Below are positions 1-46,147 of a stretch of 46,147 nucleotides of DNA, piece by piece. The translations under genes and the position numbers were made by a program. This stretch comes from a virus. Where the stretch lies: positions 1-46,147 of the IMG/VR virus record IMGVR_UViG_3300017752_000026; one strand, written 5' to 3'. Within the stretch, counting starts at the first letter, position 1, and every line of letters starts with the position of its first letter. The notes beneath the pieces were generated by a model. That model was given only the letters and a program-made list of their open reading frames with translations. It was not told where the DNA came from and made no database searches.

Positions 1-126
1 ATATGTGTATCCACCAACGGTCAAACCTACATCATGTAACTCGGTCAGCATATACTTGACTGCTTCTTTGGCTGTTCCGAAGCTAACCCACTCAGACATC
101 CACGTTTTACGAACTTGATATTCCAT
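1..126 (-). CDS. Hypothetical protein, 3' end cut by window edge
   Basis: The ATG at 126-124 opens a frame that stays open to the window edge (42 codons seen, starting MEYQVRKTW). A near-consensus sigma70 promoter at 159-187 sits just upstream, and an AGAGAGAGGAAT purine-rich stretch precedes the ATG. I do not recognise the family. It is one of the very small early-type genes typical of T4-like phages. The stop codon is outside the window. Confidence 0.6.
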   Translation of the reverse strand, partial: MEYQVRKTWMSEWVSFGTAKEAVKYMLTELHDVGLTVGGYTY

Positions 127-158
127 AGTAATGATTCCTCTCTCTCTATTACTCTCTA

Positions 159-187
159 ACTCTACAACAAATCCACTACAATGTCAA
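159..187 (-). promoter_or_regulatory. Early sigma70-like promoter
   Basis: Read on the minus strand: TTGACA at 187-182, a 17-base spacer, then TAGAGT at 164-159. It lies across the stop codon of the upstream gene (184-360) and drives the gene at 1-126. The -35 is preceded by C and followed by TTG, as in the other members of this promoter family in the window. Confidence 0.6.
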
Positions 188-360
188 GCGGAAAAGAACG
201 AATAAGATAATTTATTTGCAGAACACTTCTTAATATATGCCACGACACAATCAGTTGTGGTTATATAGTGTTCAGAGAGACGTTCTGCACCCTTCTCTGT
301 ATAGGCATAACCAAGGATCTTACCAGTGGCTCCACATTCAACATAATACTCTGCAAACAT
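184..360 (-). CDS. Hypothetical protein, 58 aa
   Basis: The ATG at 360-358 overlaps the TAA of the upstream gene (TAATG), the usual coupling in this phage. The 58-residue product begins MFAEYYVECGATGKILGYAY and ends in KLSYSFFSA. It has no recognised domain and no membrane segment. The neighbours are other tiny early genes. Confidence 0.6.
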   Translation of the reverse strand: MFAEYYVECGATGKILGYAYTEKGAERLSEHYITTTDCVVAYIKKCSANKLSYSFFSA

Positions 361-596
361 TAGGCAACCTTTCCATTAGCAATAGGAGAAACAACGATCC
401 GATTATTCTTCTCTAGAATGATTTCGATCTGTTCAACAGCTTCCTGAATGGTATCGAGTTCTGCATACTCATAGAACTCATGAGCGAAGATGATTTGGTC
501 TAACTCAGAGATGCTAATAAAGCCAGAGTCATTCTCTACTGCTTTCAGGAATGCATCGTTGGTTACATCATTAATAAACTGTTCAAACTGTGTCAT
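360..596 (-). CDS. Hypothetical acidic protein, 78 aa
   Basis: I start it at the ATG at 596 (MTQFEQFIND), which has GAGG seven to eight bases upstream; an in-frame TTG at 602 is a less likely start. The product is acidic and probably helical (QEAVEQIEIILEKNNR) with no recognised domain. It is the first gene behind the promoter at 625-653 and is translationally coupled to the 58-residue gene that follows. Confidence 0.65.
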   Translation of the reverse strand: MTQFEQFINDVTNDAFLKAVENDSGFISISELDQIIFAHEFYEYAELDTIQEAVEQIEIILEKNNRIVVSPIANGKVA

Positions 597-624
597 AATC
601 AATTCCTCATCTCTCTACACTATT

Positions 625-653
625 ATAATGCCTCATTACAGGGGGAATGTCAA
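625..653 (-). promoter_or_regulatory. Early sigma70-like promoter
   Basis: Minus strand: TTGACA at 653-648, 17-base spacer, CATTAT at 630-625. A perfect TATAAT overlaps it but would need a 20-base spacer. It drives the genes at 596-184. Confidence 0.65.
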
Positions 654-697
654 GTAAATAATGGAGATTAGAGCAAGTTTTTTCTGTAGAGAGGGGG

Positions 698-726
698 TTG
701 ACTTATTGCCAGAACTGTTTTATACT
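698..726 (+). promoter_or_regulatory. Orphan plus-strand sigma70-like promoter
   Basis: TTGACT at 698-703, 17-base spacer, TATACT at 721-726, all on the plus strand. It faces against every nearby gene and no plus-strand ORF follows. A transcript from about 733 would run antisense to the small zinc-ribbon gene at 767-907. The predicted start of the RNA can fold a small hairpin (GTCG-CAA-CGAC, about 737-748). Confidence 0.5.
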
Positions 727-766
727 GGTAAAGGAGTCGCAACGACAGGATCTCCGCGAATTAGGT

Positions 767-907
767 TCAGCATCTTTCACCACTGCTTGCCTCGTCGGAG
801 TTCATGTATAGAACATTAGGCGAGTCACACTCAGGGCAATCCTCTCCTAGAGTTACCACTCTCCATTCATAGTCACACATTAGGCATTCAGCGATGATTC
901 TCGACAT
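767..907 (-). CDS. Small zinc-ribbon protein, 46 aa
   Basis: The ATG at 907-905 opens 46 codons ending in a TGA at 769-767. The product has two knuckle-like pairs, CLMC (residues 8-11) and CPEC (24-27), separated by a strand-rich piece (YEWRVVTLGED), which is the layout of a minimal rubredoxin-like zinc ribbon. Its role is unknown. The fully conserved cysteine spacing argues that it is a real gene despite its size. The orphan plus-strand promoter at 698-726 points straight into its antisense. Confidence 0.6.
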   Translation of the reverse strand: MSRIIAECLMCDYEWRVVTLGEDCPECDSPNVLYMNSDEASSGERC

Positions 908-952
908 CCACCCATATTCCTACTATCACGAGAGTCAGGAAACCAATTACTA

Positions 953-1024
953 CTAACCACCCCACAGAGAGATTACTCCTATACCGAAAAAGATTATCCA
1001 AAATGTTATTGCTTCTCTATCCAT
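953..1024 (-). CDS. Possible 23-aa membrane peptide
   Basis: The ATG at 1024-1022 overlaps the end of the upstream 47-aa frame. The 23 residues are almost all hydrophobic (ITFWIIFFGIGVISLWGG) and would make one membrane segment. It belongs to a run of micro-genes with overlapping ends, but at this length it could be chance. Confidence 0.3.
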   Translation of the reverse strand: MDREAITFWIIFFGIGVISLWGG

Positions 1025-1160
1025 AGTCTTCGTTCTCCTTCACCTCTGGACCATCCATTCTGTATGTCTTACCATTATCTCTTACAATAATAACAATTCC
1101 AGGAGGGAGATGCTCTTTCTTCACGAGGATTTGTTCGTTCTCGGGAGCTAATCCAACCAC
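1017..1160 (-). CDS. Hypothetical protein, 47 aa, GTG start
   Basis: The frame opens at a GTG (1160-1158) inside the end of the upstream 37-aa gene, with AAGAAGAAGA before it, and stops at 1019-1017. Its product runs VGLAPENEQILVKKEHLPPG and then a strand-rich piece with a charged end. No family is recognised. The overlap with genes on both sides is the pattern used throughout this phage and supports it. Confidence 0.5.
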   Translation of the reverse strand: MVGLAPENEQILVKKEHLPPGIVIIVRDNGKTYRMDGPEVKENEDYG

Positions 1161-1261
1161 TTGTCGATCTTCTTCTTACCAATGTATAGAATACCTAGCC
1201 AGATTGTGAATAGAATGCCATCGAGATAGCTTAATTCATTCCATGCATTTACTAAATCCAT
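1148..1261 (-). CDS. Small membrane protein, 37 aa
   Basis: ATG at 1261-1259, TAG at 1150-1148. The product has one likely membrane segment (LDGILFTIWLGILYIG, residues about 13-28) followed by a basic tail (KKKIDKW), which predicts a cytoplasmic C-terminus. Function is unknown. It is one of four or five successive tiny membrane proteins here. Confidence 0.55.
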   Translation of the reverse strand: MDLVNAWNELSYLDGILFTIWLGILYIGKKKIDKWLD

Positions 1262-1264
1262 TGT

Positions 1265-1348
1265 TTATTCTCCGTTTTTCATTGCTACGAATAAGAATCC
1301 CACTGCCAATACACCAAGTATTGTAGTGAATAAGTCAAACACAGTCAT
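1265..1348 (-). CDS. Membrane peptide, 27 aa
   Basis: The ATG at 1348-1346 overlaps the TGA of the preceding gene (ATGA). The 27-residue product (MTVFDLFTTILGVLAVGFLF...) is one membrane segment with a short charged end. The tight stop-start coupling is the main reason to accept so short a gene. Confidence 0.5.
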   Translation of the reverse strand: MTVFDLFTTILGVLAVGFLFVAMKNGE

Positions 1349-1527
1349 CTTTTCTTTCTTTCATTTATAGTTCCTATGGCAATTCCACCAAAGATTAATG
1401 CCAACACAGTCAGATATTCGAATACCACAGTTGTGTTTAACCACGACTCGGGGGCGAACATAGCATACAGAATGGTCGCGAACCATGCTATAATAGGAGC
1501 GGCGACGAGGAGCAGGAGGAGTTTCAT
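1345..1527 (-). CDS. Small two-pass membrane protein, 60 aa
   Basis: The product starts MKLLLLLVAAPIIAWFATIL and has a second hydrophobic stretch at about residues 33-53 (TVVFEYLTVLALIFGGIAIG) ending in NERKKR. Two membrane helices with the basic C-terminus inside are likely. It overlaps genes on both sides by four bases. Small membrane proteins of T4-like phages often modify the host envelope or lysis timing, but nothing here points to a specific role. Confidence 0.65.
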   Translation of the reverse strand: MKLLLLLVAAPIIAWFATILYAMFAPESWLNTTVVFEYLTVLALIFGGIAIGTINERKKR

Positions 1528-1712
1528 GGATGGATCCTTCCTAATCTGTGGAGCAGAGAGGAGATTTGTCGCTTCTCTTCCTCTGTGAGAGTGTCATTAT
1601 AATTGTAATGATACACCGACAGTGCTTTGCGAATCACAGCGTAGTCCTCTGGAGCAAACACGGCTCGGGGGCGAGGAGACCATTTCACATCTTTTCTATC
1701 AGGATCTCTCAT
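1524..1712 (-). CDS. Hypothetical protein, 62 aa
   Basis: A small soluble, basic protein (MRDPDRKDVKWSPRPRAVF) with a helical C-terminal half (TLTEEEKRQISSLLHRLGR). No domain is recognised. Its start lies two bases after the stop of the radical SAM gene, so it is co-transcribed and probably co-translated with it; a role as a partner of that enzyme is possible but unproven. Confidence 0.6.
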   Translation of the reverse strand: MRDPDRKDVKWSPRPRAVFAPEDYAVIRKALSVYHYNYNDTLTEEEKRQISSLLHRLGRIHP

Positions 1713-1713
1713 C

Positions 1714-2601
1714 TTATATTCCTATTCCACATATTGTTTTACACACATCTTGGGGGTTTGTCCACTGTGTCTTTATATATTCTTTATACACCATATCTAT
1801 CTGAGAGTCAAGATAAATCAGATCATTCAGATCAATTTTATGTCCCAGAAACGGATTGTCTTGAATATACGAGAAACAGCAGGGAAAAACACGTTCGTCA
1901 GCAGAGACAAAGAGCGAGGTTTGCGTTGCTCCTCTGCGTATATGACAGGGTTGCTCAACTCCGCCAGCCATACTGGCGGCATATAATGTGTGTTTCTCTC
2001 CTCGCCAGACATATTCCGTCTGTCCATTCTCGAAGCGAGAGGTGTCAGAGCGTGTGTTAAACTCTTGAAAACCCAGATAATTTGCAAACTCTTCACACTC
2101 ATCCACCTCATGCTGATTGTGCCGAAACACCGTCATTGCCCATTTAGCATGTCCTCCAGCATCAATGAATGCTTTTGCGTTCTCCAGAATGCGCTTATAA
2201 ACGGTGTTCCGACGATAGATTTCATGCGTCTTTTGACTCATACCCTCTATCGAAAACTCTACAATCACACCCATTTTCGCGAGTTCAGACCAGAAAGATG
2301 GCTTGAGACCACTGCCATTTGTATTGATTTGGACACGATCTGCTTTCTCTTTACACACTCGAGCGAACTCAAGAGGAGATGAATGCATCACAATGTCACC
2401 ATAATTACCATTGATCAGAATGTCATTCACTCTCCGAAATGCAGGTGCAGCTAGGAATGTGTTTAATCGTTCTGGATCCCATTCAATGATGGGAAGATCA
2501 GAGCGAGTTTCGCCATTTAACGCATCTGTCCGTGGGCATTGAGGACAACGCGCATTACATTGTGTTGTTGGCTCAATGTGGAGATGGTAGAGTGAGATCA
2601 A
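1714..2601 (-). CDS. Radical SAM/SPASM-like protein
   Basis: A 295-residue protein with the radical SAM cluster motif C15-x3-C19-x2-C22 directly after HIEPTTQ. This is the layout of enzymes that bind a [4Fe-4S] cluster and S-adenosylmethionine to start radical chemistry. Glycine-rich (NINGNYGD-like) and ISIEGM-type strands follow as in the family TIM barrel. The C-terminal third carries more cysteines (QPCHIRRG, VFPCCFSY, DVCKTICG), which resembles a SPASM-type auxiliary-cluster domain. Such enzymes usually modify peptides or carry out anaerobic maturation. No precursor peptide is obvious, although the 62-aa gene just downstream is a candidate partner. The start appears to be a TTG overlapping the stop of the preceding small membrane gene. 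Substrate unknown. Confidence 0.8.
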   Translation of the reverse strand: MISLYHLHIEPTTQCNARCPQCPRTDALNGETRSDLPIIEWDPERLNTFLAAPAFRRVNDILINGNYGDIVMHSSPLEFARVCKEKADRVQINTNGSGLKPSFWSELAKMGVIVEFSIEGMSQKTHEIYRRNTVYKRILENAKAFIDAGGHAKWAMTVFRHNQHEVDECEEFANYLGFQEFNTRSDTSRFENGQTEYVWRGEKHTLYAASMAGGVEQPCHIRRGATQTSLFVSADERVFPCCFSYIQDNPFLGHKIDLNDLIYLDSQIDMVYKEYIKTQWTNPQDVCKTICGIGI

Positions 2602-2777
2602 CCGTCGGCTCGGCTCTTTAAGTCAGCATAATGCTCACAGAAATCCCACAATGCTACGAAGAGCAGCATCACTGCTCCCCAGATACCAATGAAAGACTTA
2701 TTCTCTGGAGTCATATTGAGACCCAACAAAGAAAGACCGAGGAAAAGAGAGATGAAACCATATTGAAGTTTTGTCAT
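2598..2777 (-). CDS. Small two-pass membrane protein, 59 aa
   Basis: ATG at 2777-2775, TGA at 2600-2598. Two hydrophobic stretches (residues about 6-22, YGFISLFLGLSLLGLNM, and 30-45, FIGIWGAVMLLFVALW) are joined by a short polar loop (TPENKS), followed by a soluble tail. The stop overlaps the TTG start of the radical SAM gene. Function unknown. Confidence 0.6.
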   Translation of the reverse strand: MTKLQYGFISLFLGLSLLGLNMTPENKSFIGIWGAVMLLFVALWDFCEHYADLKSRADG

Positions 2778-3001
2778 TACAATACCTTTATATTTTTGAG
2801 TGGATGAGTGTGGATCTCGTCATGAAAATCCACAGTTACTTTGACTCGCCTCCCATTTTCATCAGTATAGATCTGAGTCAAAGATCCAGACTGAGGTGCA
2901 TCGCACCAGTTACATGGCTCTCCATCCAAAACATAGAGATACGCACGTTCCCCTTTACAGAAATGCTTCCAGAAGTAATCACCTTTTGATTGTTTCGACA
3001 A
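2777..3001 (-). CDS. Hypothetical protein, 74 aa
   Basis: A soluble protein with one CNWC pair (residues 31-34) in DGEPCNWCDAPQSG and a strand-rich, charged second half (YTDENGRRVKVTVDFHDE). A single cysteine pair is too little for a zinc ribbon on its own, so a redox or half-finger role cannot be told apart. It overlaps both neighbours. Confidence 0.6.
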   Translation of the reverse strand: MSKQSKGDYFWKHFCKGERAYLYVLDGEPCNWCDAPQSGSLTQIYTDENGRRVKVTVDFHDEIHTHPLKNIKVL

Positions 3002-3203
3002 TGTCTTCCACTCCCTCTTCTGTATCCCTCAGTATTTCTTCACAACGAAATACATGTGTGCAGCCACCAGCAAATAAAATCTTACTCGCTTGGACTACAC
3101 GATTACCAGCCTCTTGGACTGGATCTCCAACTGCTGGCTGCAACTCATCAGTCATAGCCAGCGCAACAAATCCCGAGAATGCTAATGCCCAGACGATATT
3201 CAT
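2979..3203 (-). CDS. Hypothetical exported protein, 74 aa
   Basis: The N-terminus (MNIVWALAFSGFVALAMTDE) looks like a signal peptide or membrane anchor with a possible cleavage after ALA. The mature part is mixed and has two cysteines (GGCTHVFRCEE) that could form a disulfide in the periplasm. No family recognised. It follows the gene at 3203-3454 with a one-base overlap. Confidence 0.6.
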   Translation of the reverse strand: MNIVWALAFSGFVALAMTDELQPAVGDPVQEAGNRVVQASKILFAGGCTHVFRCEEILRDTEEGVEDIVETIKR

Positions 3204-3454
3204 TATTCTTCGCCATCACAGTCATACCACTCGTCGCCATCCTCATGATAACTCTCATCATAGATTTCGAAATCGAGTTCACCAATCATTTCATATGCAA
3301 GATCAGACACTAAATGAGGAGCATTATCTGGGTCAGCGAGAAAGTCTTTGAATTGCTGGGGTGTTAGATCCCATTCCTTCAGAGTTGCCTCGTCAATCTC
3401 GAATTCTTTACAAATAGCTTCATTCGTATATGTAGTTCTACGAAACTTAATCAT
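3203..3454 (-). CDS. Hypothetical acidic protein, 83 aa
   Basis: Begins MIKFRRTTYTNEAICKEFEI and becomes strongly acidic, ending YHEDGDEWYDCDGEE. The N-terminal half has a helix-turn-helix-like run (NEAICKEFEIDEATLKEWDL), but this is too weak to name a fold. It overlaps the upstream gene by four bases (ATGA). Confidence 0.6.
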   Translation of the reverse strand: MIKFRRTTYTNEAICKEFEIDEATLKEWDLTPQQFKDFLADPDNAPHLVSDLAYEMIGELDFEIYDESYHEDGDEWYDCDGEE

Positions 3455-3819
3455 GATACCACCTCATATTTTTTGTCCCATTTACCGATATTGACATCCA
3501 TATAATAAGCGGTGTCAAAGTAATCAGTCATGATGTCAGAGCGGTCATACCACTCCTGACCCTTCATAGCAGCAACCAACTCGCTGAGAAACTCAGCAGC
3601 TACACCAGTCCAGCCACGGTCGACATGATAGGTGTTCACCTGATAATGCCAATCATCACCAGTCGCATGCTGATCAAAGTCGATCGCACCAGACTTCAGA
3701 TTGACAACCAGAGATGAATGATTACGAACAGCAATCGTGCCCTTCATGTCATACTTCTTCAGCACTGCCTTGATAGCAGGAGCCAATTTCGCTTTCAGTT
3801 CTTTAGATACATAAGCCAT
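3451..3819 (-). CDS. Conserved-type phage protein, 122 aa
   Basis: I start at the ATG at 3819 (MAYVSKELKAKLAPAIKAVL) because AGAGAGGAAAG precedes it and the promoter at 3850-3878 leaves no room for the longer in-frame opening at 3990. The N-terminal helix is followed by strands (GTIAVRNHSSLVVNLKSG) and an acidic, aromatic C-terminal half (DYFDTAYYMDVNIGKWDKK). The overall look is a small alpha/beta protein of the kind common in early regions of marine T4-like phages. Function unknown. Confidence 0.7.
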   Translation of the reverse strand: MAYVSKELKAKLAPAIKAVLKKYDMKGTIAVRNHSSLVVNLKSGAIDFDQHATGDDWHYQVNTYHVDRGWTGVAAEFLSELVAAMKGQEWYDRSDIMTDYFDTAYYMDVNIGKWDKKYEVVS

Positions 3820-3849
3820 AGTTCTTTCCTCTCTCTTAACTATACATAC

Positions 3850-3878
3850 ATTATGCAGCATTTTGACAATAATGTCAA
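3850..3878 (-). promoter_or_regulatory. Early sigma70-like promoter with A-tract
   Basis: Minus strand: TTGACA at 3878-3873, 17-base spacer, CATAAT at 3855-3850. A run of seven A just upstream of the -35 resembles an UP element. Drives 3819-3451 and probably the genes after it. Confidence 0.75.
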
Positions 3879-3886
3879 GCGTTTTT

Positions 3887-4093
3887 TTACACTCCGAGGA
3901 TATTTCCTGCTTTATTTTGATCCAGCGATCCACCATCTCGGAGGTGTGTCTCGATCTGCTCGAAATAGAAAGCAGCATCCTCGTGACCATAGTCCTCCAG
4001 CACTTGCTTACATGCCTTGAAGAACAACATAGTCTTCATATCTGCTCCTGTTTCAGCACCCGAAGCACGGTGCGTTTTACCCATACGTTGCAT
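3887..4093 (-). CDS. Hypothetical protein, 68 aa
   Basis: The ATG at 4093 follows a GAGGG made by the end of the GIY-YIG gene. The product (MQRMGKTHRASGAETGADMK...) has a helical core (TMLFFKACKQVLEDYGHEDA) and no recognised domain. An internal ATG (MKTMLFFK) is a possible alternative start. It is the last gene of its transcription unit before the promoter at 3850-3878. Confidence 0.6.
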   Translation of the reverse strand: MQRMGKTHRASGAETGADMKTMLFFKACKQVLEDYGHEDAAFYFEQIETHLRDGGSLDQNKAGNILGV

Positions 4094-4094
4094 T

Positions 4095-4793
4095 TTATGC
4101 CCTCACAAAATCTTTCCAGAGTTCAACGGCAGCATCGAGATCGTCGACCACATATGATACCCATGGATCGCTACCCGATCCTTGACCATTCTGGGATAAG
4201 TCTTTACACATTTCTTTAATCTGATCGATTACAACTTTCTTCGACTTGTTTGCTTTAAACTTCACGCTGATAATATCTTGTGCACCAGAAGCATCGCATT
4301 TGATTACACAATATAACTGGTCGATTGCATTTGATTCGACTTCGAAAGTCTTACCTCGAGAACAAGCAAAGCCATTGTATTGCTCAATGATAGGGTTTTC
4401 GGCGATGAATGTATGTAACTCAACATACATCTTACGCTGATCGTTTTGGTGTTGTTCAAATAGTCCAGAAAAACGTGACATAATATAAGTCTCCTCTTGA
4501 TATCGTCCGCTCACAGAATTTAGTTTAGGTTTGAAAAAATGAATTAAAAACGCTTCCATCGAGAATTGAGCACCATCTGCTTTCTCGTCATAGCGTTCTA
4601 GGTTTCGGGCAATCAGGTAGCAGTTTTCCCAATCGAGTTCTTTATCCTCGACATGAGAATAGGCACGATCGCCCACACCCTTGCCGATGTAATCCCAATC
4701 TTCACTCTCTGGGTTTTTGTATCCGTAAATATACTTACCCAGAGTTGCGAAAAACTCGCCTGATGGTTTTGTATTAATCTCTCTCTTAAACAT
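4095..4793 (-). CDS. GIY-YIG (LEM-3-like) domain protein
   Basis: The 232-residue product has an N-terminal GIY-YIG nuclease-type domain: YIYGYKNP at about residues 22-29, then DYIGKGVGDRAYSH at about 34-47, an internal ARNLERY stretch, and a late HFFKPKLNSVSGRY. The strand with YIGKG, the following G-x-R-x-x-S-H and the late asparagine match the LEM-3-like branch of the family (single-strand or structure-dependent nucleases) rather than classical homing endonucleases. The C-terminal half (from about residue 110) is unrecognised and ends in an amphipathic helix. Its own promoter (4800-4827) lies across the end of the hypermodification operon. It may act on host DNA or on branched phage DNA. 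Confidence 0.7.
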   Translation of the reverse strand: MFKREINTKPSGEFFATLGKYIYGYKNPESEDWDYIGKGVGDRAYSHVEDKELDWENCYLIARNLERYDEKADGAQFSMEAFLIHFFKPKLNSVSGRYQEETYIMSRFSGLFEQHQNDQRKMYVELHTFIAENPIIEQYNGFACSRGKTFEVESNAIDQLYCVIKCDASGAQDIISVKFKANKSKKVVIDQIKEMCKDLSQNGQGSGSDPWVSYVVDDLDAAVELWKDFVRA

Positions 4794-4797
4794 ACTC

Positions 4798-5349
4798 TTA
4801 TTCTACATAATTGGAGATAAAAGTCAACACCTTTTTTGTATCTTCTGCATGTTTATGTTCGAATGTCGTAATCTCTCCGTCATCAAACAGGTTTGGTCCA
4901 AACTCGGACTTGATGTTCTTCAGCTTCGTGAAGCGAGACTGGATGAATTGTTCAGACTGATCAGAGCCACGATCGACATATCGCTGCTCTCGGAGGTCGT
5001 CTGGGACAGTCAACTCGACAATCACCAGCTTATGACCAGCTGCTTTCACTGCTTGGAAGAATGAGACTGTGGTCAGGCGATCGCCTTCAAATACCACCGT
5101 GTCAGCAGGTTCACCCTCGAGATACTCGATTGCCTTTGGTTGGACAGCCATCGAGAGGCGATCGGTTCCAGAGAATACTTCGCCCTCCTCATACTTACCC
5201 ATGACAAAGATACCCTCGTCTCGAGCCAGATATCCATCCAGCAGGTCAACAGGCTTGTGTTCTTCCCACATCCAGTTTTGTAGAAACTGTTTCATTAATG
5301 TCGACTTCCCAGTTCCAGGAACACCGACGATTGCTAAAACGGTAGACAT
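4798..5349 (-). CDS. P-loop kinase, candidate 5-hydroxymethyl-dU DNA kinase
   Basis: The 183-residue product starts at MSTVLAIVGVPGTGKSTL, with AAAGGG upstream; the in-frame opening at 5409 is rejected because it would overlap the neighbour deeply. It has a Walker A (GVPGTGKST, residues 9-17), a DGYLARDEGIFVMGKY segment, and a Walker B-like strand ending VVFEGDRL, then an arginine-rich lid region (DLREQRYVDRGSD). The G-x-x-G-T-G-K-S loop with F-E-G-D-R-L is what I recall for the P-loop kinases that phosphorylate 5-hydroxymethyluracil in DNA in phages with hypermodified thymine. Its place as the last gene after a TET-type oxygenase and an amino acid:DNA transferase supports that role. A nucleoside or nucleotide kinase is the alternative. 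Confidence 0.75.
   Translation of the reverse strand: MSTVLAIVGVPGTGKSTLMKQFLQNWMWEEHKPVDLLDGYLARDEGIFVMGKYEEGEVFSGTDRLSMAVQPKAIEYLEGEPADTVVFEGDRLTTVSFFQAVKAAGHKLVIVELTVPDDLREQRYVDRGSDQSEQFIQSRFTKLKNIKSEFGPNLFDDGEITTFEHKHAEDTKKVLTFISNYVE
4800..4827 (-). promoter_or_regulatory. Early sigma70-like promoter
   Basis: Minus strand: TTGACT at 4827-4822, 16-base spacer, TAGAAT at 4805-4800, with a run of A upstream of the -35. It overlaps the stop of the kinase gene and drives the GIY-YIG gene, so it marks the end of the hypermodification operon. Confidence 0.65.
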
Positions 5350-5714
5350 AAATAAACCCTTTCTTCTGGTTCGCAATAAGGCAATCCCAGTTCCTTCTGC
5401 ACAAGCCAATCATATTCAATGACACCCGATGCTTTCACTCTCTTACCTGTATCTGGATCAGTCACACGGGTATCCCAAGCCTTGCGACAAACCCTTCTAA
5501 CCTTATCATCTGTGCCTGATACTGGATAGAAATAATTTATTGGCAACAACTTATCAAAAATTGGACAATATTTCATAATTATCTCATCACCCACTCCCAT
5601 GGCTTCCATCAATGGATTATCTTTAGCTTTTCGAACACCATCTACTGTTCTTCCATAAACGGCACTTGTTGGAGAATTTCTTCTCTTTGTGTTCTCTTGC
5701 TCTTTATCACTCAT
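5334..5714 (-). CDS. Degenerate zinc-finger-like protein in modification operon
   Basis: A 126-residue protein lying between the transferase and kinase genes, overlapping both (4 and 16 bases). The first 30 residues are polar (MSDKEQENTKRRNSPTSAVY). The centre reads KYCPIFDKLLPINYFYP and then VRRVCRKAWD; this looks like two zinc knuckles in which the second cysteine of each has been lost (C50-P-I-F53, C76-R-K-A79). The C-terminus has further cysteines (GLPYCEPEERVYLCLPF). I know no function. Constant company with the modification enzymes suggests a DNA-binding or scaffold role. Confidence 0.65.
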   Translation of the reverse strand: MSDKEQENTKRRNSPTSAVYGRTVDGVRKAKDNPLMEAMGVGDEIIMKYCPIFDKLLPINYFYPVSGTDDKVRRVCRKAWDTRVTDPDTGKRVKASGVIEYDWLVQKELGLPYCEPEERVYLCLPF

Positions 5715-6724
5715 AACGGTAAAACTCCCTCTACATTTTGTTCATCACTATACATCATCTCCAGACGATCCAGCTGTCCCGTCTTTAGAAATGAATCAAA
5801 CTTACTCTTGTTTATACCAGTTTTAGTTACAAAAGTCAAGTCTAAAGTCTCTGCTCTGGCTTGCCATAGCACTTCCCATTCGATACCAGACCACCCATCC
5901 TGCTCGACTTTCATAATCTCCTCGGCTTGGCGATCCAGATAGTAACCGAGATAACGACCATGATGCGTCCGAAACAGCTTCTTAAAGGAGCAGAGACACG
6001 TCTCCATGGAGAAATAGTCCAACTGGTCAGCAAGGTGTGGATATTCAGTTTTCATCTCGAGCAACAGATAACGAGCATTATCCTCGAGCCTCGTGTATTC
6101 CTTATCAGTCAACCTTGTATCGACTTTATCTTCCTCACCGAGAGCATACAGCCATCCATTACGGTGCGAGCGAGAGCCAGAGTAATCATTCAGCATCAGA
6201 CTGGTTGACTCCATGGGGATATCTGCTGTATGTTTCAGCTGCTGCATATAAAACCAAGTCGAGTAGCGACCAAACTTATACAGACCATCTTTCAGAGCCA
6301 CCCAGAGATTATCGAAGTTCTGCTCCTCATTGTCTCCGAAATAAGACTCCAGCTTCTCACGCTGCGTTCCCTTGCCCACAAACTTCTCATACGAGGCATA
6401 CATGTCTGCCAGATGTCCCTTGCTCCACTTGGTGTCGGTCTGATAGCGGAGGCGTTTATAGTTCTCCGTGTTCCAAGCATCCATCCGATCGAATGTAGCC
6501 AACTCGAAATCAGGAAACTCATTCATCAGCACCCACGAGGTCGGGAGATAGTATGTGTTGCCATACAGCCACGAGAACCAGAGTCGTTGCTCGTCATTGT
6601 GCTCATAGCGTTCGTTGATATAGTTAGCGAGCCAGATGGCAGGGTCACAGTCCTTGTATTGCAACGACCACGCATACCAACGCTTGAATGCTTCACGACG
6701 ATTCTGGCGTTCTCTATAATCCAC
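5711..6724 (-). CDS. Amino acid:DNA transferase (aGPT-pyrophosphorylase-like)
   Basis: A 337-residue protein rich in tryptophan and tyrosine. It has a conserved-looking core NDEQRLWFSWLYGNTYYLP (about 43-61), MNEFPDFELATFDRM, LRYQTDTKWSKGHLADM, KFGRYSTWFYMQQL and LNDYSGSRSHRNGWLYALG. I recognise this as the amino acid:DNA transferase family (alpha-glutamyl/putrescinyl-thymine pyrophosphorylase clades). In phages such as ViI, M6 and phiW-14 these enzymes displace pyrophosphate from 5-(pyrophospho)methyl-uracil in DNA with an amino acid or polyamine. It follows the GNAT gene with an 11-base overlap and precedes the zinc-finger-like gene by an ATGA. Recognition is from memory of the motif pattern; the amine donor cannot be told from sequence. 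Confidence 0.78.
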   Translation of the reverse strand: MDYRERQNRREAFKRWYAWSLQYKDCDPAIWLANYINERYEHNDEQRLWFSWLYGNTYYLPTSWVLMNEFPDFELATFDRMDAWNTENYKRLRYQTDTKWSKGHLADMYASYEKFVGKGTQREKLESYFGDNEEQNFDNLWVALKDGLYKFGRYSTWFYMQQLKHTADIPMESTSLMLNDYSGSRSHRNGWLYALGEEDKVDTRLTDKEYTRLEDNARYLLLEMKTEYPHLADQLDYFSMETCLCSFKKLFRTHHGRYLGYYLDRQAEEIMKVEQDGWSGIEWEVLWQARAETLDLTFVTKTGINKSKFDSFLKTGQLDRLEMMYSDEQNVEGVLPL

Positions 6725-7274
6725 GTGGCTCTTTCCAATAGTCCTTCACACAACCACCCATACCTTTCTTGGTGACTTCCTTTTCCGTATATGCATCCCA
6801 TTCCCAGACGAGGTCACTGATACTTGGTCCAGCGAGGCGTCCAATAGACAGATAGGTGTCAGATGCTTGGATACCCCATGTCTTGAAACCCACCTTCTGG
6901 TATGCAGTCAGAGCAGGAGCATTGATTGATACTCGGAAGTGTTTTAGATTCGCCATATATGCACGATGGACAGCGTCCTCGCAAAGAGCGCGAAACACAC
7001 CCTTGCCTCTCGCGTCTGGGATAGTGACGATCCATTTTAGATTGGCATAGTTCTTCAGCATCTTGGTAGCAATTACACCCAAGATCTTACCATCCTCGTA
7101 AAATGCACGGATGCAGTCATGACATTTATCGTCAATGATACCTCGTTTCATCTTAGAGAAAAATTTGTCTGTTGTCTTGTGTTGCTCACAAAACTCAGAC
7201 CAGTCGTCAAACGACAGGTTGGAGATCCCGTCCGTCGTAACTGACTCTGTGGGGTTCAGTAGTGATTCCAGCAC
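6714..7274 (-). CDS. GNAT-type N-acetyltransferase
   Basis: A 186-residue protein whose centre has the GNAT acetyl-CoA loop: VTIPDARGKGVFRALCEDAV (about 85-104; the R-G-K-G of the Q/R-x-x-G-x-G/A motif), followed by a strand and ALTAYQKVGFKTWG, the usual motif B (A-x-x-x-Y-x-x-x-G-F). The start is probably the GTG at 7274, 68 bases inside the amidotransferase gene; no better in-frame start is seen before the core. In a hypermodification operon it could acetylate the amino group placed on DNA or a precursor. A protein-acetylating role is equally open. Confidence 0.75.
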   Translation of the reverse strand: MLESLLNPTESVTTDGISNLSFDDWSEFCEQHKTTDKFFSKMKRGIIDDKCHDCIRAFYEDGKILGVIATKMLKNYANLKWIVTIPDARGKGVFRALCEDAVHRAYMANLKHFRVSINAPALTAYQKVGFKTWGIQASDTYLSIGRLAGPSISDLVWEWDAYTEKEVTKKGMGGCVKDYWKEPRGL

Positions 7275-7845
7275 GTTTCACAATATCCTTCGTTGATGTA
7301 ATAATATTACCATTCTTAAGCACTGTCTTATATAGAGGTCGCTTGCCATTACGATACCAGAACATCATACCATCTGAGTGTAACTCAATGACCGCCATTG
7401 ACGAGTCTGCCCACTCGGTGAGTGGGTTTAGACCAGCATCCAACGTATGATTTATCAGTTCAGTATCATTATGTGTTTCAGTCTCGTATCCATATAGATC
7501 CTTCCAGTTTTCAGGAAGTTCCTGTGAGATAACACCGTTGTGGACGATAGAGACTTTGTCATTAATCTGAATCGGTTGATTGTAGCGAAGGTCGCTTGTG
7601 GAGTAGCGACAGTGTCCAATTAGGTAAAGGTTGCCATCCTCATTGATAAACTGCTCCATATCAGACAGAGGAGTGAATTCAGGAGATGGGACAGGTTCTT
7701 TGAGGGTGACAACCTTACCATTTGACACATACGACAACCCAGTCGCATGCATACCTCGAATACGAGATTCGAGAAACACGTTCCTTACAAGTTCAAGTTG
7801 TTCAGGTGTAGGAGACTTGAGTGCAGCACCGATAACGGCACACAT
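7207..7845 (-). CDS. Class-II glutamine amidotransferase (Ntn hydrolase)
   Basis: The 212-residue product has cysteine as residue 2 (MCAVIGAAL), which becomes the N-terminal nucleophile after methionine removal. It carries the family marks IRGMHATGLSYV, GHCRYSTSD with a following NQPI, and IVHNGVI. This is a free-standing glutaminase domain of the PurF/GlmS type without the acceptor domain those enzymes carry, so it must hand ammonia to, or hydrolyse a gamma-glutamyl amide on, another partner. Start and TET-gene stop form TAATG. In this operon it may supply ammonia for an amination step or trim a glutamyl-type modification; both are inference. Confidence 0.85.
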   Translation of the reverse strand: MCAVIGAALKSPTPEQLELVRNVFLESRIRGMHATGLSYVSNGKVVTLKEPVPSPEFTPLSDMEQFINEDGNLYLIGHCRYSTSDLRYNQPIQINDKVSIVHNGVISQELPENWKDLYGYETETHNDTELINHTLDAGLNPLTEWADSSMAVIELHSDGMMFWYRNGKRPLYKTVLKNGNIITSTKDIVKRAGITTEPHRVSYDGRDLQPVV

Positions 7846-9149
7846 TAGAATAGATCCTCGAGCGTGGCGACACCAGCCGAGTTTGGGTGATACTTAGATA
7901 GCATATCCTGACCACCGTGTTCAGCGAGATAGTCATACCACTCTTGAGTCTCCCACATATTAGGAGAGACACCATTCCAGAGAGGACGCCACTCGGCATG
8001 CTCTTCATTCAAGCGACGATGGTCGACAAAGTTCTTACGCAATGTCTCGTATTCAAACGAACCAAGATTCGCCATCTTCTCGCGAGCATACGCAACGATA
8101 GAGATACGGATCGGATCGTCGCCGAGGATCTGGGTGTTACCGTGAATGCCATCGTGGTTGTTCACGAGGAGCAAGTCTCCTGGATGCAACTCAACAGCAA
8201 TACGATACTCTGGGAGGACAAACAGACAGCCATCCCAGCTTTTCTTACCATCAGGACTGATACAGCTGATGTTAGAGAAACCCTTTGTGAAGTCACCAGC
8301 ATCACGGTGAGCAGCAGTGCGGAATGTCTTGTTGACAGTCAGCGTTGTATAGGGTGTTTCAGGGACGACAAACTTCGGATCGATAGCATTTGTAAACTCG
8401 ATCTGTTTACTGTAGCGTTCGGGGAGCAGTTCCTCAAACTTACGAGCCAGCGTCTGTAGATAAGGATAGGACAGAGAGAACATATCTGGGTTCTTCTCTG
8501 TGTAAGATGTAGCACGACCATATGGGATGCGTGGATAACGATCGAACCAGCCAGCGATACCAGAGTTTACTGTATTAGCATACGAGGTGTCGGAGATATA
8601 TTTCTTCACCATATTCTTAGCTTCGACTTTGCGTTCTTTAGCTGACAGTGGACGAACCGAGTCGAGCCACCAGTCAAAGAATTCAGAGTATTCTACACCA
8701 GTCTTTTTGATATTGTCGCGCAACCATACACGTCCACGACCAGCATCATCTGGCTTGTGGCGAGCAATAGCGTTTTCAATAGCATCGAAGTCTGCATCTA
8801 GTGAGGAATCGGGAGCAGTAAAAATCGCGTCGAGAACATCCTCCTGCAGAGGTGTAACCCAATCGCGTTTACCATTCTGACCCGCACGTGGTCCAGCAGC
8901 CAGCCCACGATTCTGTGTCTCGATAGCTGCCTCATATAGACCAGCATATGCACCTTCCTGTTCCTCTTTGGAGAAAACTCCCTTGCGAAACTTGAAGATG
9001 ATATTGTCTTCATTGTTGACCTCATTCACTCTATCGAGAGCATACAGGTCTGTGTCGGCTGTGATAATCTGATCATAGTGACTATCATCGAGCCACTGTC
9101 CGAGCAGCTGCTCACAGTCGTGTTTTTCAATTGTAAGTTGTTTTACCAT
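7845..9149 (-). CDS. tet: TET/JBP-type 2-oxoglutarate dioxygenase acting on DNA bases
   Basis: Start at the ATG at 9149 (MVKQLTIEKHDC) because TAGGAGTGAAA precedes it; the opening at 9206 has no ribosome site. The 434-residue protein has an N-terminal IIFKFRKGVFSKEEQEGAY / NRGLAAGPR region and a C-terminal double-stranded beta-helix: TAAHRDAGD with iron ligands H281 and D283, SWDGCLFVLPEY, LHPGDLLLVNNHDGIHGN with distal ligand H336, and PIRIS with R348 for 2-oxoglutarate. This block order is that of phage TET/JBP enzymes, which oxidise the methyl group of 5-methylcytosine (phage TETs) or thymine (JBP) in DNA. With the amino acid:DNA transferase and kinase downstream, thymine is the favoured substrate, but 5mC is not excluded. 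It is co-transcribed from the 10532-10560 promoter. Confidence 0.85.
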   Translation of the reverse strand: MVKQLTIEKHDCEQLLGQWLDDSHYDQIITADTDLYALDRVNEVNNEDNIIFKFRKGVFSKEEQEGAYAGLYEAAIETQNRGLAAGPRAGQNGKRDWVTPLQEDVLDAIFTAPDSSLDADFDAIENAIARHKPDDAGRGRVWLRDNIKKTGVEYSEFFDWWLDSVRPLSAKERKVEAKNMVKKYISDTSYANTVNSGIAGWFDRYPRIPYGRATSYTEKNPDMFSLSYPYLQTLARKFEELLPERYSKQIEFTNAIDPKFVVPETPYTTLTVNKTFRTAAHRDAGDFTKGFSNISCISPDGKKSWDGCLFVLPEYRIAVELHPGDLLLVNNHDGIHGNTQILGDDPIRISIVAYAREKMANLGSFEYETLRKNFVDHRRLNEEHAEWRPLWNGVSPNMWETQEWYDYLAEHGGQDMLSKYHPNSAGVATLEDLF

Positions 9150-9157
9150 TTTCACTC

Positions 9158-9358
9158 CTACCAATGTCTGATCACACCTGCAATAATAAAGAAGCAGGTG
9201 ATCCAATTCACAAATTGTAGTAACATGCGAAGATACAAACCGTTCTTCGCTTGTTGCATAGTCAGAACAGGGACTTTGGGTTCATCCTCATCTGTTCTGC
9301 CAATATAATAGTCGAGCGCACGAGCGACGACTTTCTCCCATGTGCGATACTCAATCAC
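9158..9358 (-). CDS. Small membrane protein, 66 aa
   Basis: A soluble N-terminal half (MIEYRTWEKVVARALDYYIG, then DEDEPKVP) is followed by one C-terminal membrane segment (LLQFVNWITCFFIIAGVIRHW, about 46-66). A tail-anchored topology with the bulk in the cytoplasm is likely. It overlaps the UDP-sugar dehydrogenase gene by four bases and sits nine bases before the TET gene. Function unknown. Confidence 0.65.
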   Translation of the reverse strand: MIEYRTWEKVVARALDYYIGRTDEDEPKVPVLTMQQAKNGLYLRMLLQFVNWITCFFIIAGVIRHW

Positions 9359-10089
9359 ACGAAGGTCTCATTGTAATCTACTGCCTCTTGTAAGATAGAC
9401 AGGTTACAGTTGAATAATTTAGATGTCTCGAGCAATGCCGATGTATCCTTTGGGAAGCAGTGACCACCAAACCCTCGCTCCTCTGTGATGTCCATATGAC
9501 TATCACCGATGCGTGGATCTTGCGCCACTAAATTCTTTACACTTTCATATTCTACACCAGATGCCTTACAAAAGTCAAACAATTGATTGAAAAAAGATAC
9601 TTTTGTTGCAAGAAAGCTGTTGACAGTATATTTCATAACGATAAGTTCTTCAGCATCTGCCTTATACATCTTACGACCAGCTTCCCAGAATATGCTTGCC
9701 CAGAAATCAGTGTCACCACCACCGAAGTAAAATGCCTTACTTGTTGCGAAATCTTCGAGTGCTGTGGCTGCACGAAGAAACTCAGGACTGAAGGTCACAT
9801 TCAGCTTCGGGAATCGCTCGCTTATCTGCCGCCAACCCTCTAGTGAGATCGTGCTTTTGATAAGGATTGGGATATTTTTCGGGCAATCCTTCAATACACT
9901 GTAGACATTCTGCATATTACAAGAGCCATCTAGGTATTTTGGTGTAGATACTGCAACGATTACAGCATCAGGGTTGCCAATAGTATTATCATTGAAGGCG
10001 GGGTCAACCACCGTCACATCGTGCTTGCCACTTAGCACCATCTCATGTGCCTTGCCGACAAACCCATAACCAAATACTGTAATCTTCAT
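9355..10089 (-). CDS. UDP-glucose/GDP-mannose dehydrogenase family, short form
   Basis: A 244-residue NAD-dependent sugar-nucleotide dehydrogenase. The Rossmann loop is GYGFVG (7-12); VAVSTPKYLDG, STISLEG and FSPEFLRAATALEDF are family strands; the catalytic cysteine is C211 in GFGGHCFPKD. Full-length UDP-glucose 6-dehydrogenases are about 390-450 residues. This protein stops after the central helix and lacks the C-terminal UDP-binding domain, so activity on UDP-sugars may need a host partner or another substrate. In other phages such genes feed capsule-like or DNA-sugar chemistry. It is coupled to the dCMP deaminase gene by ATGA. Confidence 0.85.
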   Translation of the reverse strand: MKITVFGYGFVGKAHEMVLSGKHDVTVVDPAFNDNTIGNPDAVIVAVSTPKYLDGSCNMQNVYSVLKDCPKNIPILIKSTISLEGWRQISERFPKLNVTFSPEFLRAATALEDFATSKAFYFGGGDTDFWASIFWEAGRKMYKADAEELIVMKYTVNSFLATKVSFFNQLFDFCKASGVEYESVKNLVAQDPRIGDSHMDITEERGFGGHCFPKDTSALLETSKLFNCNLSILQEAVDYNETFV

Positions 10090-10505
10090 TCTATATGTCC
10101 AATATCCACACCAGCAGTCACGAGGAATACGTTTCCTGCATCATTCTTATATTGATTTTTCCAAACTACGCGAGAAATACCAGATTGGTAGATAAGTTTC
10201 GCGCAATCAAGGCAAGGTGAGTGAGTGGTGTATAAAGTAGCACCCTCACAACTCTCACCAGACCGAGCCACCTTCGCGATGGCATTTGTTTCAGCATGCA
10301 GCACTTCGCGTTTAGTGACTGGCATATTACCAAACTCATCTGTAGTTTCACATTCGTTCGTCCAACCAGACGGCATGCCATTATATCCGATAGAGATGAT
10401 GCGATTATCTTTTACGATAACTGCTCCCACCTGTAGTCGTTTTGCCGAAGACAACTGAGCATAGACTTCAGCTGCCTTCATGTGTGCTTTATCCCATTTA
10501 TTCAT
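10086..10505 (-). CDS. cd: dCMP deaminase
   Basis: A 139-residue zinc deaminase of the T4 Cd type, converting dCMP to dUMP for thymidylate synthesis. The zinc site is H70-A-E72 with the proton-shuttle glutamate, and P97-C98-L-D-C101. GYNGMPSG near residues 40-47 is the usual substrate loop. T4 Cd is longer (193 residues) because of an allosteric insert that seems to be missing here, so dCTP/dTTP control may differ. It is the first gene after the promoter at 10532-10560 and so heads the hypermodification operon, consistent with a need for dUMP and thymine nucleotides. Confidence 0.92.
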   Translation of the reverse strand: MNKWDKAHMKAAEVYAQLSSAKRLQVGAVIVKDNRIISIGYNGMPSGWTNECETTDEFGNMPVTKREVLHAETNAIAKVARSGESCEGATLYTTHSPCLDCAKLIYQSGISRVVWKNQYKNDAGNVFLVTAGVDIGHIE

Positions 10506-12052
10506 TACAACTCCAGTTTCTTTATTTTATAATCATATATGAATTTTTCCAAAATGTCAAGGGAAGGTGAGAAAGAACCCAACTCTTTGTATGACTTCAT
10601 CATATCATTGAGTGTGTATCCCGCGACGAACCATTCATAGAATTTATAAGGGTTTACACCAAATTGCCAGTGATCATCAGCATACATAAGACAAGCCTTC
10701 ACGATTGCCTCCCAAGAATTGTATGCATCATTCTCCCAAGGTATAGAGAAATAATCGTCAGAGACGCCTGTTGTTAATAACCTAATGTAATTCTTAATCT
10801 CCATCGAAATATTATCGTCTCTATAAAGAGATTCAATTCTTTCGTCATTTTCAATATAGATATCATTCCATGTATTATCTGAATATCCATAATTCTTGTA
10901 ATCTCGAGAGAAGACTGATGTGTTAATTAATGTCCCCTCTCGAGGTATGAATAATGGATTAATCGTCAACGACTCTCCCTGCCAATTGTTTTTAATCCAA
11001 CTCCACGTATTATCTATCGTCTCCTCAGTGTCGTGAGGTAGTCCAATAATGAGACTGATCAGACCTTTATAGAAACCTGTGTGTTTTTTCATGTATTCTT
11101 TTGTATAGAGGATAGTCTCTTTCAACTTATCAGGATCCATACCTTTACCGATTGACTTAGCTGATGCATGATTAAAGGATTCTATACCATAGAAGTGACC
11201 ATTGTAATTCATACGTGCGAGATGCTCAATGTCCTCTGGTCTAGCAGCAAGGAGGTCTGCTCTGATATAACCATGAAAATGTGGTTTGAAATCTAACTGC
11301 TCGACTACATCAGCATATTTAATTACTTTCTCAGTATAATCATTAAATGTCTCATCAGCAATTGAATATTTTGTGATGCCATATAGATCGAAATTTGTCT
11401 TTAAGTTTTTCTCGAAGTCGACAGCTGACCGAGTATGATCGTCACGGACACCTAAAATTGGGAATGTGCAAAACTTACATTTGAAGATGCATCCTCTAGC
11501 ACATTCCATAGTCAGAGATTCATTAGGGTCTAGAAAGTCTCTTTCCTCATATTCGATAGACAAATCATCCATTGGGAAGGATGGATATTCATGTAATGCT
11601 TCAATGACACGGCGAGTTTCACCCTCTTCATTCCATGGTCTATCTTCATATTTTACAGTCCCGCGAAGTATCTCTATCATTGCCTTTTCAGCAAATCCTA
11701 CAACGTGATAATCTACATTCAGTTGATGTATTGTTTGGAATGATTGACTGCCAGCCACAGTCTTGATATCAGGATAGTTTTCCTTGATCCAATCTACAAA
11801 CTCACACACTGTAGGGAAGTTGATATTGAATGTGCCTCCGAAACCTATCACCTCTGTGTCAGCGTTCACGCGACTTTTGACTAATGACTTGAGTTCATCC
11901 AATGACCATGACATCAAGAAGTCAAACACTTCTACATCATAGCCATAATTTCTCATGAATGTGGCAATGCGGTGTGTCCCTGCACTTCTGCGGACAGATG
12001 GGACACCAGTATTTAATTCAAACGTGCCGCCAAATAAAAGCGCATCGCTCAA
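10505..12052 (-). CDS. B12-type radical SAM protein, paralog 3
   Basis: The 515-residue protein has an N-terminal Rossmann-like region of the cobalamin-binding type (strands EVIGFGGTFN, IKTVAGSQSF, YHVVGFAEKA) and a radical SAM core with the cluster motif C-I-F-K-C-K-F-C after MECARG, near residue 183. Later marks are SIADETFND, YGIESFNHASAKSIGKGM and LIIGLPHDTEETIDN. It shares these with the genes at 31381-32940 and 32937-34556, so the three are paralogs. Family members do methylations, ring rearrangements or C-C bond formation. The N-terminal domain lacks an obvious D-x-H-x-x-G B12 motif, so B12 may be bound base-off without that histidine or not at all. It overlaps the SGNH-like gene by ATGA. 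Confidence 0.82.
   Translation of the reverse strand: MSDALLFGGTFELNTGVPSVRRSAGTHRIATFMRNYGYDVEVFDFLMSWSLDELKSLVKSRVNADTEVIGFGGTFNINFPTVCEFVDWIKENYPDIKTVAGSQSFQTIHQLNVDYHVVGFAEKAMIEILRGTVKYEDRPWNEEGETRRVIEALHEYPSFPMDDLSIEYEERDFLDPNESLTMECARGCIFKCKFCTFPILGVRDDHTRSAVDFEKNLKTNFDLYGITKYSIADETFNDYTEKVIKYADVVEQLDFKPHFHGYIRADLLAARPEDIEHLARMNYNGHFYGIESFNHASAKSIGKGMDPDKLKETILYTKEYMKKHTGFYKGLISLIIGLPHDTEETIDNTWSWIKNNWQGESLTINPLFIPREGTLINTSVFSRDYKNYGYSDNTWNDIYIENDERIESLYRDDNISMEIKNYIRLLTTGVSDDYFSIPWENDAYNSWEAIVKACLMYADDHWQFGVNPYKFYEWFVAGYTLNDMMKSYKELGSFSPSLDILEKFIYDYKIKKLEL
10532..10560 (-). promoter_or_regulatory. Early sigma70-like promoter of modification operon
   Basis: Minus strand: TTGACA at 10560-10555, 17-base spacer, TATGAT at 10537-10532. 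It lies inside the 3' end of the radical SAM gene and is 27 bases from the dCMP deaminase start. The next same-strand promoter is at 4827-4800, so one transcript can cover dCMP deaminase through kinase. Confidence 0.7.
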
Positions 12053-12867
12053 GTTTCAAAGTCCCATTCATGACCAGCCATTTGCAGAAATTTCATGCCC
12101 CAAAAAATATGTCTTTTTCTTCCTGCATGCTGTAAGTCACGACCTTGGTCGTGCTCATCAAAATACTTGAAAAATTCATCATCATTTTCTTGGTGAGTGT
12201 AATAAAAGGGTGTATTGAATTGATCACAAAGCGATTTAATCGCTCGCATTGTTTTTTCTCTCGATAATAGCCATTCATCTTCAGTCTCAAATCTGTAAGG
12301 TAATGGTTCTGGATTCATAGCCGAAGTGTTATGATAACCAAATGTATTGGTTATCATCTCGTATCGTATTCCAGGAGGTTCAAGGAAGAAAACTGCAGCT
12401 GGTCTGATTCGAGGTAGCCACCCATATAACAAGCGGAAAGAAGAATCATGTGAACCTGCACATTTACCCAGATTATATGCTCTCATTTTCAAAGCATTAC
12501 TGACGATGGTTGGCCAAATCTGACCGACTGGCATACCGATACCCATTGTCGTTGAGCAACCGATTGTAATGATACTGCGTGGTTTCTTCTCAGTCGGCAT
12601 TTCGATGCCTCTGAAACCATGACTATTGATTTGATATGATAACTCTACCCAATCATTGATTCCAGGATCATCTGGATTCCACAAAAATCTATCACCAACA
12701 CAACGTTCGTCTGGCGGCAACGGATTCCACCCAAACTTATCCAACAGAGCCTTTTTCTGTGGATCGTTCAGGTTCTTCTCCCACTCTCTTTCACTATCAG
12801 TATTGTGAAATCTGTCAAAACGCGGATCGTGTTCTAACCCGTCTTGATATAACCACTTTACGTTCAT
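12049..12867 (-). CDS. SGNH/GDSL-like hydrolase family protein
   Basis: Start at the ATG at 12867 (MNVKWLYQDGLEHD) with GGAAGT upstream; the longer frame to 12990 runs over the neighbour. In the 272-residue product, NSHGFRGIEM leads into IITIGCSTTMGIGMP, with a block I-like strand-serine (G-C-S), then LGKCAGSHDSSFR as block II or III, and a late DLQHAGRKRH, a D-x-x-H catalytic-like block V. The order fits the SGNH hydrolase superfamily (esterase or sugar-deacetylase type). It is co-transcribed with a radical SAM gene, which suggests joint action on one substrate. Confidence 0.65.
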   Translation of the reverse strand: MNVKWLYQDGLEHDPRFDRFHNTDSEREWEKNLNDPQKKALLDKFGWNPLPPDERCVGDRFLWNPDDPGINDWVELSYQINSHGFRGIEMPTEKKPRSIITIGCSTTMGIGMPVGQIWPTIVSNALKMRAYNLGKCAGSHDSSFRLLYGWLPRIRPAAVFFLEPPGIRYEMITNTFGYHNTSAMNPEPLPYRFETEDEWLLSREKTMRAIKSLCDQFNTPFYYTHQENDDEFFKYFDEHDQGRDLQHAGRKRHIFWGMKFLQMAGHEWDFET

Positions 12868-12868
12868 G

Positions 12869-13006
12869 TTACTTCCAAGGGAAGGTAATATGAGCCCACA
12901 TACGTGACCAGAAACCCTTAGTTTTCCAGTCTGAATGCACACGTTGCCACTCACCGAAACTCTTATAAAGTTTCTGTGGCGGCTGTTCAATCAGTCGCAC
13001 TAACAT
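12869..13006 (-). CDS. Hypothetical protein, 45 aa
   Basis: ATG at 13006-13004 with GGAGATGAAT just upstream; another ATG six bases earlier sits too close to the GGAG. The product (MLVRLIEQPPQKLYKSFGEW...) is basic and tryptophan-rich, ending AHITFPWK. It stops one base before the SGNH-like start. No family known. Confidence 0.55.
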   Translation of the reverse strand: MLVRLIEQPPQKLYKSFGEWQRVHSDWKTKGFWSRMWAHITFPWK

Positions 13007-13136
13007 ATTCATCTCCAATTTTTTCGTTTAAATACCAAGCAGCAAAATCGCTGTGTTTAGCTAGGAATTGATGCACTTGTTCATGGGTCATCTGATCAGA
13101 TCGAATCATATCAGCCCACATCTCCCAGCGTTCCAT
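12987..13136 (-). CDS. Hypothetical protein, 49 aa
   Basis: ATG at 13136-13134, TGA at 12989-12987. A helical, mostly acidic product (MERWEMWADMIRSDQMTHEQ...) that overlaps the following 45-aa gene by 20 bases. There is no clear ribosome site, so confidence is modest. Confidence 0.5.
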   Translation of the reverse strand: MERWEMWADMIRSDQMTHEQVHQFLAKHSDFAAWYLNEKIGDEYVSATD

Positions 13137-13156
13137 TTTAGTAGATGGTATTACAG

Positions 13157-13369
13157 TCACTTCTTCACACCTCCAAATATCAAATCAAAAATAAAGCGAG
13201 CAGACTTGCGTTTTTCCACACGAGTTTCACCGACTTTAGTTGGTAGTTCGTTTACCTCGACATCATGTGTAGGTGCAGGCGTGACAGGAGGCACGTCCAC
13301 ATCTACTTCCTTTGTAGCGCATGCGAGTAGACTACTCGTCAGCAGCATCGTTAGCAGCAGCTTCCTCAA
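13157..13369 (-). CDS. Small lipoprotein, candidate outer-membrane spanin (Rz1-like)
   Basis: Starting at the TTG at 13369, with GGGAGAAAG before it, the 70-residue product is MRKLLLTMLLTSSLLACATK: a short lipoprotein signal with lipobox L-L-A-C at residues 14-17. The mature part has a proline-rich piece (VPPVTPAPTHD) and a basic end. It begins out of frame inside the gene at 13332-13538, whose product has an N-terminal membrane anchor. An embedded, proline-rich lipoprotein after a one-pass membrane protein is the classic Rz/Rz1 arrangement. The ATG-started frame back to 13426 would spoil the signal. Confidence 0.6.
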   Translation of the reverse strand: MRKLLLTMLLTSSLLACATKEVDVDVPPVTPAPTHDVEVNELPTKVGETRVEKRKSARFIFDLIFGGVKK

Positions 13370-13538
13370 GTTCTTTCTCCCATACGCGCCATTCGATAAT
13401 GCCGATCTTTTCCTGGATCCAACCAATCATTGCAGCCATACCAACTTGTGCACCATGTCGTTCGCCACGGCGATATCCAATATAATATGCAATCGCAAGT
13501 GATACCATTGCTACAATCGTGTGAGTAATTACATCCAT
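13332..13538 (-). CDS. One-pass membrane protein, candidate inner-membrane spanin
   Basis: The 68-residue product has an N-terminal membrane segment (MDVITHTIVAMVSLAIAYYI) followed by a basic stop (GYRRGERHG) and a helix ending ELEEAAANDAADE. Size and topology fit a very short Rz-like protein. Basic residues directly after the helix would, by the positive-inside rule, favour a cytoplasmic C-terminus, which argues against the spanin reading. The 38-base out-of-frame overlap with a lipoprotein gene argues for it. A late promoter motif at 13600-13607 lies about 60 bases upstream. Confidence 0.55.
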   Translation of the reverse strand: MDVITHTIVAMVSLAIAYYIGYRRGERHGAQVGMAAMIGWIQEKIGIIEWRVWEKELEEAAANDAADE

Positions 13539-13720
13539 TCGCCTAATCTCCGCATTTTGTTGATTTTATATTCAGCGTGTTGTTGTTTCAACCACTTTTT
13601 ATTTATATCGATATATCGATCGAACTCAAGTGGATCTTCCTGCCAGTCACTGCGTTCAACGATATTGTCGAACCACATACCCTTACAGAAATCTAAAAAC
13701 TCATTTTCCCACGATCTCAT
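13529..13720 (-). CDS. Hypothetical protein, 63 aa
   Basis: I start at the ATG at 13720 (MRSWENEFLDFCKGMWFDNI), with AAGG upstream and a 20-base overlap with the HAD gene. The product is tryptophan- and charge-rich (LEFDRYIDINKKWLKQQHAE), helical, and unrecognised. A TATAAATA motif falls inside its coding sequence. Confidence 0.6.
   Translation of the reverse strand: MRSWENEFLDFCKGMWFDNIVERSDWQEDPLEFDRYIDINKKWLKQQHAEYKINKMRRLGEWM
13600..13607 (-). promoter_or_regulatory. T4-type late promoter motif (TATAAATA)
   Basis: A perfect TATAAATA on the minus strand, about 62 bases upstream of the candidate spanin pair. Late expression would suit lysis genes. It lies inside a coding sequence, so chance is possible. 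Confidence 0.4.
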
Positions 13721-14312
13721 TGTAAATACCTTCCCAGTTCTTGACCACTTTGAAGTCACCTTTAGCCTTCAAACTATGACCATGCTCCATTAAGATAGCA
13801 TCATATCCGACATCTGCTCCCAATTGAGCATTCACCACTTTATCCTCGATCCAATAACAACCCTGATATTTATCAAGTAGATTGATTAAGACCTCATCTT
13901 TATCAGCACCAGTGTCAAGGCAGATAACATCTTCGAATGTATTCTTACCGAACAACTTAGCCAAGTTCCGCTTCCGTAGTTTCTGAGCATACGGATCGAG
14001 CGACAGGCTTGTCACAGCGATGAACTTATACTTATGCTTCTCATGTAGCAGCTTGACGTAATACTGCGCATCCCGCATAGGCGGCAGGAAGCCGATAGCA
14101 GCAGATGCATTAAACTGCCGAACAAGCTGGTCAGATACTGGTTTAGTAATACCGAACCGCTTATCTACACCATACTTATATTGATAGCCATCTGCAAGAG
14201 TATGACCCATATGCTCCATCCAGACTACGAAACTCTCTTCCCAGTCTAGAACCACACCGTCAATATCAGTGAGTATATACTTCGTCTTCAAACCATTCAT
14301 ATAAGTCATCAT
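13701..14312 (-). CDS. HAD-superfamily phosphatase
   Basis: The 203-residue product carries HAD motif I as LTDIDGVVLDWE (D16 and D18 by this start), motif II as a strand ending IAVTSLS, a lysine region KLRKRNLAKLFG, and motif III/IV-like CYWIEDKVVNAQLGAD (E-D in place of the usual D-D). This matches small phage 5'-nucleotidase-like HAD enzymes that dephosphorylate nucleotides or polynucleotide ends. The ATG has AAAGGAAATTA upstream although it overlaps the previous gene by 47 bases. Substrate unknown. Confidence 0.75.
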   Translation of the reverse strand: MMTYMNGLKTKYILTDIDGVVLDWEESFVVWMEHMGHTLADGYQYKYGVDKRFGITKPVSDQLVRQFNASAAIGFLPPMRDAQYYVKLLHEKHKYKFIAVTSLSLDPYAQKLRKRNLAKLFGKNTFEDVICLDTGADKDEVLINLLDKYQGCYWIEDKVVNAQLGADVGYDAILMEHGHSLKAKGDFKVVKNWEGIYNEIVGK

Positions 14313-14484
14313 TAATTTCCTTTAACATTTCTTCTGCCATACGGACAATATCCTCGATCATACCACTATCACCGAACTGTTCAACTATAGCATCGAGGAC
14401 TTTGCTACTATCGGTGTTGTAATTGATACAAACTGTATCCATTACTGCTTTTTCTAAGTCGGTATAAAAACTACGCATTCTCAT
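14266..14484 (-). CDS. Hypothetical acidic protein, 72 aa
   Basis: A mostly helical acidic protein (SSKVLDAIVEQFGDSGMIED, ending YEWFEDEVYTH). There is no recognised domain. It overlaps both neighbours (14 and 47 bases). It is the second gene after the promoter at 14685-14713. Confidence 0.6.
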   Translation of the reverse strand: MRMRSFYTDLEKAVMDTVCINYNTDSSKVLDAIVEQFGDSGMIEDIVRMAEEMLKEINDDLYEWFEDEVYTH

Positions 14485-14656
14485 AACCTTTCACGCTATG
14501 CTTGACAACATTATTTTTCAACTCGCGACCTTCAAGGACACGACGGCGAACGAAATGCATAGCGTCATCCATGACCTGCTCTAAAGAAGCGGCAGAAATG
14601 ACTTTTGCTCCAGTAGAGCCGTCTTCGAAATTAATAGTAATATCTGCATTAAACAT
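14471..14656 (-). CDS. Hypothetical protein, 61 aa
   Basis: Start at the ATG at 14656 (MFNADITINFEDGSTGAKVI), with GAAAGGAACTTGTT upstream; the in-frame opening at 14674 falls next to the transcription start. It is a small alpha/beta protein with a central helix (SLEQVMDDAMHFVRRRVLEG). First gene of an early unit. Confidence 0.65.
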   Translation of the reverse strand: MFNADITINFEDGSTGAKVISAASLEQVMDDAMHFVRRRVLEGRELKNNVVKHSVKGYENA

Positions 14657-14684
14657 AACAAGTTCCTTTCTCAAGTTATACCTT

Positions 14685-14713
14685 ATTATGGCATATAATT
14701 ACGAAAATGTCAA
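14685..14713 (-). promoter_or_regulatory. Early sigma70-like promoter
   Basis: Minus strand: TTGACA at 14713-14708, 17-base spacer, CATAAT at 14690-14685. Drives 14656-14266 and onward. It is back to back with the plus-strand late promoter at 14727-14734. Confidence 0.75.
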
Positions 14714-14726
14714 GTAAAAAACGACA

Positions 14727-14734
14727 TATAAATA
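14727..14734 (+). promoter_or_regulatory. Plus-strand late promoter motif (TATAAATA)
   Basis: A perfect TATAAATA on the plus strand, 42 bases upstream of the only plus-strand protein gene in the window (14777-15301). The placement suggests the gene is expressed late. Confidence 0.65.
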
Positions 14735-14776
14735 CGTTACATATCAATGACTTAACATTTTTTTTTGAGATTTATA

Positions 14777-15301
14777 ATGGTAAACACTAGAGCATCCCGT
14801 TTTTTTGCTTTTAAAACTCGCGATGAATACTGGATTGTTGATGAAAAGTCATTACAAGAAGTTCCTAAACCACGCGAGATGCTGATCAAGTTCTCAACAG
14901 TAGAAGCTGTTCGAGACTATGTCATCACACAAAATAAAATCGATTTACCGATCGTTGATAGATGTCGCGACAGGACAGGTTGGCATACACCAGAAGGCAG
15001 AGAGCGCATCCGTCAAGCGAAGTTGGGTGATAAACATCCACATAAAAATGGTCTCACTGAAACTCATAAAAATAAGATCAGTGAGACCATGACTGGGACG
15101 AGGCGCGGCGAGTTTAATCCTATGTATGGTAGGAGACACTCATCAGAGACTATTGCGAAGATTCGTCAGAAAGCATTTGAACGACCTAAAAAGAAATGGT
15201 GTGTCGAGCCAAACGGCAAAAATCATCTGATTAACGCAACTGAGGAATTACCAGAAGATTGGCAATGGGGTCGCTTTTACGATCCCTACAGACCTACTTA
15301 G
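14777..15301 (+). CDS. NUMOD3-repeat protein, nuclease-derived
   Basis: The only protein gene on the plus strand. The 174-residue product has an unrecognised N-terminal 65 residues (FFAFKTRDEYWIVDEKSLQE) and then repeats of the NUMOD3 DNA-binding type found in homing endonucleases: GRERIRQAKLGDKHPHKNGL, ETHKNKISETMTGTRRGEFN, then NPMYGRRHSSETIAKIRQKA. It ends with a WCVEPNGKNHLIN / WQWGRFYDPYRP tail often seen after NUMOD repeats. No GIY-YIG or HNH catalytic block is visible, so it is probably a degenerate or non-cutting relative. The start is the ATG at 14777; a TTG 12 bases earlier is less likely. It converges on and overlaps the 15294-15788 gene by eight bases with no terminator between. 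Confidence 0.75.
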   Translation: MVNTRASRFFAFKTRDEYWIVDEKSLQEVPKPREMLIKFSTVEAVRDYVITQNKIDLPIVDRCRDRTGWHTPEGRERIRQAKLGDKHPHKNGLTETHKNKISETMTGTRRGEFNPMYGRRHSSETIAKIRQKAFERPKKKWCVEPNGKNHLINATEELPEDWQWGRFYDPYRPT

Positions 15302-15788
15302 TAGTTGCCTTTTTCTTCCGTGTCTTCTTAACTGGCTTGTTATATTCCTCGATACCGAGATCCTTCAACAGTTTCTCGAGTTTCGGATACATCTTCAGCA
15401 AAGTGCCATCTTTCACAGCAGTCAGAATTGCAGCTTCCTTATGATGCAAACCTTCTAGGATTTGAACCCAGTTCATTTCCTGCTTCCATGTTGGCAGATT
15501 TCTGAGGTTGCCATTAGGATCGAGGAATGTTTGAATGCGACGCCACTCCATCTGAATAGATGCATCACCCATGCCATCAGGAATATCTTTATCGATTTTC
15601 ACAGTTTCGGGCATACCTTCAGGCAGACCCCACTCAACTTTCTCAGCACCGACACCGATACGAACCAATGGCACAACAGTTTGATTGATAGAAGCCCACT
15701 CTTTCAAGCGAGCAATCTGCTCATCTTTACTCTTTGCTTCGAAGACATAATCGAAGCCTTCATTTGCTTGTCTAAACTTTCTTGCCAT
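15294..15788 (-). CDS. Conserved marine T4-like phage protein (DUF6433-like)
   Basis: A 164-residue protein starting MARKFRQANEGFDYVFEAKS. It has a conserved-looking middle (VPLVRIGVGAEKVEWGLPEG, then LPTWKQEMNWVQILEGLHHK) and a lysine-rich tail (VKKTRKKKATTK). From memory it matches a family found next to RNase H in marine T4-like phages. The length, basic tail and replication-gene setting would suit a DNA- or replisome-binding accessory, but there is no direct motif for a helicase loader. Start and the upstream 57-aa gene stop share TAATG. Confidence 0.7.
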   Translation of the reverse strand: MARKFRQANEGFDYVFEAKSKDEQIARLKEWASINQTVVPLVRIGVGAEKVEWGLPEGMPETVKIDKDIPDGMGDASIQMEWRRIQTFLDPNGNLRNLPTWKQEMNWVQILEGLHHKEAAILTAVKDGTLLKMYPKLEKLLKDLGIEEYNKPVKKTRKKKATTK

Positions 15789-15961
15789 TATACGCTCTCA
15801 CTATGATAATTATCTACATAACCATTCTTAGATTCAGGAATGTATTTACGAGTGTAAGTTTTCTTCATCAGTTTTTTGTCCTGCCACTCATACACGACAT
15901 ACTGCTCAGACGAAAGGTTTTTGCAACGTGTTTCATCATATTCTTCAAATGGATTGTTCAT
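15788..15961 (-). CDS. Hypothetical protein, 57 aa
   Basis: ATG at 15961-15959 overlaps the TAA of the RNase H gene (TAATG), and its own TAA overlaps the next ATG in the same way. The product (MNNPFEEYDETRCKNLSSEQ...) is charged with a lysine-rich middle (WQDKKLMKKTYTRKY). Perfect stop-start coupling on both sides makes it a confident small gene. Function unknown. Confidence 0.7.
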   Translation of the reverse strand: MNNPFEEYDETRCKNLSSEQYVVYEWQDKKLMKKTYTRKYIPESKNGYVDNYHSESV

Positions 15962-16845
15962 TAAAAGTCCTCCGCGACTTCCATCATATTTCTCAACCGA
16001 TATTTTACAAAATAATTCAGCAATTGGGCACGGCTCTTACCTTTTTGCTTCTCATAACTACTTATAACAGAGTCTTTGATCTCTTGCGGAGTCATTGACA
16101 AATCAACAAGCTGTTTGTTACGATTGTATCCAGATGCCATCTCACTTGTAATGAAATCTTCTGGCTTTTGTTTCTTCCACTCTGAAAGTAGGTTCTTGCG
16201 AATGGGTTTCTGTCGCTTACCATCTGTAACAAACGTGTCATCAGCACTTAGGATGTTAGGAACACCATCGCCCTTATCACCACTGATAATATGCTCCATC
16301 AATACTTCTTGTGGAGAGTCTGTCAATTTCACCATTTTCTTCTTCATTGGTGAATATTGAGCGACATTATCCCACTTCTGTAACTGTTGGAAATCATGGT
16401 CTCCCGAGACAATCAAAAACTTCTCAGGCATCCCACCAAACAATCCCTGTTCAGCAGATGTCTGACTATATTCAGCGAGTGCACCAATCACGTCATCCGC
16501 CTCAGCACCCTCGACATCAATGACTGGGTAAGGCATAAACTCATCCAACTCATTTCTGATTTGATGTAGAGCATCAAAGATAGACGACCAATCATGTCCA
16601 CTGGCATCACGTGCTTTCTTACGAGCAGCCTTGTAATAAGGATAGACCTCGCGCCGCCAGTAATGACGATTGTCGCAAGCAATTACAATTTCACCCCATT
16701 CACTGCCAAACCGATTACGGTAGCTGCGAATCTGGTTCAATATCATATGTCGTAGCAGGTCGACATTCATTTCGACTCCTGGACGCCCACGAGTCTCTGC
16801 CATAAAGTTAGAAATGAAAGTCTGGTTGTAATCAATAACAATCAT
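15961..16845 (-). CDS. rnh: T4-type RNase H / 5'-3' flap exonuclease
   Basis: The 294-residue protein belongs to the FEN/T4 RNase H family (T4 protein 305 residues), which removes RNA primers and flaps during lagging-strand synthesis. The N-terminal acidic strand is MIVIDYNQTF (D5). GEIVIACDNRHYWRREVYPYYK holds the second metal aspartate and the basic YK-R cluster. IDVEGAEADDVIG is the E-x-E/A-D-D metal site, and LIVSGDHDFQQLQ the last aspartates. ISGDKGDGVPNI is the helix-hairpin-helix that grips DNA. It overlaps the upstream gene by four bases, in a replication-linked group. Confidence 0.9.
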   Translation of the reverse strand: MIVIDYNQTFISNFMAETRGRPGVEMNVDLLRHMILNQIRSYRNRFGSEWGEIVIACDNRHYWRREVYPYYKAARKKARDASGHDWSSIFDALHQIRNELDEFMPYPVIDVEGAEADDVIGALAEYSQTSAEQGLFGGMPEKFLIVSGDHDFQQLQKWDNVAQYSPMKKKMVKLTDSPQEVLMEHIISGDKGDGVPNILSADDTFVTDGKRQKPIRKNLLSEWKKQKPEDFITSEMASGYNRNKQLVDLSMTPQEIKDSVISSYEKQKGKSRAQLLNYFVKYRLRNMMEVAEDF

Positions 16846-17348
16846 ACCTCATCCTCCTCTGGTTCATAACCCCAGCGATAACCGAGGTCTGGGTAGAAGA
16901 CACCATGTTGACGTTTGGGCTCACCATGCTCATCATAAGCTAGGGCGAGACAACGCCACTTAATTTTCATATCCATGTCTTCACCATAAAAATTATCACA
17001 CCAATCACCATCCCGAAGATACTTATTCATATTGCGGATGTATGCTTCGAGGCTCTTCACCTCAGCATGAGCACCTTTGACACCACGGCGGTCTTCAGCA
17101 CGAGCATCTTTTAGTTTCTCTTGATTGGTCTTAATCCAACTCTTTACCTTATTGAATGAGAGATGGTGTTCATCATCTAACTGAAGAACTTTCTCACAGA
17201 CATTTTTAGGTTGGGAAGGATTGGCAGCAGCACGAGCGGCTCGCGCTTTAGCTAACCTCTCGACTGCTGCTGCTTTTTGTTCAGGCGTCATAGGTTTACG
17301 ACGCTTGCGGGATTTCCTCCGCTCGAACGGTTTTGGTTCTTTTGCCAT
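16842..17348 (-). CDS. Conserved phage protein with basic N-terminus
   Basis: A 168-residue protein with a very basic, alanine-rich N-terminal 45 residues (KPFERRKSRKRRKPMTPEQK, AAAVERLAKARAARAAANPS) and then a folded part with WIKTNQEKLKDARAEDRRG, WCDNFYGEDMDMKIKWRCLA and a final YPDLGYRWGYEPEEDE. The basic arm suggests nucleic-acid binding. I know of similar proteins upstream of RNase H in marine T4-like phages but no function. Driven by the promoter at 17377-17405. Confidence 0.7.
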   Translation of the reverse strand: MAKEPKPFERRKSRKRRKPMTPEQKAAAVERLAKARAARAAANPSQPKNVCEKVLQLDDEHHLSFNKVKSWIKTNQEKLKDARAEDRRGVKGAHAEVKSLEAYIRNMNKYLRDGDWCDNFYGEDMDMKIKWRCLALAYDEHGEPKRQHGVFYPDLGYRWGYEPEEDEV

Positions 17349-17376
17349 AATGGACTTCTCCTATAATCATACTACC

Positions 17377-17405
17377 AGTATATATCATAGGTTTCAAAAT
17401 GTCAA
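17377..17405 (-). promoter_or_regulatory. Early sigma70-like promoter
   Basis: Minus strand: TTGACA at 17405-17400, 17-base spacer, TATACT at 17382-17377. Drives the group 17348-15294, which includes RNase H. Confidence 0.75.
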
Positions 17406-17410
17406 GAAGA

Positions 17411-17632
17411 TTATGCAACTTTTTTGATGCGATCTACAACGATTGTGCGCCAACCTTGCTTATCGACATCAAAAACGACCAAGTTGGTCTCTGATGCTTT
17501 TGTTTTACCGCCTTTAGTTTCAGGAACAACGGTTTCCTGTAAAGTGGCATTCATGACACGCTCTGTGCCATCAAGTTTGTCGAAGGTAATTTCAACAACA
17601 CGGTTTTCAAGTTCTTTTACAATATCAGTCAT
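17411..17632 (-). CDS. Small SH3-barrel-like protein (DUF2693-like), 73 aa
   Basis: Start at the ATG at 17632 (MTDIVKELENRVVEITFDKL). The sequence is a run of short strands: VVEITFDKLDGTERVMNATL, NLVVFDVDKQGWRTIVVDRI. The W-R-T-I ending is typical of small SH3-like barrels annotated DUF2693 in phages. In T4-like phages such proteins accompany early genes; binding to nucleic acid or a host protein is a guess. It is a single-gene unit between two promoters. Confidence 0.7.
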   Translation of the reverse strand: MTDIVKELENRVVEITFDKLDGTERVMNATLQETVVPETKGGKTKASETNLVVFDVDKQGWRTIVVDRIKKVA

Positions 17633-17659
17633 ATTATACTCCATAATTAACTATACCTC

Positions 17660-17688
17660 ATATTATCTCAGTAATTCACAAATGTCAA
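17660..17688 (-). promoter_or_regulatory. Early sigma70-like promoter
   Basis: Minus strand: TTGACA at 17688-17683, 17-base spacer, TAATAT at 17665-17660, with an A run upstream. It overlaps the stop of the membrane protein gene at 17685 and drives 17632-17411. Confidence 0.75.
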
Positions 17689-18626
17689 GATCTTTTTTTA
17701 TCGATGAGCCATTCAAGATCTTTGAGTTTCTTACGATCTGATGGGTTCAACGTCTCACCGTCAGCAAGTTTGGCGAGCAACTCTTTATCTTCTTCCATCA
17801 CTTGCTCTACAACAGGAAGTAGATCTTCAGTCTCGGTGACTGTTTCATCGAGAGACATAAACTCAATGCGTTTACCTGTAGCATAATTTAGCTGCATGTT
17901 AGCTGCAATCACAAGTAGAATGGCGAGTGGATCAAACACCAGCACGAGCATAATGATGACTGCCCTTACCGCTTCTTCAAGGTTTTCCCTGCCGTCTTCG
18001 TAAATGAGGTCTGCGATGTATTTGATTGGACCAACCTCGACCTCGAATGCGCGAACCTCAGCAGACATCTCAGAGCGTTTATCATACAATACATCATTAT
18101 CGGCTTCAGCTTCGTCAATGATAGCACGCATGGCAACACGTTCTTCTGCCTGCTCCTTACGAGCATCTAGACCACGAGTGACATATCCAAGTTCCGTGTA
18201 TCTATCAAGAGTTGCATCGAAATTATCAAGAGTTGATTGAGCACGAGCAATTGCCTTGTCATTAGATGCGATACGGATATCTAATCTCTCGATCTTGGCT
18301 GTTGCGTCTCCACTTTCTACTCCCTGATCAATATGTGCTTTAGATAGGAATCCAAAGATACCCATAGATGTAATGATCGACAGCACTGCCACTGCTGGCA
18401 CAAAATATGCCTTCATGAGCAGGTTGGCTCGTTCCCAGTTTTGATACAACCATGAGGCTGTAACCAGTTTAGCAATCTCTAAGACTACGCCCATAGCAAG
18501 AATAGACATTGCAGCTGCTGGGAAAATCGCCATAAGACCGACAATCGAGAAGTAACCAGCGACTGCCGATACTCCGAGAGCAGATGCGAATAATAATGCT
18601 ACATATCCCATGATTTTGGTTTCCAA
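17685..18626 (-). CDS. Four-pass membrane protein with coiled coil
   Basis: The 313-residue protein has three N-terminal membrane helices (about 6-27, 29-50 and 72-95), then a long charged helical stretch (about 100-205: IERLDIRIASNDKAIARAQS, KRSEMSAEVRAFEVEV) that should form a coiled coil. A fourth helix follows near 218-240 (AVIIMLVLVFDPLAILLVIA) and an acidic C-terminus. Comparable proteins occur in marine T4-like phages; their role is unknown. An internal ATG (MGYVALL) five codons in is a possible alternative start. The first helices contain VVLEIAKLV, a polar patch inside the membrane. Confidence 0.72.
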   Translation of the reverse strand: METKIMGYVALLFASALGVSAVAGYFSIVGLMAIFPAAAMSILAMGVVLEIAKLVTASWLYQNWERANLLMKAYFVPAVAVLSIITSMGIFGFLSKAHIDQGVESGDATAKIERLDIRIASNDKAIARAQSTLDNFDATLDRYTELGYVTRGLDARKEQAEERVAMRAIIDEAEADNDVLYDKRSEMSAEVRAFEVEVGPIKYIADLIYEDGRENLEEAVRAVIIMLVLVFDPLAILLVIAANMQLNYATGKRIEFMSLDETVTETEDLLPVVEQVMEEDKELLAKLADGETLNPSDRKKLKDLEWLIDKKRS

Positions 18627-18940
18627 TCTAGAGGTTCAAAGTCCGCAAGCGGTTCTTTGTTTAGTCGTATATTTAACATAGAGTTGAGGCATTTCGGGTC
18701 TTTCCGTTGCTGCCATTGCAATAGAAACTCCTGCATTTTTGCCCAAGACTTCTTCTCGAACTCAGCGATAGTTTCTTTCTGTAATTCACCTTCGTATTGT
18801 AGAACAGCTTTTCCGCTGCCATAATACTTCTCATAAAGTTTTTGCGGTTTTCCCGAATAGCCAATATAATAATCGCCATTCGGGAAATAAGTGCAATATA
18901 CTCGGTGAACCTTTTTCTCTTTAGGTTTCCGTTTTGCCAT
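18599..18940 (-). CDS. Probable GIY-YIG-like protein, 113 aa
   Basis: After a basic start (MAKRKPKEKKVH), RVYCTYFPNGDYYIGYSGKP gives the two strands of a GIY-YIG domain (V-Y, then Y-Y-I-G eleven residues later). YYGSGKAV follows, as in phage GIY-YIG proteins, with a glutamate (QEFLLQ) and a late N-S-M-L-N. It is a bare domain without DNA-binding repeats. I am fairly but not fully sure of the fold. It overlaps the membrane protein gene by 28 bases. Confidence 0.6.
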   Translation of the reverse strand: MAKRKPKEKKVHRVYCTYFPNGDYYIGYSGKPQKLYEKYYGSGKAVLQYEGELQKETIAEFEKKSWAKMQEFLLQWQQRKDPKCLNSMLNIRLNKEPLADFEPLDWKPKSWDM

Positions 18941-18947
18941 ACATTAT

Positions 18948-19316
18948 TTATTCGTATGGAACGGCGTGTCCTTCTTTCAATAGTGTATCGTTCAAAGATT
19001 TCCACTCGATATTTTTATCGTCAGTTGGTTTGAAAGAGTAAAATAATTCAGCTAATATTCTGCCGTTCTTAACCTTACCCTCTTTTTTAGTTTTGATGAT
19101 ACACTTTTTGCCTTCAGGGATGCGCGACTTACAATAGTTTAATGTAAGTTGTGCTGCCCTTTTCTCATCTTCATCTTTAGTTCTCAAATCGGGAACGGTG
19201 ATACCTTGTAATCTTACACGTTGTTCTCTCAAGACAACTCCGAACCCTAAATCTATATCAACATCACACGTATCACCATCTACCCAATAAGACAATGTAG
19301 CGTTATATTCATACAT
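18948..19316 (-). CDS. Staphylococcal-nuclease-like (thermonuclease) protein
   Basis: Start at the ATG at 19316 (MYEYNATLSYW), with GGGGAAG upstream, overlapping the stop of the zinc-ribbon gene. The 122-residue product shows WVDGDTCDVDIDLGFGV (the calcium-binding D-G-D-T loop), VRLQGITVPDLR (the R-x-x-G-I/V-x-x-P motif with catalytic arginine), and a late L-L-x-E-G-H-A-V. These are the marks of the SNase fold, a phosphodiesterase for DNA and RNA. The second catalytic glutamate-arginine pair is less clear (T-K-D-E-D-E-K-R-A-A). There is no signal peptide, so it acts inside the cell. Host DNA degradation for nucleotide salvage would fit its place beside nrdB. Confidence 0.78.
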   Translation of the reverse strand: MYEYNATLSYWVDGDTCDVDIDLGFGVVLREQRVRLQGITVPDLRTKDEDEKRAAQLTLNYCKSRIPEGKKCIIKTKKEGKVKNGRILAELFYSFKPTDDKNIEWKSLNDTLLKEGHAVPYE

Positions 19317-19485
19317 CGTATTCTTCCCCGTAATCAAGTTCGAGTTCTTCCTCGATGTCTAACTCGTCACCACAAAATGGGCAGTTTGTGACAGGATAAT
19401 AATTTGAGTCCATATCATGCTCAACCCAAAAAAGGGCATCACAAGAGGAACATTCACAGCGTTGATTTGTTTTTGGTTTAGCCAT
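19309..19485 (-). CDS. Small zinc-ribbon protein, 58 aa
   Basis: Start at the ATG at 19485 (MAKPKTNQRCECSSC), with AAAGGAAAGAAT upstream. The product has CECSSC (residues 10-15) and CPFC (about 35-38) with a strand between, a zinc ribbon, followed by an acidic tail (DIEEELELDYGEEYD). Function unknown; acidic-tailed zinc ribbons in phages sometimes bind RNA polymerase or nucleases. It lies between nrdB and the SNase gene. Confidence 0.7.
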   Translation of the reverse strand: MAKPKTNQRCECSSCDALFWVEHDMDSNYYPVTNCPFCGDELDIEEELELDYGEEYDV

Positions 19486-19495
19486 ATTCTTTCCT

Positions 19496-20479
19496 TTATG
19501 CGGCTGAACCCCATACATCTTGCCAATCACCCTTCAATGCACCACGTGCATAGTCGGTTGCTCTGTTTTCAAAAAAGTTTGTATGTGTCGGAGCGTTAAT
19601 CATCTCCTCCACCCACGGCAATGGGTTCTTTTTGACTTTGAAAATACCCTTGAGACCAAGACTGATCAGTCGACGGTCACAAATGTATCTAATATATTTC
19701 TTAACTTCTGCTGAGGTTAAGTCTTCCATCTCACCCATAGCGAATGCGAGGTCGATAAACTTGTCTTCGAGTTCAACCATTTTCTCGGCAATGCTATAAA
19801 TCTTACCTTTGAGGTCATCATTCCAGATCTCAAGATTTTCTTCAACATATGTGCGGAACAACATAATCATTGACTCAGCATGTTGTGTTTCGTCAACGAT
19901 TGACCAAGTAACAATTTGACCCATGCCTTTCATCTTACCGTGGCGTGGGAAGTTCAGGAGCATAATAAATGATGAGAATAATTGCATACCTTCAGTGAAT
20001 GCAGAGAATGCAGCAATGTTAGTCGCTACAGTTTTCTTATCCTGATCAGCGTTAGACATTTCCATGAAATATTCATGTTTGTCTTTCATAGCTTCGTATT
20101 CTAGGAACTCGCTGTATGTTGACTCAGGCATACCCAGCGTTTCAATAAGGTGTGAGTAGGCAGCAACGTGTAGTGCTTCACGAGCAGCAAAGCCAGCCAG
20201 CATCATACGAACTTCAGGCTGCGGGAAGTGTGGCAGGTAGTTGGTAACATAACCGCCAGCAACATCGATGTCACCCTGTGTGAAGAAACGGAAAATGTTT
20301 GTGAGAAATGATTTCTCATGGTCTTGAAGTTTGTTTTTCCAGTCTTTAACATCTTCAGCCATTGGCACTTCAGTATGCAGCCAGTGTGACTGTTCATGCT
20401 TCAGCCATGCTTCGTATGCCCATGGATAGTTAAAAGGTTTAAAGTAGTCGCGTTCGTCTTGCAGGTTTAATTTAGACAT
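19496..20479 (-). CDS. nrdB: Ribonucleotide reductase small subunit (class I)
   Basis: A 327-residue beta subunit holding the diiron-tyrosyl cofactor. The iron ligands are visible as an acidic residue in TQGDIDVAGG, E-x2-H in AAREALHVAAYSH (with a tyrosine four residues after the histidine in the radical position), a glutamate in FTEGMQLF, and E-x2-H in VDETQHAES. It forms the nrdB end of a nucleotide operon with NrdA, glutaredoxin and ThyX. It overlaps the methyltransferase gene by eight bases. The C-terminus (RGALKGDWQDVWGSAA) is the peptide that normally docks on NrdA. Confidence 0.95.
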   Translation of the reverse strand: MSKLNLQDERDYFKPFNYPWAYEAWLKHEQSHWLHTEVPMAEDVKDWKNKLQDHEKSFLTNIFRFFTQGDIDVAGGYVTNYLPHFPQPEVRMMLAGFAAREALHVAAYSHLIETLGMPESTYSEFLEYEAMKDKHEYFMEMSNADQDKKTVATNIAAFSAFTEGMQLFSSFIMLLNFPRHGKMKGMGQIVTWSIVDETQHAESMIMLFRTYVEENLEIWNDDLKGKIYSIAEKMVELEDKFIDLAFAMGEMEDLTSAEVKKYIRYICDRRLISLGLKGIFKVKKNPLPWVEEMINAPTHTNFFENRATDYARGALKGDWQDVWGSAA

Positions 20480-21059
20480 TTGTTTTCCTATAAATTGATG
20501 TGTAAGAGATATTAGTCATAATATTTCCCTCAATCTGTTCGTTATGATAATTAAAATAATCAACCAATTCTAAGTTTTTCCAGTGAGCAGCAAAAGTTGT
20601 TGCAGAATTTGCAAAAACGCAATCAAGTAAAACTAGATATCCATCATCATTTAAGTAATCTGATGCATTAGAAAATATATGTTTGTGTAATCTCCATTTT
20701 TCATCAATAACTATGCGTTCTGGTGAATATACCATTTCGTTAAAATAAAATGTATCATTACAAAACCATGGTGGATTAGCAAAAATAAGGTCGAACTTTT
20801 GATCAGGGGGAATACTTTTAAATCCATCTGAAATATATGTTTTAAATTCACTGTTCTTTGGTAGTGCATATTCATTAAAGTCAGAGAAGTGTATTTCTTC
20901 ACAAAATTCTGTTTCCAGCATATGCAAGCCAATCGAACCTTCACCAGCGCAAAGTTCTAAGACCTTTTTGTGATTTCCTATTCTTTCTCGAACAGCCTCG
21001 ACAAAATACTCTTTGATGAGACTTCCACCACCATCATTTTGATCCAGCAAATGTTTCAT
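20472..21059 (-). CDS. SAM-dependent methyltransferase with NPPW motif
   Basis: I start at the ATG at 21059 (MKHLLDQNDGGGS), which limits the overlap with the glutaredoxin gene to 26 bases; the frame is open back to 21182. Motif I is VLELCAGEGSIGLHML, motif II is the acidic FSDFN, and the catalytic motif IV is LIFANPPWF. N-P-P-W/Y is found in N6-adenine, N4-cytosine and HemK-type glutamine methyltransferases. The size (195 residues) and lack of a target-recognition domain favour a HemK- or RsmC-like enzyme over a restriction-type DNA methylase. The gene looks more AT-rich than nrdA and nrdB on either side, suggesting a later insertion. Confidence 0.72.
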   Translation of the reverse strand: MKHLLDQNDGGGSLIKEYFVEAVRERIGNHKKVLELCAGEGSIGLHMLETEFCEEIHFSDFNEYALPKNSEFKTYISDGFKSIPPDQKFDLIFANPPWFCNDTFYFNEMVYSPERIVIDEKWRLHKHIFSNASDYLNDDGYLVLLDCVFANSATTFAAHWKNLELVDYFNYHNEQIEGNIMTNISYTSIYRKTNV

Positions 21060-21252
21060 CCCATTCAGAAAATGATTGTGATAGTTCGAGTAATTCAGTA
21101 TAACCGCCGATATGTTTATCACCTGCATAAATCTGTGGGACTTGACCTGTGGGTTGATGTTCCTCCACATAATCAATTTCAAAGCCAGTCAAAAATTCTT
21201 TTGCTTGCTGACAATATGTGCAGTCATCTCTTGACATAATTTTAACAACCAT
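21034..21252 (-). CDS. nrdC: Glutaredoxin
   Basis: A 72-residue glutaredoxin with redox site C-T-Y-C (residues 11-14) in MSRDDCTYCQQAK, the cis-proline loop QVPQIYAGDKHIGGY, and a C-terminal helix. It would reduce the NrdA active site during ribonucleotide reduction, as T4 NrdC does. C-T-Y-C differs from the usual C-P-Y-C. It lies between the QueC-like gene (TAATG) and the methyltransferase gene. Confidence 0.9.
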   Translation of the reverse strand: MVVKIMSRDDCTYCQQAKEFLTGFEIDYVEEHQPTGQVPQIYAGDKHIGGYTELLELSQSFSEWDETFAGSK

Positions 21253-21848
21253 TAGTTCGTTCCCTTATCTTGTTTTCCGATTTCATTAAAAGCCCATTCG
21301 CGTTCTTTACACCAAGGGCAATAGCCACACCGACCCTCATCGAGCTCTGTGCAACTATGAGTTATGTTCATAATATCTTCAGCGATACCCAAGTCGAAAG
21401 CCAACTGAACCGTTTGGTCTTTCGTTAAATCATGAAAAGGCTGAAGACAAATATCTTCTGCCCCATATTTGCTGGCATGCTGCCTTTCGTGATCAGCTTC
21501 CATACCATCATAATATTTCGTCACCGCAACGTAAACGATGTCAGCAAATCCTTTAGTCAGGATCTCAACGACACCACTCGTTACATAGGAAGACGGATTC
21601 TCAGCATCTATACTCCCAACAACATTTGTAGGCTGGTCGTAACCAGACCACTTCAATACTTTATTAGCATAATTTACTGCCCCATCGATCTTCGGGACTG
21701 TATAAGGGCGACAACTTTGTCCTCGCTTCTTACACTCATTATAAACTATATGCCATAGAACAGCACTATCCCAACCACCTGAAACACATACAGCTATGCG
21801 TTTATCGTGTGGGACATCAACCTTCGCAAGCGATACACTCTTCATCAT
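21252..21848 (-). CDS. QueC-like PP-loop ATPase (7-cyano-7-deazaguanine synthase family)
   Basis: A 198-residue protein with the ATP pyrophosphatase loop SGGWDS (23-28), the QueC-type region PFHDLTKDQTVQLAFDLG, and a four-cysteine zinc site (C166, C174, C177, C180) in THSC...RCGYCPWCKER. QueC is about 220-230 residues and makes preQ0, the precursor of queuosine and of the 7-deazaguanine bases some phages put in their DNA. The match in motif order is strong, but the strand after the loop (CRPYTVPKIDGAVN) is unusual, so the substrate may differ. FolE, QueD and QueE homologs are not in the window. It is inserted in the nrd operon, overlapping the nrdA end by 32 bases. Confidence 0.75.
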   Translation of the reverse strand: MMKSVSLAKVDVPHDKRIAVCVSGGWDSAVLWHIVYNECKKRGQSCRPYTVPKIDGAVNYANKVLKWSGYDQPTNVVGSIDAENPSSYVTSGVVEILTKGFADIVYVAVTKYYDGMEADHERQHASKYGAEDICLQPFHDLTKDQTVQLAFDLGIAEDIMNITHSCTELDEGRCGYCPWCKEREWAFNEIGKQDKGTN

Positions 21849-23616
21849 TTACCAACGCACTCATATCAATTTCGTTAATCACTTGGCGTTCAATACGTTT
21901 GGACACCTTGTCAGCTTTACCCAACTTCTCCGAGCGGCAGTAGTAAAGTGTTTTCAAACCCTGTTTCCATGCAAGGTAGTGGATAGCATGGAGGTATTTA
22001 ATATTTACATCTGGACGGAAAAACAGGTTGAGTGACTGCGCTTGGTCGACAAATGCTTGTCTGTCTGCAGCGTGTTCAATCACCCAACGCTGATCAATTT
22101 CCATTGAGGTCTTATATATATCTTTCTCAATTTCAGAGAGAAAAGTGAGATGCTGGACAGAGCCATCATTAGCTATGATTGACGACCAAACTTCGTCAGA
22201 ATCCAGCTTTTTATTCTCTTCACATTTCTTTTGAATGAGTGCATCAAGATACTTGTTCTTGTTAAGAAAAGCTCCCGATAGAGTGTCCTGTCTATAGGCA
22301 TTCGCTCTAAAAGGCTCAATAGAAGGTGAAGTGTTTCCCATAATAATAGAGGAGGAAGCATTAGGAGCGATAGCCATAACATGGCTAAATCTTTTGCCTG
22401 TTCCTGCAGCGTCTGGGGCTTCTCCTCGTTCTTTGCCCAGTTGAATATTTGCTTCATCTAATTTACTCCTGATCAATCGGAACATACGCATATTTGCACC
22501 TTTGGCAACTGCACTCTCCCATGCGATACCCTTCTTCTGAAGATATGCATGAAAGCCCAACGCACCGATACCGATCGATCGTTCACGCGCCGCACTGAAT
22601 TTAGCGCGACTTACTGTGTCTGGTGCATTGTCAATAAAGAATTGAAGAACATTATCTAGCATCTCTGCCATATCTTTCAGGAACATTGGATCTTTTGACC
22701 ATGCGTCATAGTTTTCTAAGTTCACTGATGAGAGGCAGCAGACTGCGGTGCGTTCTTCGTTTGTAGGTAGGATAATTTCTGAGCAGAGATTTGATTGGTG
22801 AACCTTGAGCCCAAGTTCTTTTTGGAAGTCTGGAAGTAGACGATTACTTGTGTCGATGTAATGAATGTATGGCTCACCTGTTTCCATTCGTAGTTCTAGG
22901 ATCTTCTGCCATAGTGCCTTCGCTGATACTGTTTCGCGGATCGCGCCACTGTGAGGTTCAATCAGATTCCAACCATCATCAGCATCGGGATCTTGCATGC
23001 AGCGTTCTACAACTTCCATAAACCTGTCGCTGATATTGATACCATGATGCAAGTTCAACGCACGCATGTTCTGATCACCTGTTGGCTTACGCATCTCAAG
23101 GAACATCATAATATCTGGATGTGAGATGTCAAGATAAGCAGCATATGAGCCACGGCGAGTTTTACCCTGACGATATGCAAGTGATGATGCATCATACGTT
23201 TTGAGGTGAGGCATCACACCTGTAGACTTATCATCAGCTGCACGGATACCGAAACCAATACCAACACCACCACCGAGCATAGACAACCAAGCTGTCTCGC
23301 TGAAGTTTTGAACCAGACCTTCAGCTGTGTCCTCGATATAGTTCAGAAAACAGGAGATCGGCATACCACGCTTCGAGCGACCATATGACAGGATAGGAGT
23401 TGAGTAGGAGAGCCAATGTTTAGATGAATATTCATACAAGCGTTGAGCATGTTCAGCATTACTCGCAAACGCCTTACTCACATATGCGAACCTCTCTTGG
23501 GGAGTCGTTTCCTCATCACGCATATAACTCTCTTGAAGTCTTTGAATACCGAGTTTATCAAAAAGTTCGTCACGGGATTCATCGATTTGAATCCCCATAA
23601 ATTCGCGTTTAGCCAT
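21817..23616 (-). CDS. nrdA: Ribonucleotide reductase large subunit (class I), no ATP-cone
   Basis: The 599-residue catalytic subunit has the first redox cysteine in MPISCFLN, the substrate loop with ARR-like MRALNLHHGI, the catalytic NLCSEI motif (N-x-C-x-E) and AVCCLSSVNL, SIGIGALGFHAYL, and the C-terminal redox pair C594-I-A-C597. E. coli NrdA is 761 residues and begins with an ATP-cone allosteric domain. Here the protein starts directly at the barrel-leading helices, so the overall-activity site is missing and dATP would not switch it off. It is co-transcribed with ThyX upstream and the QueC-like, glutaredoxin and nrdB genes downstream. Confidence 0.95.
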   Translation of the reverse strand: MAKREFMGIQIDESRDELFDKLGIQRLQESYMRDEETTPQERFAYVSKAFASNAEHAQRLYEYSSKHWLSYSTPILSYGRSKRGMPISCFLNYIEDTAEGLVQNFSETAWLSMLGGGVGIGFGIRAADDKSTGVMPHLKTYDASSLAYRQGKTRRGSYAAYLDISHPDIMMFLEMRKPTGDQNMRALNLHHGINISDRFMEVVERCMQDPDADDGWNLIEPHSGAIRETVSAKALWQKILELRMETGEPYIHYIDTSNRLLPDFQKELGLKVHQSNLCSEIILPTNEERTAVCCLSSVNLENYDAWSKDPMFLKDMAEMLDNVLQFFIDNAPDTVSRAKFSAARERSIGIGALGFHAYLQKKGIAWESAVAKGANMRMFRLIRSKLDEANIQLGKERGEAPDAAGTGKRFSHVMAIAPNASSSIIMGNTSPSIEPFRANAYRQDTLSGAFLNKNKYLDALIQKKCEENKKLDSDEVWSSIIANDGSVQHLTFLSEIEKDIYKTSMEIDQRWVIEHAADRQAFVDQAQSLNLFFRPDVNIKYLHAIHYLAWKQGLKTLYYCRSEKLGKADKVSKRIERQVINEIDMSALVNDEECIACEG

Positions 23617-24202
23617 TGAAATCTCCTGGAGGTTTTCTATTTAGCGAATCACTGATTTTCGAAACTACCTCGGAGTATTCGAAATCTTTGAATGTGACTT
23701 TACACATGATGCGGTCTGTAGTTGGTGTGATGCGATGTCGAGTAGAAGTATCAAAAATACTGGATTTGTAACTATAGCTACCCCACCCATCAAACTCGAC
23801 TTCGTTTTCTTCACCCTTCAATAAAATATTGAAGGCACATTTAGTTTCTTTCGTTGTTTGCCCTGTGCTTTGCGAGATAATGTTATCAACATGCCAAGGA
23901 TATTCCTCACCTGCTCTAATGTAGAGATATAGGAATTTAACCTCTCCCAAGTCGCCATACTCGAGTCTGAAATCATCAGCAAATCTTTGCAATTCAGGTG
24001 TCAATTGTGACAAGGTAAGTGTCAATCCAGGAACCTTATATTCATATCCCGTATGAGGAACCGTAAATATCGGACTGACAGCATGCTCCTGTAATTCAAC
24101 TGCCTCGTTCAAGAGTGCTTCTGAATCCCAAAATACAGACTCGATGTCAGTCAGTGGCTCCAATGGGGCAGGAGCAAATCCATCATTCCAACCAAGTCCC
24201 AT
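23609..24202 (-). CDS. Fe(II)/2OG-dependent oxygenase-like protein
   Basis: I start at the ATG at 24202 (MGLGWNDGFAPAPLEPL), which forms TAATG with the thyX stop. The 197-residue product has LYIRAGEEYPWHVDNII with H-x-D, then CAFNILLKGEENEVEF, and STRHRITPTTDRIMCKVTF with a second histidine followed by an arginine. This is the order of a double-stranded beta-helix of the Asp/Asn-hydroxylase type. The exact distal ligand (H in T-R-H) is an assignment by spacing. Substrate unknown. The setting between thyX and nrdA hints at nucleotide or DNA chemistry, but many phages carry such enzymes for protein hydroxylation. Confidence 0.65.
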   Translation of the reverse strand: MGLGWNDGFAPAPLEPLTDIESVFWDSEALLNEAVELQEHAVSPIFTVPHTGYEYKVPGLTLTLSQLTPELQRFADDFRLEYGDLGEVKFLYLYIRAGEEYPWHVDNIISQSTGQTTKETKCAFNILLKGEENEVEFDGWGSYSYKSSIFDTSTRHRITPTTDRIMCKVTFKDFEYSEVVSKISDSLNRKPPGDFNG

Positions 24203-24855
24203 TATTCTTCTACTGCCTTCACAACATCGGGGAAGTGAACATCGATAATTTCCCAACACTTGTCAGCAATCTCAGCATGTTCTTTCTGTGTGCCATTGCC
24301 ACGGCGAAGGTCACAATAGTGAACCCAACTACGCAATGAGCCAGCCATATAAAGAGTTGATTGAGTCAGACCTTCGGGCAGCAACGCTCTTGCTTGCTCT
24401 TTCGCAATGCCCTTATCAAGTGCTTCAGTGTAAGCCAGTTCAGCAGTGTTTTGCACGTGCTTTTGTTGCATCGACCACCACTCATTCAAGTCACGGTCAT
24501 CAGTCTCTACAGAGTTCTGACGGTTCTTCGTATCTTGTAGGCGAGCCTCACGATTCTCGAATCCTGGAGCCACAGCATACCGTTGACTAAACTCTTGGAA
24601 CGAGAATGAACGGTGACGCAAAATCTGACGAGCAATATCGCGTGTAGTCTTAATTTCCATAGTCATATGCACCATCTCAAGTGGCGACCAATGATTTTCT
24701 TTGATAAGATAACGCAATAGTTTTGGTGCTGTCTGTGTATTATTTTGATTAGCAGGGTTGCTCACACGGGCAGTATATGCGATGAGATCAGCAGCTGTCT
24801 TGCTTCCAGTGATAGCAGATGGCTTACTCAAAGCGATAAGATTTACTTCGCTCAT
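24202..24855 (-). CDS. thyX: Flavin-dependent thymidylate synthase
   Basis: Start at the ATG at 24855 (MSEVNLIALS), with GGAGAAA before it. The 217-residue protein has the ThyX motif R80-H-R-S-F-S-F-Q-E-F-S-Q-R-Y93 (consensus RHRxxSxNExSxRY, with glutamine in place of asparagine), an upstream LRYLIKENHWSPLEMVHMT, and a C-terminal LRSWVHYCDLRRGNGTQKE that holds the dUMP and FAD contacts. It makes dTMP from dUMP using FAD and methylene-tetrahydrofolate. It works with dCMP deaminase and the NrdA/B pair. Confidence 0.95.
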   Translation of the reverse strand: MSEVNLIALSKPSAITGSKTAADLIAYTARVSNPANQNNTQTAPKLLRYLIKENHWSPLEMVHMTMEIKTTRDIARQILRHRSFSFQEFSQRYAVAPGFENREARLQDTKNRQNSVETDDRDLNEWWSMQQKHVQNTAELAYTEALDKGIAKEQARALLPEGLTQSTLYMAGSLRSWVHYCDLRRGNGTQKEHAEIADKCWEIIDVHFPDVVKAVEE

Positions 24856-25868
24856 ATTTTTCTCCATAACGAATATTTTGCTTTCGCGGATAGACCACGG
24901 AAAGTGTTTTCTCTTATTAATTTATATGCATCGATACCATCGTTTTGCATATCGTTAATGTCTTTACCTGCTACATTAGTTGGCCAGATAACTACATTAT
25001 AATCTAGATTAATATATTTGTCAACCAATTTACATACCTCTTTATTACGAGGCTGATTGTCAAATACAATCGTTGTCGTCTCCTTATTCAACCCTAACTC
25101 ATCAATCTTGTTGAAAGAAGTGCCAGCACAAGCGACAGAGTTAGGGATGAAGAGACTGTCAAGTGGTGCTTCAACGACGATAACTGGCATGTTCTTATCG
25201 ACCGTATCCATACCGAAGACAGTAGGAGCATCCTCATCAACTTTGACGAGGATATACCGTAGAGCCTCCTCTCGCATCCCTCGAAGGGATACAGCTGTCA
25301 ACTTGCCATTACTATCCACGAATGGTATTGCAAGCCGAGGCTCTTCTGTTCGAATACTCTCTTTATATTTACTATTGAGAGCCGTGATATTCTGAATATT
25401 ATCGACATAATAGAGTCGATTTAAGGAATCTTTTGGTAGCCCACGACCAAGAGCATACTCAACTGCTTCATGGTCATGTGGTAGAGTGGAGAGGCGATCC
25501 ATTAACTGATCAATGATAGATTTCTCAGGGAACTTTGGTTTGAAGTCTATTACAGCCTCTGGCTTTGAATGTCCCTTACCGCGACCTGTCTCGCCATCCG
25601 CGAACCGCTCGAGAACATACTGCTTATATAAAATAGAGTCAATCTCTTTCAGTAGTTTACCGAACGATCCAGACCACTGGCAGTTATGACACTTGTAGAT
25701 TAGGTCGTTGTTCTTTTTGAATAGATACCCACGCATTTTGCGCTTGTTCTTTTGCGAGTCACCACAGATAGGGCAACGCACATTGAACAGATAATCGCTC
25801 TTCCGTTTGAACAACTCAAAGCGGTGAGAAGCCAAGTTCAAATATTTTACATCAACATAAAGGCTCAT
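24852..25868 (-). CDS. 61: DNA primase (T4 gp61-like)
   Basis: A 338-residue primase with an N-terminal zinc finger (C32-P-I-C35 and C60-H-N-C63), a RNA polymerase basic core, and a Toprim region with VVEAPLDSLF (the metal glutamate) and IVFDNQPRN (the following aspartate). T4 gp61 is 342 residues, the same layout. It makes RNA primers for lagging-strand synthesis with the gp41-type helicase, which is not in the window. Stop and thyX start share ATGA. Confidence 0.9.
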   Translation of the reverse strand: MSLYVDVKYLNLASHRFELFKRKSDYLFNVRCPICGDSQKNKRKMRGYLFKKNNDLIYKCHNCQWSGSFGKLLKEIDSILYKQYVLERFADGETGRGKGHSKPEAVIDFKPKFPEKSIIDQLMDRLSTLPHDHEAVEYALGRGLPKDSLNRLYYVDNIQNITALNSKYKESIRTEEPRLAIPFVDSNGKLTAVSLRGMREEALRYILVKVDEDAPTVFGMDTVDKNMPVIVVEAPLDSLFIPNSVACAGTSFNKIDELGLNKETTTIVFDNQPRNKEVCKLVDKYINLDYNVVIWPTNVAGKDINDMQNDGIDAYKLIRENTFRGLSAKAKYSLWRKI

Positions 25869-26386
25869 GAGAAGTGTAGATAACTCCCTACAATGTATTT
25901 CGGGTTGCCGATGGGTTTATCACCCTTGTGTGGATGAGTCCATAGTGGTGGGAACATTAATAACTTACCTGTTTCTCGCTCAATAGTCAAGTTGTTTTTT
26001 GTGAAAGTTGTTCCGCCGCCTTCTCCATCGTTCAGATATATAAAAAATACGAGGAATCTTTTTGATGACTCCATATTCTTAGCATCAATATGCTCTCTGA
26101 ATTCACCCTCATCGGCAGCATATTTCTTCATGCGGAACTGTTCCCACACATAATCTTCGGGGAAGTGTTCTATCCCGTAATGTTCACGATACGCATCGAC
26201 AGCTTGCGTGAAAACTGAGCCGAGAGTCTGTATCTCCTCAGTCCACTCTGCGTCATTAAGATTGACTTCAGTGAAATCCATCGTATCATTTTTACGAGTG
26301 TCTATGAGGCTTTCACCCTCGAACTTATCGATTAGGTGTTTGCAGTAATCTGGGGGAAGGACATTGGGGTATTGAGCGATATACAT
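25865..26386 (-). CDS. Prolyl-4-hydroxylase-like 2OG oxygenase
   Basis: The 173-residue protein has the P4H-type core: FREHIDAKN with ligands H99 and D101, RFLVFFIYLNDGEGGGTTF, the FPPLWTHPHKGDKP segment with H153 as the distal ligand (H151 is nearby), and K163 or a neighbour for 2-oxoglutarate. Small P4H-like proteins are very common in marine T4-like phages; hydroxylation of a protein proline is the usual guess. It is the first gene after the promoter at 26393-26421 and overlaps the primase gene by ATGA. Confidence 0.85.
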   Translation of the reverse strand: MYIAQYPNVLPPDYCKHLIDKFEGESLIDTRKNDTMDFTEVNLNDAEWTEEIQTLGSVFTQAVDAYREHYGIEHFPEDYVWEQFRMKKYAADEGEFREHIDAKNMESSKRFLVFFIYLNDGEGGGTTFTKNNLTIERETGKLLMFPPLWTHPHKGDKPIGNPKYIVGSYLHFS

Positions 26387-26392
26387 ATGCTC

Positions 26393-26421
26393 ATTATGCT
26401 ATAGTAATGTGTAAATGTCAA
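26393..26421 (-). promoter_or_regulatory. Early sigma70-like promoter of replication/nucleotide unit
   Basis: Minus strand: TTGACA at 26421-26416, 17-base spacer, CATAAT at 26398-26393. It overlaps the stop of the coiled-coil gene at 26418. It drives the oxygenase, primase, thyX, nrdA and likely through nrdB. Confidence 0.78.
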
Positions 26422-26906
26422 GAGAAAAATTGAGAGAACCAATCAAAAGCACCAGCGATGAAACCGAGGACAGCACCGACACCCATCATAAACCATTGTT
26501 TTTTCTCAACTTGCACAATGCGATTCTCAAGTTCAGATTGCTCTTGTTTAATTACACGCTCTCTGTCAACCATGAGGTCTTTAACTTCCTCAATGGCATG
26601 CATAATTTTAATGACATTAGCGTTCATCTCTTGGCGCATTTCTTTTCCATTAGTAGTAATTCTAGAGTGTAATTCTTTTAGACTTTCATCATTTTCAATA
26701 CGGCGTTTTTCGACTAAGTGAAATAGATCTTCAGAGTCTTCAGCTTGCTGATTAATCTTTTGTTCTTGAACAGCGAGCATCTGATTTATGGAAATAGAAA
26801 CCTCTGCCATGCGATCGATTGTCGCATCGAGCTTCACGAATAAATCGCTCATCTGAGAGATCTCAGTCTCTAAGACTGCAACTTTAGTTTTGAGAGTTTC
26901 CGCCAC
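26418..26906 (-). CDS. Coiled-coil protein with C-terminal membrane anchor
   Basis: A 162-residue protein, almost entirely heptad-like helix from residue 1 to about 135 (LETEISQMSDLFVKLDATID, QEQSELENRIVQVEKKQW), ending in a glycine-rich membrane segment (WFMMGVGAVLGFIAGAFDWF). The start is a GTG that overlaps the upstream gene by 23 bases. Similar proteins sit next to the primase/structural border in marine T4-like phages. A membrane-tethered coiled coil could be a scaffold; the function is unknown. Confidence 0.68.
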   Translation of the reverse strand: MAETLKTKVAVLETEISQMSDLFVKLDATIDRMAEVSISINQMLAVQEQKINQQAEDSEDLFHLVEKRRIENDESLKELHSRITTNGKEMRQEMNANVIKIMHAIEEVKDLMVDRERVIKQEQSELENRIVQVEKKQWFMMGVGAVLGFIAGAFDWFSQFFS

Positions 26907-27414
26907 GTTTCTTCTTCTTTCTACGAATCATAGGCATGAAGCGAGGGTCTCTTCCAGGTTCGCCTTGTGCACCAACACCTAATCCAGCTACATTACCGCC
27001 GCCGACCGCATTGGCAGCATCTTCATCAATATAATTTCTGAATGACAAAAGGTTTGCGCTTTCAAGAAGTTCAGCTTGACGAATAACTTCTTCGTCTAGC
27101 ATATAAACTTCTAGGAGAGCGTCTACATTTTCTTCATCATCTTCTGTATATTCTTTTAATATAGCCATCGCTGCAGCAAAAGTCAAGAGACGTCTTGCAT
27201 TACGATCTGATGAGCGTGTGAGTGCTCGCTGAACCTTGAAGACAAAACGCTGAAGGAGAGAATAGGCGTTGAGTTCTTGTGAGGAAAGTGGTTCTTTTAT
27301 TTTCTCGCCATCTTTATCAATGATGCCGAGTTTGAACGCATCACTACGTTCAATTGGGGTTGCCAACAATCGTAGAAGCCTATAAGCAACAACTGTATCC
27401 ACAAATCTTGACAT
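26884..27414 (-). CDS. Conserved phage protein, 176 aa
   Basis: The helical N-terminal 110 residues (FVDTVVAYRLLRLLATPIER, RRLLTFAAAMAILKEYTEDD) are followed by a glycine-rich linker (GGGNVAGLGVGAQGEPGRDP) and a basic tail (MIRRKKKKRGGNSQN). The layout of folded domain, flexible linker and basic end is common in head- or DNA-associated phage proteins. I recognise it as conserved in marine T4-like phages but not its role. It shares a TAATG-type overlap with the preceding gene. Confidence 0.65.
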   Translation of the reverse strand: MSRFVDTVVAYRLLRLLATPIERSDAFKLGIIDKDGEKIKEPLSSQELNAYSLLQRFVFKVQRALTRSSDRNARRLLTFAAAMAILKEYTEDDEENVDALLEVYMLDEEVIRQAELLESANLLSFRNYIDEDAANAVGGGNVAGLGVGAQGEPGRDPRFMPMIRRKKKKRGGNSQN

Positions 27415-27782
27415 TATAGTTTCCTTAGTGTGTCCAAAATGTTGGCATCAAGTGGTATGTGAGAATATTCACTCGATCCTATCGCCTCTAGTGGCACTCT
27501 GTTGAGATACACCAAAAACGATTTAAGAATAGCGAAATGTTCAGGATCGGTTTTGAAGAATAATAATTCCGTCGCATTGATTCCGAATACATTGTATAAG
27601 ATAACGAGGTGATTAATAATCAGTCGTTCGCTTAAAACACCATTCTTTTCATAACGACGAAAGAGGCGTTTGAGATATTTAAATCTCTTTAAATCCTCTT
27701 CTAAATCTTCCATCCCCTCACATTGGGGATTATCGTATTTTTTAATAGCATAAATTAAAAAATTAGAGTCATTCAATTCCAT
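27414..27782 (-). CDS. Conserved phage protein, 122 aa (DUF7207-like)
   Basis: An all-helical 122-residue protein (FLIYAIKKYDNPQCEGMEDL, LKRLFRRYEKNGVLSERLII, NHLVILYNVFGINATELLFF). The N-terminal F-L-I-Y-A-x-K-x-Y-D-N-P and the L-I-I-N-H-L-V-I-L-Y-N-V-F block are a pattern I recall in T4-like phages next to structural genes. Function is unknown. Confidence 0.7.
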   Translation of the reverse strand: MELNDSNFLIYAIKKYDNPQCEGMEDLEEDLKRFKYLKRLFRRYEKNGVLSERLIINHLVILYNVFGINATELLFFKTDPEHFAILKSFLVYLNRVPLEAIGSSEYSHIPLDANILDTLRKL

Positions 27783-27794
27783 AATATAATTTTC

Positions 27795-28241
27795 TTAGTT
27801 AGTGACTGCGGCAGTGCCTCCTATGACCCACCACTTTGACCCAATATATATTAGAGTCGCTGTGTCACCTTTTTCGTTAAACGTTACAGTATCATGACCC
27901 AGATCTGAATCATCCAGCGTCAAAGTATTAGTCGCTGTGTTAGATGTCATCACTATGATTTTGATTTGACCTGTTGAACCAGCTGCGATAGTCAGTGTTC
28001 CGTTGGCTCCAGGATTGCTGAGGATAGTAACAGTCTTAGCAACTGAAACTGCCCCAGCACCTGTGAGCGTCTCGGAATCATCGATTGAAATCGTATCACC
28101 GAACTTAACATCAGTATCAACATCAGCAAAAAGATTTGCTACTGTGATGTTTTTGCTTGTGCCACCCTGCACGACATAGATGGTGTCGGCAGGGGCGGCA
28201 CTAGTAGCGGCAGTCAGTTCACTTAGCTTTTGATCAGCCAT
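27795..28241 (-). CDS. Virion structural/adhesin-like beta protein
   Basis: A 148-residue protein starting MADQKLSELTAATSAAPADT, a common opening of fibre and decoration proteins in marine phages. The rest is rich in T, S, G and V with repeating strands (VSVAKTVTILSNPGANGTLT, IIVMTSNTATNTLTLDDSDL) and ends GSKWWVIGGTAAVTN. The fold should be an all-beta fibre tip or decoration. It follows the Ig-like structural gene. Confidence 0.7.
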   Translation of the reverse strand: MADQKLSELTAATSAAPADTIYVVQGGTSKNITVANLFADVDTDVKFGDTISIDDSETLTGAGAVSVAKTVTILSNPGANGTLTIAAGSTGQIKIIVMTSNTATNTLTLDDSDLGHDTVTFNEKGDTATLIYIGSKWWVIGGTAAVTN

Positions 28242-28263
28242 TATCAGACTCCGTAGTTAGATC

Positions 28264-29043
28264 TTACGATTCAGTAAGTGTAGCAGCAGTTGATGTTACG
28301 TCATCAGCACCTGTTGCACTGATAACACAACGATACTTGTTAGTGCCAAGACCTGTGTTGTCTGAAATATTCAAAGTAGCTGTTGTTGCTGTAGAGTATA
28401 CACCGCCATTTGAGATGTTACCAAACGACCCTGTGCCGCCTGTCTGCAACTGCCACTGGAAGGTCTGTGTGCCACCCGTGCCAGAAATTGTAGAAACTAC
28501 TGCAAATGTTACTGCATCACCTGTAGCTGAAGTGTCATCAGCTGGCTGTGAGGTAATACTGATCAAGAAGTCTTCAAACTCTGTATCTTCAGCGTCACCA
28601 GTAATGCCGTTTTTCGACAATGCTACGAGTGTTTCTGAAATTTTACGAGAACCGTTAGTGCGGACGTGAACCCAACCAGCATGACCAGCACCAATGTCTG
28701 GGTTAGCTGCCATTTCGTTTTCGTCAACGCCGAAAACTGTTTCAGAGGTAAAACCACCAACTGAATTGGATTTGATCAGACCACTTGGCTTTTCACTTAA
28801 TGTGTAAGCAGCACCAGCACTTTGAGCAACAATAGCTGTTCCTGGAGCATCAGCATTTACAACTGTAGCAGCTGTATTTGAAGCAATTGCTGTAATTCTG
28901 AAATCAATAGAGTTAGCAGTAAGGACATCCCCTACTTTTGCTTCTGTAGTAAAGGCAGTAGATGTGCCTGTCACAGCCCCAGCTGTTGACAAAGCAATCG
29001 TGCCTGTCGACGTTTTATCGTCTGTTTTTCCCCAACCTGACAT
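28264..29043 (-). CDS. Virion structural protein with Ig-like domain
   Basis: The 259-residue protein begins MSGWGKTDDKTSTGTIALST and has a long beta-rich N-terminal part, a conserved-looking middle (AGWVHVRTNGSRKISETLVA) and a C-terminal Ig-like domain (QPADDTSATGDAVTFAVVST, TFQWQLQ, YRCVISATGADDVTSTAATL) with the tryptophan and Y-x-C of the fold. Ig-like domains decorate the capsids and tails of tailed phages. The late promoter at 29082-29089 and an AAGGAGAGAAAA ribosome site make this a strongly expressed late gene. Confidence 0.82.
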   Translation of the reverse strand: MSGWGKTDDKTSTGTIALSTAGAVTGTSTAFTTEAKVGDVLTANSIDFRITAIASNTAATVVNADAPGTAIVAQSAGAAYTLSEKPSGLIKSNSVGGFTSETVFGVDENEMAANPDIGAGHAGWVHVRTNGSRKISETLVALSKNGITGDAEDTEFEDFLISITSQPADDTSATGDAVTFAVVSTISGTGGTQTFQWQLQTGGTGSFGNISNGGVYSTATTATLNISDNTGLGTNKYRCVISATGADDVTSTAATLTES

Positions 29044-29073
29044 TTTTCTCTCCTTGTAAGGGTTTCTTTTTAA

Positions 29074-30825
29074 TTACTTGTTATTTATATGACTCTGGAA
29101 CGTATCGTGTGAATCGTGACCACTATGCATCTTTTCGCGATCAGCAGGTTTAGACGATTGATATTTCGTCATAAACTTATGCGCATCAGCTTTAGAAACT
29201 TTATGCTCTTTGCCATCTTTAAATTTGACTGGCTTACCGATTGATACAGCTTTACGAAGCTGCATTACGATGTGACCACCATGACGTTCTTCACCAGCTT
29301 TAGTGCCAGTATGAGTTGTCTTCTTATCTTTTTTAAGAGGAGCCATGCCTTTACTATCAGAGCGCATCGCACGGCGAGCGTCAGAACGAGCATCTTCTTT
29401 GATTCCTGGGTCAGTTGCCTTTTCGCGGCTGGCTACTTTCCTAGCAATCCGAGCAGCTTTACGAGCAGCTTTAGCGCGCATGTCCTCAGAATCACCGTAA
29501 CCTTCATCGACAGTTTCTTCATTGGCTGTCTTTACAGTATATTTGCCGCCAACTTTATCGATCATGTTGCCACGTTTAGCGTGATCATCGGCTTTTGCTT
29601 TTGTCATAACACGCGAGTCATTTTTGTGTGTGCCATCTTTAGTATGATACTGAACGATGTGTGTTTTATCTTCTTCGTTCACAGCATCCTCAGCATATAC
29701 AGCACCCTTCTTGACCATACGCTCGGCAGCTTTAGCTGTCGTCATCTTTACACGTTGTGTCTTAGGGCTGGCAACCATAGTATCTTTGGCGGCTGGCTTC
29801 TTCTTGAATGTTTTAAGACCTGTGCCTTTTTCACCAGACTTTTGTTGGTAATCAATACGGCTCATAGCACCTTCGTTTACACCCTCACTCATGCTAGATG
29901 TGTAATTCTTTTCATGGTGTGCATGATACGCTTTATGTGCAGCAGAATTATGGCCACCCAAGTGTTTATTGACAAAATCTTTATGAATTTTATGTGAATC
30001 TGGGTGACCTATTGAGCCAGCATTATAATTGCCTTCATGCTCACCATTTTTATGTATAGCATCAGCAACTTTTTGACCATGCTTTTTAACATTTGCAGCA
30101 TGTGCCTTTTTAATTGGACCATTACCAGACTCGCCAGTTTGTCTATCAACGTGCAGTGCAACCATCTTAGCAGCAGATTTCGCGATTTCACTTTCATAGA
30201 TAACTTCTTCGTTCTTAGCAGAGTGAGCACCGTCGACTTTAGTGAAGAATGCTTTCTTCTCGTCGTCTGACATATCTTTCAGTGACTTACCAGTTTTCTT
30301 CAGCATGGCTGCAAACTTGGCTTTATAGGAGCTGGACAGATTGTCTTCAGCAGGTGATTCTTCAGACATAGTTTCTTCTCCAACTTTCTTAACAGTGTGA
30401 GGCATTTTCTTACGCATACGATCAGCGATGCCCATGTTTTTAAATGCTTTTTGGCTTGCTTCCTTATCAGAGCGAGCCTTGACAGTCGTGCCGCCTTCGC
30501 CTTTGATTCCTACTGAGTAATTACCATACTCATCGAGCTGTTCGGTATCCTCAGTTTGATAGCGATTTTTCTGAGTATGTTGTTTGGCTTTTTGGAAAAC
30601 TGTATCATCGCCAGTCACAATAAACATCATAGACTGAACAACCTTATTTACAGCGTCGCGCTCTTGAGGATTCATTGTTTTACCAGCTTGTAGTTTAGCC
30701 AGACCTCTGTGGAGCATAGGAAGTTGGGCTGGTGACATCAAACCTTGACGAACCAACTGATCAAGTTTTTTCATATTGACGTTGGCTTCGCTGAGTTTGT
30801 TGCGAATCTCTTTTTCGATAGACAT
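29074..30825 (-). CDS. Large basic virion/internal head protein
   Basis: Start at the ATG at 30825 (MSIEKEIRNKLSEANVN), because AAGGAGATAAAA precedes it and the late promoter at 30846-30853 would put the longer start (30843) at the transcript end. The 583-residue product is low-complexity, lysine- and histidine-rich, with many helical basic stretches (AHAANVKKHGQKVADAIHKN, MRAKAARKAARIARKVASRE) and acidic breaks with NEE/YE/DE elements. L-S-E-A near residue 12-15 and several later L/I-x-E sites resemble prohead-protease cuts. It is likely a capsid-internal, DNA-binding protein made as a precursor, of a kind common in marine T4-like phages. Confidence 0.72.
   Translation of the reverse strand: MSIEKEIRNKLSEANVNMKKLDQLVRQGLMSPAQLPMLHRGLAKLQAGKTMNPQERDAVNKVVQSMMFIVTGDDTVFQKAKQHTQKNRYQTEDTEQLDEYGNYSVGIKGEGGTTVKARSDKEASQKAFKNMGIADRMRKKMPHTVKKVGEETMSEESPAEDNLSSSYKAKFAAMLKKTGKSLKDMSDDEKKAFFTKVDGAHSAKNEEVIYESEIAKSAAKMVALHVDRQTGESGNGPIKKAHAANVKKHGQKVADAIHKNGEHEGNYNAGSIGHPDSHKIHKDFVNKHLGGHNSAAHKAYHAHHEKNYTSSMSEGVNEGAMSRIDYQQKSGEKGTGLKTFKKKPAAKDTMVASPKTQRVKMTTAKAAERMVKKGAVYAEDAVNEEDKTHIVQYHTKDGTHKNDSRVMTKAKADDHAKRGNMIDKVGGKYTVKTANEETVDEGYGDSEDMRAKAARKAARIARKVASREKATDPGIKEDARSDARRAMRSDSKGMAPLKKDKKTTHTGTKAGEERHGGHIVMQLRKAVSIGKPVKFKDGKEHKVSKADAHKFMTKYQSSKPADREKMHSGHDSHDTFQSHINNK
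29082..29089 (-). promoter_or_regulatory. T4-type late promoter (TATAAATA)
   Basis: A perfect TATAAATA on the minus strand, about 40 bases before the structural gene at 28264-29043 and inside the end of the gene at 29074-30825. Confidence 0.8.
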
Positions 30826-30845
30826 TTTTATCTCCTTGTTCATAT

Positions 30846-30853
30846 TATTTATA
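30846..30853 (-). promoter_or_regulatory. T4-type late promoter (TATAAATA)
   Basis: A perfect TATAAATA on the minus strand with transcription expected near 30840, followed by AAGGAGATAAAA and the ATG at 30825. It decides the start of the internal head protein. Confidence 0.82.
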
Positions 30854-30859
30854 AAAGGA

Positions 30860-31384
30860 TCAACTTATAAGTAAATGAACCCTATCTGTAACACCTGCAT
30901 TATAGACAAAATGTTGTTCTTGTGTGTTTACTAGATAAAAATGCGGCATCGCCTTCATATGATAAGATATTAGCTTATCTTCCTTGTGAAATATGTAACT
31001 ATCGGGGTTAGTTTGAATCACAAAATGTAATCTTTTATTAGCATCGCTATGCATTTTCAACCCAGTTTGAGTTGCTTGTGTCATGTATCTGACTCGACCA
31101 AGAGGAAATCCTGTCAATTCACATATTCTTTCACACACAAATTTCGTATATCTTGGTGTTTGGTCGTTCCAAGTATTGAATGCGGTATCAAATAAACCTC
31201 GATGAGTTAATCCACCCTCTGAATCCCACCACTTATTTTCAGTGACAGTATGGCGATGTCTGAGACCTATTTGTTTGTATGACTCTTGCGGAGACCATCC
31301 CGAAAGTTCTTTACATATTCGATAGTCATCGACCATTTGGTCAATGTCAACATCTAGTTGATTCATTGTTCTCAAAAAACTCAT
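30860..31384 (-). CDS. Aspartyl/asparaginyl beta-hydroxylase-like oxygenase
   Basis: The 174-residue protein carries the Asp/Asn-hydroxylase core: H112-x-D114 in KMHSDANKRLHFVIQTN, then FYLVNTQEQHFVYNAGVTDR with distal H158, and R168 in DRVHLLI for 2-oxoglutarate. R-L-H-x-x-I-x-T-N is a close match to PF05118-type enzymes. The gene is coupled by ATGA to two B12-type radical SAM genes and a sulfotransferase, in a block set inside late virion genes. A shared substrate, perhaps a virion protein or a cell-surface glycan, is an inference. Confidence 0.78.
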   Translation of the reverse strand: MSFLRTMNQLDVDIDQMVDDYRICKELSGWSPQESYKQIGLRHRHTVTENKWWDSEGGLTHRGLFDTAFNTWNDQTPRYTKFVCERICELTGFPLGRVRYMTQATQTGLKMHSDANKRLHFVIQTNPDSYIFHKEDKLISYHMKAMPHFYLVNTQEQHFVYNAGVTDRVHLLIS

Positions 31385-32940
31385 AGCGATAACTTCGCCT
31401 CTTTATAATTATCTAAAAATTCTCTAATTGGTTCATACTCTGGTAACGGTTGCCCTACTATATCAGATATCTCACCAAAAGATTTTTTAGCAAAGGTCTT
31501 CCAATATGGTATATACCAATTCGATACACCCTGATGTGGTATGAATTCATTATTGAACCTCTGAGACCATTCTAATAAATCAAAGAAGTTCATACCGATC
31601 CTATCGTTTTTCCAAAAGAATGGGCGACTGGCTCTAAAATTGACATCTTTCATTCTATTAATAGCTTCGATGTTTTCAGGTGTCCTCGGTAAGTGAGAAG
31701 GAAACCATTCTTCTAGCGACACATCAGACTCTATATATCCAAGTTCTTCATAATTGTAAGATAGCGGCGGTAATTTCGACATGCTATCTGATGTATGTCC
31801 CTTTGGTTGAATTAGCAATGGGTTAATATAAACCGATTGCCCTCTCCAATGATTGAATAACCAATCTTTAGTCTCATTCAGAGACTCCCATGTGTCGTAA
31901 GGAAGTCCTGATATGAGTGACATCGTTGTCTTATATATAGGTGCGTTTTTGTTGAAATATTCTCGCATCTCTAACAGACCTTCGCGTAGTCTATTTTTAG
32001 CCATACCTTTATGAACCCACTTAGCGGATTTTTCATTGAAGGATTCAATACCGTAATGGTGAGATGTAAACCCCATGGCAATCATATGTTCCCACTGTTC
32101 AGGTTTAGCAACAGCGATATCACCGCGAGCGAAACCTGTTATGAATGGCTTGAATGGCAACTTCTTAGTTACATCTGCATACTTACGCAACTTCTCAGTA
32201 TAATCGTTTGTAGTCTCATCTCCAGATATGTAATTGGTGACACCGAAATTATCATAGTTATATCTCAACTCGTCTTCCCAGCATTGAGCAGTTCGAGTAT
32301 AATCTTTTGTCACACCCAATGCAGGGGCAGCACAAAACTTACACTTAAAAACACAACCCCTAGAAAATTCTGCATTCAAAAATTCATCAGGTTGTATGAA
32401 GTCTCGCTCTTGATATCTGGTAGGTAATTCTTCTTTTGGATATGCCTTATAAAAATGAAGAGCATCTATGACCTGCAATTCTTCGCCATTCAAATTGATA
32501 TGTTTACTGATAATTGGTCTCTTACCAGAACCGTGCAACCAATTTAGAAGTTCAACGATTGCATACTCACCCCAACCTTGGATATAATAATCTGCCTTAA
32601 ATTCTTCGACAGTTGTTACGATTGGACCACCTGCGATAATTGTGATATCAGGGTATTTTTCTTTGACCCACTCGAGAAATGGGTTCATGTGTTGTGCCCA
32701 TAATGCTTGAAACAAAGAACTCACACCCAGAAACTTTGTCCCCTTATTATACCTCATCGTCCAGAGTAGTTTTAATTCCTCAACGGTAAAGTGTGGGACA
32801 AAGTCTATAACCTCTACGTCCCACCCAATAGCACGTAAATGTGTAGCGATCTTATGCCCACCATAAGAACGTTTTGGATCTGCTAGGATCGATTCGGGAG
32901 TGTAGCCAGTATGTTCATACAACTGACCACTAAAGATCAT
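31381..32940 (-). CDS. B12-type radical SAM protein, paralog 1
   Basis: Start at the ATG at 32940 (MIFSGQLYEHTGYTPESILA), which forms ATGA with the stop of paralog 2. In the 519-residue product the N-terminal Rossmann region has TKFLGVSSLFQAL, ITIIAGGPIVTTVEEF and YIQGWGEYAIVELL. The radical SAM cluster motif is C-V-F-K-C-K-F-C after EFSRG. Then come SGDETTND, YGIESFNEKSAKWVHKGM and LISGLPYDTWESLNE. It is paralogous to 32937-34556 and 10505-12052. Q-E-R-D-F-I-Q-P-D/T-E before the cluster is shared with paralog 2, so those two are the closest pair and probably arose by tandem duplication. Confidence 0.82.
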   Translation of the reverse strand: MIFSGQLYEHTGYTPESILADPKRSYGGHKIATHLRAIGWDVEVIDFVPHFTVEELKLLWTMRYNKGTKFLGVSSLFQALWAQHMNPFLEWVKEKYPDITIIAGGPIVTTVEEFKADYYIQGWGEYAIVELLNWLHGSGKRPIISKHINLNGEELQVIDALHFYKAYPKEELPTRYQERDFIQPDEFLNAEFSRGCVFKCKFCAAPALGVTKDYTRTAQCWEDELRYNYDNFGVTNYISGDETTNDYTEKLRKYADVTKKLPFKPFITGFARGDIAVAKPEQWEHMIAMGFTSHHYGIESFNEKSAKWVHKGMAKNRLREGLLEMREYFNKNAPIYKTTMSLISGLPYDTWESLNETKDWLFNHWRGQSVYINPLLIQPKGHTSDSMSKLPPLSYNYEELGYIESDVSLEEWFPSHLPRTPENIEAINRMKDVNFRASRPFFWKNDRIGMNFFDLLEWSQRFNNEFIPHQGVSNWYIPYWKTFAKKSFGEISDIVGQPLPEYEPIREFLDNYKEAKLSL

Positions 32941-34556
32941 ACCGTGATCCATGATAGCTTCTTCAGTTTGTAGTTTTCAATAAAGGCATTTCGTTTATCG
33001 TCATTCTCTTTGTAACGGGGATCGTTTGTCAACTCGTAACCTGTCATATTGATTACGTCATTCAAATCATAAACGCCGAACGTCGTCCATCTATGAAAAT
33101 TCCAAGACAAACATTTTTGGGAGTGGACGAAACCATTCCTAGTAATATCTGCATAATATTTAGCTTGAATCTTGGTTGCTTCCCAAAAATTCATGATGTC
33201 TGTTTCCCACGCCATCGGGACAGCATGTTTCTTTTTATATTCTTCAGGGAATCGACCTACATGTTGGAAGTGAGTTTTGACTTGTTCTCTGATCAGTTCA
33301 GGGATTTGATTGTAATCAATATTCCAATCATCTACATTACCTTCTCTATATAATCCCGAAGATACTGCTGTTCTATCAAACTCAGAACTGTTCTCGGCAT
33401 AGATCGAATCATGTGACGTGGAAATAAACAATGGTGTTATAGCTATAGACTCATTGGGCATATTTTTCTGTAGCCAATTGATGCCATCATCGAAAGATTC
33501 TTCGGTCTCATTCGGTAATCCAGCGATGAGACTTGATGTTGACCGATACTTGTTATTATATTTGAGGAAAGATTCTCTACAATCCACCAACCCTTGCTTC
33601 AGGCGATCTACATTTAATCCTTTACCGATAGACTTAGCAGCGTCTTGATGAAATGACTCGATACCATAGAAGTGACCCCATAGACCCATCCGCTGCATAT
33701 TTTCCCAGTCGTTTTGTCTTGTTACAACTAGATCTGCGCGAGTGTATCCTGTCATATTCAAGTCATAACCTAGATCATCAACTACATTAGCAATACCGAG
33801 TAATTTTTCGGAACTGTCGTTGACAGTCTCATCAGCAATGGTATAACTCACCGTTCCCCATTGTTCATAATTTCGTTTGAGTTCATCATGTATATTGAGC
33901 ATATCCCGTTCAAAGTTACCCTTCATACCAATCAAATTATATTGACAGAATTTACATTTAAACTTACAGCCTCTAGCAAATTCTAAATTCAACCATTCTG
34001 TTGGTTGTATGAAGTCTCTTTCTTGATACCTTACTTGTAAATCTTTACACGGATACGCTGGGTGATGTGTATCCGAGCGTATGAGTTTTTTCATTCCAAG
34101 GTCAGTCTCGACTTCTTGGATGACGGGGTTTCCGTTACTATTTGTTAGCTTCTTGAGTAATTCCAGCAAACCATACTCGCCATAACCTGTGATATAATAA
34201 TCAAGATCAATGGGCATCATAGTGCTGAGGTTCTTTGAACCTCCTAACAGTGCTATGTCAGGATAGTTATCTCGCAACCATTGTAATTTTTTAGAAAGTT
34301 TGGCGGCATTCTTGGGAGTGTATGAAAACATAAAACTAACACCGATGAATACAGTATCAGATGTTACTCTAGATTCTATGAATTCTTCAAACTCGTCGTC
34401 GTCCCATTCATTGATGTAGTCACAAACCTCGATATCCCAACCTTCTTCACGCAAAAAAGATGCAATACGATACGCACCTGCAGCCCTCTTCATTGAAGTC
34501 CGTTCAGGCTCCAGTAGAGTCAGCTCCTCGTATCCACCTAGTAATATTCCGTGCAT
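32937..34556 (-). CDS. B12-type radical SAM protein, paralog 2
   Basis: The 539-residue product starts MHGILLGGYEELTLLEPERT. Its N-terminal domain shows VFIGVSFMFSYTPKNAAKLS, IALLGGSKNLSTMMP and YYITGYGEYGLLELL. The cluster motif is C-K-F-K-C-K-F-C in EFARGCKFKCKFCQYN, followed by IADETVNDSSEKL, YGIESFHQDAAKSIGKGL and SLIAGLPNETEESFDDG. The neighbouring genes are a sulfotransferase (TAATG coupling) and paralog 1. No D-x-H-x-x-G cobalamin motif is seen in any of the three, so cofactor use has to be tested. Confidence 0.82.
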   Translation of the reverse strand: MHGILLGGYEELTLLEPERTSMKRAAGAYRIASFLREEGWDIEVCDYINEWDDDEFEEFIESRVTSDTVFIGVSFMFSYTPKNAAKLSKKLQWLRDNYPDIALLGGSKNLSTMMPIDLDYYITGYGEYGLLELLKKLTNSNGNPVIQEVETDLGMKKLIRSDTHHPAYPCKDLQVRYQERDFIQPTEWLNLEFARGCKFKCKFCQYNLIGMKGNFERDMLNIHDELKRNYEQWGTVSYTIADETVNDSSEKLLGIANVVDDLGYDLNMTGYTRADLVVTRQNDWENMQRMGLWGHFYGIESFHQDAAKSIGKGLNVDRLKQGLVDCRESFLKYNNKYRSTSSLIAGLPNETEESFDDGINWLQKNMPNESIAITPLFISTSHDSIYAENSSEFDRTAVSSGLYREGNVDDWNIDYNQIPELIREQVKTHFQHVGRFPEEYKKKHAVPMAWETDIMNFWEATKIQAKYYADITRNGFVHSQKCLSWNFHRWTTFGVYDLNDVINMTGYELTNDPRYKENDDKRNAFIENYKLKKLSWITV

Positions 34557-35287
34557 TAAATCAAGTCTCTTAGTGTATCCCTCACCTTTGGGTAATATTC
34601 TTCAAATAGTTGTTTGACTTCTGCAGCATTCTCGATATGCTCATATGGGTCATCGGGCAACACCTTAACATTTTTACCTGCATCATCTTTAGGAATATCA
34701 TCATAGTCCATTTTGATGTATTCAAATTCTGGTAGCTGACTTTCGTAGTCTAGTTCAGTGTGGACTGTTTGGAAAATATATCTCCTCATCCGACTAATGT
34801 CAACAAATAATTTGTTTTCGTTTTTACTGTAACGCCAATTATCATTTGTCTTTGCAAAGTAGTAACTGATCAGCCTCTTTTCAAAGTCTCTGTCGAGGCG
34901 AATAAACTTGAAATTGTGTTCTTGTAGGATAGAGATGGTTTTTTCTAACCCCAAGAAAATGTATTGCTCGCCATAAAAGAAGCGACATGATAGTGGTTGG
35001 AAGTTGTCAGCTTGTGATAGTAAACCTATCTTACGATAAACCTCTTCCCAAAAATTCACCGACTGAAACTCACCAGCACCATAATCTCTATCGTTAGAAA
35101 TTATAGTGTCGCCTTCTAAATAGACTTCAGTATCTCTGATTGAAAATGGATGAAACAACTCTCCCAATTTGGCAGAGTCGCCATAGACTTCGTTGAGGTG
35201 TTTGTGTATTTGGTATTCTAAGAGGTGACTACCAGTTCTCGGCATACCGAACACACACCATCGATGGTGTTTCAAATTGTCAATCAT
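34556..35287 (-). CDS. PAPS-dependent sulfotransferase family protein
   Basis: I start at the ATG at 35287 (MIDNLKHHRWCVFGMPRTGS); an ATG at 35335 would overlap the DUF5872-like gene by 31 bases. F-G-M-P-R-T-G-S-H-L-L is the 5'-phosphosulfate binding loop. FKFIRLDRDFEKRLISYYFA holds the R-x4-x-R-S/L-x-S/Y-like element of the 3'-phosphate site, and a late YIKMDYDDI precedes the C-terminal helix. The 243-residue size fits bacterial and phage sulfotransferases that move sulfate from PAPS to sugars or tyrosine. Stop and the radical SAM start share TAATG. The acceptor is unknown. Confidence 0.78.
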   Translation of the reverse strand: MIDNLKHHRWCVFGMPRTGSHLLEYQIHKHLNEVYGDSAKLGELFHPFSIRDTEVYLEGDTIISNDRDYGAGEFQSVNFWEEVYRKIGLLSQADNFQPLSCRFFYGEQYIFLGLEKTISILQEHNFKFIRLDRDFEKRLISYYFAKTNDNWRYSKNENKLFVDISRMRRYIFQTVHTELDYESQLPEFEYIKMDYDDIPKDDAGKNVKVLPDDPYEHIENAAEVKQLFEEYYPKVRDTLRDLI

Positions 35288-35304
35288 AATATAGTTATTT
35301 AGGT

Positions 35305-35919
35305 CTAGTTTTCGACCTTTGCGCCACCACGCCATTGTTTACATGACCAATAACGAGCTTTCGTTTTTGGTCCAGGATTGTCGCAATTGTGTCGAGCACG
35401 GAAGTTTTTGCGGCGATTAGGATCGTCGCGTTTGATTTCCATATTCGGATCACCGAAGCGGACTACTTTAATCTTCTTCGTTGATGGGTCACGAACATAT
35501 ACCTTAAACTTTTTGTTAGGATTCTCAGAGGTGCGGATGATATTATTCAGCTTCACACCCTTCTTTTCGCCATCCTCCATGATGGTTACTTCTTCCTGAA
35601 TCTCATCCTCGGCACAATTACCACAGCACTGATCAGTGCCGCAATTAGTATGCTCTAGGTCTTCTAGAAACTTCTCATCGTCGTGCTCAGTGTGGGCAAG
35701 GTCAGTATCGTGGTTAAGTCCACCCTTTTTCTTCTTGGTAATAAAGGCATTGACACGAGCATGTCCCCATTGCTGAGGGGTAGTTCCTGGACGGTGACCA
35801 GTTTTCCAAGCAGCAACACCACGGTTGTAAACTTTACGGAGCGTGGCTACAGAGATGCCTGACTTCTTAGACTTATCAGCCATAGCACCTTCGATTAGAA
35901 CGTCATTAAAACTTTTCAT
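35305..35919 (-). CDS. DUF5872-like protein with capsid-targeting-like N-terminus
   Basis: The 204-residue protein begins M-K-S-F-N-D-V-L-I-E-G-A, close to the T4 internal-protein targeting peptide cut after glutamate 10. Next is the DUF5872-type block VATLRKVYNRGVAAWKTGHR, TTPQQWGHARVNAFITKKKK, then a cysteine-rich acidic patch (TNCGTDQCCGNCAEDE). The C-terminal domain is basic (RDDPNRRKNFRARHNCDNPG, KARYWSCKQW), repeating a second motif known from marine phage proteins. It is likely packed in the capsid. It shares ATGA with the 35-aa gene upstream. Confidence 0.75.
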   Translation of the reverse strand: MKSFNDVLIEGAMADKSKKSGISVATLRKVYNRGVAAWKTGHRPGTTPQQWGHARVNAFITKKKKGGLNHDTDLAHTEHDDEKFLEDLEHTNCGTDQCCGNCAEDEIQEEVTIMEDGEKKGVKLNNIIRTSENPNKKFKVYVRDPSTKKIKVVRFGDPNMEIKRDDPNRRKNFRARHNCDNPGPKTKARYWSCKQWRGGAKVEN

Positions 35920-36023
35920 TTTTTCTTTCCCTTACTACCAATGATAGTATTGTTCTTCCAGAGCCGCTCCATCGCATCAGCTTTCTTAACTTGCTTGAGT
36001 TTTGGCTTCGGTAATTTCTTCAT
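35916..36023 (-). CDS. Basic peptide, 35 aa
   Basis: ATG at 36023-36021 overlaps the TAA of the polyprotein gene (TAATG), and the TGA at 35918-35916 overlaps the next ATG (ATGA). The product (MKKLPKPKLKQVKKADAMER...) is very basic (KGKKK end). Coupling at both ends makes it convincing despite its size. A DNA- or capsid-binding peptide is possible. Confidence 0.6.
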   Translation of the reverse strand: MKKLPKPKLKQVKKADAMERLWKNNTIIGSKGKKK

Positions 36024-38470
36024 TATTTATTCTTTTTAATTTTAAACTTCTTGGCTTTATACTTAGAAGCAGAGCCACCCTTTTTGACCTTAAACTTCTT
36101 CGCCTTTTGTGATGTCATTGAACCACGCTTCTTCAGTCGATTCAACTCTGCTTTACGCATTTGAGGAACCATACGAACAGCGATACGAGCAATCAGTGGT
36201 TGGAAGCGTTGAATCATTTTCTCGAGACGAGACTTCTCAGCTGGCGGCAACGAACTTTTGTCACGACCACGGAGCAGACGCTTATACATCATACCACGTG
36301 CGCCACGAGTAGCACGCATACGGATCTTATCAGGTGTAGCAGACTTGCGCATCGCACGTGCACGGGCAACTTTGAGACGTTGCTTGTTACGGCGAGCAGC
36401 TTGGCGACGTTTGATACGACCGAGCGGCGTTAGTGCTTCAGTAACTTCAATATCCTTATGGACTTCTTCTGGATCTACTTCTTCAAAATCTTCAATTTCT
36501 TGCGGTGTGTAGATTCCAAGATCTACCATATCCTCGAGTGATAAGTTGTCTGCTTGATGCAGCATATCTTGAACATCCTCATCACTTATAGATAAGTCCA
36601 TTGGCTCTGCGATCTCAGGTTTACTGTGATCAGCAAGTTCCCAAAACTTTTTGATGTCATCAACGACATCGAGAACATTCTCACGCACGATAAACCCATC
36701 GCCGCGATCTTTGTAACCTTCTGGGATGGGCATGCATGCCTTACGCTGGCGGCAGTAGTAATGACCGTCCTGACACTGCACACCATCTTCTTCATTAATA
36801 CCAGTTTTGATAAAGGTCGTTGCCTTCTCTCCTGATTTTAGAGGTGTGCCTCCGAGTTTTTTAACATCAGCTTTATACTTAGCTGTGTTGCGAATCTTAT
36901 CACGATGCTTCTGCAGGCGAGCATGGGCAGATGACTTATACATTTCGTCCACAGCCTTGTAATGATTTTTCGTTTTCGTTTTGTTTTTCTTCGTAGTCTT
37001 TCCTGGCTCTCCTGGAGTAACAGCTTTCATGTATGCTGTCCCTTCAGGTGTTCCCCGCTCATACTTGTATTCCTCAGTCATCTCAACCATACCGCCGAGA
37101 ATCTTAGAGTCATACCTATTCTGAGCAGACTTGCCCATGCCTCTGAGTAATTCACCAGCGTGGAAGTATGGTGAGTGACGAGACTTACCGCCATGCGTCA
37201 TTTTATCTTTGCGCATACGTGCTAGAACCTTCTGAGCCAGTTTAGCATATTCTTTTTTGTAGATAGTTTTGGCTTTGATTCTATCGCTCATCGTGACTTC
37301 ATCAAACTGGTCTATCTTAATTTTATCGAATGTCTTTGTATCTTTGACGCGCTGTTTAGAGACACGCTTCTTGACATTGCGAAGTTTACCGATCTGCGGC
37401 AGCGTCATTGAATCGCGCTCTTCGGCTTCTTCGTTTTTAGGGACACAATTTGGAACCATCTTGTTACCCTTCTTTTTCATACCGACCTGCTTATGAGAGT
37501 CCCAGCACTTTTCATCTAGCGCATCCTCTTTCTTCAGCATCTTGTCAACATAATTAGTGTATTTTGATGGCTTAGTCTTGGCAGTTTTATCTCCAGGAGC
37601 TGGTTTATATGCCTTTGGATCGTCATCGCGCATCTTAGTTTGACGTTTGAATTGGGAATCACGAGCTGATTTAGTTGACTTACTCAAACCTTTGTGATAC
37701 TTTGCAGGTTGTGAACCTTTTTTACCAGCGATATCTGAGTCCTGTGGGACTGATGTTTTCTCATTCATGGTTTCTAATTCCTTAATCGCCTCTTCGCGCA
37801 TCTTCTGTTTTTGTGCGTTTGTAATCCACTCACGTGCCTTATGATTGCGGACAGGAGAACGAACAAAATACTGCATATCTTTGTATGCTCGTAAAGTATT
37901 CTTATCTACATTACTATCCGAGTTATTATCAACGATAGTCATATTCTGTTTGAATATTCGTTGAAACCCACCCATATTATTTTGAACATCATTCCACATA
38001 CGCTTCACGATGTTATCAGGTAATGTTCTAGACCTTTTACTATTACGCTCGAGAGCAGTCTCAAGGTCAGTGTTAACGAAAATCATCGCAATGTCATACC
38101 CCAACGACTGCAGCATGTTAGCTTGGCGTTCGATCTTAGTAATATCTTTGCCAGTGCCGTCTATCACCATGCCCAAACGACCTTGGATAAACAGCTGTTG
38201 CCTTTTATTTGTGAGGAGTTTGGCTGCCATCCGCATACTTTGACCCTTATCCGAATAGATATTTTCGGGAGTCGCATCCATGCCAGCAGCACGAAGAGCA
38301 GCTTCAAAGGCGTGGTCGGGGTTTACAGGTTTTAAACCGAGAGATGGCAGTCCAGTTCGACCAGCCATGAATGATTTACCAGATCCTGGACCACCTGCAA
38401 GGAACACTGCCTTGAAGATTCCAGGGTCATTCACACCCTCAGAAATAAATTCTACAAACTTTTCGTTCAT
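36023..38470 (-). CDS. P-loop kinase-headed capsid polyprotein, 815 aa
   Basis: The N-terminus MNEKFVEFISEGVNDPG looks like a capsid-targeting peptide (F-I-S-E|G). Next is a kinase domain of the zeta-toxin/polynucleotide-kinase type: VFLAGGPGSGKSFM Walker A (about 22-36), VIDGTGKDITK with the D-G-T motif, and an arginine lid (RNSKRSRTLPDN). From about residue 240 the protein becomes low-complexity and lysine-rich, with cysteine blocks (CWDSHKQVGMKKKGNKMVPN; DGHYYCRQRKACMPIPEGYK) seen in marine phage head proteins. A very basic end (RIKRRQAARRNKQRLKVARA) carries two copies of K-A-K-K-F-K-V/I-K-K. Several I/L-x-E sites suggest cutting into pieces. The late promoter at 38547-38554 fits late expression. 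Confidence 0.72.
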   Translation of the reverse strand: MNEKFVEFISEGVNDPGIFKAVFLAGGPGSGKSFMAGRTGLPSLGLKPVNPDHAFEAALRAAGMDATPENIYSDKGQSMRMAAKLLTNKRQQLFIQGRLGMVIDGTGKDITKIERQANMLQSLGYDIAMIFVNTDLETALERNSKRSRTLPDNIVKRMWNDVQNNMGGFQRIFKQNMTIVDNNSDSNVDKNTLRAYKDMQYFVRSPVRNHKAREWITNAQKQKMREEAIKELETMNEKTSVPQDSDIAGKKGSQPAKYHKGLSKSTKSARDSQFKRQTKMRDDDPKAYKPAPGDKTAKTKPSKYTNYVDKMLKKEDALDEKCWDSHKQVGMKKKGNKMVPNCVPKNEEAEERDSMTLPQIGKLRNVKKRVSKQRVKDTKTFDKIKIDQFDEVTMSDRIKAKTIYKKEYAKLAQKVLARMRKDKMTHGGKSRHSPYFHAGELLRGMGKSAQNRYDSKILGGMVEMTEEYKYERGTPEGTAYMKAVTPGEPGKTTKKNKTKTKNHYKAVDEMYKSSAHARLQKHRDKIRNTAKYKADVKKLGGTPLKSGEKATTFIKTGINEEDGVQCQDGHYYCRQRKACMPIPEGYKDRGDGFIVRENVLDVVDDIKKFWELADHSKPEIAEPMDLSISDEDVQDMLHQADNLSLEDMVDLGIYTPQEIEDFEEVDPEEVHKDIEVTEALTPLGRIKRRQAARRNKQRLKVARARAMRKSATPDKIRMRATRGARGMMYKRLLRGRDKSSLPPAEKSRLEKMIQRFQPLIARIAVRMVPQMRKAELNRLKKRGSMTSQKAKKFKVKKGGSASKYKAKKFKIKKNK

Positions 38471-38643
38471 TTTTTCTCTAACAGCTCATCAACAACACGT
38501 TTCACTGCTGGGCTATGATTACTCAGCAGTTTATATAATCCTACACTATTTATAAGATTTGTGCGTTCTTCAGCTGTTAGAGGAGTTGGACGGCGTTTCA
38601 ATCTGCTTAATCGATTGAATAACCTCCTAGAGACTCTGTCCAT
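38467..38643 (-). CDS. Hypothetical basic protein, 58 aa
   Basis: ATG at 38643-38641 and TGA at 38469-38467, overlapping the polyprotein start (ATGA). The product starts MDRVSRRLFNRLSRLKRRPT, then a helical part (LTAEERTNLINSVGLYKLLS) and a short coiled end. Arginine-rich at the N-terminus. It overlaps the gene upstream by 17 bases. Function unknown. Confidence 0.6.
   Translation of the reverse strand: MDRVSRRLFNRLSRLKRRPTPLTAEERTNLINSVGLYKLLSNHSPAVKRVVDELLEKK
38547..38554 (-). promoter_or_regulatory. T4-type late promoter motif (TATAAATA)
   Basis: A perfect TATAAATA on the minus strand, inside the 58-aa gene and about 77 bases before the polyprotein start. Position and motif fit a late promoter for the polyprotein. 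Confidence 0.55.
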
Positions 38644-38908
38644 CTTCTAATAATTCCCACTTACTATGATTAAATAATCTGCATTCGGGCTCACCATCAA
38701 TGGCAATACCTGTCCATTCATCTTTTAAGGCGTAGTGCGTTTGTGATTCGATACTTGAGAGCCACTCATCCTCACGCTGAACCATATAAAGTTCACATTC
38801 AGACCTTAGTTCGAATGATGGATCGAACATTACCATTTGGTATCTATTATCTGTAAAGCTGCCATCTGGTAAAATACCCAACATCCAGAAAACGATTACA
38901 AACTTCAT
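38627..38908 (-). CDS. Hypothetical exported protein, 93 aa
   Basis: A short hydrophobic N-terminus (MKFVIVFWMLGILPDGSFTD) may be a signal peptide. The remainder is acidic with two cysteines (RSECELYMVQRE; PECRLFNHSKW) that could pair in the periplasm. It is directly downstream of the endolysin gene (ATGA), so it may serve in lysis or be an exported partner. Confidence 0.6.
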   Translation of the reverse strand: MKFVIVFWMLGILPDGSFTDNRYQMVMFDPSFELRSECELYMVQREDEWLSSIESQTHYALKDEWTGIAIDGEPECRLFNHSKWELLEDGQSL

Positions 38909-39366
38909 TCGATTAGCCCAACAGAATATTCTGTTTTACCATCAACTTTGGCGGCTGTGAGAACTGACTTACGATTACCCTCTGTCTTATACGATACATG
39001 CACCCAACCAGAGTCAGGGATTCCAGGAGTGTAGAACTCTAGGATAAGTTGGTCAAAGTCTAAGTTTTGTTCAATCCAAGATGCAAGTTCATAGTTGGCA
39101 GTTCCAGGGCATTCGATATCAACTGCCTGCCCCTTACAATGTTGTGAGTTAGATGAGCCACCCACCGCTTCATTAAGTTCTGGACCACGATAACCTGAGT
39201 TGATTACAGTCACGCCAAACTGATCACGAACAGACTGAACCACATTTTCGAAAAGTTCTTTTGCTGCTTCCATATGTTCACCTTCAGGAGTATTATCGAT
39301 GCCACGACGAGTTGCCGTTTGGCTCTTGGTAAATTCCGAGAGCGTGAAATTCTTGGAGAGTCTCAT
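38905..39366 (-). CDS. Endolysin, M15-type D,D-/L,D-peptidase
   Basis: Start at the ATG at 39366 (MRLSKNFTLSEFTKSQTATR), with AAGGAA upstream. The 153-residue protein is the peptidase M15A kind: FTLSEFTKSQTA near the N-terminus, VINSGYRGPELNEAVGGSSN, the zinc ligands in SQHCKGQAVDIE (H-x6-D), and a last histidine in GWVHVSY. It cuts peptide cross-links in peptidoglycan at lysis. There is no signal peptide, so a holin or other route would be needed for export. It lies in the late group, far from the candidate spanin pair at 13157-13538. Confidence 0.88.
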   Translation of the reverse strand: MRLSKNFTLSEFTKSQTATRRGIDNTPEGEHMEAAKELFENVVQSVRDQFGVTVINSGYRGPELNEAVGGSSNSQHCKGQAVDIECPGTANYELASWIEQNLDFDQLILEFYTPGIPDSGWVHVSYKTEGNRKSVLTAAKVDGKTEYSVGLIE

Positions 39367-39368
39367 CA

Positions 39369-39953
39369 CTATTCCTTAATAAAAAATGAAAACGATTTGT
39401 ATGATTCTTTAATTTGCATGCCGTCACGAACATCTTTGAAAAGTTGTTTCGCGCCACGATATCCAGCTGGCAGTCCGCGTTTGAAACTGGCGAAGTCATT
39501 ATTCTTAGCATGTAAGCGCATCTTACTTGCGCTGATACCCGTCACACCCTCGGCGTCAGGATCGCGCTGTCCTGCAGACACGCATTTTACGGATTTAAAC
39601 GTAAAATCCCTCCCATTATATCTGTCGAGGAGATTTTGGAACTCATTTACTCTATCAGACCCTGCTACCATAATCACCTTATCATACTGACCAGTCAATA
39701 ACTTCAGCTGTGATATGAAGTTAGGGTGCTGTTTGTCTGACAGTTTGAAATTAGTAGACGGGAACATAGCGTTCAGGTGCTTCAGTTTCTTCTCTGGAGC
39801 GACAGGATTCTTATTCTTATCGAATGAGTGACTCGCTATAATGAGGTGGTCAGCACGGTTCTGTTGAGCCATGCGCTTCACCTTAGTCACGAGTTTACCG
39901 TGACCATTTGTAGGTGGATTCATACGCCCGAATGCAAATACTAGAGTTCTCAT
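39369..39953 (-). CDS. Nucleotidyltransferase of the NMNAT/cytidylyltransferase fold
   Basis: I start at the ATG at 39953 (MRTLVFAFGRMNPPTNGHGK), which forms ATGA with the stop before it. The N-terminal G-R-M-N-P-P-T-N-G-H-G is the adenylyltransferase motif (T/H-x-G-H). VTGISASKMR near the C-terminus is the I-S-x-x-x-x-R motif that closes on the triphosphate. The pair of motifs and about 194 residues fit NMN adenylyltransferases (NadR/NadM type), which make NAD+. The C-terminus ends S-Y-K-S-F-S-F-F-I-K-E, which looks like a targeting peptide. Other substrates of this fold (pantetheine phosphate, CTP-linked) cannot be excluded. Confidence 0.8.
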   Translation of the reverse strand: MRTLVFAFGRMNPPTNGHGKLVTKVKRMAQQNRADHLIIASHSFDKNKNPVAPEKKLKHLNAMFPSTNFKLSDKQHPNFISQLKLLTGQYDKVIMVAGSDRVNEFQNLLDRYNGRDFTFKSVKCVSAGQRDPDAEGVTGISASKMRLHAKNNDFASFKRGLPAGYRGAKQLFKDVRDGMQIKESYKSFSFFIKE

Positions 39954-41194
39954 TTGTCCCATGCCTTAATAGCTGTGAAATTATTGAAACTAAACTCCAT
40001 CCTATCAACGAGTTTGACAGCATTACCACCCACTCGGTCGATCGCAACATAACCCTCTGGGGATGTAACTTTGAAACCATTGGCAGTTTTTATGAATGTG
40101 CCGATACTCTTCACCGTATTTAGCTTGTTGACAATCAAATTTTTCGCTTCAACGATACCAGCCATAAATGCAAATATATTAGAGAGTAATTGCTGATGCG
40201 ATTTCAGTAATGTGATTGTTTCTTTTTTACGCTTTTCGAGAGCCTGTTGGCTTTTCTCAGTCTTGAGTTTACCAATCTCGGTATCAAACTTGTCAGTTAC
40301 GAACTGGACATAACCAGCAGCGTGTGACTTATCAAGTTTTTGTTGCGCTCTGACCTTTGAGTTGATGTATGTTTTGACGCTTGCACCAACCATCTTGCCA
40401 GTCAGAGAGTTCTGTAAGTTTAGGAATGCACTCAATTTTGTGCTATCAATCTTACGGAATGTAAGACCCACACCTGATAGGACACGTGTGACCTGATCAG
40501 TCTCAGCCTTAGTAAATGTTGCCGAACCAGCTGTGTCTTGGTAAGTCGCATCATCCATCCAGACAGATGATACTTTACGCAGACCGCTGATGTTTGCACC
40601 AAAAGATGCACGCATTTCAGACAACGATCGTCCAGTGTATGTCGTATGCCAAACCACACCAATCTTAGCTCGTTTAATCTTAGCGTCAAGAGGCGTTCCC
40701 TGAGGAACTGCATAGACGATTGTGTTAGGTTGAAAAGTTGTGTGCCTTTGACCATCGATCATACTGGACTCAAGGTCATCTGAAGTAAACATCAGATCTC
40801 CCTGAATTACATTTGTAATGCCTAGTTTAGAAAACTCTCTAAGAGCAATACCAAATTTAGTTTTAAGTGCTTGAGGCAGTCTAGCATCGCCAGTGATGTC
40901 AGACTGTGACTTATATAATAGGGGTGTTTTATTGAATACTGATTTCTTGGCGACGAAAAACTTACCATCTGAAGGATCGATGCCTGCAAAAATGGCTGGT
41001 GCGCCATCCCACTTAACAGTCATGTTAATAGAGGAACGGCTGCTTCCAGCCAACATATCTCTTAATGAACGAAGAAAATTGATAGAGCCTCTCGCTCCAC
41101 CGATACCAAAGTTCAGGATCTCGTCTTCAATGTGTTCGAGGTGCAGGTTCTTGCCCTGTGCATCTTCATTCAGAAATGTCCTTAGACTTTGCAT
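39950..41194 (-). CDS. KWDG ligase-like protein (DUF6267-like)
   Basis: The 414-residue protein opens with M-Q-S-L-R-T-F-L-N-E-D-A, a capsid-targeting-like peptide. It then has K61-W-D-G64 in NMTVKWDGAPAIFAG, the motif I arrangement of nucleotidyltransferase-fold ligases and capping enzymes (K-x-D-G). A phenylalanine-lysine strand (KFFVAKKS) follows, then NVIQGDLMF where motif III-type E/D sits, and KIGVVWHTTYTG, a motif IV/V-like element. The C-terminal 180 residues are helical and basic. From memory it resembles DUF6267 of marine phages. An RNA or DNA ligase/adenylyltransferase activity is plausible but not proven. Confidence 0.68.
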   Translation of the reverse strand: MQSLRTFLNEDAQGKNLHLEHIEDEILNFGIGGARGSINFLRSLRDMLAGSSRSSINMTVKWDGAPAIFAGIDPSDGKFFVAKKSVFNKTPLLYKSQSDITGDARLPQALKTKFGIALREFSKLGITNVIQGDLMFTSDDLESSMIDGQRHTTFQPNTIVYAVPQGTPLDAKIKRAKIGVVWHTTYTGRSLSEMRASFGANISGLRKVSSVWMDDATYQDTAGSATFTKAETDQVTRVLSGVGLTFRKIDSTKLSAFLNLQNSLTGKMVGASVKTYINSKVRAQQKLDKSHAAGYVQFVTDKFDTEIGKLKTEKSQQALEKRKKETITLLKSHQQLLSNIFAFMAGIVEAKNLIVNKLNTVKSIGTFIKTANGFKVTSPEGYVAIDRVGGNAVKLVDRMEFSFNNFTAIKAWDK

Positions 41195-41423
41195 TTTTTC
41201 GTTTCTTCAACTTCTCAAGTTCTTTGGTCTTATGACCGATTTGCTGTTGTGCTGCAACTAACGTTTTATTCAACTCTCTATTGACTTGCATAAGTTCATT
41301 GCACTGTTGCGCATAAACCTTTGCTTTAGCAAGAGCCATCACCCGATCTTTGTTAATCGAAGTAATGTATTCATCTAGCATCCTAGAATATTCAGCGTTG
41401 ACAGCACCTTCTATTTCAGACAT
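41166..41423 (-). CDS. Coiled-coil protein, 85 aa
   Basis: A fully helical protein with heptad spacing (AKVYAQQCNELMQVNRELNK, LVAAQQQIGHKTKELEKLKK). It is driven by the late promoter at 41433-41440. It overlaps the KWDG ligase-like gene by 29 bases. A scaffold or core-type role would suit the late setting, but no family is recognised. Confidence 0.65.
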   Translation of the reverse strand: MSEIEGAVNAEYSRMLDEYITSINKDRVMALAKAKVYAQQCNELMQVNRELNKTLVAAQQQIGHKTKELEKLKKRKNAKSKDISE

Positions 41424-41432
41424 CGTATTACC

Positions 41433-41440
41433 TATTTATA
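41433..41440 (-). promoter_or_regulatory. T4-type late promoter (TATAAATA)
   Basis: A perfect TATAAATA on the minus strand, ten bases before the ATG of the coiled-coil gene (41423) and directly after the stop of the 41-aa gene. It likely drives the group down to the endolysin. Confidence 0.7.
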
Positions 41441-41566
41441 TTATTGCTTGTCTATATTTTGTGTTAGTTTAGCTGCAACCTCGAGCCAATATTCTTGAGC
41501 CCATTCAGTCTTAGCATTCTCATATGCTTTCATAGCATTACATAACAAACGTGTATAATCAAACAT
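41441..41566 (-). CDS. Hypothetical protein, 41 aa
   Basis: ATG at 41566-41564, TAA at 41443-41441. A helical product (MFDYTRLLCNAMKAYENAKT...) with no family. It overlaps the upstream 44-aa gene by eight bases, and the late promoter begins right after its stop. Confidence 0.5.
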   Translation of the reverse strand: MFDYTRLLCNAMKAYENAKTEWAQEYWLEVAAKLTQNIDKQ

Positions 41567-41693
41567 TCTCTTCTGCACCTTTCGCTGCACGTTTAAGTGC
41601 TTCAGCCATAGAAAGTTTTATTGCACTCATATTTTGCAACTTGATTGCTTTCTTGCGCAACTTGCGTTGTTCAACTCTTTTTGCTTTATCCAT
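41559..41693 (-). CDS. Hypothetical basic protein, 44 aa
   Basis: ATG at 41693-41691, overlapping the stop of the gene before it (TAATG); TGA at 41561-41559. A lysine/arginine-rich helix (MDKAKRVEQRKLRKKAIKLQ...) ending AAKGAEENV. Function unknown. Confidence 0.55.
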   Translation of the reverse strand: MDKAKRVEQRKLRKKAIKLQNMSAIKLSMAEALKRAAKGAEENV

Positions 41694-41848
41694 TAGTAAT
41701 CGAGCCTCCTAGCTTCTACGATTTGACGACATTGATCTAACCATTCTTGATAAGATTTATTGTTTTTATATAATTCACGCTTTTCAGGTGTCCCGAAATA
41801 TTCCAATACCCAAAGAGCCTGATCATATGTTTTTCCGTGATATGACAT
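41693..41848 (-). CDS. Hypothetical protein, 51 aa
   Basis: ATG at 41848-41846, inside the end of the TauD-like gene; TAA at 41695-41693. The product (MSYHGKTYDQALWVLEYFGT...) has tryptophans spaced as in the 41-aa protein downstream (QEWLDQC, QEYWLEV), hinting that the two are related. Its AGGAGG near the end serves as ribosome site for the next gene. Confidence 0.55.
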   Translation of the reverse strand: MSYHGKTYDQALWVLEYFGTPEKRELYKNNKSYQEWLDQCRQIVEARRLDY

Positions 41849-42719
41849 TGCGTTCCTCAATAAATTTTTTAACCATTCCAGTATTACTTATAGGAAATGT
41901 ATAGCGATGTAAGAGCCTTTTCTCAAATACTTCATCAGGTCTTACGGGTCTTCTATGTAATGTCAGTAATTGATCAGACAATACGATATCACCAACTTCC
42001 CATTCATGATGATAGATGAATTCTTCTTGGAATAGATATTCCTTTAAGTCATCATAAAGTTCAGTATCTTTACCTTTGACCTCTAATTCATTATTGTCAT
42101 AAAAGTATAGTCCCTTCGTCCCAGCATTATTTTGCTGCTCTATATACATATGATACACGGGAGCATCGGTCTTTCTAACAAACTCTAGCTGATCAGGATT
42201 GTCTATATCTGCCCAGTTATGCATATTATACCTATAAGAACAATGGACTCCTGACAATCGTTGCTTTAGGTCGTCAGGCATTTTCTCATAGGCGACTGCA
42301 GTATTCAACCAAGAAGTTACCGTTCCTTCGACTCCACGAATACCCTGTAGTGCGACACCGTCTGCTCTGTTTGGACCATTAAGGTTTGCATGCCAGTCTA
42401 ATTTACCACGAGGAAAAATGCCAGTATAATCGTCATCAGAATTCTTTTGAGCAGTCACTCTCTGGACAGGGAATTGATCACATTCCCATGGGTCTTTATA
42501 TTGATCCCAAATATCATAGTCACCTTTCTCGTTCCAAACGCATTGTTGGAAATTAGCTATAGTATGATTCATACCATGAATCAATCTTGCAAACTTGTAT
42601 GATTCGGTAGGTTGCTTCTTGATTACAACAACCAACTCTTTCTTCAGGATTTCTAATACATCTTGACATGCATCATGTGTGAGATTATCTAGATCTAAAT
42701 TAATTACTTTATGTGTCAT
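41823..42719 (-). CDS. TauD/TfdA-like oxygenase with HxN metal motif
   Basis: The 298-residue protein has the shape of the TauD/TfdA Fe(II)/2OG family: DWHANLNGPNRAD with the first histidine (H110), GVEGTVTSWLNTAVAYEKMP, the late LSDQLLTLHRRPV with the distal H255, and LLHRYTF with R272 for 2-oxoglutarate. In place of the usual H-x-D/E it has H110-A-N112. Asparagine is a weaker or absent metal ligand, so the protein may be inactive, may use a different coordination, or may do halogenase-like chemistry. It is coupled to the SDR-like gene (ATGA). Confidence 0.72.
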   Translation of the reverse strand: MTHKVINLDLDNLTHDACQDVLEILKKELVVVIKKQPTESYKFARLIHGMNHTIANFQQCVWNEKGDYDIWDQYKDPWECDQFPVQRVTAQKNSDDDYTGIFPRGKLDWHANLNGPNRADGVALQGIRGVEGTVTSWLNTAVAYEKMPDDLKQRLSGVHCSYRYNMHNWADIDNPDQLEFVRKTDAPVYHMYIEQQNNAGTKGLYFYDNNELEVKGKDTELYDDLKEYLFQEEFIYHHEWEVGDIVLSDQLLTLHRRPVRPDEVFEKRLLHRYTFPISNTGMVKKFIEERNVISRKNI

Positions 42720-43210
42720 GATACTGTTATCGTATGTAAGAAAAAGCTAGGATTATCTAGGACAAAATTTACAATCTTACTTATAGAAGTCAATTCTTGT
42801 CCTTTATATTCTGTAATCCGAGTCTTTAGTTGATTAGGTTTTATGTTACAAATGCGTTTGTTGCGGCAAAATAAATCTAATTGCTTTTTATCTTCTTCGT
42901 ATGTAAGTTCCAGTTCGCCCTTATCGTAATCAACCTCTGTAATCATCGATGAGATATTGATTATGAGTTTATTTTCCCAGTCTAGCATCCTCAACATTTC
43001 AAGTTGAGATCCATTACCCATGGAGAAATAATCATACGCATTGTTTATGAAGACATCATAGTCGTGATTGGCTATGCGAATTCTATCTTTAGGATCTGAT
43101 ATATCATAATCGTTAGAAGTAGAAAATCCAGTGACATTATGTTCTGTTGACAACACATCATATAGATGCTTACCAACGCCATTTGTATGTCCTGTAATAG
43201 ATATCTTCAT
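42716..43210 (-). CDS. Minimal short-chain dehydrogenase/reductase-like protein
   Basis: A 164-residue protein with an N-terminal Rossmann motif (ITGHTNGVGKHLYDVL, T-G-x-x-x-G-x-G), DYDISDPKDR, VFINNAYDYF (N-N-A-x) and IINISSM where the catalytic serine would be. The Y-x-x-x-K expected about 12-14 residues later is not obvious (VDYDKGELEL is a poor match), and the protein stops early compared with 240-280 residues in the family. It may bind NAD(P) without catalysis or act on a small substrate. Its neighbours are the TauD-like gene and the tRNA-Pro gene. Confidence 0.68.
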   Translation of the reverse strand: MKISITGHTNGVGKHLYDVLSTEHNVTGFSTSNDYDISDPKDRIRIANHDYDVFINNAYDYFSMGNGSQLEMLRMLDWENKLIINISSMITEVDYDKGELELTYEEDKKQLDLFCRNKRICNIKPNQLKTRITEYKGQELTSISKIVNFVLDNPSFFLHTITVS

Positions 43211-43218
43211 AATTTAAT

Positions 43219-43295
<77 letters not shown>

Positions 43296-43299
43296 ATAA

Positions 43300-44145
<846 letters not shown>

Positions 44146-44157
44146 AAGATATTTATA

Positions 44158-44245
44158 TGGCGGAGAGGGTGGGATTCGAACCCACGATACCTTGCGGCAT
44201 GCCAGTTTTCAAGACTGGTGGTTTCAACCACTCACCCACCTCTCC
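44158..44245 (-). tRNA. tRNA-Ser (anticodon TGA)
   Basis: Class II tRNA on the minus strand with a long variable arm: acceptor GGAGAGG/CCTCTCC, anticodon stem CCAGT/ACTGG around CTTGAAA, T-arm GTGGG TTCGAAT CCCAC, discriminator G and encoded CCA. Confidence 0.95.
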
Positions 44246-44250
44246 ATGTA

Positions 44251-44454
44251 TTATTTGAGTTTTTGTTTGGTGCGTTCGATACGCTCAACAATGCGCTCAT
44301 CTTCCCATGCGAGGAAGTTGTGGACTTTACGCAATACCCAAAGCTGAGTTTTACGAAGAGTCTTACCACGAGGTGTTGCCCACCCAGCGGCATAGGCAAT
44401 AATGATTGCATAAAAGCTAACCAATACTTGCACAAGTTGTTCAATAGGATCCAT
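44251..44454 (-). CDS. Small one-pass membrane protein, 67 aa
   Basis: An N-terminal membrane segment ([20 protein letters not shown], about 3-24) is followed by a basic, helical cytoplasmic part ([20 protein letters not shown]) with an R-R-x-K-like tail (ERTKQKLK). Size and topology allow a holin-like or antiholin-like role, but charge and lack of a second helix do not favour it. It is coupled to the coiled-coil gene upstream by TAATG. Confidence 0.6.
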
Positions 44455-44657
44455 TACAATTTCCTTAATTTCTTAAAGTTGTTTAAGATGGTGTCAATTT
44501 TTTCTTGAGCAGAAGCCATCTTCTCGATTTGAGTTTCAATAGCTTCTACTACATCAGGGTGCTCACCAATGCCCACTGAATGATTTAGGTAAACATCGAC
44601 GTTCGCCTTTGCGACTGCGATTTCACCTTCAAGTTTTTTGATCAATGCTTCTAACAT
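44454..44657 (-). CDS. Coiled-coil protein, 67 aa
   Basis: Start at the ATG at 44657 (MLEALIKKLEGEIAVAKANV), because GGAGAAG lies just before it; the in-frame ATG at 44669 lacks one. The product is a two-helix hairpin-like coiled coil (VVEAIETQIEKMASAQEKID). A weak late-promoter variant (CATAAATA) lies at 44706-44713. Function unknown. Confidence 0.65.
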   Translation of the reverse strand: MLEALIKKLEGEIAVAKANVDVYLNHSVGIGEHPDVVEAIETQIEKMASAQEKIDTILNNFKKLRKL

Positions 44658-44758
44658 AATCTTCTCCATAATAAATTACTGGCTAACCGTTGACCAGCGC
44701 GAGACTATTTATGGCGTCCAACCCAAGAGGGGATACTCCGACCAAGTCAAGTTTAACA

Positions 44759-45076
44759 TCATTCTGAGATGTTGCCTTTGAGTTTCTTTTGAACTCTTTG
44801 AACAGCGTTACGAACCGTAACAGACTTCTTATCTTTCTTACCATAATCGCTGGCAAGATTAGAATTAGGATTGGCGTCTGCAATCTTAGACAAGACTTCC
44901 TTGAACCCATCGTCCGTTTTAGTTCTATCACCAGTAGCTTGAACAAGTGATGGGGCTTTACCGACAAAGCGTTCAATATGAGGGTTTTCCTCAAGATACT
45001 GATCAGCTGCAGACATGGACATCATCTCTTCAAACTCTTCACCAGTGATATTATTTCTAAATGAATATATTGGCAT
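44759..45076 (-). CDS. FmdB-like fold phage protein, 105 aa
   Basis: The N-terminus MPIYSFRNNITGEEFEEMMS is the pattern of FmdB-type zinc-ribbon proteins (M-P-x-Y-x-F) but without their cysteines. AADQYLEENPHIERFVGKAP follows, a combination I know from T4-like phages. The C-terminal half is helical and basic (NAVQRVQKKLKGNISE). A structural or assembly role is possible. It lies between tRNA-Arg and a coiled-coil gene. Confidence 0.7.
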   Translation of the reverse strand: MPIYSFRNNITGEEFEEMMSMSAADQYLEENPHIERFVGKAPSLVQATGDRTKTDDGFKEVLSKIADANPNSNLASDYGKKDKKSVTVRNAVQRVQKKLKGNISE

Positions 45077-45092
45077 AACACTCTATATATAT

Positions 45093-45169
45093 TGGTGATC
45101 TCGGCAGGACTCGAACCTGCAACCTGCTGATTAGAAGTCAGCTGCTCTATCCAGTTGAGCCACGAGACC
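45093..45169 (-). tRNA. tRNA-Arg (anticodon TCT)
   Basis: Cloverleaf on the minus strand: acceptor GGTCTCG/CGAGATC (one G-U pair), D-arm GCTC..GAGC, anticodon stem GCTGA/TCAGC around CTTCTAA, T-arm GCAGG TTCGAGT CCTGC, discriminator A and encoded CCA. Its 5' end follows the stop of the 57-aa gene with no gap. It reads AGA, a codon often rare in bacterial hosts. Confidence 0.95.
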
Positions 45170-45343
45170 TTAGTGAGTGCTTAACCACTCACCAGATTGA
45201 TCGAAAACTGCAACTGGCACATTCTCAGCAACATTAAACTTGTTGCGAATGTAAGCCAAGTCACCTTCAGACGGGAAGTTGGTCACATCACGCGACAGCT
45301 TCACCGTAAAGATCTCCTTGAGATCGTCGTCTTTTTTAGCCAT
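45170..45343 (-). CDS. Hypothetical protein, 57 aa
   Basis: ATG at 45343-45341 and TAA at 45172-45170, directly abutting tRNA-Arg. The product (MAKKDDDLKEIFTVKLSRDV...) is small, with strands TVKLSRDVTNFPSEGDLAYI and VPVAVFDQSGEWL. No family is recognised. Its start overlaps the upstream stop (TAATG). Confidence 0.6.
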   Translation of the reverse strand: MAKKDDDLKEIFTVKLSRDVTNFPSEGDLAYIRNKFNVAENVPVAVFDQSGEWLSTH

Positions 45344-45606
45344 TATAATACCTCATCATATAGGCGTTGCTCGGTCAGTTCTGTGGTCATCTCTTCCAAT
45401 TCATCGATTGTAAAGTGAGCCAAAGAACCACGGTGTCGGACGCCATAGCATCCCTTCCACGCTTCAACAAAAGCGCATTCAGTTTGGTATCGCTCAAACT
45501 GATCAACAGTTTCAATACCATATTCTGCCCAATGTTCGGGAGTTTCGACCAACTTGAACAGCTGGTCTTCATTGATTTTTTTGATGTGTGAAATAAGATC
45601 GTTCAT
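45343..45606 (-). CDS. Hypothetical protein, 87 aa
   Basis: I start at the ATG at 45606 (MNDLISHIKKINEDQLFKLV), which avoids overlap with the previous gene; the frame is open to 45678. The product is helical and acidic (TIDELEEMTTELTEQRLYDE) with two cysteines. Unrecognised. Confidence 0.6.
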   Translation of the reverse strand: MNDLISHIKKINEDQLFKLVETPEHWAEYGIETVDQFERYQTECAFVEAWKGCYGVRHRGSLAHFTIDELEEMTTELTEQRLYDEVL

Positions 45607-45610
45607 AATA

Positions 45611-45877
45611 TTAAACCCACTCATAGTGTTCACGGTCAAGATATGCTTTATCAGCTTCATCTTCATCGTCTTCTTCAACGGGACGAGCCTGTTTCAAGAA
45701 GTTCTCGAGGGGAATATCGAGTTCCCAATCATAGAAACCTTTAACCGTGCAGTAGTCGCGGCGATCAGATCCTGGACCATCGAGAATGCTAGTAACCATG
45801 ACAAACTTCTCGACCTGTTTTCCAGTCTTCAGGTCAAGACCGTCCATAACAAAAACTTTTCCAACAATATCATTCAT
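45611..45877 (-). CDS. Hypothetical early protein, 88 aa
   Basis: Start at the ATG at 45877 (MNDIVGKVFVMDGLDLKTGK), with AGAGAGGA upstream; the longer start at 45895 would fall on the transcription start. The first half is a small beta barrel-like run (KFVMVTSILDGPGSDRRDYC, TVKGFYDWELDIPL), the second acidic (EEDDEDEADKAYLDREHYEW). First gene after the promoter at 45906-45934. Unrecognised. Confidence 0.65.
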   Translation of the reverse strand: MNDIVGKVFVMDGLDLKTGKQVEKFVMVTSILDGPGSDRRDYCTVKGFYDWELDIPLENFLKQARPVEEDDEDEADKAYLDREHYEWV

Positions 45878-45905
45878 AACAAATTCCTCTCTCATTTATA
45901 TTCCC

Positions 45906-45934
45906 ATTATGGACCAAAATGAAGGAAATGTCAA
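45906..45934 (-). promoter_or_regulatory. Early sigma70-like promoter with A-tract
   Basis: Minus strand: TTGACA at 45934-45929, 17-base spacer, CATAAT at 45911-45906, with eight A just before the -35 (UP-element-like). Drives 45877 onward through the small genes and probably tRNA-Arg. Confidence 0.78.
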
Positions 45935-45953
45935 GCTTTTTTTTAAGTTTTTT

Positions 45954-46147
45954 TTACTTTTTTCCCATGGCTTGAGAGCCGAAAAATGCCGCTACAATGG
46001 CTGCAACTGACACAAAGTAGACCGAAGCCATATCGCCGAGGATCTTAGCAGCCTGATCAAGACCGACTACATTAGCTAAGACAACTGCAGCTGGATACAA
46101 AAGCATACCAGCGAGAGAATACCAAGCCATCTTACGTTGGGCATCTC
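45954..46147 (-). CDS. Two-pass membrane protein, 5' part outside window
   Basis: The frame is open from the window edge to a TAA at 45956-45954. The 63 or so residues seen have two membrane segments (MAWYSLAGMLLYPAAVVLAN and SVYFVSVAAIVAAFFGSQAM) joined by a short polar loop (GLDQAAKILGD), and end G-K-K. Small two-helix proteins with this ending are known in marine phages and can be holin-like. The true start lies beyond the window. Confidence 0.6.
   Translation of the reverse strand, partial: DAQRKMAWYSLAGMLLYPAAVVLANVVGLDQAAKILGDMASVYFVSVAAIVAAFFGSQAMGKK

Follow-up and report, generated by a model that had tools for sequence, protein, structure and literature searches.

The phages M6, ViI and PhiW-14 are thought to make 5hmdU at the nucleotide level and then to act on it with a kinase and alkylamine transferases (PMC6449724). 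In the actinophages, a set of genes in Rhodococcus phage Tonitrus, encoding ParB, a tet-like protein, aGPT-Pplase2 and a 5-hmU kinase, has been proposed to serve thymidine hypermodification (PMC11955845); the combination of a TET enzyme, an amino acid:DNA transferase (ADDT) and a kinase in this role has thus already been proposed and is not new here. In kinetoplastids, base J is produced by JBP1/2 and a glucosyltransferase, the TET/JBP enzymes oxidising thymine in DNA before the base is decorated. Iyer et al. are said to have predicted in 2013 that hydroxymethylpyrimidines made by TET/JBP enzymes are starting points.

The locus described here lies in a window (the whole stretch of 46,147 nucleotides analysed) that is a 46-kb piece of a larger, uncultivated T4-like phage. 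Like M6, the ViI-type phage SFP10 and PhiW-14, the window has an ADDT gene, and it would share their logic of 5hmdU, kinase and amine transfer. However, those phages produce 5hmdU in nucleotide form with a ThyA-family enzyme, the kinases of M6 and SFP10 are of the HMUD1/HMUD2 types rather than Ploopntkinase3, and no TET gene was found by tblastn in M6, SFP10 or PhiW-14. The actinophage cassette (Tonitrus; the Mycobacterium phage VioletZ/Nigel group) also holds genes for a TET-like protein, ADDT and a Ploopntkinase3-type kinase in adjacent positions, and VioletZ has no ThyA-family gene (PF00303). The differences are that a ParB-like gene comes first in the actinophage cassette and that these phages are not T4-like; in VioletZ a terminase gene comes next, the cluster is without amidotransferase, GNAT or amidoligase, and the TET protein matches that of the window only weakly (29% over 96 residues). 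The proposed route resembles that of base J, although the window has a phage operon with an amine module and without a glucosyltransferase; the direct parallel to base J would be a BGT-like module that replaces the amine module in some relatives. What is new here is the amidotransferase with its acylating slot, the large T4-like group to which the window belongs, and the exchange of sugar and amine modules.

Results

The gene run consists of overlapping minus-strand ORFs that extend from a dCMP deaminase gene to a P-loop kinase gene (Table 1). The initial annotation had read a TET/JBP dioxygenase, a class-II amidotransferase, a GNAT enzyme and a kinase from these overlapping genes, and had called the 337-residue protein aGPT-pyrophosphorylase-like. 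The ORFs and the Pfam searches bear this out: the matches of the TET, amidotransferase, GNAT, ADDT and kinase proteins each exceeded the curated cut-off, and the profile searches that had been suggested as a test placed both the oxygenase and the 337-residue protein inside DNA-modification families. Two further descriptions need qualifying. The run had been called promoter-bounded, and a promoter-like site does precede it, but the region holds only a modest excess of sigma-70-like sites (35 observed against 22 expected) and no terminator was found on the minus strand at the 3' end of the run. A degenerate zinc finger in the 126-residue protein is plausible by eye, but the Pfam search with this protein gave no match and its Lar-like PHROG match is weak; the protein is kept only in some relatives (61–63% identity in L007, L013 and L014).

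Table 1. Coordinates of the genes and promoter-like site of the cassette region.
Feature	Position	Strand	Details
TET/JBP 2OG-Fe(II) dioxygenase	7845..9206	-	453-aa TTG ORF; likely start 9149, 434 aa
Free-standing class-II (Ntn) glutamine amidotransferase	7207..7845	-	GATase_6 5.3e-10; 212 aa
GNAT acetyltransferase, slot type GNAT-B	6714..7274	-	Acetyltransf_1 3.8e-8; 186 aa
ADDT (amino acid:DNA transferase / aGPT-PPlase2 type)	5711..6724	-	Pfam ADDT 1.9e-16; 337 aa
126-aa protein, possible degenerate zinc finger	5334..5714	-	Lar-like phrog_5558 0.004 (weak)
P-loop kinase Ploopntkinase3	4798..5409	-	Pfam 2e-14; likely start 5349, 183 aa
UDP-glucose/GDP-mannose dehydrogenase-like protein	9355..10089	-	UDPG_MGDP_dh 5.1e-22
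dCMP deaminase, first gene past the promoter-like site	10086..10505	-	3.8e-26
Sigma-70-like promoter, TTGACA-17-TATGAT	10532..10560	-	11/12 matches

The cassette also occurs in the independent contigs L005, L006 and L012, with TET identities of 85–99%, and is therefore no assembly artefact. When the genes were compared with those of relatives, dN/dS was about 0.05–0.2 across the five cassette genes, one near-identical amidotransferase pair giving 0.39. Purifying selection acts on all five, that is on TET, amidotransferase, GNAT, ADDT and kinase. The dehydrogenase-like gene upstream of TET was found only within the sub-clade of the window.

The Tet_JBP domain was detected by Pfam in the 453-residue ORF with an E-value of 7.8e-19 (67.9 bits against a cut-off of 34.9), and the protein was assigned by PHROG to phrog_24024 (1.4e-150). 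Homologues start at the internal Met20 of this ORF, which accounts for an offset of 19 residues in numbering: the catalytic H281/D283/H336/R348 named earlier are H300, D302, H355 and R367 of the ORF. These residues form the HxD...H set of Fe(II) ligands and the 2OG-binding arginine, and do not vary across the 35 relatives aligned. A PDB sequence search with the single TET protein gave no match; the family profile matched human TET2 (1.2e-6). The predicted structure (mean pLDDT 78.5) had TET2, CcTet and NgTET1 as its top Foldseek matches, with low TM-scores (0.25–0.46). Judged by the profiles, the conserved residues and this model, the gene product is a TET/JBP dioxygenase with a predicted fold like that of the TET enzymes. 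No relative of TET was confirmed in a collection of cellular genomes, and so no host was assigned.

The amidotransferase has the features of class II, keeping the Cys2 nucleophile (MC start) and the GHCRYST, HNG and ND motifs, and it adjoins TET, directly 3', in nearly all relatives. The ADDT protein (PF18724, 60.9 bits against a cut-off of 26.2; phrog_3271, 2.5e-53) is 25–30% identical to proteins of SFP10, VioletZ, Montesquieu and Cr30, and its family had no match in 14 control genomes. For the kinase, the best Pfam family is Ploopntkinase3 (PF18751, 54 bits against a cut-off of 27), the family that also contains the VioletZ kinase (4e-72); identity is 34% to the kinase of Cr30, 33% to that of Montesquieu and 26% to that of VioletZ. 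The earlier comparison with the M6/ViI-type pathway needs correction for the kind of kinase: HMUD1 (PF18748) and HMUD2 (PF18747), the 5hmdU-kinase families to which M6 gp54 and the SFP10 kinase respectively belong, were not among the Pfam matches of the window protein, and a known 5hmdU kinase of M6 or ViI type was ruled out by its assignment to Ploopntkinase3. PDB sequence searches gave no match with the single amidotransferase or ADDT protein, and chance-level matches only with the kinase.

Linkage of these genes was measured by searching IMG/VR with the ADDT protein, which gave at least 80 loci, and by a separate TET-anchored search for the converse. Among the matches listed, TET and the amidotransferase were present at all 47 ADDT loci with at least 3.5 kb upstream, the kinase was present at 42 of the 46 with at least 2.5 kb downstream, and amidotransferase, ADDT and kinase were all present at 50 of the 52 TET loci that have 6 kb or more of downstream sequence; these loci form one broad clade, a few of them overlapping on the same contig, and the counts measure linkage, not prevalence. 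The slot between the amidotransferase and ADDT varies. GNAT-A was its only occupant in 64 of the 97 distinct cassettes among the matches listed, and GNAT-B alone, the type in the window, was found in five; most of the other listed cassettes have an Amidoligase_2-like protein (two members exceeded the Pfam cut-off, and the others were tied in by alignment) paired with either GNAT-B or a small phosphatase. None of these 97 listed cassettes lacks an acylating or amide-forming enzyme (GNAT-A, GNAT-B or amidoligase). Of 88 amine cassettes, again among the matches listed, 73 have an SprT-like gene 3' of the kinase.

At two loci (L180 and L197) the block from amidotransferase to kinase is replaced by genes for a 335-residue and a 150-residue protein beside TET. 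A search with the 335-residue protein gave 32 loci, and TET precedes it at all 31 that have enough upstream sequence. Of these glycosyltransferase loci, 17 have enough downstream sequence, and none of the 17 carries ADDT, amidotransferase or kinase; these three genes are therefore taken as one branch; the SprT-like flank gene of the amine cassettes is found at 16 of the 17. The model of the 335-residue protein (pLDDT 82.7) resembles T4 beta-glucosyltransferase (BGT; 1bgu, TM 0.66, E 6.9e-9); its match to T4 alpha-glucosyltransferase (AGT) with HMU DNA (1y8z) is weaker. Certain sugar glycosyltransferases, Gtf3 among them, gave equal E-values but lower TM-scores, and the modelled fold makes the protein a strong candidate for a DNA glucosyltransferase. 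Once long branches had been removed, the TET tree showed four module changes, at least three of them forced; a first tree, which included very long branches, gave eight changes, and the lower figure is used. Alternation of amine and sugar modules beside a fixed TET would be expected of an enzyme that provides a hydroxymethyl base; the element shared by both modules would be such a base in DNA.

The possible sources of the hydroxymethyl group were sought in 28 TET-bearing virus records, which include complete isolate genomes and nine contigs of 105–171 kb (IMG/VR contigs may be incomplete). Two Pfam families were used: PF00303, which covers thymidylate synthases and pyrimidine hydroxymethylases, and PF00145, the C5-cytosine methyltransferases. 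PF00303 was absent from 27 of the 28 records, the sole exception being Caulobacter phage Cr30, whose protein (373 bits) resembles canonical thymidylate synthase. By comparison, all four 5hmdU-type controls (SFP10, Montesquieu, M6 and PhiW-14) have PF00303 proteins, which are divergent (51–86 bits). PF00145 was absent from all 28 records. ThyX was found in five of the largest contigs (E < 1e-40), and these phages should therefore be able to make ordinary dTMP. Because the large relatives have no hydroxymethylase-type PF00303 protein, TET is the only visible source of the hydroxymethyl group in this viral group. Nor do these phages show any source of 5mC; the most parsimonious candidate substrate of TET is thymine in DNA.

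A ThyA-family gene was not found in the 46-kb window itself. The initial annotation had noted that the window contains no C5-cytosine methyltransferase, which is weak evidence in a fragment; an argument from this absence was dropped in favour of the large relatives, where the two enzyme types that it had proposed to look for in the rest of the genome, dUMP hydroxymethylases and C5-cytosine methyltransferases, were searched for instead. Its suggestion that TET takes the place of the ThyA-type step gains support from relatives that have ordinary ThyX or ThyA and neither of the alternative enzymes. The TET proteins of the large contigs are only about 50% identical to that of the window, whose sub-clade is represented by contigs of at most 67.8 kb, and for the window the absence of both families is a prediction from homology. 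A methyltransferase or hydroxymethylase of an unrecognised kind may exist.

Discussion

We propose that the cassette probably hypermodifies thymine in phage DNA after replication, through the successive action of TET, kinase, ADDT and GNAT. The observations behind this pathway are the gene families, the conserved residues, the purifying selection, the linkage, and the missing alternative sources in large relatives; from them we infer each chemical step, thymine as the substrate and the final base.

The proposed steps are as follows: Hydroxylation: The TET/JBP enzyme would hydroxylate thymine in DNA at its methyl group, giving 5-hydroxymethyluracil. Phosphorylation: Ploopntkinase3 would phosphorylate the hydroxymethyl group. 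Amine transfer: ADDT would exchange the phosphate for an amine, which would be an amino acid or possibly ammonia. In the latter case the ammonia would be derived from glutamine and released by the partner amidotransferase; alternatively, the amidotransferase may handle a glutamine-derived group. Acylation: GNAT would acylate the exposed amine, and in relatives an amidoligase would act as well or instead. The likely purpose of the modification would be protection against restriction.

The alternative that survives best, though we consider it unlikely, is that TET oxidises 5mC, placed in the DNA by a host methyltransferase or by an unrecognised one of the phage, and that kinase and ADDT, or the glycosyltransferase, decorate 5-hydroxymethylcytosine. 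The tested phage TETs reportedly act on 5mC (Burke et al. in 2021), and the solved structures closest to the TET of the window are those of 5mC oxidases, yet PF00145 is missing even from the nine large contigs, and ADDT, like the kinases that accompany it, occurs in known 5hmdU phages. The fold that the swapped glycosyltransferase shares with T4 BGT, an hmC enzyme, also points to this reading, but T4 AGT has been crystallised with HMU-containing DNA (1y8z), and a glycosyltransferase therefore need not mean cytosine. An improbable reading is that a divergent phage enzyme encoded elsewhere makes the hydroxymethyl group at the nucleotide level, and that TET is responsible for some other oxidation or for a later one. 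Against the points that the window is a fragment and that ThyX of the relatives could in principle have an altered product stand the near-complete absence of the ThyA family from the TET-bearing records, in a search that detected it in every control, and the case of VioletZ, which likewise combines ADDT and kinase with a TET-like gene and has no PF00303 protein. Action on tRNA, protein or a small molecule, the likeness to DNA modification being one of family only, is very improbable: the PHROG names among TET relatives include 'queuine tRNA-ribosyltransferase' and GATase and GNAT are general-purpose families, but ADDT is a phage family without matches in the control genomes, no cellular TET relative was confirmed, the fold and profile matches of TET are DNA oxidases, and relatives hold a DNA-glucosyltransferase-like fold in the same slot.

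Post-replicative hypermodification of thymine, the reading we prefer, can be extended to the wider group more tentatively, and we hold the extension with distinctly less confidence than the pathway itself. TET may be a fixed hub that makes 5-hydroxymethyluracil in the many uncultivated T4-like phages of this group, to which swappable modules are joined: the amine module (amidotransferase, kinase and ADDT) would lead to an undescribed N-acylated or peptide-like base, and the BGT-like module to glucosyl-5-hydroxymethyluracil (base J) or a glycosyl analogue. If this is true, the phages edit thymine once the DNA has been replicated rather than drawing on a pool of modified nucleotides, as in the kinetoplastid route to base J. 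The modified base would then be an anchor to which different chemistries are applied, and new tools specific for thymine in DNA could follow.

The central claim is made testable by Caulobacter phage Cr30, a culturable relative. Like the window, this isolate has TET (44% identity), ADDT (25%) and kinase (34%) genes, all within about 9 kb. Unlike the window, its genes are dispersed, no homologue of the amidotransferase was found, and it carries a canonical ThyA. After the ADDT gene of Cr30 there is a weak match to the TET-associated glycosyltransferase.

Candidate alternative decorating modules and neighbouring genes

At two of the phage loci compared (L180 and L197), the amine module was replaced by a 335-aa protein, whose predicted structure has a fold like that of T4 β-glucosyltransferase (BGT), and a 150-aa protein. 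Together with TET, this pair is a candidate phage system for base J (glucosyl-5-hydroxymethyluracil). The same exchange, with the same TET adjoining, was also seen at loci L201–L230, L170 and L188. In phage C48C1, the 344-aa protein and UDP-galactopyranose mutase that follow TET are perhaps a third decorating module, galactofuranosyl in nature.

The radical SAM protein of locus L052 has a homologue directly upstream of the window's operon, and this protein is a possible further tailoring enzyme. On one contig (L062, 164.7 kb), a second 2OG-Fe(II) oxygenase, distinct from TET, is placed between TET and the amidotransferase.

The window kinase is matched by phrog_800, labelled 'terminase small subunit'. 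The M6 gp54 record carries the same label, whereas Pfam assigns gp54 as a 5-hmdU DNA kinase; the label is likely to be a spreading misannotation.

Elsewhere in the window, the methyltransferase adjoining the ribonucleotide reductase genes had no match to the C5-cytosine family. The TauD-type dioxygenase and desaturase-like protein are unusual cargo for a T4-like phage.

Coordinates of the modules and genes discussed
Feature	Location	Match
335-aa and 150-aa proteins	L180:12115-13574	
335-aa and 150-aa proteins	L197:11341-12797	
TET, 344-aa protein, UDP-galactopyranose mutase	L003:19908-23355 (C48C1)	
Second 2OG-Fe(II) oxygenase	L062:6962-7558	2OG-FeII_Oxy_5, 5.8e-22
Radical SAM protein, between ADDT and kinase	L052:11020-12450	
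Radical SAM homologue	window 10505-12052	30% to L052 protein; B12-binding
Kinase	window 4798-5409	phrog_800
M6 gp54	L094:41685-42248	5-hmdU DNA kinase (Pfam)
Small-domain methyltransferase	window 20472-21182	MTS, 2.4e-7
TauD-type dioxygenase	window 41823-42719	6.8e-18
Fatty-acid desaturase-like protein	window 43366-44145	1.9e-7

Follow-up and report, generated by a model that had tools for sequence, protein, structure and literature searches.

Putative T4-type capsid-targeting tags at either end of enzymes and multi-module proteins of a T4-like phage

Introduction

Three proteins of a 46-kb T4-like phage fragment (46,147 nucleotides, hereafter the window) share an N-terminal pattern on otherwise unrelated domains, and the question raised by this locus is whether that pattern marks them for carriage in the phage head, as the capsid-targeting sequence (CTS) does for the internal proteins of T4. 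The leader cited for this comparison in the initial annotation was found at the start of both ipII and ipIII in NC_000866, which begin MKTYQEFIAE|A. Targeting by this peptide depends mainly on residues 4 and 7 and processing on residues 8 and 10; Asp at residue 10 blocks processing while targeting is kept, and the gp21 cleavage site lies after L/I-x-E (PMC9026906). Residues 4, 7, 8 and 10 correspond to P7, P4, P3 and P1, i.e. the positions that are constrained in the tags of the window. A further question attaches to the cytidylyltransferase encoded at the same locus. This gene belongs to the core set of marine cyanophages, and its product recurs in virions without explanation; a T4-type tag offers an explanation that is testable.

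Tagged N-termini in the window and its relatives

All three open reading frames with the N-termini described in the initial annotation were located on the minus strand. They encode an 815-aa putative polyprotein (36023–38470) beginning MNEKFVEFISE|G (38438–38470), a 204-aa protein (35305–35919) beginning MKSFNDVLIE|G (35890–35919) and a 414-aa protein (39950–41194) beginning MQSLRTFLNE|D (41165–41194). The 63 genes of the window were scanned with the pattern [FYLW]xx[FYVLIM][LI]xE|not-E/P, with P7 allowed at residues 2–8, and N-termini of the form [F/L]xx[F/V][L/I]xE| were found in 3/63, exactly the three named proteins. With internal positions as background, 0.42 matches would be expected (binomial P 0.0085), and with shuffled N-termini 0.25 (P 0.0012); because the pattern was defined with the sequences already known, these P values (0.0012–0.0085) are indicative, and independent support was taken from relatives. 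P3 is Leu or Ile and P1 is Glu in all three tags (P3 I in the 815-aa protein). At the targeting positions P7 is F, F and L and P4 is F, V and F, in the order given above, two of the six residues being non-aromatic.

The nearest long record to the window is a 138,660-base genome, G001, with a DUF6267 protein 79% identical to the 414-aa protein, and the nearest annotated phages are Melnitz (Methylophilales), HTVC008M (Pelagibacter) and C48C1. The S77 protease gp21 was not found within the 46-kb window; together with gp23 it is encoded by G001 and 7 other long relatives. The gp23 propeptide of G001 contains a CTS-like site, QLSE|S, and most of these gp21-encoding relatives have like sites at the expected position of gp23 (GFLAE|A, GFMTE|A, LLSE|T, VFSE|A).

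On the genome-wide scale a looser form of the pattern is in roughly two-fold excess, with 7 matches versus a background of 3.6 in HTVC008M and 8 versus 3.9 in Melnitz. Among all 282 genes of S-SCSM1 the N-terminal pattern did not separate virion proteins (1/48) from non-virion proteins (5/234, P = 1). ORF30 of this phage carries a CTS, yet is unmarked as a virion protein, and some virion-detected neighbours in S-CREM2 (e.g. gp156) are without a clear CTS. The usefulness of the tag is confined to this locus and these families; it is not a general predictor of virion proteins. The 589-aa protein encoded at 29074–30843 has a weaker CTS-like N-terminus, MSIEKEIRNKLSE|A (30787–30825, minus strand), and its G001 homologue begins MSLEKEIREKLLAE|A, making it a candidate fourth member of the set.

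The tagged proteins

The 414-aa protein belongs to DUF6267 (PF19782, E 3e-103), and 101 of 112 distinct relatives keep the site. In 72 aligned distinct N-termini, P7 is F or L in 64, P4 is Y or F in 59, P3 is L or I in 71 and P1 is Glu in all 72; the remaining N-terminal sequence drifts while the tag pattern is mostly kept, and both GAA and GAG codons are used for the P1 Glu. Conversely, the DUF6267 proteins of P-HM2 (MSKNTHLEHLED), Syn1 and S-SZBM1 are without the tag, their first residues being those of the domain. Residues 1–18 of the 414-aa protein and residues 1–10 of the 815-aa protein have pLDDT <50 in AF2 models. Judging from the tagless orthologues and from its place outside the confidently modelled folds, the tag is a separable add-on to the cargo domain.

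Across 28 DUF6267 sequences the invariant columns are K61-W-D-G64, Q-G-D133, E380-G381 and K394, in the order of ligase motifs I (KxDG), III, IV (EG) and V (K), of which III–V were assigned by eye. Fold alignment of the model with RNA ligases (VIA) gave Z scores of 7.7 for the Naegleria enzyme, 6.5 for T4 Rnl2 and 5.9 for Trl1, which lie below the level at which fold identity is safe. Foldseek with the same model returned nothing significant (best E 0.18), and a sequence search against solved structures gave no match. In keeping with its earlier description as KWDG ligase-like, the protein is predicted to be an RNA-ligase-like covalent nucleotidyltransferase.

The 815-aa protein comprises the CTS followed by a P-loop kinase module (37763–38437, minus strand), a KPAPGD module, the CWDSHKQVGMKKKGNKMVPNCVPK module (CWDxHKQVGMKKKG) and a basic module. 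The kinase module matches Pfam AAA_33/Zeta_toxin, was modelled by AF2 at pLDDT 84.9 and contains an invariant Walker A motif, GGPGSGKS. Foldseek E values were about 5e-7 for 4gp6 and 4mde (4gp6, 5.2e-7) and 1.2e-5 for T4 Pnk (1ly1). The model is nearest to bacterial polynucleotide kinase (PNK) and then to zeta toxins and adenylate kinases, both of which score nearly as well, and the module is best described, as a predicted fold class, as a polynucleotide kinase-like P-loop kinase. The Pfam match, the PNK-like fold and the several modules behind it agree with the P-loop kinase polyprotein proposed initially, with polyprotein to be read as putative.

The 204-aa protein consists of the CTS, DUF5824, an internal IME|D site and DUF5754 (HVA1-like), with Pfam matches to PF19141 (E 2e-18) and PF19058 (E 8e-5, below the cut-off). 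Homologues begin MNNFKDHLIE|GA (L002) and MKTFNDFIVE|GA (L003). An identity as DUF5872, suggested in the initial annotation, is ruled out by the DUF5824 and DUF5754 assignments.

Internal cleavage-type sites

The C-terminal tag of the cytidylyltransferase described below, the internal cleavage-type sites and the fourth candidate at 29074–30843 go beyond the initial annotation. The internal sites were studied by counting [LIVMF]xE upstream of modules in 258 loci and comparing the counts with 500 shuffles. Within the 815-aa protein (all minus strand), the KPAPGD module (37535–37735) is preceded by TMNE|K, and an upstream site is present in 38/49 distinct copies of the module (shuffle mean 15.8, max 27). 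The CWDSHKQVGMKKKGNKMVPNCVPK module (37433–37507), here called CWDG, is preceded by ALDE|K (22/35; mean 9.5, max 17), and the C-terminal Arg/Lys-rich basic module (36026–36436) by VTE|A, with Glu678 at 36437–36439 (50/65 copies; mean 34.2, max 44). Likewise, DUF5754 in the 204-aa protein follows TIME|D, with Glu115 at 35575–35577 on the minus strand (48/56 distinct copies; mean 26.6, max 38). In addition to these four modules, the maximum of the 500 shuffles was exceeded for P-loop (20/20, including 5/5 internal copies), DUF6267 (20/21), LHKWF (13/13) and DUF5824 (48/52); L/I-x-E is a short motif that is common in acidic, E-rich linkers, and the shuffles leave sequence kinship in, making the enrichment weaker than it looks.

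Some of the modules also occur as genes of their own. The basic module stands alone behind its own tag in C48C1 CDS88 (MLSFKQFVSE|V) and in Melnitz_17, and is internal in the window after VTE|A and in DLP6 after LTE|A. Similarly, DUF5754 is a standalone, tagged protein in C48C1 CDS96 and internal after TIME|D in the window.

These observations bear on the alternative that only the terminal tags function, the internal L/I-x-E sites being chance occurrences in acidic linkers and the large proteins being packaged undiced. The E-rich character of the linkers is in line with this alternative, as is the behaviour of the EF-like and GLYANIH modules, whose upstream sites in the 258 loci were not above the shuffles; for DUF6321 and DACYHK modules the sites were likewise not above the shuffles or the copies were too few. 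The same holds for a control with relatives G008–G016, which carry DUF5824/DUF5754 without the S77 protease and gp23: under a loose site definition, the counts in this gp21-less comparison were 12/13 versus 13/16 (P 0.6), and the rule does not discriminate. However, several modules beat every shuffle, the internal P-loop copies among them, and the same modules are also encoded by genes of their own, each with a CTS. We therefore regard undiced packaging as unlikely, though it is the most serious of the alternatives, and dicing of the polyproteins into separate pieces in the head as probable on the strength of the sequence patterns.

The cytidylyltransferase in virions and its C-terminal tag

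The cytidylyltransferase/NMNAT-like gene at 39369–39962 (minus strand; CTP_transf_like; phrog_3041, E 1e-62) encodes an N-terminus without a CTS. Its product instead ends in a CTS-shaped tail, SYKSFSFFIKE (39372–39404, minus strand), after the site QIKE|; the tail is also given as KESYKSFSFFIKE. In the clade of the window the domain ends GM[QE][LI]KE and the tail follows, and 18/18 distinct tails of related short cytidylyltransferases fit [FY]xx[FY][LIV], compared with a mean of 0.85 and a maximum of 5 in 2000 shuffles. P7, P4 and P3 are conserved in these tails and P1 is E, D or G, as in the tail TYKSFSQFLRD of L004; Asp at P1 of the T4 tag leaves targeting intact and prevents cleavage. The P-HM2 enzyme stops at the domain boundary (...RKGMGL). 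A C-terminus of similar appearance, RTFKEFLEYIE, is found in S-SCSM1_93, which is marked as a virion protein.

The same gene family, T4-GC190, is present in four cyanophages in a similar neighbourhood. Virions of S-SM1 (PMC3037559), S-SZBM1 (PMC9146016), S-CREM2 (PMC10665884) and S-SCSM1 (PMC9602691; there called NMNAT) were shown by mass spectrometry to contain its product, and the carriage is ascribed in these papers to an unknown cause or to carry-over. The passages on T4-GC190 in the four papers do not mention a CTS. The N-termini of the four proteins, read in this analysis, are all of CTS type: MKKFSAFLNE|A, MRFRQFIIE|A, MKNFSSFLTE|A and MKSFLQFLKE|A. The cyanophage tag is thus N-terminal, whereas that of the window clade is C-terminal. 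The tag gives a mechanism for the unexplained virion carriage of the cytidylyltransferase, and because the virion-detected enzymes of four cyanophages start with a CTS, packaging and trimming of the tagged proteins are likely.

Alternatively, abundant late enzymes could co-purify with virions, in which case the published detections would reflect contamination and the motif chance. Carry-over is a possibility raised in the S-SCSM1 and S-CREM2 papers themselves (PMC9602691, PMC10665884). This explanation appears quite improbable given that this one protein bears a CTS in each of four independent isolates, and given that the tagless DUF6267 protein of S-SZBM1 is absent from the virion table of that phage (PMC9146016), a single case that fits. 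It is very improbable that the N-terminal pattern is instead a conserved amphipathic helix of each enzyme's fold, or a partner-binding element, with a coincidental Glu: the motif F-xx-[FY][LI]-x-E has amphipathic character, and in the AF2 model a short helix spans residues 3–14 of the P-loop protein, but one pattern recurs on unrelated domains at low pLDDT, is missing from the cyanophage DUF6267 orthologues and has a C-terminal counterpart in the cytidylyltransferases.

In combination, the conserved pattern, its add-on nature, the presence of gp21 and gp23 in G001 and the CTS-bearing cytidylyltransferase in four virions support well the initial reading of the ten- to eleven-residue N-termini as T4-type CTSs. 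The packaging of the three named proteins, which that reading included, together with their cleavage, dicing, ejection and enzymatic role, is what we infer from these patterns.

Proposed mechanism and related systems

We consider it highly probable that the tag is a functional T4-type CTS, movable between the N- and C-terminus, on enzyme cargo that would be trimmed or diced by gp21 and ejected with the DNA. The tagged proteins would bind to the prohead scaffold through the aromatic or large hydrophobic side chains at P7 and P4, and a gp21-type prohead protease would then cleave after L/I-x-E. The tag would be a movable add-on, N-terminal in the DUF6267, P-loop and DUF5824/5754 proteins and C-terminal in the cytidylyltransferase, with further L/I-x-E sites separating modules within the larger proteins; since the tag appears movable and such sites lie between modules, dicing of the 815-aa and 204-aa proteins inside the head is probable. 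The RNA-ligase-like enzyme, the PNK-like kinase, the nucleotidyltransferase and the basic modules, which probably bind DNA, would be ejected alongside the phage DNA. They could be active immediately in the newly infected cell, prior to phage transcription, with nucleotides or RNA ends as the simplest substrates. The product of the nucleotidyltransferase may be NAD or a cytidylyl compound.

More tentatively, it is possible that marine T4-like phages load their heads with a nucleic-acid repair or nucleotide-handling kit (PNK-like kinase, RNA-ligase-like DUF6267 protein and NMNAT/cytidylyltransferase) plus basic proteins, as gp21-cleaved polyproteins under one tag used at either end, and inject it against host RNA-cleaving or other defence before phage expression. 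In T4, the Pnk/Rnl1 pair mends tRNA cut by the host. The proximity of a PNK-fold kinase and an RNA-ligase-like enzyme in the window recalls this pair.

The resemblance to T4 IPI, IPII, IPIII and Alt lies in the ten-residue tag with aromatic P7/P4, L/I at P3 and Glu at P1, in the use of one tag on unrelated cargo, in the late T4-type locus and in the gp21 and gp23 of the window's relatives. The T4 internal proteins are small and, except for Alt, single-domain, whereas the cargo here would be enzymes (RNA-ligase-like, PNK-like, nucleotidyltransferase) and basic modules, with a C-terminal tag as well and internal sites in multi-module proteins. Polyvalent proteins (Iyer et al. 2017, PMC5512222), which are thought to depend on a metallopeptidase of their own, are comparable to the predicted cargo in being multi-domain and carried in heads, as is the Dar system of P1, where DarB requires an N-terminal packaging signal (PMC9024508). 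The proteins of the window appear to differ from polyvalent proteins in their domains, and their sites match the phage prohead protease. In phiKZ and SPN3US, many propeptides of head ejection proteins are cleaved after Glu by a gp21-like protease; these are, however, giant-phage families.

The CTS and gp21 are already known. What appears undescribed in the open-access papers searched is their occurrence in these phages, the nature of the cargo as enzymes, the placement of a tag at the C-terminus and the sites between modules; no description of capsid targeting in cyanophages, or of DUF6267, was found there. In phages infecting SAR11, methylotrophs and cyanobacteria the same tag is present on further enzymes and on multi-module proteins, and the sequence rule may predict the cargo of abundant ocean phages at this locus. 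If true, tagging at the C-terminus and dicing of the cargo by the protease would broaden the packaging rules of T4.

Possible late expression of the locus

The sequence TATAAATA, the T4 late promoter consensus, occurs 7 times in the window versus 2.25 expected. On the minus strand, such boxes lie 77 nt upstream of the 815-aa gene (38547–38554), directly upstream of a small gene preceding DUF6267 (41433–41440) and directly upstream of the 589-aa gene (30846–30853), and because of these placements late synthesis alongside the head proteins would fit. A purine-rich stretch ending GAAAAA is found upstream of the ATG of all three tagged open reading frames.

A candidate fourth head-targeted protein

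The minus-strand gene at 29074-30843 encodes a 589-aa protein that is likely a fourth head-targeted multi-module protein. Its N-terminus reads MSIEKEIRNKLSE/A (slash, putative gp21 protease cut after Glu), and internal cleavage-type sites are found at IYE/S, SMSE/GVNE/G and TVDE/G. The full protein gave no database match, and CDS95 of the annotated related phage C48C1 is similar to one stretch of it; a head protein gene (28264-29043) adjoins. The proposed dicing of such proteins at internal sites could be well tested on S-SCSM1_29 (L253, 42662-44215), a cyanophage protein marked as a virion protein, which comprises several small Cys/basic modules, most of them preceded by an [IVLM]xE/[GDSK] site.

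Distribution of the modules

DUF5824 and DUF5754 are also present in nine phage records of 59-113 kb (L205, L210, L221, L227, L233, L234, L236, L241, L244), usually within one protein and in some joined by a GLWENIQKKKKR-type module. Neither gp21 nor gp23 was detected in these records, and the modules have thus spread beyond T4-like phages too.

Genomic surroundings

Within the RNA ligase superfamily, the DUF6267 protein (39950-41194, minus strand) seems to represent a branch that has not been described; its S-PM2 version is apparently a fusion with the cytidylyltransferase. An M15-type endolysin gene (38905-39369, minus strand) lies between the cytidylyltransferase and P-loop genes, much as ipII and ipIII adjoin lysozyme e in T4. 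A 259-aa protein whose start, MPRTGSHLLEYQ, is sulfotransferase-like gave no family match; its gene (34556-35335, minus strand) shares 31 bases with the 3' end of the 204-aa gene. Judged by eye, three similar-looking minus-strand products (10505-12052, 31381-32952, 32937-34556; GGTFELNTGVPS.., GGYEELTLLEP..) resemble radical SAM enzymes of the B12-binding type, and two of the three lie close to the head-targeted genes.
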